Notes under the pieces: model-generated
Seen by the model: the letters and a program-made list of their open reading frames with translations, nothing else
Told to the model about the DNA's origin: nothing
Databases searched by the model: none
Position numbers and translations under genes: made by a program
Assembly (NCBI RefSeq): GCF_027111335.1
Contig: NZ_CP114288.1
Span: 434,001 to 498,000, forward strand
Length of the DNA stretch: 64,000 bases
Direction: 5' to 3'
From: Flavobacterium aquiphilum
GTDB lineage: Bacteria > Bacteroidota > Bacteroidia > Flavobacteriales > Flavobacteriaceae
Shown here: positions 1 through 64,000 of the stretch, one piece after another
Layout of the letters: each line of letters opens with the position of its first letter
Numbering within the stretch: position 1 is the stretch's first letter

Positions 1-699
1 TTCGAGAGTTTTGAGGAATTGTCTTTCGATATGGGTACATACTTCGGTTTCTATATCGTTCAACTGCGCAACTGCATCACGGCAAAAATCGTCCTCGGCC
101 ATTGCCACAACAACCATCGCTCCTTGTGCAGGCGCTGGAATCATCCAATCAAGATTAATGTAATTTTCGGGTTTTAGATTGATACGCTCCAATCCTGCTG
201 CGGCAAAAACGGCACCGCTCCAATCGTTTTCCTGTAGTTTTTGCATGCGGGTATTCACGTTTCCGCGCAAATCGACTACAGTGTGATTCGGGTATTTATT
301 CCACCATTGTGCCTGACGGCGTAAACTTCCTGTGGCGATGGTTCCAGTTCCTTCTAGAAAATCAAGGTTTCCTTTGTGAATCAGAATATCCAAAGTATTG
401 GCCCGTTCCAAAACCGCCGCCTGAACAATTCCGATAGGCAAAGCAGTTGGAACGTCTTTCATGGAATGCACGGCAATATCGACCTGCCCATTGATCATGG
501 CAATGTCAAGCGTTTTCGTAAAAATTCCGGTTATTCCTAGTTCATAAAGGGGTTTGTCGAGAATAATATCGCCTTGTGATTTTACGGCAATGATTTCAGT
601 TTTATAACCTAAATCGTTTAGTTTTTTTTCTACCGTATGAGCTTGCCATAAAGCAAGTTCACTGTCACGGGTTCCTATTCGTATTGTTTTTTCTGCCAT
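1..699 (-). CDS. hemC: Porphobilinogen deaminase (hydroxymethylbilane synthase), 3' part outside window
   Basis: The minus-strand frame opens with ATG at 697-699 and runs without a stop to the window edge, giving the first 233 residues of a protein that is usually about 300-310. The start MAEKTIRIGTRDSELALWQA, followed by the KSQGDIILDKPL and AVHSMKDVPT segments, is characteristic of HemC, which polymerises four porphobilinogens into hydroxymethylbilane in the cytoplasm. The cysteine that carries the dipyrromethane cofactor would lie just beyond the window. It is transcribed in the same direction as hemA, with a GxxExxY gene and two palindromic repeats between them, so a continuous hemA-hemC operon has probably been interrupted. 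Family assignment is firm; the end is not visible. Confidence 0.95.
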   Translation of the reverse strand, partial: MAEKTIRIGTRDSELALWQAHTVEKKLNDLGYKTEIIAVKSQGDIILDKPLYELGITGIFTKTLDIAMINGQVDIAVHSMKDVPTALPIGIVQAAVLERANTLDILIHKGNLDFLEGTGTIATGSLRRQAQWWNKYPNHTVVDLRGNVNTRMQKLQENDWSGAVFAAAGLERINLKPENYINLDWMIPAPAQGAMVVVAMAEDDFCRDAVAQLNDIETEVCTHIERQFLKTLE

Positions 700-711
700 T
701 TTTTGTTTTTT

Positions 712-803
712 ACCATTAAGATATTAAGAGTCATTAAGCTTTATGTTGAAAATAAGTTGATTAATTTTTGACTCAAACTTAATTTTCTTAATATCTTAAT
801 GGT
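712..803. repeat. Dispersed palindromic repeat, family A, copy 1
   Basis: A 92-bp intergenic element with perfect 17-bp terminal arms: ACCATTAAGATATTAAG at 712-728 and its reverse complement at 787-803. The same arms recur at 1268-1341 (right arm imperfect) and 10463-10573 (perfect). It separates hemC from the GxxExxY gene. It could form a long hairpin in RNA; whether it terminates, insulates or is mobile is not visible. Confidence 0.85.
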
Positions 804-826
804 TCAAATTTCTTTTATAGTAACGT

Positions 827-1231
827 TTAGTCAATTAATCTTGCAAAATAATCATTTACAAGTGGTTTCATTGATTTTGTTATGTTTAAAGTGTTAAAAT
901 TAATTAATAATCCTTGAGGTCTTTGCAATAATTTCATGTATGTAAGTAGTTGCGCTTCATGAATTGGCAAAAGGTTTTCTATCGCTTTTAATTCAACAAC
1001 CACGCAATCATTCACAAGTAAATCAATTCTTAAATCAGATTCTAATTCAAGGTCATAATAATCTATTTTAACAACTAATTGTTGTTTAACATCGTATCCG
1101 TTTTGTTCTAATTCATATTTAAGACATTGCTCATAAACGCTTTCTAAAAGTCCGGGTCCTAAAGCTTTATGTACTTTAATGGCAAAACCTGTAATTTCAT
1201 AAGCTAATTGAGTAACTTCTTTTTTTGTCAT
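827..1231 (-). CDS. GxxExxY family protein (PD-(D/E)XK nuclease-like)
   Basis: 134 residues, the normal length for the GxxExxY family. The defining motif GLLESVY is at residues 27-33. A nuclease-like core follows, with D70 and E80-L-K82 in strand context matching the PD-(D/E)XK fold that this family is assigned to. No biochemical function is established for the family, which is often multi-copy in environmental genomes. Here the gene sits between hemC and hemA on their strand, with one copy of repeat family A on each side (712-803 and 1250-1341), so the gene plus repeats looks like an inserted cassette. Family call is firm; role unknown. Confidence 0.85.
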   Translation of the reverse strand: MTKKEVTQLAYEITGFAIKVHKALGPGLLESVYEQCLKYELEQNGYDVKQQLVVKIDYYDLELESDLRIDLLVNDCVVVELKAIENLLPIHEAQLLTYMKLLQRPQGLLINFNTLNITKSMKPLVNDYFARLID

Positions 1232-1249
1232 AGAACTTTTTTCTTTTTT

Positions 1250-1341
1250 ACCATTAAGATAATTTTTACCATTAAGATATTAAGGTTATTAAGCCTACTT
1301 TTATAAATACAAAAGTTAATTTATCTTAATCCCTTAATGGT
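1250..1341. repeat. Dispersed palindromic repeat, family A, copy 2 (imperfect)
   Basis: The left arm ACCATTAAGATA is partly duplicated (1250-1261, then a full 17-bp arm at 1268-1284). The right arm at 1325-1341 (CTTAATCCCTTAATGGT) differs from the perfect arm at three central bases. It lies between the GxxExxY start and the hemA stop, mirroring copy 1 on the other side of that gene. Confidence 0.8.
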
Positions 1342-1374
1342 TCATTTTTTTTAATTAAGTGTTTAATGATTAAA

Positions 1375-2631
1375 CTACTTAGCAATTGTTGCTAATTGAA
1401 AAACTTTTTCGATCCAATCGATGCTCTCATCTACCATTGTGTCTTCATTTTTAAGATGGTTGGCAAAATGGGTCGTGATTTTTTGAATGATTCTAGAGCT
1501 GATGATTTCGGCTTGTTCTTCGTTGAAGTTGGACATTTTTTTGCTTTGAAAATCCAATTCCGAATTTTTAATCGTATTCAGCTTCTCTTTCAAGGCGTTA
1601 ATCGTTGGAGCAAACTTTCTTGCTTTTGTCCAAGCGATAAATTCATCCTTTATTTCTTCAATAATAGCCTCAGCTGCTGGGATATGGGCTTTTCTGTTTT
1701 CCAATGTCTCGTCAGTCATCTGTGACAAATCATCCATGTGAATCAAAGTCACGCCTTCAAGGTCTTTCACGTTTTCGTGAACATTTTTCGGAATAGACAA
1801 ATCCAAAATCAACATCGGTTTTTTCAAGTTCAGAATGGCTTTGTCGATAGTTGGATTTTGAGCTCCTGTCGCAACAACCACTACATCGGCTTTTTGCAAT
1901 TCAATATGTAGTTCCGAGTAATCCTTAACAATAAGGTTCAATTTTCCGGCCAATTTCTCGGCTTTGTCTTTGGTTCTGTTGATTAAGGTGATATGCTCGT
2001 TTTTGGTGTGTTTTACTAAATTCTCACAGGTATTTCTTCCGATTTTCCCCGTTCCAAAAAGTAAAATGTTTTTGTTTCCAATGTCCGGAACGTTCTTGAT
2101 AATATATTGAACCGAAGCAAAAGATACCGAAGTGGCACCTGAACTGATTTCGGTTTCATTTTTGATTTTTTTGCTGGATTGAATCACCGCGTTCACCAAT
2201 CTTTCCATAAAAGCGTTAGCAAGACCCATTGCTTTGGCTTCGGCAAAACCGTTCCGAATTTGACTGATGATTTCAAAATCGCCTAAAATTTGGCTGTCCA
2301 AACCTGTTCCTACACGAAATAAATGCGAAATAGCTTCCTGATTTTTATAAACATAAGCCACTTTTTGAAAATCCTCAACAGTTCCGTTGCTGTTCTCGCA
2401 AAGTAATTTTATCAATTGATAAGGATGTTCGGCATAGCCGTAAATTTCGGTTCTATTACAAGTCGAAGTCACGAATAAACTCTGGATTCCCTCTTTTTTG
2501 GCCTGTTCCAAAAGACGGGTTTGAGCTGATGTATCTAAGCTAAATTTACCTCTGATCTCTGCATCAGCTTTTTTGTAGCTTAAGCCGATAGAGTAGAAAA
2601 ATTGATGCTTCGAGCCGTTATGATTTTCCAT
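1375..2631 (-). CDS. hemA: Glutamyl-tRNA reductase
   Basis: 418 residues, full length. Catalyses NADPH-dependent reduction of glutamyl-tRNA(Glu) to glutamate-1-semialdehyde, the first committed step of C5-pathway tetrapyrrole synthesis. The catalytic segment TSTCNRTEIYGY places the nucleophilic cysteine at C58. An NADP-binding Rossmann segment ILLFGTGKIGRNT follows near residue 190, and a C-terminal helical dimerisation region closes the protein. It is divergent from the AraC-type regulator gene and lies in a cluster with hemC, hemH and hemJ. A TAATTTTG (-7 type) element lies on the minus strand at 2657-2664, about 25 bp before the ATG. No oddities seen. Confidence 0.97.
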   Translation of the reverse strand: MENHNGSKHQFFYSIGLSYKKADAEIRGKFSLDTSAQTRLLEQAKKEGIQSLFVTSTCNRTEIYGYAEHPYQLIKLLCENSNGTVEDFQKVAYVYKNQEAISHLFRVGTGLDSQILGDFEIISQIRNGFAEAKAMGLANAFMERLVNAVIQSSKKIKNETEISSGATSVSFASVQYIIKNVPDIGNKNILLFGTGKIGRNTCENLVKHTKNEHITLINRTKDKAEKLAGKLNLIVKDYSELHIELQKADVVVVATGAQNPTIDKAILNLKKPMLILDLSIPKNVHENVKDLEGVTLIHMDDLSQMTDETLENRKAHIPAAEAIIEEIKDEFIAWTKARKFAPTINALKEKLNTIKNSELDFQSKKMSNFNEEQAEIISSRIIQKITTHFANHLKNEDTMVDESIDWIEKVFQLATIAK

Positions 2632-2656
2632 ATATTCACTTTCATATAAAGTATTA

Positions 2657-2664
2657 CAAAATTA
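2657..2664 (-). promoter_or_regulatory. Candidate hemA promoter -7 element
   Basis: Read on the minus strand, the bases are TAATTTTG, matching the Flavobacterium TAnnTTTG -7 consensus. They lie 25 bp upstream of the hemA ATG. A TTG (2692-2694 complement) is 27 bp further up, longer than the usual spacing, so only the -7 element is convincing. Confidence 0.5.
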
Positions 2665-2859
2665 TTATTATCGTTTGTATAAAAATAACGCCAAAAGTTC
2701 TTTTTGTGTCGCTGTATGCTTTTTTGGATTTAATTCGTTATTTTATAATAAAAACTGCTATTTTTGTGGCATTAATGAGGGTCGGATTACGACTTGTTTA
2801 GAGCGATTCTAAATAAATAATTAAAAAAAGATTTTTTTATCTGTAAAAAAAATATCGCT

Positions 2860-3732
2860 ATGGGTTCACATGAAATTATAACAATTGAAGAAGATTTTAC
2901 CCTACTTCGTTTTCAAAATGACAGTGATGTTACTTTTCAGGCGCAACATGAAGTGAGTAATGGCTTGATTCAATTCCATTTTGGATTAAAGGGCAAAGCC
3001 AAATTTAACTTTAATCAAGGGAGTTATGTATTGGATTTGAATGAGGAGAAGTCGTACCTGTTCTACAATCCACAAAAGGAATTACCACTCAATTTGGAAT
3101 TGGCACCAAATACGTGGGTAATATCGATATTAATTTCGATTCAAAAATTTCACAGGCTATTTTCAAACGATGCCGGACATATCCCCTTTTTGAGCGAAGA
3201 AAACAAGGATAAAAAATATTACAAAGAGGGAGACATAAGCCCTTCTATGGCAATTGTGTTGAGCCAATTGTTTCATTATAATTTGAATCCTTCCATCAAG
3301 AATCTATATTATAAAGGCAAAGGATACGAATTATTGAGTCTGTATTTTAATCGCTCCGAAGATCCAAACGCTGAACAATGTCCGTTTTTGATTGATGAAG
3401 AAAATGTCTATAAAATCAAAAAAGCCAAAGAAATCATCATTGCCAATATGGCTGAACCCCCTGGATTGCAGGAATTGGCAGACGAAATTGGTTTGACCTT
3501 AAAGAAACTCAAAATGGGTTTTAAGCAAATTTACGGCGACACCGTTTATGGCTATCTTTTTGATTACAAAATGGATTATGCACGTCAATTGTTAGACAGT
3601 GGTTCGTATAATGTCAATGAAGTGGGATTGAAAATTGGGTACAGCACCGGAAGCCATTTTATTGCCGCTTTCAAAAAGAAATTTGCAACAACGCCAAAGA
3701 AATATTTGATGTCGATTAATTCGAATGTTTAA
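2860..3732 (+). CDS. AraC family transcriptional regulator
   Basis: 290 residues. The last 85 or so form a two-helix-turn-helix AraC DNA-binding domain (LQELADEIGLTLKKLKMGF, then VNEVGLKIGYSTGSHFIAAF, followed by the family-typical FATTPKKY ending). The N-terminal 190 residues look like a cupin-type sensing region but have no recognisable ligand motif. It is divergently placed against hemA and immediately upstream of hemH, so heme-pathway control or iron/heme sensing is a reasonable inference, not shown. A TATTTTTG -7 type box at 2759-2766 would leave a leader of roughly 90 bases. Confidence 0.88.
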   Translation: MGSHEIITIEEDFTLLRFQNDSDVTFQAQHEVSNGLIQFHFGLKGKAKFNFNQGSYVLDLNEEKSYLFYNPQKELPLNLELAPNTWVISILISIQKFHRLFSNDAGHIPFLSEENKDKKYYKEGDISPSMAIVLSQLFHYNLNPSIKNLYYKGKGYELLSLYFNRSEDPNAEQCPFLIDEENVYKIKKAKEIIIANMAEPPGLQELADEIGLTLKKLKMGFKQIYGDTVYGYLFDYKMDYARQLLDSGSYNVNEVGLKIGYSTGSHFIAAFKKKFATTPKKYLMSINSNV

Positions 3733-3808
3733 ATCAACATATCAAATTTCTATATCCAACAATAAACAAAAAATAATTTAGTCCAATTTATTCAAAAGTC
3801 AGTTTAGT

Positions 3809-3816
3809 TACTTTTG
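3809..3816 (+). promoter_or_regulatory. Candidate hemH promoter -7 element
   Basis: TACTTTTG matches TAnnTTTG and lies 28 bp before the hemH ATG at 3845, in the 112-bp gap after the AraC gene. No TTG at ideal -33 spacing was found. Confidence 0.5.
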
Positions 3817-3844
3817 AAACATCAAAAAATATAAAAACAAACAA

Positions 3845-4864
3845 ATGAAAGGCGCACTATTAATCAATTTAGGTTCACCCGAAAGTCCAACCCCAAAAGA
3901 CGTAAAACCCTATTTAGACGAATTTCTAATGGACAAATACGTGATTGATGTTCCGTATTTGTTGCGCGCATTTTTGGTTCGCGGTCTTATCCTTAGAAAA
4001 AGACCTGAAAAAGCGGCAGCCGCTTACGCAAAAGTATGGACTGCTGAAGGCTCGCCTTTGGTAGTGATTTCCAAAAGAATGCACAAAAAAGTGAAACCGC
4101 TGGCCAATGTTCCAGTGGCTTTGGCAATGCGCTACGGAAATCCTTCCCTGTTTGCCGGTTTACAGGAACTTCAGGATAAAGGCGTTACCGAAGTATTGCT
4201 TGTTCCTTTGTATCCACATCATGCTATGTCTTCAACAGTTACGGTTCTCGACAAGGCTGAAGAAATCAGAAAAAAGCATTTTCCGAACATGAAATTCACA
4301 TCTGTTCCTGCTTTTTACAACAAACCCGATTACATCAAAAACCTTTCGGATTCTATTCAAAAACACTTGAACGGATTTGATTACGATCACCTTTTATTTT
4401 CGTATCATGGACTTCCTGAGCGTCATATCCGCAAGACAGACGTGACCAAATCACATTGCAAAATTGACGGTTCTTGTTGCAGCACGCCATCGCTTGCTCA
4501 CGAATTTTGCTACCGCCACCAATCTTATGAAACCACAAGACTAGTAGTTGAAGCACTAGGAATTCCCGAAGGCAAATACAGCCAAACTTTTCAATCACGC
4601 TTGGCGGGAGACAAATGGCTAGAACCGTACACCGATGTCGAAGTGAATAAATTACCCGAGAAAGGAATTAAAAATTTAGCAATTGTAACTCCTGCTTTTG
4701 TTGCCGATTGTTTAGAAACCCTTGAAGAAATTGCAATGGAAGCCAACCATCAATTCAAAGAACATGGAGGTGAGAATTTCAAAGCTATTCCTTGTTTGAA
4801 TGATGATGACGAATGGTGCGCTACGGTTGCAAAATGGATTAATGATTGGGCAGAAAGAAAATAG
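3845..4864 (+). CDS. hemH: Ferrochelatase
   Basis: 339 residues, full length. Inserts Fe2+ into protoporphyrin IX, the last step of heme b synthesis. N-terminal GALLINLGSPESP and the active-site segment FSYHGLPERHI (metal-binding H188) are diagnostic. The conserved glutamate-bearing ADCLETLEEI motif is near residue 290. Cysteines C205, C211, C212 and C222 cluster right after the active-site loop; some bacterial ferrochelatases carry an iron-sulfur cluster, so these are worth noting, but ligation is inference. hemJ follows after 31 bp, so the two are probably co-transcribed. Confidence 0.97.
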   Translation: MKGALLINLGSPESPTPKDVKPYLDEFLMDKYVIDVPYLLRAFLVRGLILRKRPEKAAAAYAKVWTAEGSPLVVISKRMHKKVKPLANVPVALAMRYGNPSLFAGLQELQDKGVTEVLLVPLYPHHAMSSTVTVLDKAEEIRKKHFPNMKFTSVPAFYNKPDYIKNLSDSIQKHLNGFDYDHLLFSYHGLPERHIRKTDVTKSHCKIDGSCCSTPSLAHEFCYRHQSYETTRLVVEALGIPEGKYSQTFQSRLAGDKWLEPYTDVEVNKLPEKGIKNLAIVTPAFVADCLETLEEIAMEANHQFKEHGGENFKAIPCLNDDDEWCATVAKWINDWAERK

Positions 4865-4895
4865 AGAATAGAACAAAGAAAAAAGACATTCATAA

Positions 4896-5453
4896 ATGGA
4901 ACTTTACAATTACCTCAAATCCCTGCATATCATCTTTGTGGTTACCTGGTTTGCGGGTTTATTCTACATCGTCCGATTGTTTGTGTACCAAATAGAGGCC
5001 GCTGATAAACCCTCTCCGGAAAAAGAAATCCTGCAAAAACAATACAATCTTATGTCCTACCGATTGTGGTACATTATTACATGGCCAAGTGCCATTTTTG
5101 CCAGTATTTTTGCCTTTTGGATGCTGTTTTTTACCGATATGGGAAGCGCTTGGTTAAAAATGCCTTGGATGCATGTAAAACTTGGTTTTGTTTTTGTGCT
5201 ATATTTATACCATTTAAAATGTCAGCAAATTTTCAGTCAATTACAAAGAAACGAAGTAAAATACACGACCAATTTTATGCGTTTATGGAATGAAATTGCT
5301 ACTATAATCTTATTTGCTGTTGTGTTTTTGGTGGTATTAAAAAATGCCGTGAATTGGATTTATGGAGTGATTGGTATTTTCTTGTTTTCGATTACTATTA
5401 TGTTGGGTTTTAAATTTTATAAACGAATAAGAGAACGCAATAGTAATCAGTAA
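4896..5453 (+). CDS. hemJ: HemJ-type protoporphyrinogen IX oxidase (CopD/UPF0093-like membrane protein)
   Basis: 185 residues with about four to five transmembrane segments. The opening YNYLKSLHIIFVVTWFAGLF (conserved H11) and the mid-protein MPWMHVKLGFVFVLYLYHLK match HemJ, the oxygen-independent oxidase that converts protoporphyrinogen IX to protoporphyrin IX in the inner membrane. Its position 31 bp behind hemH, which uses its product, supports the assignment. The CopD family label is sometimes used for the same proteins. Confidence 0.88.
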   Translation: MELYNYLKSLHIIFVVTWFAGLFYIVRLFVYQIEAADKPSPEKEILQKQYNLMSYRLWYIITWPSAIFASIFAFWMLFFTDMGSAWLKMPWMHVKLGFVFVLYLYHLKCQQIFSQLQRNEVKYTTNFMRLWNEIATIILFAVVFLVVLKNAVNWIYGVIGIFLFSITIMLGFKFYKRIRERNSNQ

Positions 5454-5460
5454 CCAATTA

Positions 5461-5545
5461 TTAGTATTCAGATGTTGGCATAAAAACCAAGACGCTGAGC
5501 ACAAGTTACTAACTGAATACTTAAAAACCGAATGCTGAATACTAA
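5461..5545. repeat. Intergenic inverted-repeat element between hemJ and the kinase gene
   Basis: Terminal 11-bp perfect inverted repeats TTAGTATTCAG (5461-5471) and CTGAATACTAA (5535-5545), with a further internal ACTGAATAC repeat. It occupies almost the whole gap and ends 7 bp before the next ATG. This is the dispersed-repeat style seen elsewhere in the window. Confidence 0.7.
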
Positions 5546-5551
5546 AAAAAT

Positions 5552-7021
5552 ATGCTAAAATTAAAGATTCCCATAATTTCATTGCGTATTAGAATCTTTC
5601 TTTCAATGGTTATATTGATCATTGCGACCTCACTTTTGCTCATAACCATTTCCATCTTTCAATACAAAACAGTAGCCAAAGAATACAATCAAAAGCGGAT
5701 TGAAAACATGGAATTTTATGTAAAGGAGCATATCAACTATATGTTGTCCAACACGACTTATCCACTTACGGATGACAACATAAAACTGATCTTCAAAGAT
5801 AAAATCCACGAAATATCCGATATTCAAAATACTGAAATTCAGATTTATTCATTGGATGGGAAATTGCTAAATTCCTCCAAAGAATCCTTTGCCATAGCGA
5901 CACAAACACCTACTATATCAAAATTCATCCTTCGTTTAGTCAATGCCTCTATTGACAAAAGATTTGTAGAAATCAAAACTATTAACGGAATCAAGTACCG
6001 TTCCTCTTACAGTCTTATAAAAAACAAAAAATTCAAACCTATTGGGGTACTGAAATTACCCAATGTTCCGGATGATGGTTATTATGAAAAAAAACTAAAC
6101 AACTTCTTGGTCAGCCTTTTACAGGTGTATGCTATTATGATTGCCATGGCTTTTGGACTGGCCTATATTCTTTCTTCTTTTATCACAAAACCTATTTATG
6201 ATTTTGCCGAAAAATTAAGAGAAACAAGTTTGAACCAAAAGAACGAAAAAATTCCGTTTTCAGCCAAAATAAAAGAAATCAATATGCTTTTGCTGGCCTA
6301 CAACAGAATGATTGAAGAGCTCGAAAAAAACGCTATTGTTCTCGCCCAAAACGAACGTGACCTAGCCTGGAGGGAAATGGCCAAACAAGTAGCGCATGAA
6401 ATTAAAAATCCGTTAACGCCAATGCGACTCTCTATACAGAGTTTTCAGCGAAAATTTCAGCCAGACGATCCAAACATAAAGCAAAAACTAAACGATTTTT
6501 CTGAATCTTTAATTCAGCAAATAGACACTATGAGCGCCGTTGCTTCGGCTTTTTCCGACTTTGCCTCCATGCCTGCCCAGCAAAACGAAGTACTGGATGT
6601 GGTAGAAGTAGTAGAACTTACGTTGGATATTTTTCATGAAGATTTTATTGTTTTTGAATGTTCCGAAAAAGAAATTATCTCCAAAATTGACCGTACACAA
6701 CTCATCCGTATAATTACCAATTTGATCAAAAATGCCATTCAGGCGATTCCGGAAAATCAGGAAACCAAAATGATCTTGGTTACTGTAGAAAAAATAGACC
6801 AAGAAGTAGTTATCACGGTAAAAGACAACGGAACCGGAATAAATCCGGAGCACGTCAATAACGTCTTTGAACCTAAATTTACCACCAAAAATAGCGGTAT
6901 GGGTTTAGGGCTTGGAATTATCAAAAACATAATCGAAAACTACAACGGAACGATTACCTTTGAAACTAAATTTGGAAGAGGTACTATCTTCATTGTCACC
7001 CTGCCGATCATTAACTCTTAA
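5552..7021 (+). CDS. Membrane sensor histidine kinase (NtrY-like, HAMP)
   Basis: 489 residues. Transmembrane helix at about 12-33, a periplasmic sensor region to about 185, a second helix at about 185-207, then a HAMP linker. The HisKA phospho-acceptor is in AHEIKNPLTPMRLS (H282), the NPLTP form typical of NtrY-type kinases. The ATPase domain has N (LIKNAIQAIP), G1 (DNGTGI) and G2 (GMGLGLGIIKNI) boxes. No response regulator gene is adjacent, so the partner is unknown. The next gene starts 18 bp after the stop, so the pair may be co-transcribed. Confidence 0.92.
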   Translation: MLKLKIPIISLRIRIFLSMVILIIATSLLLITISIFQYKTVAKEYNQKRIENMEFYVKEHINYMLSNTTYPLTDDNIKLIFKDKIHEISDIQNTEIQIYSLDGKLLNSSKESFAIATQTPTISKFILRLVNASIDKRFVEIKTINGIKYRSSYSLIKNKKFKPIGVLKLPNVPDDGYYEKKLNNFLVSLLQVYAIMIAMAFGLAYILSSFITKPIYDFAEKLRETSLNQKNEKIPFSAKIKEINMLLLAYNRMIEELEKNAIVLAQNERDLAWREMAKQVAHEIKNPLTPMRLSIQSFQRKFQPDDPNIKQKLNDFSESLIQQIDTMSAVASAFSDFASMPAQQNEVLDVVEVVELTLDIFHEDFIVFECSEKEIISKIDRTQLIRIITNLIKNAIQAIPENQETKMILVTVEKIDQEVVITVKDNGTGINPEHVNNVFEPKFTTKNSGMGLGLGIIKNIIENYNGTITFETKFGRGTIFIVTLPIINS

Positions 7022-7039
7022 CTACATAACTACAAAAAA

Positions 7040-7822
7040 ATGAACTACAAAAATCTTTTGATTACAATAGAAAACAACATCGCAACAGTTGTTATCAATA
7101 GACCAACCAAGCTAAACGCTTTGAATATTGAAACCATCAATGATTTGCACAAAGCCATAAAAGTATTGGGAAAAAACAAAGAAATTCAGGCTATTATCCT
7201 AACTGGTTCGGGCGAAAAAGCATTTGTGGCCGGAGCAGATATTTCAGAATTTGCCCATTTTACCATAGAAGAGGGAACCCAATTGTCTTCACAAGGACAC
7301 CAAAGACTTTTTGATTATATAGAAAACCTGAAAACGCCTGTCATAGCAGCTGTCAACGGATTTGCTTTGGGAGGTGGGCTGGAATTGGCAATGGCCTGCC
7401 ATATCAGAGTTGCTTCAGACAACGCCAAAATGGGATTACCCGAAGTTTCTCTAGGTGTGATTCCGGGTTATGGAGGAACACAACGTTTACCACAATTGGT
7501 TGGTAAAGGCCGCGCGATGGAAATGATTATGACTGCCGACATGATTACTGCCGAACAAGCCAAACAATATGGATTGGTAAATCACGTAGTACCGCAAGCC
7601 GATTTAATTGATTTTTGCACAGGTATTGCACAAAAAATAATGAAAAACTCTCCATTAGCAATTGGTAGAGCTATAAAAGCAATCAATGCCAATTTTACCG
7701 ATGGAAAGAACGGTTATGAAACTGAAATCAAAAACTTTGGAAAATGCTTTGGAACCGAAGATTTCAACGAAGGTACGAAGGCGTTTTTGGAGAAAAGAAA
7801 GGCTGTTTTTTCGGGGAAATAG
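7040..7822 (+). CDS. Enoyl-CoA hydratase/isomerase family protein
   Basis: 260 residues, the standard crotonase length. Oxyanion-hole segments AFVAGADISEF (about residues 65-75) and NGFALGGGLELAMACH (about 107-122), plus the catalytic-glutamate region MGLPEVSLGVIPGYGGTQRL, point to a genuine short-chain enoyl-CoA hydratase: the two glutamates expected at ELA and LPEV are both present. It likely acts in fatty-acid or butanoate-type beta-oxidation; the exact substrate cannot be told from sequence. It follows the histidine kinase by 18 bp with no terminator seen between. Confidence 0.93.
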   Translation: MNYKNLLITIENNIATVVINRPTKLNALNIETINDLHKAIKVLGKNKEIQAIILTGSGEKAFVAGADISEFAHFTIEEGTQLSSQGHQRLFDYIENLKTPVIAAVNGFALGGGLELAMACHIRVASDNAKMGLPEVSLGVIPGYGGTQRLPQLVGKGRAMEMIMTADMITAEQAKQYGLVNHVVPQADLIDFCTGIAQKIMKNSPLAIGRAIKAINANFTDGKNGYETEIKNFGKCFGTEDFNEGTKAFLEKRKAVFSGK

Positions 7823-7859
7823 TTAGAACTTTAAATCAACGGCTAAATTCGAAAAAATA

Positions 7860-7953
7860 ATATTCAAATATCAAATTATTATAATATTTTGATATTCAAA
7901 TATCAAAATATTATATTTTTTTAATATCATAATATCAAATTATTATATATTTG
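7860..7953 (+). promoter_or_regulatory. Three-unit 32-bp-period repeat array with promoter before DUF4143 ATPase gene 1
   Basis: Units beginning at 7860, 7892 and 7924 share the 16-mer ATATTCAAATATCAAA (the third with a few changes) at an exact 32-bp period. The middle unit is centred on a perfect palindrome with 16-bp arms (7881-7896 and 7899-7914, centre CA). A TATATTTG -7 element follows at 7946-7953, 20 bp before the ATG. The array covers the position where -33 contacts would be, as expected of operators. The second ATPase gene (52069) has the same layout with unrelated repeat sequence. Confidence 0.85.
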
Positions 7954-7973
7954 TATCTAAAATAGATACAGAA

Positions 7974-9092
7974 ATGATAAATAGAACCCAACAATCTGAA
8001 ATTGATTCTTATCTTTTTAAAGGAAAAGCGATATTGATTTTCGGCGCACGCCAAGTAGGAAAGACATCTTTGATTAAAAACACCATCAAAAGTAAAGCTG
8101 TTTTATGGCTGAATGGCGATGAGCCTGACACGCAACTTTTGCTCGAAAATATCACTACAGACCGATTGAAGGCTTTGATTGGAAACAATACTATTTTGGT
8201 AATTGATGAAGCACAAATGGTTCATAATATTGGCTTGTTAATCAAACGAATGGTAGATAGTTTTCCTGAGATTCAAGTTATTGCTTCGGGGAGTAGCGCT
8301 TTTGAATTGGCAGATAAAACCAAAGAATCGATGATGGGCAGGAAGGAAGAATTGCAACTTTTCCCATTAACTTATAGTGAAATGGCGAATCATACTAATT
8401 TTGTTGAAGAAACGAGATTGGTTCCCCATCGATTGGTTTTTGGCTATTATCCTGAAGTAGTGAACAATCCCGGGAAAGAAGAAAAAATTCTCAATGATTT
8501 AGTCGACGGCTTTTTATATAAAGATATTTTGAATCTTGACGGTATAAAAAAATCGTCTACATTGCAAAAATTGGTTCAAATGTTGGCGTATAGAATTGGC
8601 TCTGAAATAAATTACAACTCATTAGGCAATGATTTGGGAATAAATCGATTGACTGTAGAAAAATATATTGACATCCTAGAGAAAAATTTCATTGTTTTTA
8701 GCTTAAACGCTTTTAGTCAAAATCAAGATAACGAATTAAGAAAGGGAAAAAAAATATATTTTTGGGACAACGGTTTAAGAAATAGAATTATCAAAAATTT
8801 TAATCCAATAGAACTTCGGGATGATATTGGGGCTTTATGGGAAAACTTTGTAATTAGTGAAAGAAAAAAAAAATTAATCTATCAGCAACAATACAAAGAC
8901 ACTCATTTTTGGAGAAATACCCAACAAGCCGAAATTGATTATTTGGAAATAAAAAACAATGAAATAGAAGCTTTCGAAATCAAATACAATCCAAATCAAA
9001 AGGTTCGTTTTACCAAGTCTTTCACTGAAAAATATCATCCAAAAACAACAGAGGTAATTCATAAAGAAAACTTTTGGAATTATTTGCTTTAA
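7974..9092 (+). CDS. AAA_14/DUF4143 ATP-binding protein, paralogue 1
   Basis: 372 residues. Walker A is GARQVGKTS (residues 24-32) and Walker B is LVIDEAQ (D78, E79), with the sensor-like SGSSAFEL and MGRKEELQLFPLTYSE that mark AAA_14. The C-terminal DUF4143 half contains a winged-helix-like stretch (NSLGNDLGINRLTVEKYIDI) and a nuclease-like core EIDYLEI...AFEIKYN (D322, E335, K337) resembling PD-(D/E)XK. The family's function is not established. The ATG at 7974 lies 20 bp after a TATATTTG box. Its paralogue at 52069-53199 has closely parallel motifs. No linked partner gene is visible. Confidence 0.9.
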   Translation: MINRTQQSEIDSYLFKGKAILIFGARQVGKTSLIKNTIKSKAVLWLNGDEPDTQLLLENITTDRLKALIGNNTILVIDEAQMVHNIGLLIKRMVDSFPEIQVIASGSSAFELADKTKESMMGRKEELQLFPLTYSEMANHTNFVEETRLVPHRLVFGYYPEVVNNPGKEEKILNDLVDGFLYKDILNLDGIKKSSTLQKLVQMLAYRIGSEINYNSLGNDLGINRLTVEKYIDILEKNFIVFSLNAFSQNQDNELRKGKKIYFWDNGLRNRIIKNFNPIELRDDIGALWENFVISERKKKLIYQQQYKDTHFWRNTQQAEIDYLEIKNNEIEAFEIKYNPNQKVRFTKSFTEKYHPKTTEVIHKENFWNYLL

Positions 9093-9116
9093 AAACAAAA
9101 TCTCAACAAATCACTA

Positions 9117-9264
9117 TGCCCGCGTTAGGGATAGCAGGCGATATCCTCACATCTCGTCTTTTGGGACGAGAGGAAAGATAAAGCCGAATAGCCCGACAGC
9201 ATCCCGGTAAAAGGGCGCATAACCGCAAAGCTGATAGCCCTTTTATCGGGATGGTGGCACACCC
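9117..9264. repeat. Structured dispersed element, family B, copy 1
   Basis: A 148-bp GC-richer island in AT-rich surroundings. It has a 6-bp hairpin CTCGTC...GACGAG and a 14-bp stem (9203-9216 with 9237-9250, one G-T pair). Its ends (GCGTTAGGGATAGCAG and GGTGGCACACCCA) and an internal AGCCCGAC block are matched in reverse orientation at 47009-47097. No ORF of note. It fills most of the 292-bp gap before recA; no clear promoter was recognised there. Confidence 0.7.
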
Positions 9265-9384
9265 AAAATGTTAAAAAAACAACTTTTGGTACTTCAAAAA
9301 AAAGGAGTATTTTTACGAACATTAAATTCAAAATGAACCCTTATTTTTTAATAAAAACTAAGGAAAACCAAATAAACAATAGAT

Positions 9385-10410
9385 ATGGCGACGAAAGAAA
9401 ACAACAGTTCAGAGAAAGAAGCCAAGCTGAAAGCGCTACAGCTTACGCTTGACAAATTAGACAAAACATACGGAAAAGGAACTGTAATGAAAATGGGCGA
9501 CAAAGCCATTGAAGAAGTGGAGGTTATTTCTTCAGGGTCTTTGGGAGTTGATTTGGCTTTGGGAGTTGGCGGTTATCCAAAAGGAAGAATTATAGAGATT
9601 TTTGGACCTGAATCTTCGGGTAAAACCACTTTGACGCTTCATGCTATTGCCGAGGCTCAAAAAGCAGGCGGAATTGCCGCATTTATTGATGCTGAGCACG
9701 CCTTTGACAGAAACTATGCCGAGAAATTGAACGTCGATATCGAAAACTTAATCATTTCGCAACCGGATAACGGAGAGCAAGCTCTTGAAATCGCCGAAAA
9801 CTTGATTCGTTCAGGTGCGATTGACATTGTGGTTATTGACTCGGTTGCCGCATTAACTCCTAAGAGCGAGATTGAAGGCGAAATGGGAGATTCGAAAATG
9901 GGTCTTCACGCCCGTTTGATGTCTCAGGCTTTGAGAAAATTAACCGGAACAATCAGCAAAACAAACTGTACTGTATTCTTCATCAACCAATTGAGAGAAA
10001 AAATCGGGGTAATGTTTGGAAACCCTGAAACTACTACCGGGGGTAATGCCTTGAAGTTTTACGCTTCGGTACGTTTGGACATCCGTCGTTCTACCCAAAT
10101 TAAAGACGGAGAAAACGTATTGGGTAACCGAACTAAAGTAAAAATCGTTAAAAACAAAGTGGCTCCGCCATTTAAAGTGGCCGAATTTGATATCATGTAC
10201 GGTGAGGGAATTTCGAAAACCGGTGAGATCCTGGATCTTGCAGTAGAGTTTGAAATCATCAAAAAATCAGGTTCTTGGTTTAGTTATGGTGAAACCAAAT
10301 TAGGTCAAGGCCGTGATGCCGTGAAAACGTTGATAAAGGACAATCCTGAATTGGCTGACGAACTTGAAGAAAAAATCAAAAATCAGATTAAGGAATTAGC
10401 TGAAGTATAA
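9385..10410 (+). CDS. recA: Recombinase A
   Basis: 341 residues, full length. Forms ATP-dependent filaments on single-stranded DNA for homologous recombination and, in bacteria that have LexA, triggers its cleavage. Walker A is GPESSGKTT (residues 74-82), Walker B is [11 protein letters not shown], and loop L2 sits in [31 protein letters not shown] sequence with the signature [14 protein letters not shown]. No LexA-type box was identified upstream. A strong terminator follows 10 bp after the stop. Confidence 0.99.
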
Positions 10411-10417
10411 AAACTGA

Positions 10418-10456
10418 AAAAACCGTCTCGTTTTAAAAAACAAGACGGTTTTTTTT
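10418..10456 (+). terminator. recA rho-independent terminator
   Basis: ACCGTCTCG (10422-10430) pairs with the complementary CAAGACGGT at 10441-10449 (one G-T wobble, extended by A-T pairs), followed by a run of T. Confidence 0.85.
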
Positions 10457-10462
10457 GTTTGA

Positions 10463-10573
10463 ACCATTAAGATATTAAGTTTCATTAAGCACGATAACCT
10501 TATTTCTTTAAAACATTTAAGACCTTTTAGGCTTTGAGTTTCTAAGTCTTAACTTTCTTAATATCTTAATGGT
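10463..10573. repeat. Dispersed palindromic repeat, family A, copy 3
   Basis: 111-bp element with the same perfect 17-bp arms as the copy at 712-803 (10463-10479 and 10557-10573). It contains no ORF and fills the gap between the recA terminator and the convergent plsC gene. Confidence 0.85.
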
Positions 10574-10585
10574 CCAAAATATATT

Positions 10586-11356
10586 CTAATGTTTCTGAGC
10601 GGCTTCATTCTTCTTTTTGAATTCCATCAATCCATCGTGAATTAAGTTTCGAACATGTTCTTTTAATTCTTTTCTGTCGATTGGCTCACCTGTTGGGGAA
10701 ACCGTTTCAACTACCGGCAAGATTTTAACTCGCATCAGCCCAGGGCTACCGCTATAAAACGTATAGGAAAGTCTCTTTTTATTGTCAGGAAATACAAGCG
10801 GAACTATAGGCAAATGATGTTCTGACGCCAAACGGAAAGCTCCGTCCTTAAAGTGGTCCAAGAAAATGGTTTGGTCGTGAGGCACTCCTCCTTCGGGGAA
10901 AATACAGATACTTAAGCCTCTATCGATACGCTTTTGAGCTTCATTGAAGACTTCCATCCGGCTTTTGGAACAGCTTCTGTCAACCATAATCATGGTTCTT
11001 TTATAGAAAAAACCAAACAACGGAATCTTTGCTAATGATATTTTTCCGACAAAAACAAACGGATTACTAACCGACGCAAGCATTAACATTATGTCGGTCA
11101 TTGAAGTATGATTGGCGACAAACATATAACTTTTTTTTGGGTCCAGCTTTTCGGCTCTCTCGATTTTATAATAAAAACCCATTCCAAACAGCACACATTT
11201 CGCCCAAATACGCGCCAGTTTAAAAAAATAAGGATAGCCTCTTTCTGTCAATACAGTAACAAACAAAAAAGGGAGCATAATCAGTATAACGGCAAGCATT
11301 ACCACATAAAACCAAACGCGCCAGCAGGCCCAAAATATCTTTTTTACCCTATTCAT
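10586..11356 (-). CDS. plsC: 1-acyl-sn-glycerol-3-phosphate acyltransferase
   Basis: 256 residues. Acylates lysophosphatidic acid to phosphatidic acid at the inner membrane. The NHTSMTD motif (H83, D88) is the HX4D catalytic pair, and CIFPEGGVP (about 151-158) is the glycerol-phosphate-binding motif. An N-terminal hydrophobic stretch (about residues 12-36) anchors it. It is divergent from trpS and convergent with recA. Related acyltransferases acting on ornithine lipids share these motifs, so the acceptor is inferred. Confidence 0.9.
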   Translation of the reverse strand: MNRVKKIFWACWRVWFYVVMLAVILIMLPFLFVTVLTERGYPYFFKLARIWAKCVLFGMGFYYKIERAEKLDPKKSYMFVANHTSMTDIMLMLASVSNPFVFVGKISLAKIPLFGFFYKRTMIMVDRSCSKSRMEVFNEAQKRIDRGLSICIFPEGGVPHDQTIFLDHFKDGAFRLASEHHLPIVPLVFPDNKKRLSYTFYSGSPGLMRVKILPVVETVSPTGEPIDRKELKEHVRNLIHDGLMEFKKKNEAAQKH

Positions 11357-11464
11357 GTGTTGATACTAATTATTTTATTTGTCAGATGTAATGTGCATAT
11401 CGTCGTCAGAATTAGCGACGAAATCAAAATATTACGCATTTCATGAAGCCAAAAGTAAGGAAAC

Positions 11465-11496
11465 TTGCGGAAAATTTAGCAAAAGAATTAACTTTG
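11465..11496 (+). promoter_or_regulatory. trpS promoter (TTG / TAnnTTTG)
   Basis: TTG at 11465-11467 is followed after 21 bp by TAACTTTG at 11489-11496, a good match to the Bacteroidota primary sigma consensus. It leaves a leader of about 45 bases before the trpS ATG at 11548. Confidence 0.7.
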
Positions 11497-11547
11497 CGGT
11501 CAAATATTACATTACCAAACAACACTACTAGATTTAAATAAATAAAA

Positions 11548-12522
11548 ATGGCTAAAATACTTACAGGTGTTCAAAGTACCGGAACTCCGCACTTGGGAAA
11601 CCTTTTGGGCGCAATCATACCTGCAATCGAACTATCGAATAAACCGGAAAACGAATCGTTTCTTTTTATAGCAGATTTACATTCGGTGACACAAATCAAA
11701 GACGGCAAAACATTAAGAGGCAATACTTACAGCACGGCTTGTGCTTGGTTGGCTTGCGGATTGGACATCAATAAAGTGGTTTTCTACCGTCAATCTGATG
11801 TGGCGCAAACAGCGGAATTATCTTGGTATTTGAGCTGCTTTTTTCCCTACCAACGTTTGACATTGGCACACTCCTTCAAAGACAAATCCGATCGTTTGGA
11901 TGATGTCAATGCCGGTTTGTTTTCGTATCCAATGCTAATGGCGGCCGATATTTTATTGTACGACGCCGAATTTGTACCTGTTGGAAAAGACCAATTGCAA
12001 CACTTGGAAATTACCCGTGACGTTGCTTCGCGCTTCAACTTCCAAATGGGAGAAACTTTTGTTCTTCCCGAAGCTAAAATTCAGGATGACAGTATGTTAA
12101 TTCCGGGAACAAATGGTGGAAAAATGAGTAAGTCTGCCAATAACATTATCAATATTTTCTTGGACGACAAAGCTTTGCGTAAGCAAATCATGAGTATCGA
12201 AACCGACAGTACACCGCTTGAAGATCCAAAAAATCCAGATACTTGCAACTGTTTTACTTTGTATAAATTATTGGCAAATGAAATTCAAATCGAAGCCATG
12301 AGAGCCAACTATTTGGGCGGTAATTACGGTTATGGCCATGCAAAACAAGCTTTGTACGAATTGATTTTGGAAAAATTCAAAACCGAAAGAGAAAAATACA
12401 ACTACTACATCAACAATCTTCCTGAAGTAGATGCTTTGTTGAAAAAAGGAGCTGAAAAAGCCAGTGCTGTTGCCGATGGCGTTTTGGCAAGAGTAAGAGA
12501 AAAATTAGGATTCGAGGTTTAA
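11548..12522 (+). CDS. trpS: Tryptophanyl-tRNA synthetase
   Basis: 324 residues, normal length for bacterial TrpRS. Charges tRNA(Trp) in the cytoplasm. The class I signature appears as TGTPHLGNLLGA near the N terminus (HIGH-equivalent), and the KMSKS loop is GGKMSKSANN with K192-S196. The tryptophan-recognition segment AADILLYDAEFVPVGKDQLQH is intact. Monocistronic: own promoter upstream, palindromic repeat and strong terminator downstream. Confidence 0.98.
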   Translation: MAKILTGVQSTGTPHLGNLLGAIIPAIELSNKPENESFLFIADLHSVTQIKDGKTLRGNTYSTACAWLACGLDINKVVFYRQSDVAQTAELSWYLSCFFPYQRLTLAHSFKDKSDRLDDVNAGLFSYPMLMAADILLYDAEFVPVGKDQLQHLEITRDVASRFNFQMGETFVLPEAKIQDDSMLIPGTNGGKMSKSANNIINIFLDDKALRKQIMSIETDSTPLEDPKNPDTCNCFTLYKLLANEIQIEAMRANYLGGNYGYGHAKQALYELILEKFKTEREKYNYYINNLPEVDALLKKGAEKASAVADGVLARVREKLGFEV

Positions 12523-12550
12523 TTAACCGCAAATTTTATATTTCCTTTCG

Positions 12551-12582
12551 TTGTAGAGACGCACCGCAATGCGTCTCTACAA
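12551..12582. repeat. Dispersed GTAGAGA...TCTCTAC palindrome, family C, copy 1
   Basis: 13-bp arms (TTGTAGAGACGCA and its complement) around CCGCAA. The 28-bp core is closely related to the perfect palindrome at 42878-42905. Located between the trpS stop and its terminator. Confidence 0.8.
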
Positions 12583-12603
12583 TATTAGATTCAAAAACAT
12601 ATC

Positions 12604-12650
12604 ATCACGAATTAACACAAATCAATCGGTGTTAATTCGTGATTTTTTTT
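12604..12650 (+). terminator. trpS terminator
   Basis: Perfect 15-bp stem (12604-12618 with 12629-12643), 10-base loop, then a run of T. From here to 13010 no gene is seen; the 360-bp stretch is AT-rich and holds only the serA promoter near its end. Confidence 0.9.
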
Positions 12651-12955
12651 ATTTCTAAAACGATAATTTTTTATCAAAAAACAAACAAAACGATTCAAAA
12701 AAACTTGATAATTTCTCTGTTTTCCACAAAGGATGGGAGCGTTTTTTTACTGATTTTAAGAAATATCGCTCTTAAATTACGAAAACAAAGTCCGATTAAC
12801 CATTTTTTAAATAAATAAAACAAAATTTAAAATTGGTTTTAAGGCTTTAAATTTAAAAATATCCTGCTAAAAAGGTGATTTTTAACAATAATCTCAATTC
12901 TCGTTAAACAGGGCAGTATTATACCAATAAATTTTCAGAATAGCAATCGAGGTTT

Positions 12956-12963
12956 TATCTTTG
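12956..12963 (+). promoter_or_regulatory. serA-fusion promoter -7 element
   Basis: TATCTTTG, an exact TAnnTTTG match, followed by GCACAAAA. It lies 46 bp before the ATG at 13010. Confidence 0.6.
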
Positions 12964-13009
12964 CACAAAAAATTGACAAATAATTTCTATTTGTGAAAAA
13001 CAGAAAAAA

Positions 13010-14905
13010 ATGACAGAAAATCAGGAAACATTTATATTCGATTTTGACAGCACTTTTATCAAAGTTGAAGCACTTGATGTGTTATGTGAAGTAATTTACC
13101 AAGACAGTGCAGCGGGAGAACAAATCTTAAACGAAATCCAACATTTGACCAATTTGGGCATGGAAGGTAAACTTTCTCTAAAAGAATCCTTGACCAAAAG
13201 AATTCAATTGCTACAAGCCAATAGAGATCATTTGGGGACTGTTATTGAAGAATTAAAAAAGAAAGTGACAGCTTCTGTAATCAGAAACAAGGCTTTTTTC
13301 AAACAACATTCAGACAATATTTATATCATTTCAAACGGTTTTAAGGAAATTATCATCCCAATCGTTTCCGAATACGGTATCAAACCGGAACACGTTTTGG
13401 CCAATACTTTCAAATTTGACCATGACGGAAAAATTATTGGTTTTGACGAAAAAGACGAATTGTGTGAAAACCAAGGAAAAGTTAAGAAAATCAAATCATT
13501 GAACCTTAAAGGCGAGGCAATCATGATTGGTGATGGATATACCGATTATGAAACCCTTGAAGGTGGGGCGGTAAGCAAGTTTTTTGCTTTTACCGAAAAC
13601 GTAAGTCGTAAAATTGTGGTTGACAAAGCCAGCCAAGTTGCGCCATCATTGGATGAAATCCTTTATGAACTATCATACAAAGCTTCTGTATCGTATCCAA
13701 AAAACAGAATCAAAGTTTTATTGTTAGAGAACATTCACCCTGATGCCGTTAAAATCTTTGAACACGAAGGTTATAGCGTTGAAACAATGAAAGGTTCGTT
13801 GAATGAAGACGAATTGATCGAAAAAATAAAAGGAGTTTCTATTCTTGGAATCCGTTCAAAAACCAACCTTACTGCCAAAGTTTTGGAACATGCCAATAAA
13901 CTGCACGCTGTTGGGACATTCTGTATCGGAACCAATCAAGTAGATTTGAACGCTTGTAGCATGAGAGGAATTTCTGTTTTCAATGCACCATACAGCAACA
14001 CTAGATCGGTTGTGGAATTGGCTTTGGGACAAATCATTATGTTAGTTCGTAACACTTTCGAAAAAAGCAAAATGATGCACGAAGGTGTTTGGGACAAATC
14101 GGCTACAAACAGTGTTGAAATCCGTGGAAAAAAATTAGGTTTGGTTGGATACGGAAGTATCGGATCACAACTTTCTATCGTTGCCGAAGCATTGGGTATG
14201 AAAGTATATTTCTACGACGCGGTTGACAGATTAGCTCTTGGAAATGCTAAAAAATGTTCTTCATTGAAAGAATTATTGGCACTTTCAGATGTGGTTTCTT
14301 TACACGTTGACGGACGCGCCAGCAACAAAAATTTAATCGACGCTGAAGCTTTCGAAATCATGAAACCGGGAGTTATCTTCCTGAACCTTTCAAGAGGGCA
14401 TGTTGTTGATATTCCAGCATTGGTTGCTAACTTGAAAAGCGGTAAAATACACGGTGCTGCTGTGGACGTTTTCCCTGAAGAACCTAAAAACAATGACGAG
14501 CCATTCGTTTCTGAGTTAATCGGAATGAAAAACGTAATCTTGACACCACATATCGGAGGAAGTACCGAAGAAGCGCAAGAAGACATCGGACATTATGTTG
14601 CTCAAAAAATCATTAATTACATCAATACGGGTACTACTTACGGAAGTGTAAATCTTCCTGAAATTCAGCTTCCTGAATTGCAAAGTGCACACCGTATCAT
14701 GCACATCCACGAAAATGTGAAAGGTATTTTGGCAAAAATCAACACCATTCTTTTGGAGTATGACAACAATATTTTGGGCCAATATTTGAAAACCAACGAA
14801 ACTTTGGGTTATGTAATTACCGATATCGATAATTTCCACAACAAAGAATTGGAGAAAAAATTGAAAAATATTTCAAATACCATCAGATATAGAATACTTT
14901 ATTAA
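13010..14905 (+). CDS. serA: Phosphoserine phosphatase-like / D-3-phosphoglycerate dehydrogenase fusion
   Basis: 631 residues, against about 410-530 for ordinary SerA. Residues 1 to about 215 are a HAD phosphatase of the SerB type: DFDST nucleophile motif (D11, D13) and MIGDGYTDYETL motif. From about 232 the protein is a D-2-hydroxyacid dehydrogenase with Rossmann motif GYGSIG (about 381-386) and catalytic triad R462, E491, H514, whose 29/23 spacing equals that of E. coli SerA. A short ACT-like tail (about 565-631) suggests serine feedback. One polypeptide could thus perform the first and last steps of phosphorylated serine synthesis; the transaminase step (SerC) is not encoded here. Dehydrogenase activity is well supported; phosphatase substrate is inferred. 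Confidence 0.93.
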   Translation: MTENQETFIFDFDSTFIKVEALDVLCEVIYQDSAAGEQILNEIQHLTNLGMEGKLSLKESLTKRIQLLQANRDHLGTVIEELKKKVTASVIRNKAFFKQHSDNIYIISNGFKEIIIPIVSEYGIKPEHVLANTFKFDHDGKIIGFDEKDELCENQGKVKKIKSLNLKGEAIMIGDGYTDYETLEGGAVSKFFAFTENVSRKIVVDKASQVAPSLDEILYELSYKASVSYPKNRIKVLLLENIHPDAVKIFEHEGYSVETMKGSLNEDELIEKIKGVSILGIRSKTNLTAKVLEHANKLHAVGTFCIGTNQVDLNACSMRGISVFNAPYSNTRSVVELALGQIIMLVRNTFEKSKMMHEGVWDKSATNSVEIRGKKLGLVGYGSIGSQLSIVAEALGMKVYFYDAVDRLALGNAKKCSSLKELLALSDVVSLHVDGRASNKNLIDAEAFEIMKPGVIFLNLSRGHVVDIPALVANLKSGKIHGAAVDVFPEEPKNNDEPFVSELIGMKNVILTPHIGGSTEEAQEDIGHYVAQKIINYINTGTTYGSVNLPEIQLPELQSAHRIMHIHENVKGILAKINTILLEYDNNILGQYLKTNETLGYVITDIDNFHNKELEKKLKNISNTIRYRILY

Positions 14906-14907
14906 AA

Positions 14908-14932
14908 GATTTCAGATTGTTGATTAACGATT
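14908..14932 (+). repeat. 25-bp repeat, inverted copy at 19530-19554
   Basis: A 25-bp stretch directly after the serA stop (starting GATTTCAGATTG) is repeated exactly, in inverse orientation, at 19530-19554. A diverged copy is at 18012-18070. The pair brackets the FAD oxidase, membrane protein and RibD-C genes. Confidence 0.8.
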
Positions 14933-14975
14933 TCGTCGTATTAAAATTCAACAATAGTTACTCTAAAATATAAAA

Positions 14976-15030
14976 GGCTTTGCGTCTTTGCGCCTCTGCG
15001 AGAAAAATAGCGTCGCAAAGACGCAAAGGC
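14976..15030. repeat. Intergenic hairpin repeat (CTTTGCGTCTTTGCG type)
   Basis: Arms at 14976-14992 and 15014-15030 are complementary over 16 of 17 bp around a 21-base centre. The GC-rich element stands out between serA and the FAD oxidase gene, and such AGACGCAAAG hairpins are a recognised intergenic style of flavobacteria. Function unknown. Confidence 0.75.
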
Positions 15031-15112
15031 GTTAAAAACAAAAGATTATCCATTTGATTTAAAATTTCAGATTTCGTCAATCTAAAATCGTAAATCATAA
15101 ATCTAAAATAAA

Positions 15113-18031
15113 ATGAAGCTTGAAAATCTTGAAAAGCAATTAGTTGGAAAATTACTGTACGACAAAACCATCCGTACACTTTATGCCACTGATGCGAGTG
15201 CTTACAAAGAAATGCCGTTGGCGGTAGCCATTCCAAAAACGAAAGAAGATATTCAAAAAATCATTGCTTTTGCAAGAGAAAACAAAAGCAGTGTCATTCC
15301 GCGTGCGGCCGGAACTTCTCTTGCCGGACAAGTGGTTGGAAACGGAATTGTGGTTGATATTTCACAGGAATTCACCAAAATCCTTTCAGTTGACCCGGTT
15401 GAAAAATCGGCTTGGGTAGAACCCGGAGTGATTCGCGATGAACTGAACTTACATTTAAAATCCTATAAATTATTCTTTGGCCCGGAGACTTCAACCAGTA
15501 ACCGCTGTATGATCGGCGGAATGGTGGGTAACAATGCCTGTGGTGCCAGATCCGTGATTTACGGTTCAACTCGTGAGCATTTGTTGGAAATCAAAGGTTT
15601 TTTGGCAGATGGAAACGAAGTTACTTTTGGAGCGCTTACCAATGCAGAGTTTGAAGACAAATGCAACGGAATAAATGTTGTAAGCCCATTGGAACAAGCC
15701 ATTTATGTTCAAGCCAAAGAATTACTAGGTTCGCCTGAAAACAGAGCTTTATTCGAAGAAAATTATCCTAAAAAGACCATTCCGAGAAGAAACACGGGAT
15801 ATGCATTGGATTTATTGGCCGATAGCCAGCCTTTTGGCCATCCGGACGAAAAATTCAATTTCTGTAAATTAATCGCCGGATCAGAGGGAACTTTGTTCTT
15901 TTCGACAGCGATAAAACTGAATTTAGTTGATGCCCTAAAACCATTCGCCGGTTTGGTTTGCGTGCACCACAACAGCATCAACGAATCGTTGAAAGCCAAC
16001 TTGGAAGCATTGAAATTCAACCCGGACAGTGTTGAGTTGATTGACCATTACATCTTGGAATGTACCAAGGAAAATATCGAGCAAAACAAAAACAGATTCT
16101 TTGTTGAAGGTGATCCTCAGGCGATTTTGGTCGTGGAATTTTTAAGAGATTCCAAAGAGGAAATCGTACAGGCTGCCAAAGAAATGGAAGAATTGATGCG
16201 TTCCAAAAATTTGGGTTATCATTTTCCGATTGTTTGGGGCGAGGACACCAATAAAGTTTGGAATCTTAGAAAAGCGGGCTTGGGATTGTTGTCTAATATT
16301 CCGGGCGATGCCAAAGCGGTTGCCGTTATTGAAGACACTGCCGTTGACGTAAACGATTTACCTGATTTTATCGAAGATTTTAATGCCGTTCTAAAAGAGC
16401 GAAACCTTAGCTGCGTGCATTATGCCCACGCTGCGACAGGAGAATTACACCTTCGTCCAATCATTGACTTGAAAACCAAAGAAGGAACTGCGCTATTTAG
16501 AACAATCGCTACCGATATTGCCCATTTGGTTAAAAAATACAAAGGCTCACTAAGTGGGGAACACGGAGATGGAAGACTTCGTGGCGAATTTATTCCGCTA
16601 ATGTTGGGTGACGAAATCTACCAAATGTTTATCCAAGTAAAAAACACTTGGGACCCTTGGGGTATTTTTAATCCGGGAAAAGTTGTAAATACTCCTCCAA
16701 TGGACACCAACCTGAGATACAATCCAGGTCAGGACACTCCAATGCCGGAAACGTATTTTGATTTTTCTGAGCATAACGGATTTGTACGCGCTGCCGAAAT
16801 GTGCAACGGATCGGGAGACTGTAGAAAAACCGAGAAAAGCGGTGGTACAATGTGCCCAAGTTATATGGCAACCCGTGACGAAAAACACACCACCCGCGCC
16901 AGAGCCAACATCTTGAGAGAGACCATTACCAATTCGACCAAGCAGAATAAATTTGACGATGAAGCTTTGCTTGAAGTTCTTGATTTATGCTTGAGCTGTA
17001 AAGGATGTAAATCCGAATGCCCGTCGAATGTGGATATGGCGAAGCTTAAAGCGGAAACCTTACAGCAATACCATGATAAAAACGGAGTGAAATTCCGTTC
17101 AAAATTGATTGGTAATACTCCAAAAATCAATCAATTGTTTGGTTCATTGCCTTGGCTGTATAATTTTGGTACCAAAGGAATCATCGGAAACATTGTGAAA
17201 AGTGCAACCGGTTTTGCCACCGAAAGATCCTTGCCACAGATGTACAAAGTTACTTTTGGCAAATGGTTCAGAAACTACAAACAAACCAGGAATTTCAACA
17301 ATGGAAAAGTATATCTGTACAACGACGAATTCATGAATTTCTATGACGTAGAGATTGGTCAAACTGCCGTGAAGCTGTTTAACCGTTTGGGTTATGAAGT
17401 TGTTGTTCCGCACATCGGATACAGCGGAAGAACCTATCTTTCCAAAGGAATGCTGAAAGAAGCGCGCGAAATCGCCGAAAAGAATACTCAGGCTTTCGCC
17501 AAAGAAATGCCGGAAAACGCCATTTTGGTTGGAATCGAACCATCGGCTATTTTATCGTTCCGTGATGAATATCCGGATTTATGCCGTGGTGATTTGAAAG
17601 AAAAAGCAAAGAAACATTCAGACAGAGCAATGCTTATCGAAGAATTCTTGGCCAAAGAGCTAGACGAAGGACGCATCACATCCGATTCTTTTACGGAAAA
17701 CACCGAAAGAGTTCGTATGCATGGACACTGTTTCCAAAAAGCCTTGTCTTCATTGGTACCGCTTAAAAAAATCCTGATGTTACCTAAAAATTATACCGTT
17801 CTCAATATTCCAAGCGGATGCTGCGGAATGGCGGGATCTTTCGGTTATGAGAAAGAACATTATGACATTTCGATGAAAGTTGGAGAATTGGTTTTGTTCC
17901 CAACAATCCGCGCCGAAGAAGAAGCGACATTGATTTCAGCCTCAGGAACGAGCTGTAGACACCAAATAAGCGACGGAACCAGCCGAAAAGCATTTCACCC
18001 TGTCGAAATACTTTTTAAGGCTTTAAAATAG
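15113..18031 (+). CDS. FAD-binding and Fe-S-binding oxidoreductase (YdiJ-like, D-2-hydroxyacid dehydrogenase type)
   Basis: 972 residues. The N-terminal half is a FAD_binding_4 domain (IPRAAGTSLAGQVVG, NNACGARSVIYGST) followed by an FAD-oxidase C-terminal domain ending in SGEHGDGRLRGEF. It is fused to a ferredoxin-like region with cluster cysteines in CNGSGDC...MCPSY and CLSCKGCKSECPSN, and then to two CCG-type cysteine-rich domains (HGHCFQKAL, PSGCCGMAGSFGYE). This GlcD-GlpC-like architecture matches YdiJ-type proteins that oxidise D-lactate or D-2-hydroxyglutarate and pass electrons to the quinone pool. Substrate is not determinable. It lies next to the SerA fusion; E. coli SerA can make 2-hydroxyglutarate, so a clean-up role is a possible link. 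Confidence 0.9.
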   Translation: MKLENLEKQLVGKLLYDKTIRTLYATDASAYKEMPLAVAIPKTKEDIQKIIAFARENKSSVIPRAAGTSLAGQVVGNGIVVDISQEFTKILSVDPVEKSAWVEPGVIRDELNLHLKSYKLFFGPETSTSNRCMIGGMVGNNACGARSVIYGSTREHLLEIKGFLADGNEVTFGALTNAEFEDKCNGINVVSPLEQAIYVQAKELLGSPENRALFEENYPKKTIPRRNTGYALDLLADSQPFGHPDEKFNFCKLIAGSEGTLFFSTAIKLNLVDALKPFAGLVCVHHNSINESLKANLEALKFNPDSVELIDHYILECTKENIEQNKNRFFVEGDPQAILVVEFLRDSKEEIVQAAKEMEELMRSKNLGYHFPIVWGEDTNKVWNLRKAGLGLLSNIPGDAKAVAVIEDTAVDVNDLPDFIEDFNAVLKERNLSCVHYAHAATGELHLRPIIDLKTKEGTALFRTIATDIAHLVKKYKGSLSGEHGDGRLRGEFIPLMLGDEIYQMFIQVKNTWDPWGIFNPGKVVNTPPMDTNLRYNPGQDTPMPETYFDFSEHNGFVRAAEMCNGSGDCRKTEKSGGTMCPSYMATRDEKHTTRARANILRETITNSTKQNKFDDEALLEVLDLCLSCKGCKSECPSNVDMAKLKAETLQQYHDKNGVKFRSKLIGNTPKINQLFGSLPWLYNFGTKGIIGNIVKSATGFATERSLPQMYKVTFGKWFRNYKQTRNFNNGKVYLYNDEFMNFYDVEIGQTAVKLFNRLGYEVVVPHIGYSGRTYLSKGMLKEAREIAEKNTQAFAKEMPENAILVGIEPSAILSFRDEYPDLCRGDLKEKAKKHSDRAMLIEEFLAKELDEGRITSDSFTENTERVRMHGHCFQKALSSLVPLKKILMLPKNYTVLNIPSGCCGMAGSFGYEKEHYDISMKVGELVLFPTIRAEEEATLISASGTSCRHQISDGTSRKAFHPVEILFKALK

Positions 18032-18124
18032 AGATTTCAGATTTTAGAATAACGATTTTAGATTGCAGATGTTTTTAGGAGCATCTGCAATTTTTTTTGG
18101 CCTAAATTGTGGTAAAATTTTTCT

Positions 18125-18132
18125 TAATTTTG
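18125..18132 (+). promoter_or_regulatory. Promoter -7 element deciding the start of the next gene
   Basis: TAATTTTG lies only 5 bp before the ATG at 18138. It falls inside the longer frame that opens with TTG at 18063, so the shorter reading is preferred. The transcript would be almost leaderless. Confidence 0.5.
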
Positions 18133-18137
18133 GAAAT

Positions 18138-18881
18138 ATGACTCTAAAACAAAAACTATATTTTTTCCTTATTTTAATAACAGTATATCTGATAATAATA
18201 CTACCTGTCACATATACATCAATACTTGTATTTGGATGGGCAGATATTCCAATAGTAATAATTTATGGAATTATTAATACTTTATTTGCAGTAAAAAATT
18301 TTAAAGGGCGTCTCTTCCTTAGTATCATTTTAGGTTTCTTTATTTCAAGTTCTAGCTTATGCTTTGTCTATTTACCGTGGTATTTAGGATTCTATAGAAA
18401 TGTGGGATTTGGAGTTTTAATTTATTTTATCTCTTCAATTTTAATATGGATAGTTCTAATTCAAAATAGCAGGATAATAGTTCGCATAAAAAATCTATAT
18501 TTAATCGTTTTCATTCCTACATTATTTTTTTTAATTGTTTCATTTTTTCTAAAAGAAATTTATCCTACCCAATTTGAAAATGAAAATTTAACGCAAATCC
18601 AAATCACGGTGCTTGATAAATATAAAATACCTGAACCCGAAAGTTCTATTGAAATCAGAATCGATAGACAGCCTTTATTTTCTTTAAAAGGAAGTCATAA
18701 AATACTTGAAACAATCACAGATCGAAAAGGAAGCATAAAAGTAAAATTATCAAAATCAAACAACTACAAACTATATATAAATACCAAAAAGGGAGAATTA
18801 ATCTTTTTTGATATAGATTCAACAGATTTAAAGAAAAAAAATTTATTTTTTGTTGAAACTAAAAACGCAATTAAAACATAG
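18138..18881 (+). CDS. Hypothetical membrane protein with C-terminal periplasmic domain
   Basis: 247 residues from the preferred ATG (MTLKQKLYFFL). An upstream in-frame TTG at 18063 would add 25 residues, but that part is dispersed-repeat sequence and contains the -7 box. About five transmembrane helices fill residues 8-145. The remaining 100 residues, after VSFFLKEIYPTQFENENL, look like an extracytoplasmic beta-rich domain. I do not recognise the family. Base composition is more AT-rich than both neighbours, and it is bracketed by dispersed repeats, so it may be an accessory gene. Confidence 0.65.
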   Translation: MTLKQKLYFFLILITVYLIIILPVTYTSILVFGWADIPIVIIYGIINTLFAVKNFKGRLFLSIILGFFISSSSLCFVYLPWYLGFYRNVGFGVLIYFISSILIWIVLIQNSRIIVRIKNLYLIVFIPTLFFLIVSFFLKEIYPTQFENENLTQIQITVLDKYKIPEPESSIEIRIDRQPLFSLKGSHKILETITDRKGSIKVKLSKSNNYKLYINTKKGELIFFDIDSTDLKKKNLFFVETKNAIKT

Positions 18882-18908
18882 TCAACGATTTAACTTAAAC
18901 ATAACCCA

Positions 18909-19469
18909 ATGAAAAAAGTAATCGCAGCAATCAATATGACCATCGACGGGTTTTGTGATCACACGGCGGGAATTCCTGATGAAGAAATTCATAACCATTA
19001 TGCCGAGTTGTTAAGTGGTGCAGACACTATTCTGTATGGCAGGACAACCTATCAACTCATGAAATATTGGCGGGAATTGGTAGCAAATCCAAGCGGTGAA
19101 AAATCAATGGATGACTTTGCGATTGTAATGGACAACACACCTAAAATTGTTTTTTCGCATACACTGAAAAATGTGGATTGGAAAAGCGCAAAACTAGCAA
19201 CCAAAAGTCTTGAAGAAGAAGTTCTAGAACTCAAAAAGTCCATCAATAACAGCGGTGCAGCCATTTATGTCGGCAGTCCAAGTTTGATTGTAGAACTGAC
19301 AAAACTGAATTTGATAGATGAATATCAGCTTTGTGTTCACCCAGTTATAATTGGAAGTGGCCTGCCATTATTCAAAAACATAACCGATAGGATTGTTCTC
19401 AAACTCCTGAAAACAAAGATTTTTACTGGTGGTGCGGTGATTCTCTATTACGAGCCAATAAAAGAATAA
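18909..19469 (+). CDS. Dihydrofolate reductase-like (RibD C-terminal domain) protein
   Basis: 186 residues covering one RibD_C domain: N-terminal KVIAAINMTIDGFCD, the GADTILYGRTTYQLM segment, IYVGSPSLIVELTKLNLIDEYQL and the closing HPVIIGSGLPLF. These are small NADPH-dependent reductases related to dihydrofolate reductase and to riboflavin-pathway RibD; the physiological substrate of stand-alone members is generally unknown. No riboflavin genes are nearby. It starts 28 bp after the membrane protein gene, so the two may be co-transcribed. Confidence 0.85.
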   Translation: MKKVIAAINMTIDGFCDHTAGIPDEEIHNHYAELLSGADTILYGRTTYQLMKYWRELVANPSGEKSMDDFAIVMDNTPKIVFSHTLKNVDWKSAKLATKSLEEEVLELKKSINNSGAAIYVGSPSLIVELTKLNLIDEYQLCVHPVIIGSGLPLFKNITDRIVLKLLKTKIFTGGAVILYYEPIKE

Positions 19470-19529
19470 TCGCAAAACCAGAGTCAATAAATCATTTTTA
19501 AGTTCCAATTATCAAAATCTAAAATCAGC

Positions 19530-19554
19530 AATCGTTAATCAACAATCTGAAATC
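19530..19554 (-). repeat. 25-bp repeat, inverted partner of 14908-14932
   Basis: Exact reverse complement of 14908-14932. It runs into the dprA stop codon (19553-19555). Confidence 0.8.
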
Positions 19555-20653
19555 AAATCGCCTCAAACATTTTCCCAGGTAAAGGCCTGATAACACCTTT
19601 CAATTCCATATTGAGCAATAAACCCGAAATACGGTAAATGGGAAAATCGCAATGCAAAGCAATAATATCCATCAGCTCCTTTCCGGTTTTTAAAAGATAA
19701 TCATAGATCTTTTGCTCGTCGTCATCGAGAGTGACAAACAATTGCTTTTGAACCGCTTTGGTTTCTTTTGCTATATCCCAATTCAGGTTGTAAATCAAAT
19801 CGGCAGCACAGGTAAGCACGCTTGCTTTTTGGGTTTTAATCAGGTTATTGCAGCCTTGACTGTATTTGTCGGTGGTACGACCAGGAACCGCAAAAACATC
19901 GCGGTTATAGTCATTGGCCATATTCGCAGTGATTAACGAACCGCCTTTCTCCGCCGATTCGATAACAATCGTCGCTTCCGACATTCCCGCGACAATACGG
20001 TTTCGTCTCACGAAATTCTCTTTATCAGGATTGGCGTTACTCCAGAATTCAGTCATAAAACCGCCATTCTGTTCCATTTTGGCAACGTATTTTTTATGTG
20101 GTTTGGGATAAATTTGGTTCAAACCGTGGGCAACAACTCCAATCGTCTGCAAATCATAATCCATTGCGAGTTGATGAGCCACAATATCAACACCATAAGC
20201 AAAACCACTTACTATTACGGAATCCAAAGGCACAAGGTCTTCTATTAATTTTCTGCAAAATTCGGTTCCATACGAAGTAATTTGCCGCGTCCCAACAATG
20301 CTGATAATTTTTCGGTTTTTCAAATCGATATTTCCTGACGAAAACAGCAAAACAGGGCCGTCGATACAGTGTTTCAAACGTTCAGGATAGTTGCCGTCCT
20401 GAAAACCCAACACAGTAATATTGTTCTTTTCAATGAAATCCAACTCTCGCTTGGCTTTATCAAAAATGGTTTTATCCTTAAAATTCTTCAATAAAACCGC
20501 GCCTACACCATCAATTGCGGCAAGCTGCGAAGGTTTGGCATTCAAAACTTTTTCTGCGGTTCCAAAGTGGGCAAGAAGCTTTTTGGCCATTATATCCCCT
20601 ACTCCCTCTACCCGCAGCAAAGCTAAATCGTAAAATAAATTTTCTTGTGACAT
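19553..20653 (-). CDS. dprA: DNA-processing protein DprA
   Basis: 366 residues, usual length. In naturally transformable bacteria DprA binds incoming single-stranded DNA and loads RecA. An N-terminal helix-hairpin-helix region (LLRVEGVGDIMAKKLLAHFG) precedes the Rossmann-like DNA-binding domain (SIVGTRQITSYGTEFCRKL, VSGFAYGVDIVAHQLAM, FAVPGRTTDKYSQGCNNLI). A C-terminal winged helix follows (about 310-366). The ATG is at 20653. It points away from the divergent SPOR gene with about 200 bp of AT-rich sequence between. Confidence 0.96.
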   Translation of the reverse strand: MSQENLFYDLALLRVEGVGDIMAKKLLAHFGTAEKVLNAKPSQLAAIDGVGAVLLKNFKDKTIFDKAKRELDFIEKNNITVLGFQDGNYPERLKHCIDGPVLLFSSGNIDLKNRKIISIVGTRQITSYGTEFCRKLIEDLVPLDSVIVSGFAYGVDIVAHQLAMDYDLQTIGVVAHGLNQIYPKPHKKYVAKMEQNGGFMTEFWSNANPDKENFVRRNRIVAGMSEATIVIESAEKGGSLITANMANDYNRDVFAVPGRTTDKYSQGCNNLIKTQKASVLTCAADLIYNLNWDIAKETKAVQKQLFVTLDDDEQKIYDYLLKTGKELMDIIALHCDFPIYRISGLLLNMELKGVIRPLPGKMFEAI

Positions 20654-20823
20654 ATCTTACAATTATACGGCAATTTTTTGAAAATCAGCAAAATTTTGAA
20701 ATTAAAAACTAAGATTTTTTTGTATAATAATTTTAAAAGCAGAAATATTTAAAAAAAATAAAAACCATAAACATTTGACAACGTTATACATACGGATTGT
20801 TAATAAAAATTGTGAATAAAATT

Positions 20824-20852
20824 TTGATAACTATTAGCGTTACATATCTTTG
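20824..20852 (+). promoter_or_regulatory. Promoter of the SPOR-domain gene
   Basis: TTG at 20824-20826, 18-bp spacer, TATCTTTG at 20845-20852: a near-ideal Flavobacterium promoter. The ATG follows only 5 bp later, so the transcript is nearly leaderless. Confidence 0.75.
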
Positions 20853-20857
20853 TTATT

Positions 20858-21850
20858 ATGAAAATAGAACTTTACATCGCGCAGCTTTTGTACCGTTATC
20901 AATGTGTAACGGTTCCAGGTTTTGGAGCTTTCCTGACCGAAATCCAATCGGCTCAACTGATCGAAAACTCACATTCTTTTTTCCCGCCAAAAAAGATGAT
21001 TTCCTTTAACCCGCACATTAAAAACAATGACGGATTATTGGCACATCACATCGCACAAGCGGAAAAAACTTCATACGATTATGCGGTAAGTGCCATCGAA
21101 TATGAAGTTTTGAATTGGAAAAAGAATTTGCAGGAGAATCGTACTTTTTCAATAAAAAACATTGGTGTGCTTAGCTTGAACGCCGAGAATAATATTTTGT
21201 TTACTCCAAATGAGCAAACCAACTATTTAGCACAATCTTTTGGATTAACTCCTTTTGTTTCACCGGCAGTGAAAAGAGAAGTTGAACTTCCAAAAGCTGA
21301 GATTGTCGTTGAAAAGGTAACTCCGATTGTTGAGGAAGAAAAACCTGTTTTCAATTTTGAACCGGAAACAAAAGAAAGAAGTCCTTTCCTTAAATACGCT
21401 GCCGTTTTTGTAATTGGATTGGCGGTTGCAGGGTCAGTTGGTTATCCAATGTATCAAAATCAAATAGCGTCAGAGACCGTTTTGGTTGAGGCAAATGTTC
21501 AGAAAAAAGTTCAGAAAAAAATTCAGGAAGCCACTTTCTTTATTCAAACACCAATTCCAGCGGTTACACTATCTTTGAAATCTGATAAAAAAGAAGAAGA
21601 AGTTGCAATAGAAACCAAATTAAACTATCATATTATGGCCGGAGCTTTCAGAAGTGAAGAAAACGCCCAAAAAAGATATCGTCAATTGGTTGCAAAAGGA
21701 TTTAAACCAAGAGTTTTGGGAATCAACAAAAACGGACTTTACCCTGTATTGTATGGAAGTTATTCCACTTTTGCGGAAGCGGAAAAAGTAAAAGACTCCA
21801 TCATAGAATCCGACAATCCAGAAGCTTGGATTTTGATCCAACCTTTGTAA
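20858..21850 (+). CDS. CCDC81-like HU domain and SPOR domain membrane protein
   Basis: 330 residues. The first 120 or so match the duplicated CCDC81-type HU-like region of Bacteroidota SPOR proteins (starts IELYIAQLLYRYQCVTVPGF). A single transmembrane helix follows (LKYAAVFVIGLAVAGSVGY, about 178-196). A periplasmic SPOR domain closes the protein (YHIMAGAFRSEENAQKRYRQ to the end). SPOR domains bind denuded peptidoglycan at division sites, so it probably links a cytoplasmic partner to septal cell wall. The start is set by the promoter 5 bp upstream. Monocistronic, with its own terminator. Confidence 0.9.
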   Translation: MKIELYIAQLLYRYQCVTVPGFGAFLTEIQSAQLIENSHSFFPPKKMISFNPHIKNNDGLLAHHIAQAEKTSYDYAVSAIEYEVLNWKKNLQENRTFSIKNIGVLSLNAENNILFTPNEQTNYLAQSFGLTPFVSPAVKREVELPKAEIVVEKVTPIVEEEKPVFNFEPETKERSPFLKYAAVFVIGLAVAGSVGYPMYQNQIASETVLVEANVQKKVQKKIQEATFFIQTPIPAVTLSLKSDKKEEEVAIETKLNYHIMAGAFRSEENAQKRYRQLVAKGFKPRVLGINKNGLYPVLYGSYSTFAEAEKVKDSIIESDNPEAWILIQPL

Positions 21851-21868
21851 TTAAAAATACTTCTAAAG

Positions 21869-21912
21869 AATCACGAATGAAACCGAATAAAAGGTTTTGT
21901 TCGTGATTTTTT
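21869..21912 (+). terminator. Terminator after the SPOR-domain gene
   Basis: AATCACGAA (21869-21877) pairs perfectly with TTCGTGATT (21900-21908), followed by T4GT4. Confidence 0.75.
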
Positions 21913-22201
21913 GTTTTAAGACAAGTTCAGAATCTTCTAAGTCTAAAAACAAGATCGTTTTGAGAAACATTCCTTTCACTTTTTTATAAAAATGAGGCAA
22001 AGTAGCTTTTAATCCAAAAAGTTACTTAAATCGCTTAAAACACTCCAATCTATAAAAATTTAATTCCTTTGTTTGCATTGCTATCTTAGAATTAAGCGCG
22101 TAACCTTTCTACTCCGAATGGAAACAGCGAAACCTACATTAAATTCCCGTTTTCATTCCGATATGTCGTCAGTACTATATTTTTCAAATCAAACTAAACC
22201 A

Positions 22202-22345
22202 CTCTGCACTGAAAGTGCAGAGGTTTGTTTTACGAGAGACTGAAAGTCTCTCCATTTTGAAAACTCGCTTAACAATATTAAAAGCGGAGGATTATATTTT
22301 TTCGCATTACTAAAGTACTGCAATAAATTGCAGGGTTTTAAACCC
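22202..22345. repeat. Cluster of small hairpins with ACT-loop-AGT closure
   Basis: Hairpins at 22202-22222 (9-bp arms, loop GAA), 22234-22252 (8-bp arms, loop GAA), 22318-22333 (7-bp arms) and 22333-22345 (GGGTTT-T-AAACCC). The first two close with ACT-GAA-AGT; the cluster at 49372-49480 shows the same closure. The surrounding 21914-22366 stretch has no credible gene and looks like decayed repeat DNA. Confidence 0.65.
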
Positions 22346-22366
22346 AAATCTGAGACCAATAAATAA

Positions 22367-22380
22367 ACTGATTAATCAGT
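22367..22380. promoter_or_regulatory. TetR operator-like palindrome downstream of the regulator gene
   Basis: ACTGATTAATCAGT is a perfect 14-bp palindrome 66 bp past the stop of the TetR gene. It shares GATTAATCAGTC with the site just upstream of that gene's start. No gene next to it is an obvious target. Confidence 0.55.
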
Positions 22381-22445
22381 CAAAATTTAATTATTTGATT
22401 GTCAAATTTTAAAGAATCGCTCTTGATAGATTTTAAAGTGAAAAT

Positions 22446-23009
22446 TTATTCTTCTATCATTTTCCAAAACATCTCGAAAGCTTCCTCAATAAATTCGGAC
22501 TGAACATCCTTACCCAAATCATTCGAAATTATATAACGGTGCAGTCCGTAGATTTGCGCCATGAACAAAGAATAAATAAAGGAAACTGGCATTTGTTTGA
22601 TTAGAATAATATCAATTCCGTTTTGAATCAAAACATACAGCGGATTATCATCATCATTTAAAATGGATGGATCAACCATTTTAAAATACGGTGAGTGGAT
22701 AAATTGCTGCAAATATTGAAAAGGGAGTTTGTTTTCAATGCTCCATCTGATACTTGCATCAAATAGCGATTTAAAAGTCTCTTTGGAAATAGAATTGGAA
22801 TTCATTCTTTCAAGAATAAAATCATCCTTTCCTTTTAAGATTGTATAGTACAAAGCCAAAACCAGCTCATCTTTTGTTTTAAAATAATTAAATAGCGTTC
22901 CGTTTGCAACCCCAGATTCTAAAGCAATTTTAGCAGTGGCAGTACCATGAAAACCATTTTCTACAAACAATTTGAGGGCCGATTGAAGAATAATTTGTTT
23001 TTTGTCCAT
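22446..23009 (-). CDS. TetR/AcrR family transcriptional regulator
   Basis: 187 residues. The N-terminal TetR helix-turn-helix is clear (KLFVENGFHGTATAKIALESGVANGTLFNYFKTKDELV, residues about 10-47). The C-terminal ligand-binding region is not assignable. An operator-like palindrome lies 10 bp before its ATG (23019-23031), consistent with self-repression, and a second lies behind the gene. It is transcribed in the same direction as the LOG gene 72 bp upstream. The regulated partner, usually an efflux pump or lipid gene, is not evident in this window. Confidence 0.9.
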   Translation of the reverse strand: MDKKQIILQSALKLFVENGFHGTATAKIALESGVANGTLFNYFKTKDELVLALYYTILKGKDDFILERMNSNSISKETFKSLFDASIRWSIENKLPFQYLQQFIHSPYFKMVDPSILNDDDNPLYVLIQNGIDIILIKQMPVSFIYSLFMAQIYGLHRYIISNDLGKDVQSEFIEEAFEMFWKMIEE

Positions 23010-23018
23010 TTACAATAT

Positions 23019-23031
23019 TGATTAATCAGTC
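23019..23031. promoter_or_regulatory. TetR operator-like site upstream of the regulator gene
   Basis: TGATTAATCAGTC: palindromic TGATTAATCA core plus GTC, 10 bp before the TetR ATG. It shares 12 bases with 22367-22380. Confidence 0.55.
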
Positions 23032-23081
23032 GATAAAATTAAATATTATTTTTTATTTAGCAAAACTCAGTAATTATTTTA

Positions 23082-23876
23082 TTATAAAGACTTTAATGAG
23101 TTTTTGAAATCGGTTGGCAAACTGGATAAAACCATGTCAATTGCTTCTTCAGGAGTTTCAACAATTTTAGAGAAACCTATTTCTTCCGGAGAAAAAACAC
23201 CCTCACTTGCCATGAATCCAACGAAATCACGTAACCCTTTCCAAAATTTTTCACCCACTAAAATAACAGGAAATGGACCCACTTTATGACACTGAATCAA
23301 AGTTACAGCTTCGAACAATTCGTCCAAAGTTCCCAAACCTCCAGGCATCACAATAAATGCACAAGAATACTTTACCAACATTACTTTACGAACAAAGAAA
23401 TATTTGAATTCAAAACTCTCATTCACATACGGATTTGGTTGTTGTTCCTTAGGCAAAATTATATTTAATCCATAGGTCGTTCCACCAGCTTCTTTCGCTC
23501 CCCTATTAGCAGCTTCCATAGCTCCAGGACCACCACCAGTTAAAACTGCAAAACCAGCTTTGGCAAAAGCACTTCCTGTCTCCCTAGACAATTCATAATA
23601 AGGATCCCCTGGTTTAAATCTAGCTGATCCAAAAATAGTTACCGCAGGTCCCAATTCACAGAGTTTCGTAAAACCCATTTCAAACTCTTTGGTAATTCTG
23701 TCTAATCGTTCTTTTTCCTTTTCGACTGTTCTATGCTCGCTCAAAAATTCATGTTCCTCCGAACTAACTACAGGCAATTCGTAGTCCAAATGGGCTTTTT
23801 TCCAATGTTTCTGCCATGCTTCTTCCCATTCTTCACGAGTTAATTTTCTGAGATTCTCACCTTTTTTTGCGCACAT
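23082..23876 (-). CDS. LOG family protein (TIGR00730, Rossmann fold)
   Basis: 264 residues. GGGPGAMEAANRGAKEAGG and PGGLGTLDELFEA are the two hallmarks of LOG-type nucleoside 5'-monophosphate phosphoribohydrolases (cytokinin-activating LOG proteins and the broad bacterial YgdH/PpnN relatives). Members release the base from nucleoside monophosphates; what this one acts on is unknown. The N-terminal 60 residues are a charged helical extension (LTREEWEEAWQKHWKKAH) not present in the minimal LOG fold. The 517-bp gap on its upstream side (23877-24393) shows no gene. Confidence 0.88.
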   Translation of the reverse strand: MCAKKGENLRKLTREEWEEAWQKHWKKAHLDYELPVVSSEEHEFLSEHRTVEKEKERLDRITKEFEMGFTKLCELGPAVTIFGSARFKPGDPYYELSRETGSAFAKAGFAVLTGGGPGAMEAANRGAKEAGGTTYGLNIILPKEQQPNPYVNESFEFKYFFVRKVMLVKYSCAFIVMPGGLGTLDELFEAVTLIQCHKVGPFPVILVGEKFWKGLRDFVGFMASEGVFSPEEIGFSKIVETPEEAIDMVLSSLPTDFKNSLKSL

Positions 23877-24393
23877 ATTGCAGATGGTTTTAGTTAGTTA
23901 TCCAAATTAGAAAAAATTAATAATGTAAACAACACTGTTTCAGAAAATTATTTCGATTATAAAATCCAAATCTGAATAAAAAATTGACTTTTTAGCAAAA
24001 CTAAAACCAATAGCTTGATAACAATAATAATCATCATTTAGAAGAATAAATACTAAAAAATCATAATGTTATCTAATACCCCTCTTTCGTCGAGGTGGAA
24101 AACTACCAGTCACAAAAAAAGACTTGCTTCATTGAAAATCGAGGGTTAAATGAGGTGAAAATTTGCCAAAAAGTATAATGCTAATCGTCTGATTTTTTTG
24201 CAGTTAAACGTATTTTTAGAACTTTAAAATTTTAACCAAAATGTTTAATGCAGTTAATCGGATTAATATGCAGTTGGGCTGATTTTTTTTCTTTAAAAAA
24301 AATCTTAACATAAATTTATATGTGTCTTAAAACTAGGAATATAAGACAAAATTAGGAGCTAATAATTGAAATTTAAACTAAAACAAAGCAAAG

Positions 24394-24612
24394 ATGAAAA
24401 CCGATCAAATGACAACCAAAGAATCTGTCTACCTAATCTACGCCTACGTAAGCATCTCATCATTTGTATTGATGACGATAAGCAAAATCACCGACAATCT
24501 TGAAAAAGCCCTAAATTTCAATCCTTTTGTATCTCTATTAATTATTTTAAACATGATCGTGTTCATTTCTTTGTTTTTATATAAAAGAAAGCACACTATT
24601 GCACACAAATAA
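24394..24612 (+). CDS. Small membrane protein, unknown
   Basis: 72 residues with two hydrophobic helices (about 12-30 and 43-62) joined by a short polar loop, and a basic C-terminal tail (YKRKHTIAHK). I do not recognise the family. The frame is supported by codon pattern and by a strong bidirectional terminator just downstream, but no clear promoter or ribosome-binding site was seen. It could be a genuine short membrane protein specific to the genus. Confidence 0.5.
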   Translation: MKTDQMTTKESVYLIYAYVSISSFVLMTISKITDNLEKALNFNPFVSLLIILNMIVFISLFLYKRKHTIAHK

Positions 24613-24661
24613 AATACCTTTCAAAATTTAAATCCTACGTTAGTTTTAAAAGGTTTTTTAC

Positions 24662-24698
24662 AAAAGAGGCTGAATTTGAATTCAGCCTCTTTTGTTTT
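24662..24698. terminator. Bidirectional terminator
   Basis: Perfect 15-bp arms (24662-24676 and 24679-24693) with a TG centre, preceded by A and followed by T runs. It serves the small membrane protein gene (plus) and the helicase gene (minus). Confidence 0.85.
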
Positions 24699-26971
24699 TA
24701 CTTAAGATTCAAACTCGCCTTAAACATTCGAAGTTCTTCCCAAGTAAACTTGTCTCCATATTTTTCTTTTAAGGGTGAGACCGATTCTTCTTTATAACCC
24801 AGAAATGCATCACTTAGTTCTGATAATTTGTCTTTTGAAAGTACTTCATCAATGGTTATAACTTTTGATTGAATCAGTTTCGTCAAATGACCTAAAATAG
24901 TTTCTTGCGTATACTTTCGCATAATAGCAATTTCCTGTATAGATTTCTTTTCCAGCCACAATTCGTACGTGATCTCAATGGTAGATCTTTTTTGCTCTTT
25001 ATTCGCAGATTTTTTAGATGTGTATCTTTCTACATCATTATCGTCATCGATCAGCGTAATATTAGCTTTTTTGAAATCTTCAATAACTCTTTCAACTTTG
25101 ACAGTTTTGTAGCGTTTGATTTCTTCAGAAGTTAATTTTTCTTTAGAGATGGTTTCCCCTTTCACTAATGTGGCCATCAATAATTTGGCTTTTATAAGTT
25201 GCAAAACGGCTTTGGTTTGTAAATCGTCAAGGACAGTCAACTCGTCAAAAAAAGCTTTTGCTTTTTTGAGTCGTTTCACTTCTTCTAATTTCCATAAAAT
25301 TTCATACACCAACTTATCCATTGGCTCCATAAAATAATTGAACGCAGCATTGATACGATCGGAAATATGATCCATTTCCAATGCTTCGTTACAAAACAAT
25401 TTATCCAATTGTAATAAGAATTTTGACGATGGCTCAAGCAGCTGCCAAATAACTCCCGCCTGATTCTTCGCCCAAACAGCATGCTTAGATTTTACAGAGT
25501 TATCGACATCTTCATTATAACTAAATTGATGATTGCGCCACTCTTGTGCCAAATCATTCCAATCAAAACAGTTTTTCAGGTAGTTAAGAATAAAATTCTT
25601 GGTTTCACTTTTCAAAGCATCATCCAAAACTTCATTGGAAGCTTTATTCTCGGCATAATCCATTACTTCCTGATCATTCGAAATACCATTCATCTGCATC
25701 GGAGAAAGCAAAATAAGCCCATTTAAAGAACGTAAACGCGATAAAGCAACATATGCTTGTCCAGGCAAGAAAACGCGCGATACATCAAGCACAGCTTTGT
25801 CAAAGGTCAATCCTTGGCTTTTGTGCACTGTAATTGCCCATGCCAACTTGATTGGATAATGCACAAAACTACCCAAAACCTCCTCCTCTATTTCCTTGGT
25901 CATTTCATTTACTGTATAGCGGATATTTTGCCATTCGTACTTATCTACTTCAATAGTTTTGTTCTCATCAGGAAAATGAACCCAAATTTCTTTACTGGTC
26001 ATTGTTTTGATAATGCCCATTTTTCCGTTGAAGTAATTTTTTTCGAAAGACAAATCATTTTTGACAAACATAATTTGTGCACCAACCTTCAATTGTAAAT
26101 TAGGATCAATGGGATAAATTTTTTCCGGAAAATCTCCTGTGATTTCAGGTAAAAAAGTCATTGGTTTCCCTTCCAGATCTTCAAGCGATTGGGCATTCAT
26201 CGAATCGGCTTTCGAATTATGCGTTGTCAGCGAGATATAACCTTTATTAGATTTGAGGTCAAAATCAGGTTTGACAAATTGATTTAAAACTTGAATGTCC
26301 TCTTTCGTAATATGATTGTTTCTCAGGTTATTCAAGACTGAAATAAATTGCTCATCCGTTTGACGGTAAATCTTAGACAATTCAATATATAAAGGGGGAA
26401 ACAACTGAATAACATGAGCATGGAAGAAAAATTTCCCTTTGTAATAATTACGTAAAGTTCTCCATTCTTCATCCCTGCTAATTGGTGATAATTGTAATAA
26501 ATATCCTATAAATAGAACTTGAACTCCACCAAAGGGGCCTGATTTCTTCCGAACCGTTTGCATCATAAAATCAATTGCATCGAGCAAATCGGCACGTAAC
26601 ATACTGACTTCATCAATGATAAGTAATTCCATATTCTTGATCACAGCACGTTTTTGTCCGCTCATCATAAAATGACGGCGCAATGTAGCTTTTGTCTCAA
26701 ACTTGACCGTTCCTGTAAATTGTGGAGCAGAATTATCCGGAATGAAACCGCCAAAGGGCAACTGAAACATCGAATGAATCGTAACACCACCAGCATTTAA
26801 TGCCGCAATTCCTGTAGGAGCCACAACCACAGTGTTTTTATGAGTAGTTGCAATAATTTCACGCAAAAGAGTCGTTTTTCCTGTCCCGGCTTTTCCGGTC
26901 AGAAAAACAGATCGATGTGTTTGATTGATAAAACGGAGTGCATATGCAGCGGCTTCAGATATAGATTGCAT
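24698..26971 (-). CDS. Pif1/RecD2-like DNA helicase with C-terminal HTH_40-type domain
   Basis: 757 residues. Superfamily 1 helicase: Walker A FLTGKAGTGKTTLLREI (residues about 19-35), Walker B LLIIDEVSML, and the late motifs AWAITVHKSQGLTFDKAVLD and AYVALSRLRSLNGLIL. This arrangement is that of Pif1/AAA_30-UvrD_C_2 proteins, which unwind DNA 5' to 3' and resolve G-quadruplexes and R-loops. Residues after about 460 are a lineage-specific helical region, and about 675-730 form a helix-turn-helix (LWLEKKSIQEIAIMRKYTQE) like that appended to Bacteroidota RecQ proteins. Monocistronic. Confidence 0.88.
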   Translation of the reverse strand: MQSISEAAAYALRFINQTHRSVFLTGKAGTGKTTLLREIIATTHKNTVVVAPTGIAALNAGGVTIHSMFQLPFGGFIPDNSAPQFTGTVKFETKATLRRHFMMSGQKRAVIKNMELLIIDEVSMLRADLLDAIDFMMQTVRKKSGPFGGVQVLFIGYLLQLSPISRDEEWRTLRNYYKGKFFFHAHVIQLFPPLYIELSKIYRQTDEQFISVLNNLRNNHITKEDIQVLNQFVKPDFDLKSNKGYISLTTHNSKADSMNAQSLEDLEGKPMTFLPEITGDFPEKIYPIDPNLQLKVGAQIMFVKNDLSFEKNYFNGKMGIIKTMTSKEIWVHFPDENKTIEVDKYEWQNIRYTVNEMTKEIEEEVLGSFVHYPIKLAWAITVHKSQGLTFDKAVLDVSRVFLPGQAYVALSRLRSLNGLILLSPMQMNGISNDQEVMDYAENKASNEVLDDALKSETKNFILNYLKNCFDWNDLAQEWRNHQFSYNEDVDNSVKSKHAVWAKNQAGVIWQLLEPSSKFLLQLDKLFCNEALEMDHISDRINAAFNYFMEPMDKLVYEILWKLEEVKRLKKAKAFFDELTVLDDLQTKAVLQLIKAKLLMATLVKGETISKEKLTSEEIKRYKTVKVERVIEDFKKANITLIDDDNDVERYTSKKSANKEQKRSTIEITYELWLEKKSIQEIAIMRKYTQETILGHLTKLIQSKVITIDEVLSKDKLSELSDAFLGYKEESVSPLKEKYGDKFTWEELRMFKASLNLK

Positions 26972-27004
26972 TGGTGTATAATTAAAACTACATTACAAAA
27001 AACA

Positions 27005-27040
27005 AAAAAACCTTCAATCTTATTAAAGATGAAGGTTTTA
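27005..27040 (-). terminator. Terminator after the OmpH-like gene
   Basis: On the minus strand AAACCTTCA pairs with TGAAGGTTT (plus-strand arms 27008-27016 and 27030-27038) with a partly paired interior, and a T run follows on the minus strand. Confidence 0.7.
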
Positions 27041-27061
27041 TATGATAATTAAACAAAAATA

Positions 27062-27622
27062 TTATTTCTTAGCTTCTTCTGATTTAGCTTTAGAACTATA
27101 TTTTTCATTTAATAATTTAATCATTTCTTTAGTGATATCGTATTTATCTTCAGCATACAAAATAGAAGCAGCATCACCAGTTCCATAGATATAAGCATAT
27201 CCTTTTTCCTTACCGTAATCTTTAATGAATTTTTTAACTCCTTTTACAAGAGAATCCATTTCTTTTCCACTTTCTTGTTGCAATTGCATTTGCAAAGCTT
27301 GTTGAGCGCGTCCAAGTTGTTGTTCTCTACGTTGCAATTCAGCACCATTTTTTTGAGCCCACTCTTGTCCGTTTGCTTGAGCATTACGTTGGAAATTAGC
27401 TGCATCTTGCTTAAATCTATTAATTTCAGCTTCTAATTGTCTTCCTTTTTCGGCAGCTTGCGCTTTGTATTTTGCCTCTAAATCTTTAGTCTCTGTATAT
27501 TCTTTCATCAGCTCAGCTGTATCAACATAAGCTGTTTTGAATTCCTTTTCTTTAACTTCTGTCTTTTTATCACAAGAAACAAGTGATATTGAAATTGCGA
27601 TAAATAATAGTACTTTCTTCAT
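27062..27622 (-). CDS. OmpH/Skp-like lipoprotein
   Basis: 186 residues. N-terminal lipoprotein signal MKKVLLFIAISISLVSC with the lipidated cysteine at C17. The rest is a long amphipathic coiled coil (about 40-140, rich in Q, K, E and A) followed by the short conserved beta tail (YAYIYGTGDAASILYAEDKYDIT) that identifies Skp/OmpH periplasmic chaperones. Skp holds unfolded outer-membrane proteins in the periplasm. A lipid-anchored form suggests tethering to a membrane. It has its own terminator; the 248 bp upstream are AT-rich with no gene. Confidence 0.87.
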   Translation of the reverse strand: MKKVLLFIAISISLVSCDKKTEVKEKEFKTAYVDTAELMKEYTETKDLEAKYKAQAAEKGRQLEAEINRFKQDAANFQRNAQANGQEWAQKNGAELQRREQQLGRAQQALQMQLQQESGKEMDSLVKGVKKFIKDYGKEKGYAYIYGTGDAASILYAEDKYDITKEMIKLLNEKYSSKAKSEEAKK

Positions 27623-27870
27623 TGTTGGTGTAATTCGATTTTTTTTAGTATGGATGACAAAAATATAAAAAAATAGATAGCATTGATAAAAACTTTTAAA
27701 AATGATACTATTTTAATAGTATAAAAATTTACTATTTTAAATAAAAAAATAATAAAAATAACTTATTTAAACTGGGTTTAATAGAAGCTTTCTCTTTAAA
27801 AAACTAAAAAAATTGATATAATTCCTCATTAAAACCTAAAAAAATAGCTTAAAACGACTTAAAATAAGTT

Positions 27871-28719
27871 TTAGTTATTTTTTAGGACATAAATATGCGA
27901 TGAATATTCCATTTTTTGTTTTGCCTTAAAATTAGATTGCAATCCAATAAAAAAAGCTTTCAGGTAATTCATTTTTCCAGTTCTATATTTTTCAGAAAGC
28001 AAACTCACATAAAAAGAATCAAATTTCATAGGCAATACTTTTATCAAGCTTATATTTTCTTTCTGAAAAAGTAATTCGATTGCTTTTTTGGAAAAATGCC
28101 AAAAATGGATTGGTACATCATAAGCAGCCCAAAATTTACCGTAATGCTTTGCATCAAAAGATTTGAAATTTGGAACTGCAACAATTAAAGTTCCATTTGG
28201 TTTCAATAATCTTTTCAATTCTTTGATTTGTTGATCTAAATCTGGAACATGTTCCAAAACGTGCCACATCGAAATCACATCGCAAGAATGACTTTCCAAT
28301 TCAGAAGTATTTTCTACAAATAAAACACCTTTGGCTTTTGCAATTCCTTTAGCTTTATCACTAGGCTCTACTCCTATTGTTTTCCAACCATTATTTTGAG
28401 CGACCGACAAAAAATCACCGGTTCCGGCTCCAATATCCAAAATCATCCCTTTTGAAGGCTGGTATGAATTAATTAAATTCAGTTTATTTTTTAAAGCTAT
28501 ATTTTTTACAAAATGATACGCTTTTTCGAAAATAGATCTTTTGGAATCGGTATGCGAAATATAATCTGCACTTTCATAATATTTTCCCAACACATCTAAA
28601 CTTGGCTGTGGATGTGTAATTAACATATCTAATAATTCATCATAGTACAGATCAAAAGTTTCTTGAGAAACGGAATAATCTTTTAGTTGTAAAAAATGTT
28701 TTTTGTTTGTGATGTCCAT
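27871..28719 (-). CDS. SAM-dependent class I methyltransferase
   Basis: 282 residues. The central part is a Methyltransf_23 fold: motif I ILDIGAGTGDFLSVAQ (about 95-110), the acidic GVEPS after beta-2, motif IV region DVISMWHVLEHVPDLDQQ and KRLLKPNGTLIVAVPNF. The N-terminal 80 residues resemble those of methyltransferases acting on glycans or quinone precursors but are not diagnostic. No linked biosynthetic genes; the GNAT gene lies 81 bp upstream on the same strand. Substrate unknown. Confidence 0.85.
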   Translation of the reverse strand: MDITNKKHFLQLKDYSVSQETFDLYYDELLDMLITHPQPSLDVLGKYYESADYISHTDSKRSIFEKAYHFVKNIALKNKLNLINSYQPSKGMILDIGAGTGDFLSVAQNNGWKTIGVEPSDKAKGIAKAKGVLFVENTSELESHSCDVISMWHVLEHVPDLDQQIKELKRLLKPNGTLIVAVPNFKSFDAKHYGKFWAAYDVPIHFWHFSKKAIELLFQKENISLIKVLPMKFDSFYVSLLSEKYRTGKMNYLKAFFIGLQSNFKAKQKMEYSSHIYVLKNN

Positions 28720-28800
28720 TTGTGTTATTGAATAATTTCAGTTTTGATTCAAAACTGAAAAAAAAATTATTAAAATTACAATATTCGGGATTGATATCTT

Positions 28801-29268
28801 TTATTCTCTCTCCCATTTTATTTTTACGGCAGAAATTACATTATTTTCCAATCGTGTGTTTCCTACTACCAAAAATCCATTTTTGAGATAAAAATCTAAT
28901 GGAGAACCGTACAGCTCTCCATTTCGTTTTACATCATTTGAATGATCGATTACCCAACCGTTCAAATTAGATTTTTCTTTTTTCAATTCTTTTAGCAAAA
29001 GTCTGCCAAATCCTTTTCCTTGCTCCTTTGAATTCACAATAATTCCAAACCAATTTTCTTCCTCCCTGACAAACCCAAAAGCCCATCCAAAAAATTGATT
29101 AAATTTAGAAACAAGCAAAAAATGTCGTGTTTCCATTAATCCTTTCAGATAAACTTCAAATTCTGAAAATTCACTGTAAGCAATTCTTTCTGGATATTCT
29201 AAATTCCAAAGATCAAACAATAAAAGTTTTTGTTCCAAAGTTAAATCTGCTGTCTGAATAATTTTCAT
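28801..29268 (-). CDS. GNAT family N-acetyltransferase
   Basis: 155 residues with the GNAT acetyl-CoA loop NSKEQGKGFGRLLLKELKKE (about 92-111, Q/R-x-x-G-x-G/A form) and the preceding strand WFGIIVNS. The C terminus (YGSPLDFYLKNGFLVVGNTR) is the expected beta-bulge region. Substrate cannot be told. It lies between mnmG and the methyltransferase on the same strand, separated from mnmG by a gap holding one parS site. Confidence 0.8.
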   Translation of the reverse strand: MKIIQTADLTLEQKLLLFDLWNLEYPERIAYSEFSEFEVYLKGLMETRHFLLVSKFNQFFGWAFGFVREEENWFGIIVNSKEQGKGFGRLLLKELKKEKSNLNGWVIDHSNDVKRNGELYGSPLDFYLKNGFLVVGNTRLENNVISAVKIKWERE

Positions 29269-29319
29269 TTCGAAATCAAATATTTAAATTTATCCAGCAA
29301 ATATAGGCCTTAAGGCCGT

Positions 29320-29335
29320 AGTTTCACGTGGAACA
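29320..29335. other. parS-like ParB-binding site 1
   Basis: AGTTTCACGTGGAACA, one mismatch (first base) to the canonical 16-bp parS in reverse orientation. It lies in the gap between mnmG and the GNAT gene. Confidence 0.85.
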
Positions 29336-29418
29336 CTTTTTTTATTTAAAATAGTTTGAATTGTTTAATGTTGTTCAAACTGAGTTTATAAAGACAATTT
29401 TAAACTTTTAAAATAAAA

Positions 29419-31290
29419 CTATCTTCCCATATAAATCAAAAGCACAGAAATATCGCTTGGAGAGACACCACTGATTCTTGATGCTTGTGAAATTGTAACC
29501 GGACGAATCTTATTCAGTTTTTGCTTTGCTTCAATTGACATTGATTTGATTTTATTATAATCAAAATCTTCTGGAATTTTCACATCTTCCAATCTTGTCA
29601 ACTTATCCGCATTATTTCTTTCCTTTTCAATATAACCCGAATACTTCACCTGAATTTCGGCTTGTTCCAAAATCTCCTGATCCAAATCATTTACAGCTAC
29701 ATATTCACGAACCTTTTCAAACTTGATCATATCTTCTAAATCAATTTGTGGTCGAGAAAATATTTTAAACATTTTATCACCTTGACTAATTGGAGCCGAT
29801 TCTTTCTCCACAAGAATCGGATTTGTTTCTGCAACCGAAATACTCGTTTCTCTAAAAAAGTTTACCATTTTTTCAGACTCCTTCAATTTGCGCTCCATTC
29901 TTCGCAAACGAGCCTCGGAAGCTAAACCAATTTCATAAGATAACGGTGTTAATCTAAAATCGGCATTATCTTGACGAAGTAAAGTTCTATATTCTGCTCT
30001 TGAAGTAAACATACGATAAGGTTCTTCTGTTCCCTTCGTGATTAGGTCATCGATCAAAACACCAATATACGCTTCATCTCTTTTTAAAATTAAAGGCGCT
30101 TGCTCATGAACTTTTAGATGCGCATTAATTCCCGCCATCAATCCTTGAGCTGCTGCTTCCTCATAACCTGTCGTTCCATTTATTTGACCAGCAAAAAATA
30201 ATCCTTCAACCAATTTGGTTTCCAAAGTATGTTTTAATTGCGTCGGTGGAAAATAATCGTACTCGATCGCATATCCTGGACGCAAAAATTTCACATTCTC
30301 AAAACCGGCTACAGTACGCAATGCTTTAAATTGAATATCCTCAGGCAACGAAGTTGAAAAACCATTTACATAAACCTCACATGTTTTCCAACCTTCGGGC
30401 TCAACAAAAAGCTGGTGACGTTCTTTATCTGCAAAACGATTAATTTTATCTTCAATAGAAGGACAGTATCTTGGACCAATACTTTTTATTCTTCCATTAA
30501 ACATTGGAGAACGATCGAAACCTTCTCGCAAAATGTTATGCACCTCATTTGAGGTGTACGTCATGTGGCAAGATTTTTGAAACTCCAATGGTTTTGTTAA
30601 ATCTGAATAAGAAAACTTATCTGGATTAACATCTCCTTTTTCTTCATTCATTTTAGAATAATCCAAAGATCTTCCATCAACACGTGGAGGAGTTCCTGTT
30701 TTCATTCTTCCGGATTCGAAACCGGCCTGAACTAAATCTTCTGTAATTCCGAACGCCGCACTTTCACCAGCACGTCCTCCACCGAATTGTTTTTCCCCGA
30801 TATGAATCAAACCATTCAAAAAAGTTCCATTTGTCAACACAACAGATTTTGAACGAATCTCAACTCCCAAAGCAGTTCTAATTCCTTTTATCTTTCCTTT
30901 CTCGATTATCAAACCTTTTACCATTTCTTGATAAAAATCAAGATTAGGAGTTCCCTCCAACATCATTCTCCATTCTTCAGCAAAACGCATGCGATCACTT
31001 TGAACTCTTGGCGACCACATAGCTGGACCTTTTGATTTATTCAACATCTTAAACTGAATTGCAGTCCTATCAGAAACAATTCCAGAATATCCGCCAAGCG
31101 CATCAATCTCACGAACAATTTGTCCTTTTGCGATCCCCCCCATAGCAGGGTTACAAGACATCTGCGCAATATTTTGCAAACTCATTGTAACCAACAAAGT
31201 TTTGGAACCCAAATTTGCAGCCGCAGCCGCAGCTTCAGAACCAGCGTGACCTGCACCCACCACAATTACATCATACTCTTCTAAAAACAT
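29419..31290 (-). CDS. mnmG: tRNA uridine-5-carboxymethylaminomethyl modification enzyme MnmG (GidA)
   Basis: 623 residues, full length. With MnmE it installs the cmnm5 group at wobble U34 of certain tRNAs, using FAD and methylene-tetrahydrofolate. FAD-binding [21 protein letters not shown] is at the N terminus (about 9-29), followed by [22 protein letters not shown] and [13 protein letters not shown], and the C-terminal GidA-associated domain ends in [19 protein letters not shown]. The gene is often origin-proximal in bacteria, which fits the parS sites on both sides. Confidence 0.98.
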
Positions 31291-31331
31291 TTTTTATAAA
31301 ATTTCTCCTCCTGCGGAGGAATTTATTTTTT

Positions 31332-31347
31332 TGTTCCACGTGAAACA
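31332..31347. other. parS site 2
   Basis: TGTTCCACGTGAAACA, identical to the canonical Bacillus-type parS. Between mnmG and ybeY. Confidence 0.92.
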
Positions 31348-31373
31348 CTTTAAAACACATTTTTCTTAATCAA

Positions 31374-31389
31374 TGTTTCACGTGGAACA
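31374..31389. other. parS site 3
   Basis: TGTTTCACGTGGAACA, exact reverse complement of the canonical parS. Between mnmG and ybeY. Confidence 0.92.
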
Positions 31390-31435
31390 TAATTAAATTC
31401 TAATTTTAAACTGATTAAAAAAATAAAAAAAAATA

Positions 31436-31451
31436 TGTTTCACGTGGAACG
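31436..31451. other. parS site 4
   Basis: TGTTTCACGTGGAACG, one mismatch at the last base. Between mnmG and ybeY. Confidence 0.87.
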
Positions 31452-31486
31452 TATACTTTTTTTATATAATTTTGATCAGTTAATAG

Positions 31487-31906
31487 TTATTGTTCCACGT
31501 GAAACATAGCTATTTTTTCATCTTCTTTACTACGCATCAGAACTTCATCTTCTTCAGATTTATCTTTGTAACCACAGTAATGTAAGACCCCATGAACCAA
31601 TACACGTTTTAATTCTTCATTGAATGTTACGTTGAAATCTTTGGCGTTATCCAAAACTCTTTCAACTGATACAAATATATCACCTCCTATTTCATTACCC
31701 ATTGTGTAATCGAAACTGATAATATCCGTTAACGTATCGTGATTTAAGTATTCCATATTTATCTGATGCAGATAATCATCATCACAAAATATATAATTAA
31801 TTTCACCTTCTGTTTTGTTTTCAGACGCAATAACTGAACTCAACCAAGTAGCAATAGCCTCTTCATTCTCCAGTATAAAATCTGATTCGTAATTAAAATT
31901 TATCAT
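31487..31906 (-). CDS. ybeY: Endoribonuclease YbeY (rRNA maturation)
   Basis: 139 residues. Zinc-dependent single-strand endoribonuclease involved in 16S rRNA 3'-end maturation and ribosome quality control. The metal site is in VLVHGVLHYCGYKDKSEED, corresponding to the family HGxLHLxGYDH motif; here the last histidine position is a lysine (GYKD), a variation worth checking. The C terminus MFHVEQ is encoded by a perfect parS site. The ATG at 31906 overlaps the stop of the DUF4175 gene by 4 bp, so the two are translationally coupled. Confidence 0.92.
   Translation of the reverse strand: MINFNYESDFILENEEAIATWLSSVIASENKTEGEINYIFCDDDYLHQINMEYLNHDTLTDIISFDYTMGNEIGGDIFVSVERVLDNAKDFNVTFNEELKRVLVHGVLHYCGYKDKSEEDEVLMRSKEDEKIAMFHVEQ
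31491..31506. other. parS site 5, inside the ybeY coding end
   Basis: TGTTCCACGTGAAACA, an exact canonical parS that encodes the last residues (MFHVEQ) of YbeY on the minus strand. Confidence 0.92.
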
Positions 31907-34900
31907 TTATTATTGAAATATATTTGAACTTTTTGATTAAAATTCGAGCGCAAAGGTAATGATTGTCTATTTAATATTTCGATGCTGTTTAAATAATCTG
32001 AAAGTGACTTAGGAAGCGGACTTGCCTGATTTGTAAAACTCTTAGTATTTGTTTCAGATTGACGCTTAGGATCTTCGCCTTGCAAACGAATCGCAGTGTC
32101 CAACTTCAAAAGTTCCTGTTTTATATTATTTACTCTCTGCAGTGATTCATTATTAAAACCTTTATTTAATAATTGCTTTTCTAACTGTTTCATTTGCTCA
32201 ATGGCATTCTGTCCATTGTTACCAATACCCTTTTTATTTAACTCATCTTGCAGTGCTTCTCGTAATTGCTTTTGTTCTTTATAAATATCCATAGTAGCTT
32301 TTGCATCACCTTCCCCATCTTCGCCAGACTCACTATTTTGATTACCTTTTCCAGACTGGGAACCTTTATTTTTACTATCACCTGGCTTATTGCCTTCCCC
32401 TGGTTTATCGCCCGGTTTCATTCCCTGCTTCATCTTATCACTCAATTCACTTTGTTTTTTTATTATGTCTGGTAATTGCATACCAGAACCTTGACCAGGT
32501 TTTGGTTTTCCACCACTAGAACCCGACATTGACATTTGCATCTGCATACTGTTTAACGAATCACTCAATAAATCAGCTAGTTTATTTGCTGAAGAAATAG
32601 CATATTGCTGTTGAGATAATCCTCGTTGAAGCTGAGAATCGGTAAAACTTTCAAGAGATTTATCTATATTGTATTGCACATTTGCGATTTCTTTGGTAAC
32701 AGATTCAGCTATTTTAGGTTGACGCAAAGACAAAGCAAACAAACTATCATCTATATGTTTGAACTGAGATTTTAAATTTTGTTGGCTTCTTATATACTTA
32801 CCAAAAGATGGAGAACCTGCTCTTATGGACTTAAATTGATTCATTACATCTTCCTGAGAAAAAGAATAAGCTAAGAGATTATCCAAAATTTGACGCAACA
32901 TTTTAACATCCTCTTCTATTTGATCTTTGCTGGAAGCTTCCATAGCCATCTCCATAGCCTTGGACATTTCTTTCATCTTTTTGGAAGCGCTCTTTTGATT
33001 CTGTTTTGCTTTAGATTTATTATTATTTTGCAAATCTGAATTAGCTTTATTAAGATCGTCCTTAATACTTTTCTCTTTATCTGAATCAGAAGGAATATCC
33101 ATAGGAGATTTCAATTCTTCATTATCCTTATCCAATTGTTTCAATTCCTCACGAATTTTATCAAACTCATCCGTCAATTTCTTTTGCTCTTCAACAGAAT
33201 TTCCTTTTTCATTCTCCGATAACTTGTCTTCTTTTTGAGATAATTTATCAAGTTTTTCAGCTAATTGTTCAGCCTTTTTTTCAACATAATAACGCTTAGT
33301 AAGCTCAACTAATTGAGCCAAATTCTTGTTTTGACTTTTACTATTCTGTTTTAACTTATCAATTTTATCAATGAAATCTTCATCCTTAATTTTATTATTT
33401 AACTCATTTAGTTCATCTAATAACTTCTTGTTTTTATCTAATTCTTTATCCGTATTCTCAAATCTCTTTTGTAATAATTCTTTCGTTTCATCTTTCTGTT
33501 GAGGATTGGACTTATCAAAATTATTCTTCATTTTATTAGCATACTCCTTCATCAAATCATTTTGAACTTGTTGTTGCTTAATAAAATTATTGATCTTTTG
33601 ACGGTCATTAAAATCAAGACTTTCCTTTTCTTTATTTGTCTGTTGCAACTTTTCCATCTCGGAAAACTGTTTATCTTGCTTCAATAAAGTTTTTTGCAAA
33701 CTGTTTATAGCGCTATTTTGCTCTTGCAAAGCTTTACTTTGCTTCTCCTCATCAGACAAAATTCTATTAGAAAAAACAATAGAACGAGAACTTTTGAAAT
33801 GATGAATAGCATCGTTATCGAAAACCTCAAAATAGAAATCATAATTAATACCTTTTTCAACTTCTAAATTACTTGGGAAATTAAAAACAATTTGGTCAAA
33901 GGTAGCATGCTTAACAGCAATAGTTCCACGTTTGGCAGAAGCAGGTTTGCCAGATTCATAATACACGATTTGTAACTTAGACAAACCGTAATCATCTGCT
34001 AATTGTCCAACAAAATAAGAACTTTCGACACCCAAACTATCCGGAGCTTTGGTGATATTAATAGTTGGATACTGATCTTTAATTACATTTAACTGATAAT
34101 TCAGCTTTTCGAAGTTTTTTATTTGATTATTTGATGTAAATATTTGATATTCTGTATTTTGAATAATATTTTTAGTTAAATTAAAACTATTGTCACTTTT
34201 AGTAAATGGAATAACCTGAATATCATTTTTCCAAACAACATTTTCAGTAGCATTAGTGTTCATTCTCCACGTAACTTGAGTCCCTTCAGGAATAATTCCG
34301 TTACCGGTTCCTTTTACAACAGCTTTTTTTAAATTTAAATAAGCAGGATAAACAAAAACCATTTCAAAAATAGCAATAGTTGGAACAGCAATTACCTTCA
34401 ATTCATAATCTGGCGAAACAACATTGTTAGCTTCTAAATGAAATGAAACATTATTAACTGGCTTAGAAATTTTAAATTGAAATTCACCTGGACCAATATT
34501 CTCAAGAAAACAACTTTCATTTCCAACAAAAATCATAGCATTTTCAGGAACTAAACTACCATCAGATTTTATGTGTAAAAGAAAATCTTTACCTTGTTCA
34601 GTTACCAAACTAGTATTTAAAACTGTAAATCTAAAAGGAGCTGGAGGAATAAAAGTTGAATTAAAATGTACTACTCTATTTAAACTTTGAGAAATAATTC
34701 GGCTATTTCCAGAAAGAAAAAAGAAGGAAAGAAACAAAATTGGCAAAACAGCCAAAGGCAAATATTTTCTATTAGTTCCAAAATCGATAGCTTTTCCAAA
34801 AGGAACGGGGCGCAAAGAATTCGCTTTTTGCTCAATAGAAGCTAATAATAATTCTGAACTATGAGCCGAACTATGAGCATTAGACAATTGCAAATAATTA

Positions 34901-35235
34901 GTTAATGTATCACTTACCTCAGTAAAATGATTTCCAATAATTATCGAAGCTTGATTGTAATCAATTCCTTTTTGAAATTTTAATATTTTAAAAATCGGAA
35001 AAAATATAAAACGCAGTAATAAATAAGCCTCTACAGTTACAAAAATCCAAAACAAAAGTGTTCTTCCTTGAGGTTTTAACCAAAGGAAATACTCAACAAA
35101 GAGCGTAAATATAAAATAAATTAACCCAAGACCTACGAAAAAAATAATGCCGCGGAGTAACTCATTTGTATAATACTTCTTTATAAAAGCTTCTAACTTT
35201 TGATGTATCGAATTTGATTTTTCCAAAACTATCAT
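31903..35235 (-). CDS. DUF4175 family large membrane protein with coiled coils
   Basis: 1110 residues. Three N-terminal transmembrane helices (about 28-50, 55-77 and 155-172) anchor a beta-rich extracytoplasmic region up to about 500. Then come about 300 residues of very charged, Lys/Glu/Gln-rich coiled coil (about 500-760), a further helical part, and a glycine/proline/lysine-rich low-complexity section (about 910-990, with KPGQGSG and GDKPGEGNKPGDSK). This layout is that of the DUF4175 proteins of Bacteroidota; their function is unknown, though size and anchoring suggest an envelope role. The gene is first in a unit with ybeY (4-bp overlap). Confidence 0.82.
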   Translation of the reverse strand: MIVLEKSNSIHQKLEAFIKKYYTNELLRGIIFFVGLGLIYFIFTLFVEYFLWLKPQGRTLLFWIFVTVEAYLLLRFIFFPIFKILKFQKGIDYNQASIIIGNHFTEVSDTLTNYLQLSNAHSSAHSSELLLASIEQKANSLRPVPFGKAIDFGTNRKYLPLAVLPILFLSFFFLSGNSRIISQSLNRVVHFNSTFIPPAPFRFTVLNTSLVTEQGKDFLLHIKSDGSLVPENAMIFVGNESCFLENIGPGEFQFKISKPVNNVSFHLEANNVVSPDYELKVIAVPTIAIFEMVFVYPAYLNLKKAVVKGTGNGIIPEGTQVTWRMNTNATENVVWKNDIQVIPFTKSDNSFNLTKNIIQNTEYQIFTSNNQIKNFEKLNYQLNVIKDQYPTINITKAPDSLGVESSYFVGQLADDYGLSKLQIVYYESGKPASAKRGTIAVKHATFDQIVFNFPSNLEVEKGINYDFYFEVFDNDAIHHFKSSRSIVFSNRILSDEEKQSKALQEQNSAINSLQKTLLKQDKQFSEMEKLQQTNKEKESLDFNDRQKINNFIKQQQVQNDLMKEYANKMKNNFDKSNPQQKDETKELLQKRFENTDKELDKNKKLLDELNELNNKIKDEDFIDKIDKLKQNSKSQNKNLAQLVELTKRYYVEKKAEQLAEKLDKLSQKEDKLSENEKGNSVEEQKKLTDEFDKIREELKQLDKDNEELKSPMDIPSDSDKEKSIKDDLNKANSDLQNNNKSKAKQNQKSASKKMKEMSKAMEMAMEASSKDQIEEDVKMLRQILDNLLAYSFSQEDVMNQFKSIRAGSPSFGKYIRSQQNLKSQFKHIDDSLFALSLRQPKIAESVTKEIANVQYNIDKSLESFTDSQLQRGLSQQQYAISSANKLADLLSDSLNSMQMQMSMSGSSGGKPKPGQGSGMQLPDIIKKQSELSDKMKQGMKPGDKPGEGNKPGDSKNKGSQSGKGNQNSESGEDGEGDAKATMDIYKEQKQLREALQDELNKKGIGNNGQNAIEQMKQLEKQLLNKGFNNESLQRVNNIKQELLKLDTAIRLQGEDPKRQSETNTKSFTNQASPLPKSLSDYLNSIEILNRQSLPLRSNFNQKVQIYFNNK

Positions 35236-35358
35236 ATTAGTTATTTAATAACCAATAAAAGTAATAATTTTAATGCTTACTAAAAGGTAAATAAAACATA
35301 ATATTAAAGCACTTCAAAAACACAAATTACAGAAAAGATAAGGACAATTTGAAAATCG

Positions 35359-35366
35359 TATATTTG
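35359..35366 (+). promoter_or_regulatory. gltX promoter -7 element
   Basis: TATATTTG, 16 bp before the gltX ATG; matches TAnnTTTG. Confidence 0.6.
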
Positions 35367-35382
35367 CAAAAAAATTACAAAA

Positions 35383-36894
35383 ATGTCTAAACCAGTACGT
35401 GTGCGTTTTGCACCAAGTCCAACAGGACCTTTACATATTGGCGGAGTTCGTACCGCTCTATTTAATTATTTATTTGCTAAAAAAAATGGAGGAACTTTCT
35501 ATTTACGAATAGAAGATACTGACCAAAACAGATTTGTTCCCATCGCAGAAGAATATATAATGGAATCCTTGGAATGGCTCGGGATTGCTCCAGAAGAAAC
35601 TGTTGGAAAGAATGAAAAATTTGGACCATACAGACAAAGTGAAAGAAAACATCTTTACAAACAATATGCTGATCAATTAATTGAATCTGGCAATGCCTAC
35701 TATGCTTTTGACACTGCTGAAGCTTTGGATGCACATAGAAAACAACATGAAGCGGAAGGAAAAACATTCATTTACAACCATCACAATCGTGAAAAATTAG
35801 ATACTTCTTTAGTTATAACAAAAGAAGAAACAGCTAAAAGAATTGCAAATAATGAAGATTACGTTATCCGTTTTAAAACTCCAGTAAATGAAACTTTACA
35901 TCTACAGGATATTATTCGTGGAGACGTAAAATTTGAAACAAGTCTTTTAGATGATAAAGTTTTATTCAAAAGTGACGGAATGCCAACCTACCATTTGGCT
36001 AATATCGTTGATGATCATTTAATGGAAACTTCACACGTTATTCGTGGAGAAGAATGGTTACCATCAATGCCGTTACACGTAATGTTGTACCGCGCATTTG
36101 GGTGGGAAGCACCAGAATTTGCACATTTACCATTGATATTAAAACCAGTTGGAAACGGAAAATTATCGAAACGTGACGGAGATAAAATGGGATTCCCAGT
36201 ATTCCCACTAGAATGGAAAACCGAAGAAGGTATTTCATCTGGATACAGAGAAAAAGGATTTTTCCCAGAAACAGTTATAAACTTCCTGGCTTTATTGGGT
36301 TGGAACGATGGAACCGATAAAGAACTTTTTACTTTGGAAGAATTAACAGAAGCTTTTGATTTGAAAAGAGTTCATAAATCAGGAGCTAAATTTGATCCGG
36401 AGAAAAACAAATGGTTCAATCACCAGTACCTGATACACAAACAAGATACTATTTTAGCGGAAGAATTTGGAAAAGTTATTAAATCAAAAAAACTTGATAA
36501 ACAGTATTCTTTAAACGAAATGACTAAAATTGTTTCGTTGATCAAAGACAGAGCACACTTTGTTTCAGAGTTTTGGGAAATGAGTGACTTCTTTTTTGTT
36601 GCTCCAACAACTTACGATGAAAAAGCAAGCAAAAACTGGAAAGCTGAAACACCAGCTTTAATGCAGGAACTAATATCAGTAATTGAAGAAATAGCAGATT
36701 TTACTTCATTAAATATTGAAACAATAGTGAAAGATTGGATGACTAAAAATGAAATTGGAATGGGGAAAGTAATGCAACCGTTCCGATTAAGTTTGGTTGG
36801 AGCGCTCAAAGGCCCTCACCTATTTGACATTGTTGAAGTCATTGGCAAAGAAGAAACAATAGCTAGAATACAAAAAGCAATTGAAACATTATAA
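35383..36894 (+). CDS. gltX: Glutamyl-tRNA synthetase
   Basis: 503 residues, normal length. Class I synthetase charging tRNA(Glu), which also feeds HemA. The HIGH motif is in FAPSPTGPLHIGGVRTALFN (about 9-28), and the KMSKS equivalent is KLSKRDG near residue 260, the usual GluRS form. The C-terminal anticodon-binding domain is complete. It is one of the few plus-strand genes left of the proposed origin. Own promoter upstream and terminator downstream. Confidence 0.98.
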   Translation: MSKPVRVRFAPSPTGPLHIGGVRTALFNYLFAKKNGGTFYLRIEDTDQNRFVPIAEEYIMESLEWLGIAPEETVGKNEKFGPYRQSERKHLYKQYADQLIESGNAYYAFDTAEALDAHRKQHEAEGKTFIYNHHNREKLDTSLVITKEETAKRIANNEDYVIRFKTPVNETLHLQDIIRGDVKFETSLLDDKVLFKSDGMPTYHLANIVDDHLMETSHVIRGEEWLPSMPLHVMLYRAFGWEAPEFAHLPLILKPVGNGKLSKRDGDKMGFPVFPLEWKTEEGISSGYREKGFFPETVINFLALLGWNDGTDKELFTLEELTEAFDLKRVHKSGAKFDPEKNKWFNHQYLIHKQDTILAEEFGKVIKSKKLDKQYSLNEMTKIVSLIKDRAHFVSEFWEMSDFFFVAPTTYDEKASKNWKAETPALMQELISVIEEIADFTSLNIETIVKDWMTKNEIGMGKVMQPFRLSLVGALKGPHLFDIVEVIGKEETIARIQKAIETL

Positions 36895-36898
36895 GACA

Positions 36899-36926
36899 AA
36901 AAGCTCCCAATTTTGGGAGCTTTTTT
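36899..36926 (+). terminator. gltX terminator
   Basis: 12-bp arms (36899-36910 and 36913-36924) with core AGCTCCCAA/TTGGGAGCT, followed by T. Confidence 0.85.
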
Positions 36927-36985
36927 ATTTTGTAACTTTAAAGGAAATCTTACGTATAACATACACAAACTAAAAAACATTTATT

Positions 36986-37969
36986 ATGGGTCCATCTTTA
37001 ATTTTTATAATCATCCTTGGATTGATTGTATTTCTTTCTTCATTTTTTACCGTTAAACAACAAACCAGTGTTATTATTGAACGCTTTGGAAAATTTTTAA
37101 GTGTACGCAATTCCGGTTTACAATTCAAAATTCCGGTGATTGATAGAATTGCGGGTCGTGTCAATCTAAAAATTCAACAATTGGATGTTCTTATTGAAAC
37201 ACAAACCAAAGACAATGTTTTCATCAAAATGAAAGTTTCTGTACAATTCAAAGTAATTCAGGAACATGTTTATGAAGCATTTTACAAATTAGAATATCCG
37301 CATGATCAAATCACAGCCTATGTATTTGACGTAGTTCGTGCCGAAGTTCCAAAATTGATTTTAGATGACGTTTTTGTTCGTAAAGATGATATTGCGATTG
37401 CGGTAAAACGTGAATTGAATGAAGCTATGACAACTTATGGTTATGACATAATCAACACATTGGTGACCGATATTGATCCGGATATTCAAGTAAAAAATGC
37501 GATGAACCGCATAAATGCTGCCGAAAGAGAAAAAACGGCCGCTATGTTTGAGTCAGAGGCGCAACGAATTAGAATTGTTGCCAAAGCAAAAGCTGAAGCT
37601 GAAAGTAAAAAACTTCAAGGTCAGGGTATTGCAGATCAACGTAGAGAAATTGCCCGTGGTTTGGTAGAAAGCGTTGAAGTTCTTAACAACGTTGGAATCA
37701 ATTCTCAAGAAGCATCAGCTTTGATAGTAATTACTCAACACTATGATACTTTACAAGCAATTGGAGCTGATACTAATTCGAACTTGATTTTGTTACCTAA
37801 CTCTCCACAAGCGGCAAGTGATATGCTAAACAGCATGGTAACAAGCTTTACCGCATCAAATATGATTGGAGAAGAAATGAAAAAACAGGGTAAACGAGTT
37901 AAAAAACCAAACAATACCGACATAAACTTTAATCCATCAGATACTTCAGGACCAACTGAAACAACTTAA
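36986..37969 (+). CDS. SPFH/Band 7 (stomatin-like) membrane protein
   Basis: 327 residues. A single N-terminal hydrophobic helix (about 3-21) precedes the SPFH domain (TSVIIERFGKFLSVRNSGLQ, DVFVRKDDIAIAVKRELNEA), followed by an Ala/Glu-rich coiled coil (NRINAAEREKTAAMFESEAQ, KAKAEAESKKLQGQGIADQR). Such proteins oligomerise at membranes, organise microdomains and often regulate FtsH-type proteases. The family often sits with an NfeD gene; none is adjacent here. C-terminal 40 residues are polar and likely disordered. Confidence 0.9.
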   Translation: MGPSLIFIIILGLIVFLSSFFTVKQQTSVIIERFGKFLSVRNSGLQFKIPVIDRIAGRVNLKIQQLDVLIETQTKDNVFIKMKVSVQFKVIQEHVYEAFYKLEYPHDQITAYVFDVVRAEVPKLILDDVFVRKDDIAIAVKRELNEAMTTYGYDIINTLVTDIDPDIQVKNAMNRINAAEREKTAAMFESEAQRIRIVAKAKAEAESKKLQGQGIADQRREIARGLVESVEVLNNVGINSQEASALIVITQHYDTLQAIGADTNSNLILLPNSPQAASDMLNSMVTSFTASNMIGEEMKKQGKRVKKPNNTDINFNPSDTSGPTETT

Positions 37970-37986
37970 TAGAAATTATTCAAAAT

Positions 37987-38017
37987 AAAAAAGAGGCTTA
38001 ATCGCCTCTTTTTTTGC
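37987..38017. terminator. Bidirectional terminator between convergent genes
   Basis: A6GAGGC (37987-37997) pairs with GCCTCT6 (38004-38014). It overlaps the last codons of the minus-strand gene that ends at 37998. Confidence 0.8.
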
Positions 38018-38252
38018 TTAATAAATAGCTTATAATATACGGAAAAACCGCTTTAAAAATTGTCCTCACAGTATTTGGAATTTCAATTTTGTAAGGTTCC
38101 AAGAAACCATTAATAATATTTTCGGGTGTTACTGAATCTTTAGTTTTTTGAACACTTAAAACCAATTTTTGATATCCGATCTCTTTTTCCAATTTTAAGA
38201 TCTCCAAATCTTTTTCAATCTCAGCATACGATGAATATTTTCTTGTTTCCAT
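37998..38252 (-). CDS. Small protein, probably DUF6327-type, last gene of the YtxH operon
   Basis: 84 residues: a charged helical N-terminal half (SYAEIEKDLEILKLEKEIGY) and a hydrophobic C-terminal stretch (VRTIFKAVFPYIISYLLSKK) that could lie in or on the membrane. It starts 2 bp after the end of the holin-like gene upstream, so it is the last member of a three-gene operon. The family name is from memory of flavobacterial annotations and is tentative; function unknown. Confidence 0.65.
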   Translation of the reverse strand: METRKYSSYAEIEKDLEILKLEKEIGYQKLVLSVQKTKDSVTPENIINGFLEPYKIEIPNTVRTIFKAVFPYIISYLLSKKRGD

Positions 38253-38254
38253 AT

Positions 38255-38605
38255 TTAATCGTTAAAAAAGATTTCTGAAAATTTTTCTAAAATTGATCCT
38301 TCAACCACTTTGTCTTTAATTAAAAATAAAAGAAAAGTAACAACTAAATAAAACCCACCAACAATAAGAAAACCTGTAGCATAACTATCAAAATAGCAAG
38401 CAATAGCTAAAGCAGCTGCGACAGATCCAAATAACAACACCATAGAAACACACAATAAAATTAAAGCGAACTTTAAAATCATTGTGGTTGATTTCATGGC
38501 AACTTTGAAACCCCATAGTTTATAATAGGCTGCAGTTTTTTCTAAATAAGCCTGCGCTTCTTCCTGAATGTTATCCGTGTTTTCTTTTATTTTATCAAAA
38601 GACAT
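38255..38605 (-). CDS. Holin-superfamily-like (phage_holin_3_6 type) membrane protein
   Basis: 116 residues with two long transmembrane helices (about 40-68 and 72-97) after an amphipathic N-terminal helix. This is the layout of the small proteins annotated as phage holin family that accompany YtxH genes across Bacteroidota; here they are chromosomal envelope or stress proteins, not part of a prophage. It lies between the YtxH gene (12 bp) and the 84-residue gene (2 bp), so the three are one operon. Confidence 0.75.
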   Translation of the reverse strand: MSFDKIKENTDNIQEEAQAYLEKTAAYYKLWGFKVAMKSTTMILKFALILLCVSMVLLFGSVAAALAIACYFDSYATGFLIVGGFYLVVTFLLFLIKDKVVEGSILEKFSEIFFND

Positions 38606-38617
38606 AGATGCTGTTTT

Positions 38618-38953
38618 TTACTTCTGTAATTTAGCATTTTTTAATTTAAGATCAGCTAATTTGTTTTCTAAAAATGTAATAACATCTTCAGTCTTATGGC
38701 TAAATGAATTAACTATGTTTTGATAATTACCGTCAACATCGTCTTTACCTATTAAATCCTTTGCTTTCGAAATCAATTTATCGGACACTTCATGATATTT
38801 ATCCTGAAGATTATGTTTCGCATCGTCAAAACCATCTTTAAGTTTTTCTCTGGTTTTTGATCCTTTATCAGGTGCAAACAAAATTCCTATTCCAGCACCG
38901 ATAGCTGCACCTACCAAAATGGCAACAATTGTATTTCCTGTGTTATTTGACAT
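38618..38953 (-). CDS. YtxH domain-containing protein
   Basis: 111 residues. Glycine-rich N-terminal membrane segment TIVAILVGAAIGAGIGILFAP (about 8-28) followed by DKGSKTREKLKDG and a charged helical tail: the classic YtxH pattern, associated with general stress in Bacillus. First gene of the three-gene operon. The 576 bp upstream (38954-39529) contain no gene. Confidence 0.88.
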   Translation of the reverse strand: MSNNTGNTIVAILVGAAIGAGIGILFAPDKGSKTREKLKDGFDDAKHNLQDKYHEVSDKLISKAKDLIGKDDVDGNYQNIVNSFSHKTEDVITFLENKLADLKLKNAKLQK

Positions 38954-38999
38954 GTTACATGAATTTAAAGGTTACTACTCATAAAAATACAACTTTATC

Positions 39000-39476
39000 A
39001 ACAAAGTTATGTTAACAAGCAGTTAAAGTAAAGGAAAATGACATCAAAAATTAAAATAAAGCGATTACCTGAATCTAAATTATAAATTGATATATTGACT
39101 CAAAGAATAAATAAAACAGCCGTAAAAAGCATTTATTAAAGCCTATATTAATAAATTTTAACTATAAAATTTATATTATTAATTATAAAAATTAATAATA
39201 TAAACTAATTATTAATATTATAAATTAAATTGCAACAAACTATTATTAATAAAAACTATTATTTAAAACATAATAATAATAAAAATAAATTTTAAATATA
39301 AAAAAGAGATCAATTTAATCAAAACTTAAAATAAAGCTACCTCATTAACTAAAATTTAAAAAACATAAATTGATATAAACAAATTAAAATTTTCTCTTAA
39401 AATTAATTTATGAAAGCCACTTTTAATCATCAAAAATTATAAATTTTAAATACTTAATCAATAATATATATAATAA
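39000..39476. other. Extremely AT-rich non-coding stretch
   Basis: A gene-free region between the YtxH operon and glnS, made almost only of A and T in its core (about 39120-39470, many ATTAATTATAAAA-like runs), with no recognisable RNA. It lies between two genes of the same orientation, so it does not coincide with a polarity switch. Possibly a nucleoid-protein or H-NS-like silencing target; nothing specific can be shown. Confidence 0.5.
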
Positions 39477-39502
39477 AAAAGTGCTTTATAAAAAGCACTT
39501 TT
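39477..39502 (-). terminator. glnS terminator
   Basis: AAAAGTGCTTT (39477-39487) pairs with AAAGCACTTTT (39492-39502), 28 bp beyond the glnS stop on the minus strand, followed by T on that strand. Confidence 0.75.
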
Positions 39503-39529
39503 AATTGATAAAAACTATAATTTAAATTT

Positions 39530-41626
39530 TTAGATTGAAGTAAGCACTTCTAAAACTTTTTCGTTTTTCTCTACATTCTTCAACTCTAAAATTTGACCTT
39601 CGAAAATTGGGCTATTAACTAAATCACTTTTAATATTCAATAATACAAAAACACGTGCTGCTGCCAACTGGCTTTTCAAAGACATATTGTATAATTTGTG
39701 TAAAACTTCAACATCAATATCATTCGTTTTTACCTTATCTGAAAAATGCAGAATCAAATTGGCAAACAATAAAGAGCTATTATCATTCTTCACATTTTTA
39801 ACCAAAGTTTGACAAAGCAAACTAAAGTTATTGATCGATTTTATGTTATCAACAATAATATTTAAAAGTACCGAAGCTGCTTTATCATCTTTTTCTTTAA
39901 CGTATTTATTAATTTCTTTTTGAGTATTTGTCAACAAATTAGCCTCTTTTTTATCCTTCTCCTCCCATGCATCTTTGAGTCCTACAGTTTTGTTAAATAC
40001 TAATTTTGAACTAGTTGCATCTTTATCAACAACAAAATAACCCAAACGTTGAAATTGGAAATGTTCACCGATTTTAGCTTCAGATAAACTTGGCTCTACA
40101 AAACCTTTCACAATTTGTAACGAAGCTGAGTTCATAAAATCAAGGAAACTTTTCTCTTTATGGCTGTCCGGTGCTTCATCAATAAACAAACGATCATACA
40201 AACGAACTTCGGCTTCAACAGCAGTTTTCACCGCAACCCAATGCAAAGTCCCTGCCACTTTTCGTTGACTTGCCTCGCTCCCACTTCCGCTTCTTGAATC
40301 CGGATCGTAAGTAACTTTAATCTCAGTGATATTACCTTTTGAATCTTTGGTAACACTCTCTCCTTTAATAATATAACCATTTTTAAGACGCACTTCATTT
40401 CCAATACTTAAACGGAAAAACTTTGCCGGAGCCACTTCAAGGAAATCATCTCTTTCGATGTATAATTCACGGGAAAAAGGAACTTTTCTATAACCTGCCG
40501 ATTCATCTTCTTGATTATTTTCGGCATCAAGCAGCTCCTCTACCCCTTCAGGATAATTGGTAATTACTACTTTAACAGGATCCAAAACCGCCATAACCCT
40601 TGGAGCCGTTTTGTTTAAATCCTCACGTAAACAAAAATCCAAAAGCGAAATATCAATAATATTTTCACGCTTCGCAACACCAATTACTTCGCAGAATTTA
40701 CGAATAGAAGCTGCTGTATAACCACGTCTTCTTAAACCCGAAATAGTAGGCATTCTAGGATCATCCCAACCATTTACGATATTTTCCTGAACCAATTGCA
40801 AGAGCTTTCGCTTACTCATTACAGTATAGTTCAAGTTCAAACGAGCAAACTCATATTGATTCGGCTTTACTTGATTTTCATCATAGATTTGTTCCAAAAA
40901 CCAATCATATAATTCGCGGTGCATCACAAATTCCAAAGTACAAATTGAATGTGAAATTTGCTCAATATAATCACTTTCACCATGCGCAAAATCATACATT
41001 GGATAAATATTCCATTCATTACCGGTTCTATGGTGATGACGGTGTAATATTCTGTACATCAAAGGATCACGCATCAACATATTTGAAGATGCCATATCAA
41101 TTTTCGCTCTTAAAACATGGCTTCCTTCAGGATAATCGCCATTTTTCATTCCTTCAAAAAGAGCTAAATTTTCTTCAATAGAACGGTTTCTGTAAGGTCC
41201 ATCAACGCCAGGTTGAGTTGGCGTTCCTTTTTGAGCAGCCATATCTTCAGATGATTGACTATCAACATAGGCTTTGCCTTTTTTAATTAACAAAATTGCC
41301 CAATCATACAACTGCTGAAAATAATCAGAAGCATATCGTTCCTCAGCCCAATTAAACCCTAACCATTGCAAATCTTCTTTAATAGCATCTACATATTCCT
41401 GTTCCTCTTTGGCCGGATTAGTATCATCAAATCGTAAATTTACAGGCGCATTGTATTTTAAACCCAAACCAAAATTAAGACAAATTGATTTAGCGTGTCC
41501 AATGTGTAAATACCCATTAGGTTCTGGTGGAAAACGAAAGCGTAATTTATTTTGTGGAAAACCGTTTGCTAAACTGTCTTCTATGATTTGTTCAATAAAA
41601 TGAAGTGATTTCTCTTCTGATGCCAT
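39530..41626 (-). CDS. glnS: Glutaminyl-tRNA synthetase with C-terminal extension
   Basis: 698 residues, about 140 more than E. coli GlnRS. Class I synthetase: FRFPPEPNGYLHIGHAKSICLNFGL holds the HIGH motif (about 26-50) and VMSKRKLLQL near 270 is the KMSKS loop. The beta-barrel anticodon domains run to about 555. The last 130 residues (from about KKEANLLTNTQKEIN) form an added helical domain; relatives are annotated as GlnRS/YqeY fusions, but I cannot confirm YqeY identity by eye. A role in tRNA binding or amidation is inference only. Monocistronic with terminator. Confidence 0.95.
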   Translation of the reverse strand: MASEEKSLHFIEQIIEDSLANGFPQNKLRFRFPPEPNGYLHIGHAKSICLNFGLGLKYNAPVNLRFDDTNPAKEEQEYVDAIKEDLQWLGFNWAEERYASDYFQQLYDWAILLIKKGKAYVDSQSSEDMAAQKGTPTQPGVDGPYRNRSIEENLALFEGMKNGDYPEGSHVLRAKIDMASSNMLMRDPLMYRILHRHHHRTGNEWNIYPMYDFAHGESDYIEQISHSICTLEFVMHRELYDWFLEQIYDENQVKPNQYEFARLNLNYTVMSKRKLLQLVQENIVNGWDDPRMPTISGLRRRGYTAASIRKFCEVIGVAKRENIIDISLLDFCLREDLNKTAPRVMAVLDPVKVVITNYPEGVEELLDAENNQEDESAGYRKVPFSRELYIERDDFLEVAPAKFFRLSIGNEVRLKNGYIIKGESVTKDSKGNITEIKVTYDPDSRSGSGSEASQRKVAGTLHWVAVKTAVEAEVRLYDRLFIDEAPDSHKEKSFLDFMNSASLQIVKGFVEPSLSEAKIGEHFQFQRLGYFVVDKDATSSKLVFNKTVGLKDAWEEKDKKEANLLTNTQKEINKYVKEKDDKAASVLLNIIVDNIKSINNFSLLCQTLVKNVKNDNSSLLFANLILHFSDKVKTNDIDVEVLHKLYNMSLKSQLAAARVFVLLNIKSDLVNSPIFEGQILELKNVEKNEKVLEVLTSI

Positions 41627-41707
41627 TTTTTAAAATTTTAGCAAAGATAAAAAATACAAGACAGATATTAGGAATTAAGATAATAGACTTTAAATTAAAT
41701 TTATTCG

Positions 41708-41715
41708 TAATTTTG
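41708..41715 (+). promoter_or_regulatory. Promoter -7 element of the toxin-antitoxin operon
   Basis: TAATTTTG, 17 bp before the antitoxin ATG at 41733. Confidence 0.55.
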
Positions 41716-41732
41716 TCTAAATACTTAAAGTT

Positions 41733-41951
41733 ATGAGACAGCTAACTGTTACAATACCGGATGATTTTTATGAAACTTTTATCAGTTTTTTTAAACATAT
41801 TCCTGATGTTTCTATCGATGAAAATGGAGAAAATGAAGTTCCACTATGGCAACAAGAAATAGTTTTAGAACGTCTTAAAAATTCTAAGCCAGAAGATTAT
41901 ATTGATGCGAAAGAATCCTTAAATAAACTTAAAAAAAAATATGGATTATAA
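41733..41951 (+). CDS. Antitoxin of a ParE/RelE-type module
   Basis: 72 residues, acidic. The N terminus (RQLTVTIPDDFYETFISFF) reads as a ribbon-like DNA-binding strand, and the C-terminal half (LWQQEIVLERLKNSKPEDYI) is helical, as in small antitoxins that wrap their toxin. The assignment rests mainly on the 11-bp overlap with the toxin gene. Likely autoregulatory with the toxin, by analogy to the class. The exact antitoxin family is not recognised. Confidence 0.75.
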   Translation: MRQLTVTIPDDFYETFISFFKHIPDVSIDENGENEVPLWQQEIVLERLKNSKPEDYIDAKESLNKLKKKYGL

Positions 41952-42240
41952 AGTGATAATCCAAAAAAGAGCTGAATTAGAAATTGAAGAAGCCATTTTT
42001 TATTATAATAATTTACAAAATAATTTAGGAAAAAGGTTTCTTTTAGATTATGAAAATCAACTAAATACATTAAATTCATTTCCTTTTTTTGAAATAAAAT
42101 ATAATGAGATAAGGGTATTACGTTTTAATAAATTCCCATATTCAATTCATTTCAGTATAGATGAAAACGAAAAAACAGTTTATATATTAGCTATAACTTC
42201 AAATTACCAAGATCCAAATATAACAAGAATAAAATTTTAA
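41941..42240 (+). CDS. RelE/ParE family toxin
   Basis: 99 residues. YKVIIQKRAELEIEEAIFYYNN (two N-terminal helices after a strand), GKRFLLDYENQL, and the beta region YNEIRVLRFNKFPYSIHFSIDENEKTVYILAI are typical ParE-superfamily features. RelE members cleave mRNA on the ribosome, ParE members poison gyrase; which applies is not visible. Translationally coupled to the antitoxin (11-bp overlap) and only 2 bp from folB downstream, so folB shares its transcript. Confidence 0.85.
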   Translation: MDYKVIIQKRAELEIEEAIFYYNNLQNNLGKRFLLDYENQLNTLNSFPFFEIKYNEIRVLRFNKFPYSIHFSIDENEKTVYILAITSNYQDPNITRIKF

Positions 42241-42242
42241 AA

Positions 42243-42611
42243 ATGGGAACAATAAGATTAAAAAACATCCGAACTTTTTCCTATCACGGTTGTTTAATCG
42301 AAGAAGGAAAAATTGGGTCGGATTACAGTGTGGATTTGGAAATTAAAACCAATTTGAAACATTCTGCAGAGTCTGATAACCTAAATGATACCGTAGATTA
42401 CGTTCATTTGAATAAAATTGTGGTTGAAGAAATGGCAATCCGTTCCAATTTACTTGAACATGTAGCCAAAAGAATTATCGATAGGGCCTTGGCAGAACTC
42501 GAAACTGTTTCAAAAATCAAAGTTGCAGTTTCAAAAATAAATCCTCCTATAGGCGGTGATGTTGAAGCCGTTACCATAGAAATGGAAGAAGAACGTTATT
42601 TCAATTTATAA
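42243..42611 (+). CDS. folB: Dihydroneopterin aldolase
   Basis: 122 residues, normal size. Converts 7,8-dihydroneopterin to 6-hydroxymethyl-7,8-dihydropterin in folate synthesis. The start TIRLKNIRTFSYHGCLIEE, the DTVDYVHLNKIV segment and the SNLLEHVAKRIIDRAL helix with the conserved glutamate match FolB. It begins 2 bp after the toxin gene, an unusual arrangement for an essential pathway gene. A further promoter directly before it was not seen. Confidence 0.93.
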   Translation: MGTIRLKNIRTFSYHGCLIEEGKIGSDYSVDLEIKTNLKHSAESDNLNDTVDYVHLNKIVVEEMAIRSNLLEHVAKRIIDRALAELETVSKIKVAVSKINPPIGGDVEAVTIEMEEERYFNL

Positions 42612-42671
42612 CTTTGTAATAAAAAATAGAAAAAAGTTAGCTCTAAACTTTTAAACTTTAAAATTTTGAGT

Positions 42672-42679
42672 TACTTTTG
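42672..42679 (+). promoter_or_regulatory. tRNA-Cys promoter -7 element
   Basis: TACTTTTG, 16 bp before the tRNA 5' end; matches TAnnTTTG. Confidence 0.55.
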
Positions 42680-42695
42680 CCATCCGTTAAACAAT

Positions 42696-42766
42696 GGCGT
42701 CGTGGCCGAGCGGCTAGGCTGGGCTCTGCAAAAGCTCCTACTCCGGTTCGAATCCGGACGATGCCT
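42696..42766 (+). tRNA. tRNA-Cys (GCA)
   Basis: 71 nt. The 7-bp acceptor stem GGCGTCG/CGATGCC has one G-T pair, the discriminator is U as in cysteine tRNAs, the anticodon loop CTGCAAA gives anticodon GCA, and the T arm is CCGG-TTCGAAT-CCGG. No encoded CCA (CTC follows). The gene is followed directly by a terminator. The 3' half is partly duplicated at 42836-42852. Confidence 0.93.
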
Positions 42767-42768
42767 CA

Positions 42769-42799
42769 AAAACCTCTAAAACAATTTAGAGGTTTTTTT
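42769..42799 (+). terminator. Terminator after tRNA-Cys
   Basis: 12-bp arms AAAACCTCTAAA (42769-42780) and TTTAGAGGTTTT (42785-42796), then T. Confidence 0.85.
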
Positions 42800-42835
42800 A
42801 TGTTCTATTTTTAGAAAAAATAAGGTAAATTTAAT

Positions 42836-42852
42836 GTTCTAATCCGGACGAT
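42836..42852 (+). repeat. Partial duplicate of the tRNA-Cys 3' region
   Basis: 16 of 17 bases match the tRNA T-loop/acceptor region 42746-42762 (AATCCGGACGAT exact). Direct orientation, 90 bp downstream; resembles an attachment-site remnant. Confidence 0.65.
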
Positions 42853-42877
42853 TAAAAATATGTTTTTCCTCACAGAC

Positions 42878-42905
42878 GTAGAGATGCACTGCAGTGCATC
42901 TCTAC
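42878..42905. repeat. Dispersed GTAGAGA...TCTCTAC palindrome, family C, copy 2
   Basis: Perfect 28-bp palindrome with arm GTAGAGATGCACTG. It is the same family as 12553-12580, with compensating changes on both arms (T/A here against C/G there). Confidence 0.85.
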
Positions 42906-42940
42906 TACATATTGTTTTACACAAAATGTTTTATTATAAA

Positions 42941-42985
42941 ATTTCATAAAAAAACCTCTGAAAATCAGAGGTTTTTTTATGAAAT
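42941..42985 (-). terminator. Terminator of the LysE gene
   Basis: Perfect 21-bp arms (42941-42961 and 42965-42985) around AAA, with core ACCTCTGA/TCAGAGGT and T runs on both strands. Confidence 0.9.
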
Positions 42986-43001
42986 TTTAATTATTAACAA
43001 A

Positions 43002-43679
43002 CTACTTTTCAATCTTTTCAAAAGCATTTTTTACCATTTGTTTTTCTTTGGGAAACCAACCTTGAAATATTAAGGCAAATCCAAAAATCATCAAAACAAC
43101 ACTGATTCCTCTTTTAATTTTATAAATATTGGTTGGGGTCATTTTATGTTTCAATTGTTTAGCCAAGACGATTTTTATACAATCAATAGATAAATAAGTT
43201 ACAATTACAGAAACAAAAAAAGTCAATACCCTTGAGGTTTCCATTTCTAATTTTGGACCTACCGAAATAATTACAGCTAACCAAAAACCCAAAACTCCAA
43301 TGTTTATTATATTTAAAAAGAAACCTTTGACAAGTAGTCCGAGGTAATTTTTTTTGATGATTTCATTATCGATTGTTTTTGTATTTACCCTCTTTTCTTT
43401 TTTGATTCCAAGAAAAGAAATAAAACCATATGCCATCATAATAAAACCTCCAAAAATGAACAAGGACGAATTATCATTTAAACTCGAAATCAATCTATAA
43501 CTTCCTAAATAAGCAATTGTTATAAAAAAAACATCTCCTAAAACAACACCTAAATCAAAAACTAATGCAGCTCTAAATCCCTTAATTATACTTGTTTCAA
43601 GCAAAATAAAAAACACAGGGCCAATCATAAAACTCAAAAGGACTCCCCACGGAACCCCCATTAAAACATCGTTTATCAT
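43002..43679 (-). CDS. LysE family translocator
   Basis: 225 residues with about six transmembrane helices. The N-terminal MGVPWGVLLSFMIGPVFFILL is the LysE/RhtB signature region (GxxxGPxxF form), and the central hydrophilic loop (KKEKRVNTKTIDNEI) separates two three-helix halves. Family members export amino acids such as lysine, arginine, threonine or homoserine lactones; the cargo here is unknown. It follows the GIN-domain gene by 26 bp on the same strand. Confidence 0.88.
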   Translation of the reverse strand: MINDVLMGVPWGVLLSFMIGPVFFILLETSIIKGFRAALVFDLGVVLGDVFFITIAYLGSYRLISSLNDNSSLFIFGGFIMMAYGFISFLGIKKEKRVNTKTIDNEIIKKNYLGLLVKGFFLNIINIGVLGFWLAVIISVGPKLEMETSRVLTFFVSVIVTYLSIDCIKIVLAKQLKHKMTPTNIYKIKRGISVVLMIFGFALIFQGWFPKEKQMVKNAFEKIEK

Positions 43680-43705
43680 TAAAAAATAACTTTAAAAATT
43701 ATTTA

Positions 43706-44371
43706 TTATTTCTGAACTACAGTTCCACCCATAAGTGTTTCCTGTTTTAATTCCTTTGGTTTTCCATAAACAAAAATGGTACCTCCTGCTTTTACTTTGG
43801 CATCAACAAGTGTAGTCGCATGTACATCGGCACTTCCTCCTGCAGATATGCTTACGATTGTTTGGGAGGTTTCCAAATCTTTGCCTTTATAAGCACCTCC
43901 AGAATTAATGGAAACTGTTTGAGTGATAGCTTTACCTGTTACAGCAACAATCCCTCCTGAAAAAGCCTTAATTGCAGCTCTATCTACATCAACAGCTACA
44001 GTGATCTTGGCGCCTTCCTGTGTACTTAAATCCAAAGAAGTTTGTTTAAAAATATCGGCACAAGTTACAACGCTACCTTCATTAGCATCTATTGAATGGA
44101 TTCTTTTGAAATATAAAGTTACTTTGGCCTCATTACCGGACATCATCTTTGTCAAAGGCATTCTTATTTTCAAAAGCCCATTTTTATTGACAATTTCTAC
44201 TTTACTTTGCTCTGTCCCACTAATTTCAGCTTTATTTTCATTAGAAGCTATTAAAGTGACACTCAATTTATCAAACACTTTTAAATCATCAAAATCCCCA
44301 AGAGCTATAGTGGTTTGTGCAAAAGTGAATTGAGCAAGAAAAACAAATACAACCGAAATTATTGTTTTCAT
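43706..44371 (-). CDS. Secreted head-GIN domain (DUF2807) protein
   Basis: 221 residues. Cleavable signal peptide MKTIISVVFVFLAQFTFAQT with cleavage near residue 18-19. The remainder is a repetitive beta-helix-like putative auto-transporter adhesin domain (DUF2807), with short strands punctuated by G and S (LSTQEGAKITVAVD, INSGGAYKGKDLETSQ, SISAGGSADVHATTLVDA, KAGGTIFVYGKP). Such proteins are secreted or outer-membrane associated; function in Bacteroidota is unknown. Upstream of and co-directional with the LysE gene. Confidence 0.87.
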   Translation of the reverse strand: MKTIISVVFVFLAQFTFAQTTIALGDFDDLKVFDKLSVTLIASNENKAEISGTEQSKVEIVNKNGLLKIRMPLTKMMSGNEAKVTLYFKRIHSIDANEGSVVTCADIFKQTSLDLSTQEGAKITVAVDVDRAAIKAFSGGIVAVTGKAITQTVSINSGGAYKGKDLETSQTIVSISAGGSADVHATTLVDAKVKAGGTIFVYGKPKELKQETLMGGTVVQK

Positions 44372-44464
44372 GTTTTAAAAAATTAATTGTTTAGAAAAAA
44401 ATTATAAGCTACAAATTTCCAAGCTTTATACTAAAAACTCAGCAACTTAGTAACTATGAAAAAA

Positions 44465-46645
44465 TTATTCATTTCTTCTTATAAAATTGAAATCCAATTG
44501 TTTTTTGACCAAATCGGCATTTTTTACAGTTACATAAATTTCATCGCCAAGTTGTAATAATCGATTGGAATTTGCACCGACCAAAGCATATTGTTTTTCG
44601 TCGAAAGTATAATAATCCTCTTTAATTTCGCGGGCCCTTACCATACCTTCACATTTATTTTCTACAATTTCAACATAAATTCCCCATTCGGTAACCCCGG
44701 AAATTACACCTAAAAATTCCTGATCATTATGATTTTGCATGTATTTTACCTGCATGTATTTTATAGAATCCCTCTCGGCATTGGTAGCCAAACCTTCCAT
44801 AGTTGATGAATGCAAACATTTAGTTTCATACGTTTCTTCATCAACCGATTTTCCACCATCCAAATAGTACTGCAATAAACGGTGAACCATTACATCCGGA
44901 TATCTACGAATAGGCGATGTAAAATGCGAATAATAATCAAAAGCCAATCCATAATGACCAATATTATCCGTAGAATATTTGGCTTTACTCATCGATCGGA
45001 TGGCCAACGTATCAATTAGATTTTGCTCTTTTTTACCGTTTACTTCTTCCATCAAAGCGTTCAATGATTTCGAAATGTCGCCTTTATTTCTAAAATCTAT
45101 TTTATAACCAAACTTAGAAATAACAGTTTGCATCGCTATTAATTTATCCTCATTTGGCTCATCGTGAATCCTATAAACAAATGTCTTCTTTTGTTTTCCA
45201 ATGAATTCAGCCACTTTTCTATTCGCCAATAACATGAATTCTTCAATCAGATGGTTGGCGTCTTTAGCTATTTTAAAATAAACTCCTTCTGGTTCTCCTT
45301 CTTGATCCAAATTGAATTTTACTTCGACTTTGTCAAAAGAAATAGCACCTTCGTTCATTCTTCTTTTTCGGAAGATTTTGGCTAACTGATCCATTTTCAG
45401 CGTGGCTTCGACAATTTCGTCCGAAACAACATAGGAACTTCCGGTAATTGAAATTTCAACCGGTATAGTATTGTCTTTGGTTTCAATAATATACTGTGCT
45501 TCTTCATAAGCAAATCGTTGATCCGAAAAGATTACTGTTCTTCCAAACCATTGATTCACAACTTGACAATTTTCGGTAATTTCAAAAATAGCCGAGAATG
45601 TGTATTTCTCTTCCTGAGGACGTAACGAACAGGCAAAATTCGAAAGAACTTCAGGTAACATAGGCACTACCCTATCCACCAAATAAACAGATGTTGCTCT
45701 TTGATAGGCTTCATCATCAAGTATTGTTCCTTCTTCCAAATAATGCGAAACATCCGCAATATGAACTCCTATTTCGTAATTACCGTTTTCTAACTTTTTG
45801 AAAGACAATGCATCATCAAAATCCTTCGCATCTTTCGGGTCAATCGTAAAAGTCAGCGTATCACGCATATCGCGACGCTTGGCTATTTCACTTTCAGAGA
45901 TCGAAGTATCAATTTTTTGAGCAAATGTCTCCACTTCTATCGGGAATTCGGCAGGTAAACCATATTCGGCTAAAATCGCATGAATTTCGGTATCGTGCTC
46001 ACCGGGTTTTCCAAGGACTTTCACCACTTTTCCAAAAGGACTATCAGCTCTTGCAGGCCAATCTTCAATATGAACCAAAACTACATCTCCTTGTTCGGCC
46101 TCTCCTATTTTATCTTTTGGAATAAAAATATCGGTGTACATTTTCGGATTGGCAGTCGATACAAAAGAGAAATTCTTTTGAATATCAATAACTCCAACGA
46201 AATCAGTTTTATATCTTTCTACTATTTCAACTACTTCACCTTCTGCCCTTCTGCCGCTTCTTTTGTTATAAACATAAACTTTTACGGTATCTTTATCCAA
46301 AGCGTGATTCAAATTATTGCTCGGAATAAAGATATCTTCTTCGAATTCAGGACAAATGAAATACGCACTTTTACGACCGGTCATATCGATCGTTCCTTCG
46401 TAATAGTCTTTACTAATTGCCTTTATTAAATATTTTCCCGGTTCGGATTCTATAATTTTTTTGGATGCTGCCAAAATCTTTAAATCTTTTATGATTTGGT
46501 TGCGGCTTTGGGTGTCATCTACTTCTAATTTCGCGGCTATTTGCTTATAATTAAAGGATTTATTGGCACTTTTCGATAATATTTTTATAATTTTATCTGA
46601 GAAATCTTTACCTTTCTTTATCGGCTTTCTTAATTTTTTACCCAT
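44465..46645 (-). CDS. rnr: Ribonuclease R
   Basis: 726 residues, normal length. 3'-5' processive exoribonuclease able to degrade structured RNA. An N-terminal helix-turn-helix (NYKQIAAKLEVDDTQSRNQI) is followed by cold-shock OB domains (about 75-235), the RNB catalytic domain with the metal-binding aspartates in TIDPKDAKDFDDALSF (about 262-277), and a C-terminal S1 domain (GVISGVTEWGIYVEIVENKCEGMV). A lysine-rich N terminus is typical. Monocistronic, divergent from the DUF2007 gene. Confidence 0.97.
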   Translation of the reverse strand: MGKKLRKPIKKGKDFSDKIIKILSKSANKSFNYKQIAAKLEVDDTQSRNQIIKDLKILAASKKIIESEPGKYLIKAISKDYYEGTIDMTGRKSAYFICPEFEEDIFIPSNNLNHALDKDTVKVYVYNKRSGRRAEGEVVEIVERYKTDFVGVIDIQKNFSFVSTANPKMYTDIFIPKDKIGEAEQGDVVLVHIEDWPARADSPFGKVVKVLGKPGEHDTEIHAILAEYGLPAEFPIEVETFAQKIDTSISESEIAKRRDMRDTLTFTIDPKDAKDFDDALSFKKLENGNYEIGVHIADVSHYLEEGTILDDEAYQRATSVYLVDRVVPMLPEVLSNFACSLRPQEEKYTFSAIFEITENCQVVNQWFGRTVIFSDQRFAYEEAQYIIETKDNTIPVEISITGSSYVVSDEIVEATLKMDQLAKIFRKRRMNEGAISFDKVEVKFNLDQEGEPEGVYFKIAKDANHLIEEFMLLANRKVAEFIGKQKKTFVYRIHDEPNEDKLIAMQTVISKFGYKIDFRNKGDISKSLNALMEEVNGKKEQNLIDTLAIRSMSKAKYSTDNIGHYGLAFDYYSHFTSPIRRYPDVMVHRLLQYYLDGGKSVDEETYETKCLHSSTMEGLATNAERDSIKYMQVKYMQNHNDQEFLGVISGVTEWGIYVEIVENKCEGMVRAREIKEDYYTFDEKQYALVGANSNRLLQLGDEIYVTVKNADLVKKQLDFNFIRRNE

Positions 46646-46751
46646 GTATCTTTTCTTAAAGGTTTAAAATTACAAAATAGTATTCACTATTCCGTGTTCT
46701 CGAAGCTTTTTAAACTAATAATATCTTTACTACATTTATAAAAAATTCAAA

Positions 46752-46985
46752 ATGAAAGGCTTTAAAACGATAGCTATTTTTAATTTTCCGCATGAAATTG
46801 TGGTTCTCAGACATATTTTGGACCAGCAAGAAATTCATTATTTTTTCGAAAACGAAAACATTATCTCCATCGATCCATTGGCAGCCTTTGCCTACGGCGG
46901 AATCCAACTCAAAGTACACCCAAACGATTTTGAACAAGTTCAGGAAATCTTGGACAACTTGAATTCCAAACTTCGCATCGTTTAA
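46752..46985 (+). CDS. DUF2007 domain protein
   Basis: 77 residues covering one DUF2007 (putative signal transducing) domain: KTIAIFNFPHEIVVLRHILDQQ, the acidic DPLAAFAYGGIQLKV strand pair and the terminal VQEILDNL helix. The fold is ferredoxin-like and resembles small metabolite- or protein-binding domains; function unknown. It is the last gene before the 927-bp non-coding region. Confidence 0.88.
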   Translation: MKGFKTIAIFNFPHEIVVLRHILDQQEIHYFFENENIISIDPLAAFAYGGIQLKVHPNDFEQVQEILDNLNSKLRIV

Positions 46986-47008
46986 AATTTTTCAAATCAA
47001 TATTTTTT

Positions 47009-47097
47009 TGGGCGTGACCACAAGGGTCGGGCTGTACGTTCCCGCTTCCCGATGAAAAATCGGGAGAGCTCCACTGCCATCCCTCACGCAAATTCTG
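47009..47097. repeat. Structured dispersed element, family B, copy 2 (inverted)
   Basis: Begins TTGGGCGTGACCACAAGGG and ends CATCCCTCACGC, i.e. the reverse complement layout of 9117-9264 with a shorter centre. An internal CCCGAT...ATCGGG hairpin is present. GC-rich against an AT-rich background, just after the DUF2007 gene. Confidence 0.65.
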
Positions 47098-47169
47098 CAA
47101 AACAACAGCAGTAGCAGAAAAGAAAAAAACTTTTGAAGAAACAGAATCCTTTTTAAATTTTTTTGTTTT

Positions 47170-47876
47170 CAAATTTCAAAGTTGTCAACATATATTAAAT
47201 ACAACAAAAAAGAATTTTTAAAATTTTAAAAAAATTGATTGTTATTATAGCTTGTTAATATGTCAAATAAATTTTTTTTGAAAGTCCTTGAAATCTCGTT
47301 TTACTTATTTATACCGAGTTATTAACATAGTTATTTTTATATAAAATGCTTATTTATAAGATATTTTGTATTTTAATTAACAACCGTTGACAACTAAAAA
47401 TGATTTGTTTTTGTAGATAAGTTGACATGTTGATAGTTGTTGAAAATCTAATTTTTGATATTGATAACTTTTCCAAAAATTCCTCAAACTTTATTTGGAT
47501 TTTAAATATAGGTTTTGGATTACTTATTTTTTGTTTACAAATCCAAAAAACTTCTAAAAATCTATTTAAAGTTATAAACATTTTGTGTTAATTTAAAGTT
47601 ATCTGAATATCAAGTATTTACGTTTTGGTATTAACACTACAAAAATTTAACATTAAAATTATATTCTGCCTATTGATTTGCAGACTATTATGTTTTTATG
47701 AAAATATTAATAACCTTAAAAAAATCTTATTATCAATAAGTTAAAGTAATAAGCTTTTGACTGTTCTTTTTTTGAGATTAATTGTTAGCTTTTATAAAAT
47801 GTGAATAACTAACAATTAATCAGAAATCACTATTTTCTAATCACTTTTTTATGGTTTATATCTAAAATAGATTGGT
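47170..47876. other. Candidate chromosomal replication origin (oriC)
   Basis: About 700 bp of non-coding AT-rich DNA between DUF2007 and rpiB. DnaA-box-like 9-mers with one mismatch to TGTGGATAA occur at 47412-47420 (TGTAGATAA) and 47800-47808 (TGTGAATAA). TTATAAACA at 47572-47580 differs by one base from TTATACACA. Two-mismatch boxes lie at 47182-47190, 47319-47327, 47428-47436 and 47438-47446. AT-only runs (about 47205-47245) could unwind. Gene polarity changes here and a parS cluster lies 16 kb away. No dnaA is nearby, and the boxes are weak, so this remains a candidate. Confidence 0.55.
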
Positions 47877-47884
47877 TAAATTTG
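47877..47884 (+). promoter_or_regulatory. rpiB promoter -7 element
   Basis: TAAATTTG, 28 bp before the rpiB ATG; matches TAnnTTTG. Confidence 0.6.
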
Positions 47885-47912
47885 CAGTGCAAAAAAATCT
47901 AATACAAAAAAA

Positions 47913-48341
47913 ATGAAAATTTCGATAGGGAACGACCACGCCGGACCAGATTATAAAAAAGCCATAGTCCAATATTTAGAATCAAAAGGACATCAGGTAA
48001 CCAATTACGGAACCGACACAGATGCATCTGTAGATTACCCTGATTTTGGGCATCCTGTTGCAAATGATGTTTCTGAAGGAAAAGCAGATTTTGGAATCGT
48101 GATTTGTGGTTCAGGAAACGGTATCGCCATGACAGTAAACAAGCATCCAAAAGTGAGAGCAGGTTTATGTTGGATTAAAGAAATTGCTTATTTGACCCGT
48201 TTGCATAACGATGCTAACATTGTTAGTATTCCAGCCCGTTATACTTCTATCCAACAGGCAATTGAGATTGTTGATACTTTTTTGAATACCGAATTTGAAG
48301 GAGGAAGACACCAAAACAGAGTTGATAAAATAAGCTGCTAA
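47913..48341 (+). CDS. rpiB: Ribose-5-phosphate isomerase B
   Basis: 142 residues, normal length. Interconverts ribose-5-phosphate and ribulose-5-phosphate in the pentose phosphate pathway. ISIGNDHAGPDYKKAIVQYLE is the phosphate/substrate loop, and FGIVICGSGNGIAMTVNKHPKVRAGLCW contains the conserved catalytic region. The cation efflux gene follows after 6 bp, so the two share a transcript. Confidence 0.96.
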   Translation: MKISIGNDHAGPDYKKAIVQYLESKGHQVTNYGTDTDASVDYPDFGHPVANDVSEGKADFGIVICGSGNGIAMTVNKHPKVRAGLCWIKEIAYLTRLHNDANIVSIPARYTSIQQAIEIVDTFLNTEFEGGRHQNRVDKISC

Positions 48342-48347
48342 AATATT

Positions 48348-49265
48348 TTGGAACATCATCACAATCACGAGCATCATCATCACCATCATGTAGAAGGTAA
48401 GAATTTGTTGTTTTCGATTGTTCTGAATATTGTAATTACGGTTGCACAAGTTATTGGCGGAATTCTTTCGGGAAGTTTGGCTTTATTATCGGATGCCTTG
48501 CATAATTTTTCCGATGTATTGTCTTTGGTATTCAGTTTTATAGCCCATAAATTATCCCGAAAAAAAGCCTCAAACGACCAAACTTTTGGTTATAAAAGAG
48601 CCGAATTGATTGCGGCTTTTGTCAATGCAATGACCTTAATCATTGTAGCTATTTTTTTGGTTTATGAAGCGATAGAACGATTTTTCAATCCGCAACCCAT
48701 TAAATTTGGATTGGTAATTTGGATGTCAATCCTTGGAATTGCCATGAATGGTTTGTCGGTACTGTTATTAAAAAATGATGCAGACAAAAACCTGAACATG
48801 AAATCGGCTTATCTGCATTTGTTTTCGGATATGCTTGCTTCAGTTGCGGTTTTAATTGGAGGTTTCTTGATGAAATATTTCCAATGGTTTTGGATTGATA
48901 GTGTATTAACATTAGTAATTGCCATTTATTTAATAATCGTTGGAATTGATTTGCTAAAAGAATCCACTCAAATGCTGATGCTTTTTACGCCAAGTCATCT
49001 CGACATTGATGAAATTATCAGCGAAGTGCATAAAATTCCGGGAGCGGATAAATTACACCATATTCATCTTTGGTATCTTAACGAAGAAGAATTACACCTC
49101 GAAGCGCATTTGGATTGTTCTGAAGACATAAAAATGTCTGAATTCAATGTTCTTTTGGGTAAAGTAGAAAAGGTTTTATTTGAAAAGTTCCATATCAACC
49201 ACATCAATATTCAACCCGAGTATAAAAAAGAAGAAGATTCCAAGGATTTTATAGTTCAGGATTGA
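48348..49265 (+). CDS. Cation diffusion facilitator (ZitB/CzcD-like zinc exporter)
   Basis: 305 residues with six transmembrane helices. The helix 2 metal-site segment LLSDALHNFSDVLSLVFSF and helix 5 LHLFSDMLASVAVLIGG carry the paired His/Asp ligands of zinc-type CDF proteins. The cytoplasmic C-terminal domain (about 205-300) contains the usual HLDIDE and HHIHLW features. The N terminus is a histidine string (HHHNHEHHHHHH) likely to bind metal. The start is TTG at 48348: no in-frame ATG precedes helix 1, and the His tract sits in the expected place. It begins 6 bp after rpiB. Confidence 0.92.
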   Translation: MEHHHNHEHHHHHHVEGKNLLFSIVLNIVITVAQVIGGILSGSLALLSDALHNFSDVLSLVFSFIAHKLSRKKASNDQTFGYKRAELIAAFVNAMTLIIVAIFLVYEAIERFFNPQPIKFGLVIWMSILGIAMNGLSVLLLKNDADKNLNMKSAYLHLFSDMLASVAVLIGGFLMKYFQWFWIDSVLTLVIAIYLIIVGIDLLKESTQMLMLFTPSHLDIDEIISEVHKIPGADKLHHIHLWYLNEEELHLEAHLDCSEDIKMSEFNVLLGKVEKVLFEKFHINHINIQPEYKKEEDSKDFIVQD

Positions 49266-49371
49266 TATTTAAAAAAAATCGCTGTGCTTCGCACCAAAAT
49301 AATTTTAAAGCTCGGTTAATTTCACCGGGTTTTTTTTCTACTGTCCAAATTCCCAATTATTTTAATAAACC

Positions 49372-49480
49372 ACTATGGTCTAAAAGTTCATAGTTTTAAC
49401 TTGGCAGACTTTTAGTCTGCAAGGTCTGATTCCGAAAAATGATTTTTTTAGAAGCTAAAAGCGAAATATACTTTAGTGTA
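49372..49480. repeat. Cluster of ACT-loop-AGT hairpins
   Basis: Small hairpins at 49372-49394 (ACTATG/CATAGT), 49404-49420 (GCAGACT-TTT-AGTCTGC) and 49467-49480 (TATACT-TT-AGTGTA). The ACT/AGT closure is shared with the cluster at 22202-22345. Confidence 0.6.
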
Positions 49481-49495
49481 TAGTTTTAACTATTT

Positions 49496-49762
49496 TTAGA
49501 ACCAATAAAACCAAAACCAAGCAATCAAAATTTGAGTAGAAACGATTCCAAAATATTTACATAAATAGGATATTTTCGAAGTTTTATGTCTAAAAATAAG
49601 CATTGATAAACCAGAACCAACAGTTCCTCCCAGAAAAACAAAACCCAAAAGAGATCGCTCCGGAATTCGCAATTTTTGTGTCTTTGCCAAATGTTTGTCA
49701 TAAGCTATTTGAAAAAAGGCCATTACATTTAAAATCAAAAAATAGTAGAATAAAATTTTCAT
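49496..49762 (-). CDS. DUF1294 small membrane protein
   Basis: 88 residues. AYDKHLAKTQKLRIPERSLL followed by GFVFLGGTVGSGLSMLIFRHKTSK is the DUF1294 signature (D-K-x-x-A and R-I-P-E, then G-G-x-x-G and F-R-H-K-T). Three short hydrophobic helices place it in the inner membrane. Function unknown. It is the only minus-strand gene in the first 9 kb right of the proposed origin, and is divergent from tex. Confidence 0.9.
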   Translation of the reverse strand: MKILFYYFLILNVMAFFQIAYDKHLAKTQKLRIPERSLLGFVFLGGTVGSGLSMLIFRHKTSKISYLCKYFGIVSTQILIAWFWFYWF

Positions 49763-49816
49763 TTAACTAAAATTAAGTTTCAAAGATATTATTTTAGCTG
49801 TCCAAAAAATAAAAAA

Positions 49817-51940
49817 ATGACCAACATACAATTCATCTCCAAGTCTGTTCAAGCCACAGCAATCAATATTCAAAATACGGTTCAATTATTACAGGAAGAC
49901 TGCACGATTCCCTTTATTTCCCGTTACCGAAAAGATAAAACAGGAAATTTGGATGAAACGGTTATTGAACAAATTGCCAAACTACAAAAGGAATATGAAA
50001 CGATTGTAAAACGAAAAGAAGCGATTTTAAAATCGATTGAAGAGCAAAACGCACTTTCATCGGATTTAAAATCAAAAATAGATCAATCCTTCGACTTACA
50101 GGAATTGGAGGATTTTTATCTGCCTTATAAAAAGAAAAAACGCACTAAGGCCGATGTTGCCAGAGAGAATGGATTAGAACCTTTGGCTAAGATTATTATG
50201 AACCAAGGGAAAGACGATGTTGATTTCTTGGCGACACAATATTTGAATGAAAATGTAATCAATGAAGAATCGGCTTTGCAGGGAGCTCGAGACATTATTG
50301 CAGAATGGATTAATGAAAATATTTACGTTAGAAAACAATTGAGAAGATTGTTTGAACGTAAATCAACCATCACCACAAAAGTGGTTAAGGCGAAAAAAGA
50401 GGAGGAAGGCGCACAGAAATTCAATCAGTATTTTGATTGGTCAGAACCTTTGACCAAAGCACCGTCGCATCGTTTATTGGCTATTTTGAGAGCCGAAAAT
50501 GAAGGTTTTATTAAGTTCAAAGTAGATGTCGAATTGGATGATGCTTATGATATTATTGATGAATTAATCATTAAAGGTGAAAACAGCACGACGCCACATA
50601 TTCAACTGGCAATTGAAGACAGTTACAAACGCTTGCTGAATCCGGCGATTTCGAATGAAACATTGCAGGAAGCCAAAGCCAAAGCTGATGCCAATTCGAT
50701 TCAGGTATTTGCTAATAATTTAGGGCAATTGTTGCTGGCGCCACCATTGGGCGAGAAACGAATTTTGGCGATTGACCCAGGATTCCGTTCGGGCTGTAAA
50801 GTAGTTTGTTTGGACGAAAAAGGGGATTTGTTGTACAACGAAACTATTTATCCGCACGCACCGCAGAACGAAACGGCTATGGCGATGAAAAAGATAAAAT
50901 CGATGGTCAATGCTTATAATATCGACGCCATTTCCATCGGAAATGGAACCGCTTCTAGAGAAACGGAATTTTTTATCAAAAAAATTGCTTTCGACAAGCC
51001 AGTTCAGGTTTTTATCGTTTCAGAGGCAGGAGCTTCTGTGTATTCGGCTTCGAAAATAGCGAGAGAAGAATTTCCTAATTATGATGTGACGGTTCGAGGA
51101 TCGGTTTCTATTGGAAGAAGATTGTCGGATCCGTTGGCAGAATTGGTGAAAATCGACCCAAAAGCCATTGGAGTAGGGCAGTACCAGCACGATGTTGATC
51201 AAACCAAACTTAAGGAAGAACTTGACAATACGGTGATTCGTTGCGTGAACTCTGTGGGGATAAATATCAACACGGCGAGTAAGCATTTGTTGGGTTACGT
51301 GAGTGGAATAGGAGAGAAGTTGGCAGAGAATATAGTACAATATCGTTCGGAAAACGGTCCTTTTACTGATAGAAAACAATTGAAAAAAGTGCCTCGTTTG
51401 GGCGATAAAGCCTATCAACAAGGAGTGGCCTTTATCCGAATTTCGAACGCTAAAAATCCTTTGGACAATTCGGCCGTGCATCCGGAAGCTTATGCAATTG
51501 TTGAAAAAATGGCAAAAGACTTAAAATTATCGGTAAACGATTTGATTGCCAATAAAGAGAAAACCGCCTTAATCAAACCCGAAAAATACATTACGCCTGA
51601 AATAGGTTTATTAACTTTAAAAGATATCATCAAAGAGCTTGAAAAACCGGGATTAGACCCAAGAAAATCGGCCAAAATTTTTGAATTCGATCCAAACGTA
51701 AAATCAATAAAAGACTTGAAAACAGGAATGATTTTACCGGGAATTGTCAACAATATTACCAATTTCGGTTGTTTTGTCGATTTAGGCATCAAAGAAAGCG
51801 GATTGGTCCATATTTCCCAACTGAAAGCCGGTTTTGTAAGCGATGTGAATGAAGTGGTAAAACTACACCAGCACGTGGAGGTAAAAGTTACTGAGGTGGA
51901 TGAGGATAGAAAACGTATTCAGTTGAGTATGGTTCTTTAA
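49817..51940 (+). CDS. tex: Tex family RNA-binding transcription accessory protein
   Basis: 707 residues, slightly shorter than E. coli YhgF/Tex. Domains in order: N-terminal Tex helical region (IPFISRYRKDKTGNLDE at about 30-46), YqgF/RuvC-like nuclease fold (RILAIDPGFRSGCKVVCLD), helix-hairpin-helix pair (NTASKHLLGYVSGIGEKLAE, FTDRKQLKKVPRLGDKAYQQ) and a C-terminal S1 domain (GMILPGIVNNITNFGCFVDLG). Tex binds nucleic acid and affects transcription and stress tolerance. The three-unit repeat array of the next gene begins 12 bp after its stop, so tex transcripts run into it. Confidence 0.95.
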   Translation: MTNIQFISKSVQATAINIQNTVQLLQEDCTIPFISRYRKDKTGNLDETVIEQIAKLQKEYETIVKRKEAILKSIEEQNALSSDLKSKIDQSFDLQELEDFYLPYKKKKRTKADVARENGLEPLAKIIMNQGKDDVDFLATQYLNENVINEESALQGARDIIAEWINENIYVRKQLRRLFERKSTITTKVVKAKKEEEGAQKFNQYFDWSEPLTKAPSHRLLAILRAENEGFIKFKVDVELDDAYDIIDELIIKGENSTTPHIQLAIEDSYKRLLNPAISNETLQEAKAKADANSIQVFANNLGQLLLAPPLGEKRILAIDPGFRSGCKVVCLDEKGDLLYNETIYPHAPQNETAMAMKKIKSMVNAYNIDAISIGNGTASRETEFFIKKIAFDKPVQVFIVSEAGASVYSASKIAREEFPNYDVTVRGSVSIGRRLSDPLAELVKIDPKAIGVGQYQHDVDQTKLKEELDNTVIRCVNSVGININTASKHLLGYVSGIGEKLAENIVQYRSENGPFTDRKQLKKVPRLGDKAYQQGVAFIRISNAKNPLDNSAVHPEAYAIVEKMAKDLKLSVNDLIANKEKTALIKPEKYITPEIGLLTLKDIIKELEKPGLDPRKSAKIFEFDPNVKSIKDLKTGMILPGIVNNITNFGCFVDLGIKESGLVHISQLKAGFVSDVNEVVKLHQHVEVKVTEVDEDRKRIQLSMVL

Positions 51941-51952
51941 TAATTATACAAT

Positions 51953-52047
51953 TGACGGAAATCAATTAAATTCCGTCAACTAACTGACGGAAATCAATTA
52001 AATTCCGTCACTATACTGACGGAAATCAATAAATATACTTATATTTG
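51953..52047 (+). promoter_or_regulatory. Three-unit 32-bp-period repeat array with promoter before DUF4143 ATPase gene 2
   Basis: Units begin at 51953, 51985 and 52017, an exact 32-bp period. The first two are 26-bp near-palindromes with arms TGACGGAA and TTCCGTCA; the third keeps only its first 13-14 bases before changing into the promoter. TATATTTG follows at 52040-52047, and the ATG at 52069 is 21 bp further on. Layout equals that at 7860-7953 with unrelated sequence. Confidence 0.88.
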
Positions 52048-52068
52048 TGTCAATTAAAATCTACTTTT

Positions 52069-53199
52069 ATGGAAATAAATAGGTTGGCACTTGATTTAGT
52101 TTTGCAAAAATTACAACCCAACAAAGTAATCGTTTTGTTAGGAGCCAGGCGGGTAGGCAAGACCGAACTGATTAAGAAACTCATGGAAAAAGTGACCGAA
52201 AAAGTGCTTTTTTTAAATGGAGACGATATTGAATCCCATAATTTATTAGAAATTCAGAGTACGGCCAATTTTAAAAGATTGCTTGGTGACACGAAATTTT
52301 TGATAATTGATGAAGCGCAAGAAATACCTGCCATTGGCAAAAAACTAAAATTGATGGTGGATACTATCGAAGATTTAAAAGTTTTGGTAACAGGTTCTTC
52401 GGCATTTGAAATTAACAATCAGTTAGGTGAGCCGTTAGTTGGCCGGATGAAAACCATCAATTTATATCCTATTTCACAAATTGAATTCTCAAAAACTGAA
52501 AATTTTCTTGAAACCCGAAATAACCTTGAAGACCGATTAATATTGGGTAGTTATCCCGAATTGAGCCATATTACAAATCGAGAAGATAAAATAAGTTATT
52601 TAAAAGAATTGGTAAATACGCAATTGTTGAGAGATGTTTTTGCTTTTGAAGGTATCAAAAAAAGAGATAAAATTATTGCGTTACTTCAGATTATTGCCTT
52701 TAGAACTGGCAGTGAATTATCACTCGAAAGTGTGGGGCGTGATTTGCAAATCAGCAAAAATACCGTCGAAAAGTATTTGGATTTATTTACTAAGGTTTTT
52801 ATAATTTATAGTGTATCAGGGTTCAGCAGAAATAGGGATAACGAAATCACTAAAATGAAAAAATGGTATTTTGTTGATAATGGTATCCGAAATGCCATTA
52901 TCAATTCGTTTAATCCATTGAATACCAGAGAAGATGTTGGCAAACTTTGGGAAAATTATCTGAATTCGGAACGAATTAAAAAAATGAGTTATACCGAAAA
53001 TTTTGTTCATGACTACTTTTGGCGCACCCATACCAAACAGGAAATAGATAGGATAGAAGAAAAAGACGAACGGTTATCGGCTTTTGAATATAAATACGGA
53101 AAAACTAAATCAAAGATCCCAACTGAATTCGCAAAATCCTATCCGGAAGCTACTTTTGAAATTATAAATCAAGACAACTATTTGGATTATATACTTTAA
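52069..53199 (+). CDS. AAA_14/DUF4143 ATP-binding protein, paralogue 2
   Basis: 376 residues from the ATG at 52069. A longer frame from GTG at 52045 would start inside the TATATTTG box and is rejected. Walker A GARRVGKT (25-32), Walker B FLIIDEAQ, SGSSAFEI-type sensor (TGSSAFEI) and VGRMKTINLYPISQIEF mark AAA_14. The DUF4143 half has the winged-helix-like ESVGRDLQISKNTVEKYLDL and the nuclease-like EIDRIEE...AFEYKYG. It reads as a clear paralogue of the protein at 7974-9092. The biochemical role is unknown. Monocistronic: own array, promoter and strong terminator. Confidence 0.9.
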   Translation: MEINRLALDLVLQKLQPNKVIVLLGARRVGKTELIKKLMEKVTEKVLFLNGDDIESHNLLEIQSTANFKRLLGDTKFLIIDEAQEIPAIGKKLKLMVDTIEDLKVLVTGSSAFEINNQLGEPLVGRMKTINLYPISQIEFSKTENFLETRNNLEDRLILGSYPELSHITNREDKISYLKELVNTQLLRDVFAFEGIKKRDKIIALLQIIAFRTGSELSLESVGRDLQISKNTVEKYLDLFTKVFIIYSVSGFSRNRDNEITKMKKWYFVDNGIRNAIINSFNPLNTREDVGKLWENYLNSERIKKMSYTENFVHDYFWRTHTKQEIDRIEEKDERLSAFEYKYGKTKSKIPTEFAKSYPEATFEIINQDNYLDYIL

Positions 53200-53233
53200 A
53201 AAGGATTCAGTTAATGATGTTTTATAAAATTTC

Positions 53234-53270
53234 AAATCCCAATCCAAAATACTTTGGATTGGGATTTTTG
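53234..53270 (+). terminator. Terminator of ATPase gene 2
   Basis: Perfect 15-bp arms (53234-53248 and 53253-53267), loop ATAC, then TTG. The following 347 bp to the Fnr-like gene are AT-rich without a gene or clear TAnnTTTG box. Confidence 0.85.
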
Positions 53271-53617
53271 TTTAAGTAAAAAACTACAAAGTGTATAAAA
53301 CTACGTATTTTTACTTATTTATAAAGATTTACGAATATTCAAAAAAGTAAGGCTTCTAAGTATATGAAATAATAATGGATGTCATTTTTTAGGGTTCATT
53401 TATATAAAATGCGTAAAAAAAGAGTCTTTTTTTGAACGGACTAAGCTGTTTATCAGGCATTGCTAATTATTATTTATTGCGAAAAACTTATACATTTACT
53501 TAAAATAAAGACAGTTACAGTATAATATTTACTGATTTTGAGATTTAGCCGATATTTATCATTGAATGGAACAATTGGTTTTTGGAGTATTAAGTAAAAA
53601 ACAATAGATAGCTACAG

Positions 53618-54322
53618 ATGAAAGATAATCAAGCCATTTGCAACAGTTGTAGTAATGATAATTGTTTTATCAGAAAGCATATTCATTTGCCCAACATGCA
53701 AAGTTATATAGAGAAAAAGCACAGTTTTACCTGCAAGAAAGCACAGCAGTTTATTATAGAGGGAGCACCGATTCAAGGGCTTTATTTCGTGCAAAAAGGG
53801 AAGGTGAAAACAGTGAAAACAGGAATCAACGGGAGGGAACAAATCGTTCGTTTTACTACCAATGGAGACACCGTTGGTTTCAGGGGGTTTGGTACAAGCA
53901 ACCGCTATTTGATAGGTGCTTATGCCTTGGAAGATACGGTTTTGTGCAATTTTAATAATGAAGTGATGGTGGATATTCTTAGAAATGTTCCTGAATTCAC
54001 TTATGATATGATGCTTTTTTATGCGGAGGAATTGAACAAGAGTGAGAACAATATTCGAAAAATTGCCCACATGAACGTGCGTGAGCGCGTGATTGACACC
54101 TTATTATATATTCATCGAAAATTTGGTCAAATTAATGACTTGATTAATATTGATTTGTCCCGAAAAGAAATCGCCGATTTTGCCGGAACTACCGAAGAAC
54201 AGGTAACGCGTGTGATTTCGAGTTTGAAGAGAGAGGAATTGATAAAAACGGTCGGAAAGAAAATAGGATTGCAAAAAATCAACAAAATGCAATCGGAGAT
54301 TATGGAACATAAGTACGTATAA
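53618..54322 (+). CDS. Crp/Fnr family regulator with Fnr-like cysteines
   Basis: 234 residues. Cyclic-nucleotide-binding-like beta roll (about 40-150), long dimer helix and C-terminal winged helix (LSRKEIADFAGTTEEQVTRVISSLKREELI). Cysteines C8, C11 and C16 plus C110 imitate E. coli Fnr C20, C23, C29 and C122: the spacing between third and fourth is 94 against 93. An oxygen-sensing [4Fe-4S] cluster is therefore plausible but unproven. It directly precedes the porin and nitrate-type transporter genes, which it probably controls. Its recognition helix keeps the E..(S/T)R pattern of Fnr. Confidence 0.88.
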   Translation: MKDNQAICNSCSNDNCFIRKHIHLPNMQSYIEKKHSFTCKKAQQFIIEGAPIQGLYFVQKGKVKTVKTGINGREQIVRFTTNGDTVGFRGFGTSNRYLIGAYALEDTVLCNFNNEVMVDILRNVPEFTYDMMLFYAEELNKSENNIRKIAHMNVRERVIDTLLYIHRKFGQINDLINIDLSRKEIADFAGTTEEQVTRVISSLKREELIKTVGKKIGLQKINKMQSEIMEHKYV

Positions 54323-54351
54323 GTAGTTTTATATTTCAATTTTGAATTAGT

Positions 54352-54374
54352 AAGCCCCTTTTGGGGCTTTTTTC
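54352..54374 (+). terminator. Terminator after the Fnr-like gene
   Basis: AAGCCCC (54352-54358) pairs with GGGGCTT (54363-54369), then T6. It separates the regulator from the porin gene. Confidence 0.75.
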
Positions 54375-54592
54375 ATGGAAATAAGTGTCTTTTTTTTTTA
54401 AAAGTTTTCAGATTTGGTTTCTAAGTAAGTGGTTTATGGAAAAACTAAGTATAGTTAATCCCAATAAAATAGGGAACTAGCAAAATATTTTTGCGAAAAC
54501 GCAGTAAATAAATTGTTATCTGAGGAATTATTGCCGTGTAAAAAAGAGGTTTTAGTCTGTAAAAAGTAAATACTTAAGTATAAATACGTATG

Positions 54593-54600
54593 TAAATTTG
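54593..54600 (+). promoter_or_regulatory. Porin/nrt operon promoter -7 element
   Basis: TAAATTTG, 28 bp before the porin ATG. The TACTTAAGTA palindrome (54571-54580) and ATACGTAT lie just upstream; they are candidates for a Crp/Fnr-type operator but match no consensus I can vouch for. Confidence 0.55.
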
Positions 54601-54628
54601 CTTCATACTAATCAAAACAAATATTATT

Positions 54629-56074
54629 ATGCAAAAGATTTCAAATACAATGCAAAAAATAAAAACACTTAGAGAAGGAAAAAAATCAAGATCTATTTTA
54701 TTAGGAATGGCAGTAACCTTATTTGGATTGAATGCCGCTAATGCACAGTTAACAGCAACTGGACAATTTAGACCAAGAACTGAATTCAGAGATGGTTACA
54801 GCACTTTGCAGTCTAAAGATATGAAGACAGCAGCATTTACTTCTCAACGTACAAGATTGAATATTGGATTTACAGGATATAGATTCAAATTTTTTACTGC
54901 TATTCAAGATGTTCGTGTTTGGGGACAAGATGCTTCAACAATCAACAGAGTGACAACAGCAGAGAATAACGGAATCCAATTACACGAAGCTTGGGGTGAA
55001 ATTATATTAAACGACACAGTAAGCAGTATTCAAAATTTATCTTTGAAAATAGGGCGTCAAGAGATTGCTTATGATGATCAAAAAGTGATAGGGGGATTGG
55101 ATTGGTTACAACAGGCGCGTTACCATGACGCGGTTGTTTTGAAATACTTTAATAAAGGATGGACAGCCGATTTTGGAGCAGCTTTCAATCAAAACAAAGA
55201 ACTATTGTCAGGAACAATTTATAACGGGGTTCCGGCCGCAACTGCTGGTTATACTGCTGGGACCAATGGTTTGGGAACCAATTATAAATCAATGGAGTAT
55301 GTGTATTTGGCTAGAAAGTTTTACTTCGGAGACATTTCATTCTTATTCTTAAGTGACAATTTTAATAAATATTCAAATGTTACTTCCGGAACTCCTCCAG
55401 TGGTGACCAAAGTGAATGAACAAGGAATTTGGACCCGTAATACGGCCGGTTTCTATTACAACGTGAATGCAACCCGAAAACTGAAATTTGAAGGAAGTGT
55501 ATATCATCAATTTGGTCACGATAAAAACGGACGTAGTCTAAATGCAAATTTGGCATCCATCACTTCAACTTTGCAAATAGGAAGAAAGCTGTTTGTAGGC
55601 CCTGGAATTGATTATTTATCAGGAAATGACGGAACAAAAGCAGTTACAGCAACTTCAGATAACAATCAATTTGATCCGCTTTATGGAACACCTCATAAAT
55701 TTTGGGGATATATGGACTATTTCTATGTATCGAGTGGTTTTGGTTCACAAGGTTTGTTAAACTACTTTTTGAAAGCCAAATATAACTTAAAAGACAATCT
55801 AACCCTTTTTGCTGATTTACATTGTTTTGAAGCAGGAAACACTTTGTCTAATGGTGCTGGAGGAACTCAAAACAGTTATTTAGGAACTGAGCTTGATTTG
55901 AAAATGTCTTACAACATGACTAAAATGATCAATATCGAAGCGGGTTACTCCTTCATGCAGGCAACCAATTCTATGGCATCAGCACAAGTTAAAAATGTTA
56001 CGAACGCAAACCTTAGTCCACAATGGGCATACGTTATGGTGAACATCAAACCTAACTTTTTGAACAAAAAATAA
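54629..56074 (+). CDS. Alginate-export-type outer-membrane porin
   Basis: 481 residues. N-terminal signal sequence with hydrophobic core SILLGMAVTLFGLNAANA and probable cleavage after A39. The mature part begins QLTATGQFRPRTEFRDGY, has SQRTRLNIGFTGY and the alternating beta strands of a barrel, and ends near NLSPQWAYVMVNIKP, matching the alginate_exp family. Given the nitrate-type ABC transporter 28 bp downstream, it is more likely the outer-membrane channel for that substrate than an alginate porin. First gene of the operon. A downstream Met (e.g. residue 8) could be the true start. Confidence 0.87.
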   Translation: MQKISNTMQKIKTLREGKKSRSILLGMAVTLFGLNAANAQLTATGQFRPRTEFRDGYSTLQSKDMKTAAFTSQRTRLNIGFTGYRFKFFTAIQDVRVWGQDASTINRVTTAENNGIQLHEAWGEIILNDTVSSIQNLSLKIGRQEIAYDDQKVIGGLDWLQQARYHDAVVLKYFNKGWTADFGAAFNQNKELLSGTIYNGVPAATAGYTAGTNGLGTNYKSMEYVYLARKFYFGDISFLFLSDNFNKYSNVTSGTPPVVTKVNEQGIWTRNTAGFYYNVNATRKLKFEGSVYHQFGHDKNGRSLNANLASITSTLQIGRKLFVGPGIDYLSGNDGTKAVTATSDNNQFDPLYGTPHKFWGYMDYFYVSSGFGSQGLLNYFLKAKYNLKDNLTLFADLHCFEAGNTLSNGAGGTQNSYLGTELDLKMSYNMTKMINIEAGYSFMQATNSMASAQVKNVTNANLSPQWAYVMVNIKPNFLNKK

Positions 56075-56101
56075 TAGAATTAATCTTTAAAAATTAAAAA
56101 A

Positions 56102-57337
56102 ATGACACGTACTAGAAACCATATAAGTACACTTTTGACCATCACGATGTTGGTAGTGTACATGATTTTGTTCTCTTCTTTCACTACAAAACCTAATCCG
56201 CCAGCTAAAGAACCTGTGAGACTAGGATTCATTCCGCTAACCGATTGTTCCCCAATCGTAATGGCAAAGGAACTTGGATTATTTGCAAAATATGGTGTTG
56301 ATGTAGTAGTAACCAAAGAAACGTCGTGGGCGAATGTTAGAGACAAGATCTTAACAGGAGAATTGGATGGAGCCCACTGTCTTTACAGCATGCCTTTTTC
56401 AGTGTATACAGGAGTAGGGGGAAAGGCCGGTTCTGAAATGAAAATAGCCATGATGCTCAGTGTAAATGGGCAAGCGATCACTTTGTCGAATGATTTTTGC
56501 GGAAAAGTTGCATTCAAACAAATGAACAAAGTGACGCCTGTCGTGGCTGCTAAATTAAAAGCTGAAAAAGAAGTGACTTTTGCGATGACTTTCCCTGGAG
56601 GAACACACGATTTGTGGTTGAGAAACTGGATGTCAATAGCCGGATTGAATCAAAAAGCGGTAAAAATCATTACTATTCCGCCTCCGCAAATGGTAGCCAA
56701 CATGAAAGTTGGAAATATGGACGGATACTGTGTAGGTGAGCCTTGGGGAGGTGTAGCCGTAAAACAGGGAATTGGATTTACACAAATTGCTTCTCAAGAT
56801 ATTTGGAAAGATCACCCGGAAAAAGCATTGGTTGTAAACAAAGAATTTAGTAATTCACGTCGTGAAGATTTGAAGAAAGTAATGAAAGCGATTATGGAAG
56901 CTTGTATCTGGCTGGATAACCCTGCCAATCGTAAGAAAGCCGCAGCTATCATCGGGAAAGCACCTTACGTAAATGCTCCAGCCGATGTTATCGAAGCAAG
57001 ATTGATGGGAGATTATAATTTGGGCTGTAACCAAGGAACCGAAGTTTATGACAAAGACTATATGCTTTTTTACAAAGGAGGAACTGTGAACTACCCTCGT
57101 AAATCCTACGGAATTTGGGCAATGGCACAATATGTACGATTTGGTTATTTGAAAGAGGAGCCTAATTATCAAGCAATCGCCGACAAATTGATTCTTCAGG
57201 ATTTGTATGAAGAAGTGGCCAAAAGTATGAAGATCAAAATTCCAAATGATGATATGAAACCTTTTTCACTTACAATGGACAAAACAGTTTTTAATCCTTC
57301 AAATCCATCGGCTTATTTAAAAGTGGTTAGAAAATAA
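56102..57337 (+). CDS. NrtA/CmpA-type ABC transporter substrate-binding protein
   Basis: 411 residues. An N-terminal hydrophobic segment (LLTITMLVVYMILFSSF, about 11-28) acts as signal or anchor. PVRLGFIPLTDCSPIVMAKELGLFAKYGVDVVV opens an NMT1/NrtA-type fold, and PGGTHDLWLRNWM plus DGYCVGEPWGGVAV are characteristic of nitrate/nitrite and bicarbonate binders (NrtA, CmpA). It presumably captures nitrate in the periplasm; bicarbonate or cyanate cannot be ruled out by eye. In an operon with porin, permease and ATPase genes. Confidence 0.9.
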   Translation: MTRTRNHISTLLTITMLVVYMILFSSFTTKPNPPAKEPVRLGFIPLTDCSPIVMAKELGLFAKYGVDVVVTKETSWANVRDKILTGELDGAHCLYSMPFSVYTGVGGKAGSEMKIAMMLSVNGQAITLSNDFCGKVAFKQMNKVTPVVAAKLKAEKEVTFAMTFPGGTHDLWLRNWMSIAGLNQKAVKIITIPPPQMVANMKVGNMDGYCVGEPWGGVAVKQGIGFTQIASQDIWKDHPEKALVVNKEFSNSRREDLKKVMKAIMEACIWLDNPANRKKAAAIIGKAPYVNAPADVIEARLMGDYNLGCNQGTEVYDKDYMLFYKGGTVNYPRKSYGIWAMAQYVRFGYLKEEPNYQAIADKLILQDLYEEVAKSMKIKIPNDDMKPFSLTMDKTVFNPSNPSAYLKVVRK

Positions 57338-57418
57338 ATTAGTGACCTTGTTTTCCCTCAAAAAGCATGGGGGAAAACAGAGGTTTGAAACTCATAATTA
57401 ACATTAAAATTTAGCATT

Positions 57419-58306
57419 ATGTCAAATTCAAATGCAGTAACAATCGAAAAAGAGGAGATAGCAGGAAGTTATTCTTATCTAAATACTTTTGGTAAAGTAA
57501 TTAAGAAAAAAAAGCTTAAAAAAGCATCAAGATATATTTTAGAAAAAGCAAAATCAATTGTATTTGCTTGCATTGGATTGATCATTTTTTGCGGATTTTG
57601 GAGTTTGTTGGCTTATTATACAAAGGATGCGCTACCAGGACCAATTGCGACTTTGAAGGTATTATATGAAATGTTGGCCGATCCATTTTACGATTATGGG
57701 CCAAACGATAAAGGAATTGGATTGCAACTTTTTGTATCCATTAAAACCGTTTTAAGCGGATTTGCATTGGGATCTTTATTTGCTATTCCTTTTGGAATCT
57801 TGATTGGAGCCAGTTCTTTTTTCAAAAAAATATTTTATCCGATTGTTCAGTTTTTAAAACCGGTTTCGCCTTTGGCATGGTTCCCAATTGGTTTGGTTGT
57901 TTTTAAAGACACTGGATTGGCTACAATATTTATCGTGTTTATTACTTCCTTGTGGTCTACTTTGATCAATACGGCTTTTGGTGTGGGAACTATTCCTCAA
58001 GATCATAAAAATGTTGCAAAAGCTTTTGGTTTTTCAAAATGGCGTTACTTATCCAAAGTCGTTTTTCCGTACACTTTGCCCCATATTATTACAGGATTGC
58101 GATTGAGTATAAGTGTTGCCTGGTTGGTGATCGTGGCCGGTGAAATGCTTTCAGGTGGAGCGGGAATTGGATTTTTCGTGTGGGACAGTTGGAATGCTTT
58201 AAGCTTGGAGAAAGTAATTTCGGCCATCATCATCATTGGATTTGTGGGAATTATTTTTGACGGAATTTTTACAATAATTGAAAACAAAGTATCATATAAA
58301 GGATAA
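57419..58306 (+). CDS. NrtB-type ABC transporter permease
   Basis: 295 residues with about six to seven transmembrane helices starting near residue 45 after a basic, cytoplasmic N terminus (KKKKLKKASRYILEKAK). The BPD_transp_1 EAA-loop region is about 190-215 (AKAFGFSKWRYLSKVVFPYTLPHI), and LSISVAWLVIVAGEML is the usual downstream segment. Works with the neighbouring binding protein and ATPase to import nitrate or a similar anion. It is separated from the ATPase gene by 234 bp that hold a dispersed hairpin element. Confidence 0.9.
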   Translation: MSNSNAVTIEKEEIAGSYSYLNTFGKVIKKKKLKKASRYILEKAKSIVFACIGLIIFCGFWSLLAYYTKDALPGPIATLKVLYEMLADPFYDYGPNDKGIGLQLFVSIKTVLSGFALGSLFAIPFGILIGASSFFKKIFYPIVQFLKPVSPLAWFPIGLVVFKDTGLATIFIVFITSLWSTLINTAFGVGTIPQDHKNVAKAFGFSKWRYLSKVVFPYTLPHIITGLRLSISVAWLVIVAGEMLSGGAGIGFFVWDSWNALSLEKVISAIIIIGFVGIIFDGIFTIIENKVSYKG

Positions 58307-58309
58307 GTC

Positions 58310-58470
58310 TCTAAGACGCTGAGTTATTAAGTTTCTAAGTTTTTTAGTCTTAGTTTCTCAGAAACTTTTAAAAAAGCAGAATGTTGCCCTTTAGCCCCGA
58401 TTGAAGCGAAAATCCTCTTGTGCCGGGGTTCGGCACAAGAGATTGTAACGGAAAGCGGGAGGATACTTTC
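58310..58470. repeat. Dispersed hairpin element inside the nrt operon
   Basis: The first part (about 58310-58370) resembles the TAAGTTTCTAAG-type dispersed repeats. The second (58385-58470) begins TTGCCCTTTAGCCCCGATTG and has a perfect 11-bp stem CTCTTGTGCCG (58415-58425) with CGGCACAAGAG (58431-58441). A GTAACGGAAAGCGGGAGG tail follows. This fills the permease-ATPase gap. Confidence 0.7.
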
Positions 58471-58540
58471 AGGAAAAAACAAATGTTTCTGCTCCAAAAG
58501 AAAAAACTTAGAATCTTCGTAATTTAAAAAAGAAAACATC

Positions 58541-59347
58541 ATGAGCTATTTAGAAATAAAAGATTTGGAAATTTCTTTTCCAACGCCAAAAGGAAAATAC
58601 ATTGCAGTAAAAGACATCAACCTTTCGATTCAAAAAGGGGAAATCATATCAATCATTGGACACTCGGGTTGTGGAAAATCGACTATTTTGAATGCCATTG
58701 GAGGAATGCTTAGTCCAACAGGAGGATCAGTGGTTTTGGACAATAAAAATATCAAAGGCCCAGGTCCTGACCGTGGCATTGTTTTTCAAAACTATTCACT
58801 ATTACCTTGGTTAACAGTTGAAAACAACATTTTTCAGGCAGTGGATTCGGTTATGAATTGTTCTGTTGAAGAGAAGCACGAAATCGTGATTAAAAACCTT
58901 AAAATGGTTAATTTATACCAACACAAAGATAAATTGCCAGGGCAACTTTCGGGAGGAATGAAACAAAGGGTGGCTATTGCCAGAGCTTTTGCTATTAATC
59001 CGGGAGTTTTGTTGATGGATGAGCCTTTTGGTGCCCTAGATGCTTTGACCAAAGGGGCAATGCAACTGGAAGTTTTGAAATTGTGGAATATGAATAACAG
59101 GGAAAAAACAATCGTGATGATTACGCATGATATCGAAGAAGCATTGTTTTTGTCTGACCGAATTGTGGTTTTGCATAATGGTCCGGCTTCTACGATACGT
59201 GAAATTGTTAAGGTAAATTTACCAAGACCCAGAAATAAAATTGAAATCGTTAAAACCCCCGAATATATTGAATTGAGAGATCATTTACTCCATCTATTGA
59301 CGGATCATTTCTCAATTGAGGACATGGGTGTTACATACAAAAGTTAG
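58541..59347 (+). CDS. NrtC/NrtD-type ABC transporter ATP-binding protein
   Basis: 268 residues, a single ATPase domain. Walker A is GHSGCGKST (40-48), the Q loop lies in GIVFQNYSLLPWL, the signature is LSGGMKQRVAIARA (about 137), and Walker B is LLMDEPFGALDAL, followed by H-loop MITHDIEEAL. The LPWLTVENN segment is the form found in NrtD/SsuB/TauB. It lacks the extra regulatory domain of NrtC. Completes the transporter; the operon then terminates. Confidence 0.9.
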   Translation: MSYLEIKDLEISFPTPKGKYIAVKDINLSIQKGEIISIIGHSGCGKSTILNAIGGMLSPTGGSVVLDNKNIKGPGPDRGIVFQNYSLLPWLTVENNIFQAVDSVMNCSVEEKHEIVIKNLKMVNLYQHKDKLPGQLSGGMKQRVAIARAFAINPGVLLMDEPFGALDALTKGAMQLEVLKLWNMNNREKTIVMITHDIEEALFLSDRIVVLHNGPASTIREIVKVNLPRPRNKIEIVKTPEYIELRDHLLHLLTDHFSIEDMGVTYKS

Positions 59348-59376
59348 TTAAGTTTTACGGTTGGTTAGTTTTTTTT

Positions 59377-59412
59377 AAAAGCCTTTTCAAATATTTGAAA
59401 AGGCTTTTTTAT
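59377..59412 (+). terminator. Terminator after the nrt operon
   Basis: Perfect 32-bp palindrome (59377-59408) with arm AAAAGCCTTTTCAAAT, flanked by T runs. Convergent with tatA, so it may serve both strands. Confidence 0.9.
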
Positions 59413-59489
59413 AAAATAAAAAATTCCAAACTCCCTATGTAAATATTGGAATTTGGAATTCAAGAATTCGGAATTTTTTATAAAAATTC

Positions 59490-59663
59490 TTATTTAGTCT
59501 CTTCTTCTTTTTTGTCAGCTGGCTGATCGTCTTTGGCAGCATTTTTAAATTCTTTAATACCGCTTCCTAAACCTTTCATTAATTCTGGAATTTTTTTACC
59601 TCCAAAAAGTAATAAAACAACTGCAATTATAACAAGGATTTCTGGTAAACCTAATCTTCCCAT
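59490..59663 (-). CDS. tatA: Twin-arginine translocase subunit TatA
   Basis: 57 residues, short but complete: N-terminal helix [23 protein letters not shown], an [20 protein letters not shown] amphipathic segment with the diagnostic FGxxKIPEL/LG pattern, then a charged tail. TatA assembles the pore for export of folded proteins, with TatC required elsewhere in the genome. A TACATTTG promoter -7 element (minus strand, 59710-59717) precedes it. It is convergent with the nrt operon and divergent from the next gene. Confidence 0.9.
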
Positions 59664-59873
59664 GATTGAATTTTTAATGCCGTAGCAAATTTGTAATGAA
59701 TCTAATGTGCAAATGTATATAGAATAACTTAATGCACATTCATTTTGGCGGATTTATTTATTTTTAAAAGCGTTAAATATTTTATAAAATAGTCAGGCTT
59801 AGGAATTCAACTACGTAAAGGGCTGGTGCTGGCAACGCTTTAAATTATTATATTTGTGTTTTAAACAAATAGT

Positions 59874-60386
59874 ATGTCCGGTAACCGATTAAAAAAGAAG
59901 AAGTTTTTTGACAGATTATTAATCAAAAACCGATTAATAATTTTGAATGAAGATACTTTTGAGGAAATTTTTTCTTTTAAACTGAACATTATGAGCGTGT
60001 TTGTTTCTCTTACACTTGGTGCTATTTTATTGATATCTTCAACAACGGTTTTGATTGCCTTTACTCCTTTACGCGAATTTATTCCCGGATATTCTTCTTC
60101 CAAATTGAAAAGAGATGCAACAGTCCTGGCATTAAAATCCGATTCGCTTACCATAGCTTTGAAGAAAAATGAAGCCTACATAAAATCGATTCAAAAAGTC
60201 TTGAATGGCGACTTGGAATATGCAAAATTCAATAAAGATTCTATACTTTCAAGCAGTGACGAAACTCAAGAACCAGTTGATTTATCTCCTTCGGACAAAG
60301 AAAAGGAGTTGCGGGAAAGAGTGAATAAAGAAGAGAATAGTCCTTTGGCCTTACCAAAAGTAAAAAGCCGTAACACAAAAAAATAA
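59874..60386 (+). CDS. Single-span membrane protein resembling the N-terminal part of M23 peptidases
   Basis: 170 residues: basic cytoplasmic N terminus (NRLKKKKFFDRLLIKNR), one transmembrane helix (about 43-63, SVFVSLTLGAILLISSTTVL), PLREFIPGYSSSKLKRD immediately after it, then a short coiled segment and a charged tail. The PLREFIPGY segment followed by a coil recalls the anchor portion of Bacteroidota M23 metallopeptidases, but there is no HxGxD or HxH zinc motif, so any such domain is lost or was never present. Related forms in the same position next to tatA and the GH3-family gene seem plausible. Function unknown. Confidence 0.6.
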   Translation: MSGNRLKKKKFFDRLLIKNRLIILNEDTFEEIFSFKLNIMSVFVSLTLGAILLISSTTVLIAFTPLREFIPGYSSSKLKRDATVLALKSDSLTIALKKNEAYIKSIQKVLNGDLEYAKFNKDSILSSSDETQEPVDLSPSDKEKELRERVNKEENSPLALPKVKSRNTKK

Positions 60387-60419
60387 CACTACCTTACAAT
60401 TTAAATAAAGCCCAAAAGA

Positions 60420-61907
60420 ATGTCACTAAAATCGATTGCAGCAAAAATATTTGCACAAAGAATATATAAAAAGACACAAGCCTGGGCCAATTCTCCTGTT
60501 GAAACCCAGAAAGCTGTTTTCCAGAATTTAATACAAAACGCAAAGCAAACCCAATTTGGTAAAGACCATCATTTTGACCAAATAAAAACCTACGAAGATT
60601 TTGCCAGTCAAGTACCAATCCGAGATTATGAAGCTTTGAAACCTTACGTTGACAGAGTTGTAAAAGGCGAAGAAAATATACTTTGGAAAGGGAAACCGCT
60701 TTATTTTGCCAAAACTTCGGGGACAACTTCGGGGGCTAAATATATTCCGTTGACCAAAGAATCGATGCCATATCATATTGAAGCGGCTCGAAATGCGATT
60801 TTGCATTATATCCATGAAACCAAAAACGCCGATTTTGTAAACGGAAAAATGATTTTCCTGCAGGGAAGCCCTATTTTGGATGAAAAAAACGGAATAAAAT
60901 TGGGCCGATTATCCGGAATTGTGGCGCATTTTGTTCCTAAATATCTTCAAAAAAATCGTTTGCCATCTTGGGAAACCAATTGTATCGAAGATTGGGAAAC
61001 CAAAGTGGATGCAATAGTTGACGAAACCATCAGGGAAGATATGACCGTGATTTCGGGGATTCCGTCATGGGTGCAAATGTATTTTGAAAAATTGCAGCAA
61101 AGAGCAGACAAACCTGTTGGTGAGATTTTCAAGAACTTCAATTTGTTTATTTACGGAGGTGTCAATTATGAACCTTACAGAGCTAAATTTGAAAATCTTA
61201 TAGGAAAAAAAGTTGACAGCATTGAATTGTTTCCGGCTTCGGAGGGATTTTTTGCCTATCAGGATTCCCAAAAGGAAAAAGGAATGTTACTGTTGTTGAA
61301 CGCCGGAATTTTTTATGAATTCATCAAAAGAGATGAATTTTTTAATGAAAAACCAAAGCGATATACCATTGGCGAAGTCAAGTTGGGCGTAAACTATGTT
61401 TTGATTCTTTCGACCAATGCTGGACTTTGGGGCTACAACATTGGCGATACCGTTCAGTTCACGTCCTTGAAACCGTATAGAGTTATCGTTTCAGGGCGAA
61501 TCAAGCATTACATTTCGGCTTTTGGGGAGCATGTCATTGGGAAAGAAGTCGAATCGGCTTTGCAGGAAGCGATGGAGGGAACAGATATAAGAGTCAATGA
61601 ATTTACCGTTGCGCCGCAAATCACACCTTCTGAGGGATTGCCGTATCACGAATGGTTTATCGAATTTGAAAACGAACCGGAGGACTACGACACATTTGCG
61701 GAAGCGCTGGACAATGCAATGCGTAAACAAAATATTTATTACGACGACTTGATTGTGGGTCATGTTTTGAGAAAAGTGGTTATTACCAAAGTTGCCAAAA
61801 ACGGCTTTCAGGAATACATGAAATCTATCGGGAAATTAGGCGGGCAAAATAAAATTCCAAGACTTTCGAATGATAGAAAAATTGTTGAGAATTTGATTTT
61901 AATATAA
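60420..61907 (+). CDS. GH3 auxin-responsive-promoter family protein (acyl-adenylating superfamily)
   Basis: 495 residues. The family shares the ANL adenylation fold; in plants GH3 enzymes conjugate amino acids to hormones, and in bacteria the role is open. Features: YFAKTSGTTSGAKYIPLTKES (ATP-phosphate loop), IPSWVQMYFEKLQ, ELFPASEGFFAYQDSQKEKG, and VSGRIKHYISAFGEHVIGKEVESAL. It starts 33 bp after the membrane protein gene, so the two may form one transcript. Substrate unknown; its linkage to tatA is common in my recollection of flavobacterial genomes. Confidence 0.9.
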   Translation: MSLKSIAAKIFAQRIYKKTQAWANSPVETQKAVFQNLIQNAKQTQFGKDHHFDQIKTYEDFASQVPIRDYEALKPYVDRVVKGEENILWKGKPLYFAKTSGTTSGAKYIPLTKESMPYHIEAARNAILHYIHETKNADFVNGKMIFLQGSPILDEKNGIKLGRLSGIVAHFVPKYLQKNRLPSWETNCIEDWETKVDAIVDETIREDMTVISGIPSWVQMYFEKLQQRADKPVGEIFKNFNLFIYGGVNYEPYRAKFENLIGKKVDSIELFPASEGFFAYQDSQKEKGMLLLLNAGIFYEFIKRDEFFNEKPKRYTIGEVKLGVNYVLILSTNAGLWGYNIGDTVQFTSLKPYRVIVSGRIKHYISAFGEHVIGKEVESALQEAMEGTDIRVNEFTVAPQITPSEGLPYHEWFIEFENEPEDYDTFAEALDNAMRKQNIYYDDLIVGHVLRKVVITKVAKNGFQEYMKSIGKLGGQNKIPRLSNDRKIVENLILI

Positions 61908-61956
61908 AATAATATACTTAATGAAAATGAAGTATATTTAAACAAAAAGTTATAAA

Positions 61957-63159
61957 ATGAAAATCGAGAAAATAAGAATAAAAAATTTCAAAGTATATCA
62001 AGATACAGAGATACGGGATTTACCCAATATGTGTGTTTTTCTTGGTGCAAATGGAGCAGGAAAATCAACTCTTTTTGAAGTATTCGGTTTTTTAAGCGAT
62101 GCCCTTAAAAGTAACGTAAAAACGGCTCTTAATAAAAGAGGTGGTTACAAGGAAGTTTATTCAAGAAATGGTAATGGAGATATTGAAATTGAAATAAAAT
62201 TTAGAAATCCTGATGTTGAAGGTAAAAAGCAACCTTTAATAACTTACGAATTATCAGTTTGTTTGGGAGAAACAAACATGCCAGTAGTTTCAAAAGAAGT
62301 ATTAAGTTACAGAAGAGGGAATAGAGGTAGACCATATAAGTTTTTAGAATTTGCTTATGGAAAAGGGAATGCAATTGTAAATGAAAGTGAATTTGAAACA
62401 GCCAAACAAGAATTTAAAGAAGAAAGAGAAGAACAGACTTTAGATAGTCCAGATATTTTAGCAATAAAGGGATTAGGACAATTTCAAAAATTTAACGCTA
62501 TTAGTTCATTTAGAAGATTATTGGAAAATTGGTACGTTTCTAATTTTCAAATTCAGGCGGCTCAAAATATTGAAGACACAGGCTTGAGTGAACATTTATC
62601 AACTTCGGGAGATAATTTAGCTCAGGTCACCAAATATATATATGAAAACTATCCGGATACTTTCCAAAAAATTTTAGATAAAATGAAAGAAAGAGTTCCT
62701 GGTATTGATAAAGTCGAAGCTACTGAAACTATTGACGGCAGAATAGTTTTGCAATTTAGTGACGGTAGCTTTAAGGATCCTTTTATTTCTCGATTTGTAT
62801 CAGATGGTACAATTAAAATGTTTGCTTATTTGGTTTTACTTAATGACCCTAAACCACATCCTTTGCTATGTATAGAAGAACCAGAAAATTATTTACATCC
62901 TGAACTTTTGATTGAATTAGCGGAGGAATTTCGGGATTATGCTAATAGAGGCGGGCAAGTGTTTATATCATCACATTCACCTGATTTTGTAAATGCGTTA
63001 GAATTAGATGAACTTTTTTGGTTGAATAAAGATAAAGGCTTTACAAGTATAAAAAGAGCATCCGATGATAAAGTAATACCTAGTTTGTTTAATGATGGTG
63101 ATAAATTGGGTTATTTATGGAAACAAGGATATTTTATTGGTAGTGGACCTAAAAATTAA
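61957..63159 (+). CDS. OLD/RecF-like AAA ATPase (AAA_21), first gene of a two-gene module
   Basis: 400 residues. N-terminal MKIEKIRIKNFKVYQDTEIRDL and Walker A GANGAGKST (30-38) are typical of AAA_21/OLD-type SMC-like ATPases. An insertion follows (about 130-170, hydrophilic). LSTSGDNL is the signature-like loop, Walker B is LLCIEEPENYLHPELL, and SSHSPDFVNAL is the late H-loop. The gene ends 3 bp before the DUF4276 start, so the two are translationally linked. Such ATPase plus TOPRIM-like pairs occur in phage-defence loci; that role is inferred here. Confidence 0.88.
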   Translation: MKIEKIRIKNFKVYQDTEIRDLPNMCVFLGANGAGKSTLFEVFGFLSDALKSNVKTALNKRGGYKEVYSRNGNGDIEIEIKFRNPDVEGKKQPLITYELSVCLGETNMPVVSKEVLSYRRGNRGRPYKFLEFAYGKGNAIVNESEFETAKQEFKEEREEQTLDSPDILAIKGLGQFQKFNAISSFRRLLENWYVSNFQIQAAQNIEDTGLSEHLSTSGDNLAQVTKYIYENYPDTFQKILDKMKERVPGIDKVEATETIDGRIVLQFSDGSFKDPFISRFVSDGTIKMFAYLVLLNDPKPHPLLCIEEPENYLHPELLIELAEEFRDYANRGGQVFISSHSPDFVNALELDELFWLNKDKGFTSIKRASDDKVIPSLFNDGDKLGYLWKQGYFIGSGPKN

Positions 63160-63162
63160 TTT

Positions 63163-63744
63163 ATGGCGAGGATAGAAATATTAGTAGAAGAACCCTCCAT
63201 GAAGGAATTTTTAACCATTTTGTTACCAAATATTCTTGATAAACATTGGAACTTAAATGAAAACTATTTTATAAGAAGTTTTGAAGGGAAAAATGATTTA
63301 CAGAAAAATATACCATCAAAGGTGAAATTTTTAAGTAATTGGAATCATGAAGCAGTTGGTGTTGTTATTATGCAAGATCAAGACAGTTCAGATTGCAAAA
63401 TACTTAAGCAGAAATTATTAGATGTTTGTAGTCAAAATGGAGATTGTCCTAAATTAGTTAGAATAATATGTAGAGAGCTTGAATCGTGGTATATTGGTGA
63501 TTTTTTGGCTGTAAATAAGGCATATCCAAGTTTTAAACATCAAAATTACATTCACCGGTCAAAGTTTAGGATTCCAGATAATTGTAATGCTTTTGATGAA
63601 TTAAGAAAAATACTTCCCGAATTTCAAAAAGTTGGGGGAGCAAAAAAGATAGCACCTTTTATAGACATTGATAAAAATAAATCTGAAAGTTTTCAGCAAA
63701 CAATAAATGGTTTAAAAAGATTTTTTGATTCTATAAAAGATTAA
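63163..63744 (+). CDS. DUF4276 (TOPRIM-like) protein, second gene of the module
   Basis: 193 residues. Strand-glutamate ILVEEPSMKEF (E9/E10), an acidic motif VVIMQDQDSSD (D72, D74, D77) after a hydrophobic strand, and the conserved RIICRELESWYIGDF with the family Leu-Glu-Ser-Trp-Tyr run. The E then DxD arrangement matches TOPRIM nuclease/topoisomerase catalytic sites, to which DUF4276 and the DUF4435 effectors of PARIS systems are related. It is probably the effector controlled by the ATPase. Nuclease activity is inferred from motif order alone. Confidence 0.87.
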   Translation: MARIEILVEEPSMKEFLTILLPNILDKHWNLNENYFIRSFEGKNDLQKNIPSKVKFLSNWNHEAVGVVIMQDQDSSDCKILKQKLLDVCSQNGDCPKLVRIICRELESWYIGDFLAVNKAYPSFKHQNYIHRSKFRIPDNCNAFDELRKILPEFQKVGGAKKIAPFIDIDKNKSESFQQTINGLKRFFDSIKD

Positions 63745-63766
63745 AAATTCTTTAAAAAAAAACAAA

Positions 63767-64000
63767 ATGAAAGAAACCAAAAATATATCCAGATCCAGAG
63801 CACAAGATTCATCGGCGGCCATTGAAAAAATGTACATCACGATGCGTCATCTTTTTAATAGAGGTTTCTATAAACCAATGGGAATTTCGGGGGACACATT
63901 ACGGGAAGCTTTATTGGCCTTAAGACCCGAAATTTATGGAAGCATTGCCGATGAAAAGGTCGAATTGAACGGACTTTTATACGTTATAGAACGCCTTCCG
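63767..64000 (+). CDS. Hypothetical protein, 3' part outside window
   Basis: The frame opens with ATG at 63767, 22 bp after the DUF4276 stop, and remains open to the window edge (78 codons): KETKNISRSRAQDSSAAIEK, then MYITMRHLFNRGFYKPMGIS. The segment reads as soluble and helical. I recall a conserved Flavobacteriaceae protein of several hundred residues beginning this way (DUF6909-type), but this is tentative. Its composition resembles the housekeeping genes rather than the more AT-rich ATPase/DUF4276 pair. Confidence 0.6.
   Translation, partial: MKETKNISRSRAQDSSAAIEKMYITMRHLFNRGFYKPMGISGDTLREALLALRPEIYGSIADEKVELNGLLYVIERLP

What the first reader, a model, noticed from the sequence alone, without database searches (positions are those of the whole stretch)
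51953..52071. Second DUF4143 ATPase gene: exact 32-bp-period operator array shared in geometry with the first locus
Seen: units start at 51953, 51985 and 52017 (period 32), TATATTTG at 52040, ATG at 52069. The other paralogue has units at 7860, 7892 and 7924, TATATTTG at 7946, ATG at 7974. Unit starts are -116/-84/-52 and -114/-82/-50 from the ATG. Repeat sequences are unrelated, so geometry is conserved while sequence has diverged. Inference: each AAA_14/DUF4143 protein, which has its own winged-helix-like segment, recognises its private array (three helical turns apart) to control itself or to mark its own DNA. This would be an addressable self-recognition system and I know of no description of it.
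Basis: partly seen in the sequence, partly recalled or inferred. Interest (0 to 1): 0.85.

Follow-up and report, generated by a model that had tools for sequence, protein, structure and literature searches.

The report
Private DNA-address arrays of nuclease ATPases
Nearly every close relative examined of this bacterial ATPase-nuclease, a family listed as a candidate anti-virus defence, carries just before its gene a 32-letter-period array whose sequence changes together with the protein's DNA-reading helix, and some phage contigs carry the same kind of array without the gene.

Summary
Of 165 non-identical relatives examined, 158 have their best upstream self-match at 32 or 33 bp; 153 of 165 have it strongly, against 0 of 192 other-ORF upstreams. 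The arrays are palindromes phased on the Bacteroidota promoter, the last half-site about 20-25 bp before TAnnTTTG. Array sequence tracks four residues at the start of the recognition helix of a winged helix. Paralogues in one genome share these residues less often than chance. Best reading: each AAA+/winged-helix/PD-(D/E)XK protein binds its private array and represses its own promoter. The family is PADLOC's PDC-S01, a very common defence candidate awaiting validation. Unexpectedly, nine viral contigs (four phage groups) carry arrays of three classes with no family gene found, and five chromosomes keep an array where the gene is lost. That suggests the array may also be a decoy or restraint. 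The 32-bp rule was seen only in this clade; in other PDC-S01 branches 15 of 55 upstreams had significant direct repeats, mostly of other periods. No binding, repression or defence was tested experimentally.

The parts
51953..51978 (+). Array unit 1: palindrome TGACGGAA-N10-TTCCGTCA
   Evidence: sequence; TRF period 32
51985..52010 (+). Array unit 2: identical palindrome, 32 bp on
   Evidence: sequence; in the 5.05-Mb genome the palindrome pattern (no mismatch) occurs only in units 1 and 2
52017..52024 (+). Half-site 3 (TGACGGAA), 23 bp before the TATATTTG box, over the presumed -33 region of the promoter
   Evidence: sequence; similar spacing in relatives
52040..52047 (+). TATATTTG, Bacteroidota promoter box (TAnnTTTG)
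   Evidence: sequence; consensus as quoted in PMC6414381
52069..53199 (+). Gene for 376-aa AAA_14-winged helix-DUF4143 protein (PADLOC PDC-S01, model PDLC04789)
52120..52488 (+). AAA_14 ATPase domain (residues 18-140); Walker A G25, G30, K31 and Walker B D81, E82 in 165 of 165
52663..52872 (+). Winged helix (residues 199-268): helices 199-211, 219-226, recognition helix 230-242, wing strands 246-251 and 264-268
   Evidence: AlphaFold2 model
52753..52764 (+). Residues 229-232 (SKNT), start of the recognition helix, the positions that co-vary with array class
52936..53196 (+). C-terminal PD-(D/E)XK-like nuclease part; D327 165/165, E340 162/165, K342 164/165
7858..7952 (+). Paralogue's array: period 32, palindrome TTGATATT-N2-AATATCAA
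7946..7953 (+). TATATTTG promoter box of the paralogue
7974..9092 (+). Paralogue gene, 372 aa, AAA_14-DUF4143, recognition tetrapeptide NRLT

Best explanation
The array is the private operator of the gene it precedes. The protein (AAA+ ATPase, winged helix, PD-(D/E)XK nuclease fold) binds as a symmetric pair on each palindrome; neighbouring pairs sit three helical turns apart on the same face of DNA, and the last half-site lies on the -33 region, so occupancy blocks transcription of the protein's own gene. Specificity is set by the first residues of the recognition helix, and paralogues in one cell use different addresses so that they do not cross-regulate. The protein is probably the effector of a one-gene defence system (PDC-S01), kept low by autorepression until infection or titration of the protein relieves it. 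SHOWN by computation: array, period, promoter phasing, linkage to the gene, co-variation with the helix in the larger classes, conserved catalytic motifs, arrays without the gene in phage contigs. INFERRED: binding, repression, nuclease activity, defence.
For: Period 32/33 in 158 of 165 relatives, strong in 153 of 165, 0 of 192 control upstreams. Strict TAnnTTTG 12-70 bp before the start in 155 of 165 against 44 of 196 control upstreams. Among those with the box, the last half-site begins 22-25 bp before it in 53 of 70 class-A genes, 20-22 bp in 24 of 25 class-B and 18 of 19 class-C genes (the half-site nearest 24 bp was taken). Motif against helix (motifs chosen after reading): TGAC..A at least 3 times in 70 of 73 S/AKNT proteins and 0 of 85 others; [AT]TCAC[CTA] in 26 of 26 DKNT and 0 of 132 others; AATATCA in 13 of 14 xRLT and 0 of 144 others; A[AT]TCC[AGT] in 20 of 20 DxKT and 14 of 138 others. 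On a tree built without the winged helix, 9 branches carry both a tetrapeptide change and an array-cluster change, 1.1 expected (7 v 1.5 and 5 v 0.8 at other cluster cut-offs). Helix positions from the model. The window array's palindrome is found nowhere else in its genome. After tex, 3 of 30 genomes (own genome included) have array plus gene, 27 of 30 have neither (arrays judged by eye).
Against: No binding or expression data. Array class and helix both follow phylogeny: in a partial-correlation scan the winged-helix window 222-228 ranks first (0.276), but an AAA-domain window is almost equal (0.272 at 44-50). For the small classes simple motifs failed: [CT]GGAAA in 4 of 9 KSET but also 17 of 73 S/AKNT; [AT]AACC[CAT] in 3 of 10 DRMT/V; the DRAT motif was unspecific. 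A looser promoter test finds TAnnTTTG within 45 bp after the last half-site in 100 of 119. Plain autoregulation does not explain arrays without the gene in phage contigs or arrays kept after gene loss. Seven of 165 relatives have another best lag, among them the four most distant loci. Other PDC-S01 branches do not share the 32-bp rule.
Confidence: 0.7

Rival explanations
1. The array is chiefly a restraint or self-tag: protein sitting on its array is held inactive as a nuclease, so DNA that carries an array is spared or soaks the protein up. Phages carry arrays as decoys, and cells that lost the gene keep the array against incoming copies.
For: Nine IMG/VR contigs in four phage groups carry class A, B or C arrays; a DUF4143 match is found in 0 of 9 whole records. 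Groups 2 and 3 are distantly related to each other (66-79% DNA identity in patches) yet carry arrays of different classes. Seven of 9 have no TAnnTTTG within 45 bp of the array. The reversed class-A pattern gives 0 contigs against 5. The spacing in the B and C contigs came out at exactly 32 bp although the patterns allowed 6 and 7 spacings. Five chromosomes keep class-B arrays where promoter and gene are missing. In one pair of such scars the array has 2 of 43 mismatches against 35 of 205 adjacent (P about 0.02).
Against: Promoter phasing points to transcription control. The conservation test is weak: P = 0.05 against the whole 3 kb, and the phage pairs show none (P = 0.22 and 0.76). Class-A array pattern in 398 genomes: none without the gene. 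Three other viral patterns found nothing and no reversed control was run for B and C. The records are fragments, so the gene could lie elsewhere in the phage; that these contigs are viral is IMG/VR's call.
Confidence: 0.3
2. Phages use the host's repressor: the phage array is an operator by which phage genes are silenced or timed in hosts that carry the matching protein.
For: Arrays lie between phage ORFs, in group 1 shortly before an ORF.
Against: No TAnnTTTG beyond the array in 7 of 9 contigs; in L327/L328 it points into the preceding ORF.
Confidence: 0.12
3. The array is an origin-like or loading platform, as archaeal Orc1/Cdc6 boxes are for their AAA+/winged-helix initiators.
Against: The gene sits in an ordinary chromosomal place (after tex), the array is phased on a promoter, and the C-terminal nuclease motif is conserved.
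Confidence: 0.04
4. Array and helix merely share ancestry: the repeats are inherited promoter furniture and co-variation is phylogenetic.
For: Both follow clades; the partial-correlation scan is not sharply peaked.
Against: Branch-level coincidence 9 v 1.1; at that cut-off most array clusters hold one tetrapeptide group; period and palindrome persist while sequence is replaced; paralogues in one genome differ (4 shared pairs of 78, 9.7 expected, P = 0.02).
Confidence: 0.08

Closest known systems
PDC-S01 (PADLOC phage-defence candidate; AAA_14 PF13173 + DUF4143 PF13635)
   Same: Both window proteins hit PDLC04789 end to end (E 9.8e-149 and 4.1e-153). Described as ATPase fused to PD-(D/E)XK; called fourth most common defence across prokaryotes, validation pending for most PDCs (PMC12988326, passages).
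   Different: No private operator, helix code or phage-borne array was found in the searches.
RptR (repressor of an E. coli defence island; PMC12255303, abstract and outline)
   Same: A protein binding three direct repeats in a defence promoter and repressing it, with a palindromic minimal site.
   Different: RptR is a separate small regulator; here regulator and presumed effector are one protein, with array sequence diversified between paralogues.
SSO1545-type archaeal ATPase (PDB 2fna) and STAND/NLR ATPases
   Different: Those matches barely test the C-terminal part; no operator arrays are known to me for them (recalled).
Autoregulated type II toxin-antitoxin operons
   Same: Effector level set by binding at the own promoter (PMC7730913, start of abstract in search listing).
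   Different: One gene, no separate antitoxin at the window loci.
Archaeal Orc1/Cdc6 with origin recognition boxes (recalled)
   Same: AAA+/winged-helix protein with private repeats beside its gene.
   Different: Promoter-phased array, conserved nuclease motif.

Membership tests
PDC-S01 / AAA_14-DUF4143 | AAA_14 and DUF4143 domains above Pfam cut-offs, PADLOC PDC-S01 model match | tested here: met
PDC-S01 / AAA_14-DUF4143 | conserved Walker A/B and PD-(D/E)XK residues | tested here: met
   K31, D81, E82, D327 165/165; E340 162/165; K342 164/165
PDC-S01 / AAA_14-DUF4143 | anti-phage activity | not testable with these tools
   no experiment; literature says validation pending
Self-repressing operator system (RptR-like) | repeated palindromic sites overlapping the gene's promoter | tested here: met
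Self-repressing operator system (RptR-like) | the gene product contains a DNA-binding domain whose reading residues co-vary with the sites | tested here: met
   for the larger classes; not separable from phylogeny
Self-repressing operator system (RptR-like) | binding and repression | not testable with these tools
   needs EMSA and reporter
STAND / SSO1545-type ATPases | AAA + lid + winged-helix fold | tested here: met
Orc1/Cdc6-ORB | array functions in replication initiation | not tested
   no replication data
Type II toxin-antitoxin | two-gene operon with a separate antitoxin | tested here: not met
   single gene between array and the next ORFs in the window; relatives not systematically tested
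CRISPR array | identical repeats separated by long variable spacers | tested here: not met
   6-bp gaps between palindromes

The most novel reading that the evidence does not exclude
The array is a DNA-encoded antidote and identity tag: each one-gene ATPase-nuclease is held in check by its own private array, replicons carrying the matching array are spared, and phages (and cells that lost the gene) keep array mimics to blunt it. This would be a family of mutually orthogonal 'DNA addresses' written in a four-residue code at the start of a recognition helix.
Probability: 0.25. Interest if true: 0.92.

Novelty: new variant of a known kind. Interest (0 to 1): 0.77.

Why it matters
PDC-S01 is reported as one of the most common defence candidates in prokaryotes, yet I found nothing on how it is controlled or what it recognises. 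The arrays give its likely DNA sites base by base in over 150 members, tie them to named residues, and say which paralogues should not cross-talk. Arrays without the gene in phage contigs give a specific, cheap hypothesis about counter-defence by DNA decoy. All three claims can be tested in laboratory Flavobacterium or in vitro.

Tried and rejected
Partial-correlation scan of array distance against protein windows: not decisive, confounded by phylogeny. Automatic choice of palindrome axis: unreliable for AT-rich arrays because each array has two sets of axes; class motifs were counted instead, and these failed for the small classes KSET, DRMT/V and DRAT. A plasmid or isolated-phage source of the arrays: the window array gave no match in PLSDB plasmids or INPHARED phages; a phage array and a class-B array gave one weak partial match each in INPHARED. 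A stricter class B, a class D and a second class-A pattern in viral contigs: 0 hits each. No relative in the PDB by sequence at E <= 0.1. CRISPR and regulon control: no spacers, and no other exact site of the window array in its own genome. Transposon ends were not tested.

Rows dropped. 175 loci became 173 with two broken genes (L048, L055) left out, then 165 after removing identical protein-plus-upstream pairs, then 158 with lag 32/33 for class work. About 20 rows listed and all unlisted ones were not fetched, and one search kept only matches at E <= 1e-60 and scored at most four candidates a genome. The 196 controls are ORFs of at least 150 aa (not all need be genes) in the window and L033-L071; three were missed family members and one, in L036, holds a family array, leaving 192; 11 of these have lag 32/33 but with weak scores. 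Of 60 loci of other branches 55 were usable.

Full report
WHAT IS THERE. The array at 51953-52024 is two identical palindromes (TGACGGAA-N10-TTCCGTCA) 32 bp apart plus a third half-site, then TATATTTG at 52040 and ATG at 52069. The other locus, 7858-7952, has the same period with a different palindrome (TTGATATT-N2-AATATCAA). Neither array's score is reached by any of 200 dinucleotide shuffles (z 9.4 and 6.0). In the 5.05-Mb genome the first palindrome pattern occurs at its own array only, and the genome has two DUF4143 matches, both in this window.

THE ARRAY IS A CLADE TRAIT. From the genus search (105 of 398 genomes with a match at E <= 1e-60), a genome-contig search (43 loci) and 100 further fetched stretches, with the two own loci, I had 175 loci. 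The best self-match lag in the 150 bp before the start codon is 32 or 33 in 166 of 173 usable loci, and in 158 of 165 after removing identical ones; 153 of 165 reach 21 of 30 matches. The seven exceptions are L059, the four most distant loci L072-L075 (26-43% identity), L091 (lag 31) and L162 (lag 21). Of 196 control upstreams, 4 passed the same cut: three missed family members and one ORF whose upstream holds a family array; so 0 of 192. L033-L071 come from records named Flavobacterium, Pedobacter, Chitinophaga, Spirosoma and others, at 51-98% identity. A Treponema plasmid gene and a gut phage contig gene, each at 41% identity, also have best lag 32 (no shuffle test); of eleven such distant upstreams checked the others were weak or had other lags.

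PHASING. Strict TAnnTTTG lies 12-70 bp before the start in 155 of 165 against 44 of 196 control upstreams; that this is the Bacteroidota promoter consensus is quoted in PMC6414381 (passages). The last half-site (nearest to 24 bp taken) begins 22-25 bp before it in 53 of 70 class-A genes, 20-22 bp in 24 of 25 class-B and 18 of 19 class-C genes; class D mostly 15 bp with the half-site as defined (9 of 14). Asked more loosely, TAnnTTTG follows within 45 bp in 100 of 119. A protein bound there would cover the -33 region (position of that element recalled). This is why I favour autorepression.

THE ADDRESS CODE. The four residues at the start of the recognition helix (229-232) sort with the array: S/AKNT with TGAC..A, DKNT with [AT]TCAC[CTA], xRLT with AATATCA, DxKT with A[AT]TCC[AGT] (counts; motifs were chosen after reading), and, by eye only, KSET with TTTCC...GGAAA and DRMT with GGGTT...AACC. 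Simple motifs for KSET, DRMT/V and DRAT did not separate these small classes. The array nearest in sequence belongs to a protein with the same tetrapeptide in 85 of 158 cases even when only proteins under 60% identity are allowed, 15% expected. On a tree built without the winged helix, 9 branches carry both kinds of change where 1.1 are expected; the expectation treats branches as independent and equal. Against this, a partial-correlation scan puts the winged-helix window first only by a hair over an AAA window, so phylogeny is not excluded.

PRIVACY. In 31 genomes with two to four members in the set, 4 of 78 within-genome pairs share the tetrapeptide against 9.7 +- 2.8 by permutation (P = 0.02), and those four pairs have dissimilar arrays (cosine 0.17-0.29). 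At most four candidates per genome were scored by the search, and single-copy orthology could contribute.

LINKAGE AND SCARS. The class-A palindrome pattern hits 16 of 398 genomes; in 12 it lies directly before a family gene (placed), in 4 it is a lone palindrome without neighbouring half-sites or family gene; the reversed pattern hits 14 genomes, so lone hits are expected. The exact pattern sees only part of the class-A arrays. The class-B array pattern hits 18 of 299 genomes, its reverse none: 12 before a family gene, 1 without array structure (L337), and 5 arrays with no family gene within 1.5 kb. Four of these five run into what reads as the last codons of the gene (NFREFLK-like; by eye), so promoter and gene were deleted and the array stayed. 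Against intact L020, three (L335, L336, L338) match on both flanks, L339 upstream only and L347 downstream only. In the one pair sharing a scar the array has 2 of 43 mismatches against 35 of 205 nearby (P about 0.02) or 423 of 3037 over the stretch (P = 0.05): suggestive only. After tex, 3 of 30 genomes, the window's own among them, have array plus gene (one a broken gene that keeps its array) and 27 have neither.

PHAGE CONTIGS CARRY THE ADDRESS. IMG/VR contigs with the class-A array pattern: 5, in two groups (L325/L326/L329 and L327/L328); reversed pattern 0. One group-1 unit of 26 bp is identical to the units of bacterial locus L038. Class B: 2 contigs, one phage (L331/L332). Class C: 2 contigs, one phage (L333/L334). 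Period 32 in all. By blastn, groups 1 and 4 match no other group, while groups 2 and 3 share 66-79% patches and yet carry different classes. None of the 9 whole records has a DUF4143 match at E <= 1, but none is known to be complete. Seven of 9 lack TAnnTTTG next to the array; L327/L328 have one pointing into the neighbouring ORF. INPHARED gave no array. L326's DNA is closest to Flavobacterium phages (68 of 72 records, one short match of 163 bases in the best rows). This is the part I find most surprising, and autoregulation alone does not explain it.

LIMITS OF THE PERIOD. In branches PDLC04790 and PDLC04787, 55 of 60 loci were usable; 15 of 55 have a direct-repeat lag at P <= 0.02: 22-23 bp in 8 (L191, L194, L195, L197, L212, L226, L233, L238), 33-34 bp in 3, others in 4; 40 have none at that level. 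Some show inverted repeats over the presumed promoter by eye. So a private repeat at the promoter may be wider than this clade, but that is not shown; 32 bp is a property of this clade.

LITERATURE. 'DUF4143' occurs in 1 paper of the library: a Thermus transcriptome in which an AAA_14/DUF4143 gene rises 6.6-fold with plasmid DNA when Argonaute is present (PMC4406477, section 7). PDC-S01 occurs in 3; passages of two were seen. I found no account of these arrays in the searches; most subscription papers and bioRxiv are not held.

VERDICT. A real, clade-wide, promoter-phased private operator system of a common but uncharacterised defence candidate, with an unexplained phage connection. Binding, repression and defence remain to be shown.

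Noticed in passing
L191, L194, L195, L197, L212, L226, L233, L238 (upstream of the gene): Members of other PDC-S01 branches carry 22-23-bp direct repeats before the gene (L195 several copies of a 23-bp unit); others seem to have single inverted repeats over the promoter. A different geometry of what may be the same principle.
   Followed up: partly
L335, L336, L338, L339, L347: Class-B arrays left behind where promoter and gene are missing; four run into what reads as the last codons of the lost gene.
   Followed up: partly
L268 (genome G007) and L048: A family gene with several stop codons after tex still keeps its array.
   Followed up: no
L060, L067: Contigs labelled Actinomyces and Bifidobacterium MAGs encode members like those of Bacteroidota with TAnnTTTG boxes, probably mis-binned.
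   Followed up: no
L327, L328, L331, L332: Two distantly related phage groups carry arrays of different classes (A and B), as if the address had been exchanged.
   Followed up: partly
L327 893-972 and L328 3103-3142: In two related phage contigs one alignable block ends at the array; the intergenic DNA just beyond it is unlike.
   Followed up: partly
L326 3836-4237 and 5397-6065: The array-bearing phage contig has nuclease-like ORFs around the array (by eye; not searched against families).
   Followed up: no
window 9385-10410: The first paralogue lies just upstream of a 341-aa ORF that looks like recA (by eye).
   Followed up: no
L024 and L123, genome G208: One genome carries two DKNT members whose arrays are dissimilar (cosine 0.29), so the tetrapeptide alone does not fix the address.
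   Followed up: no
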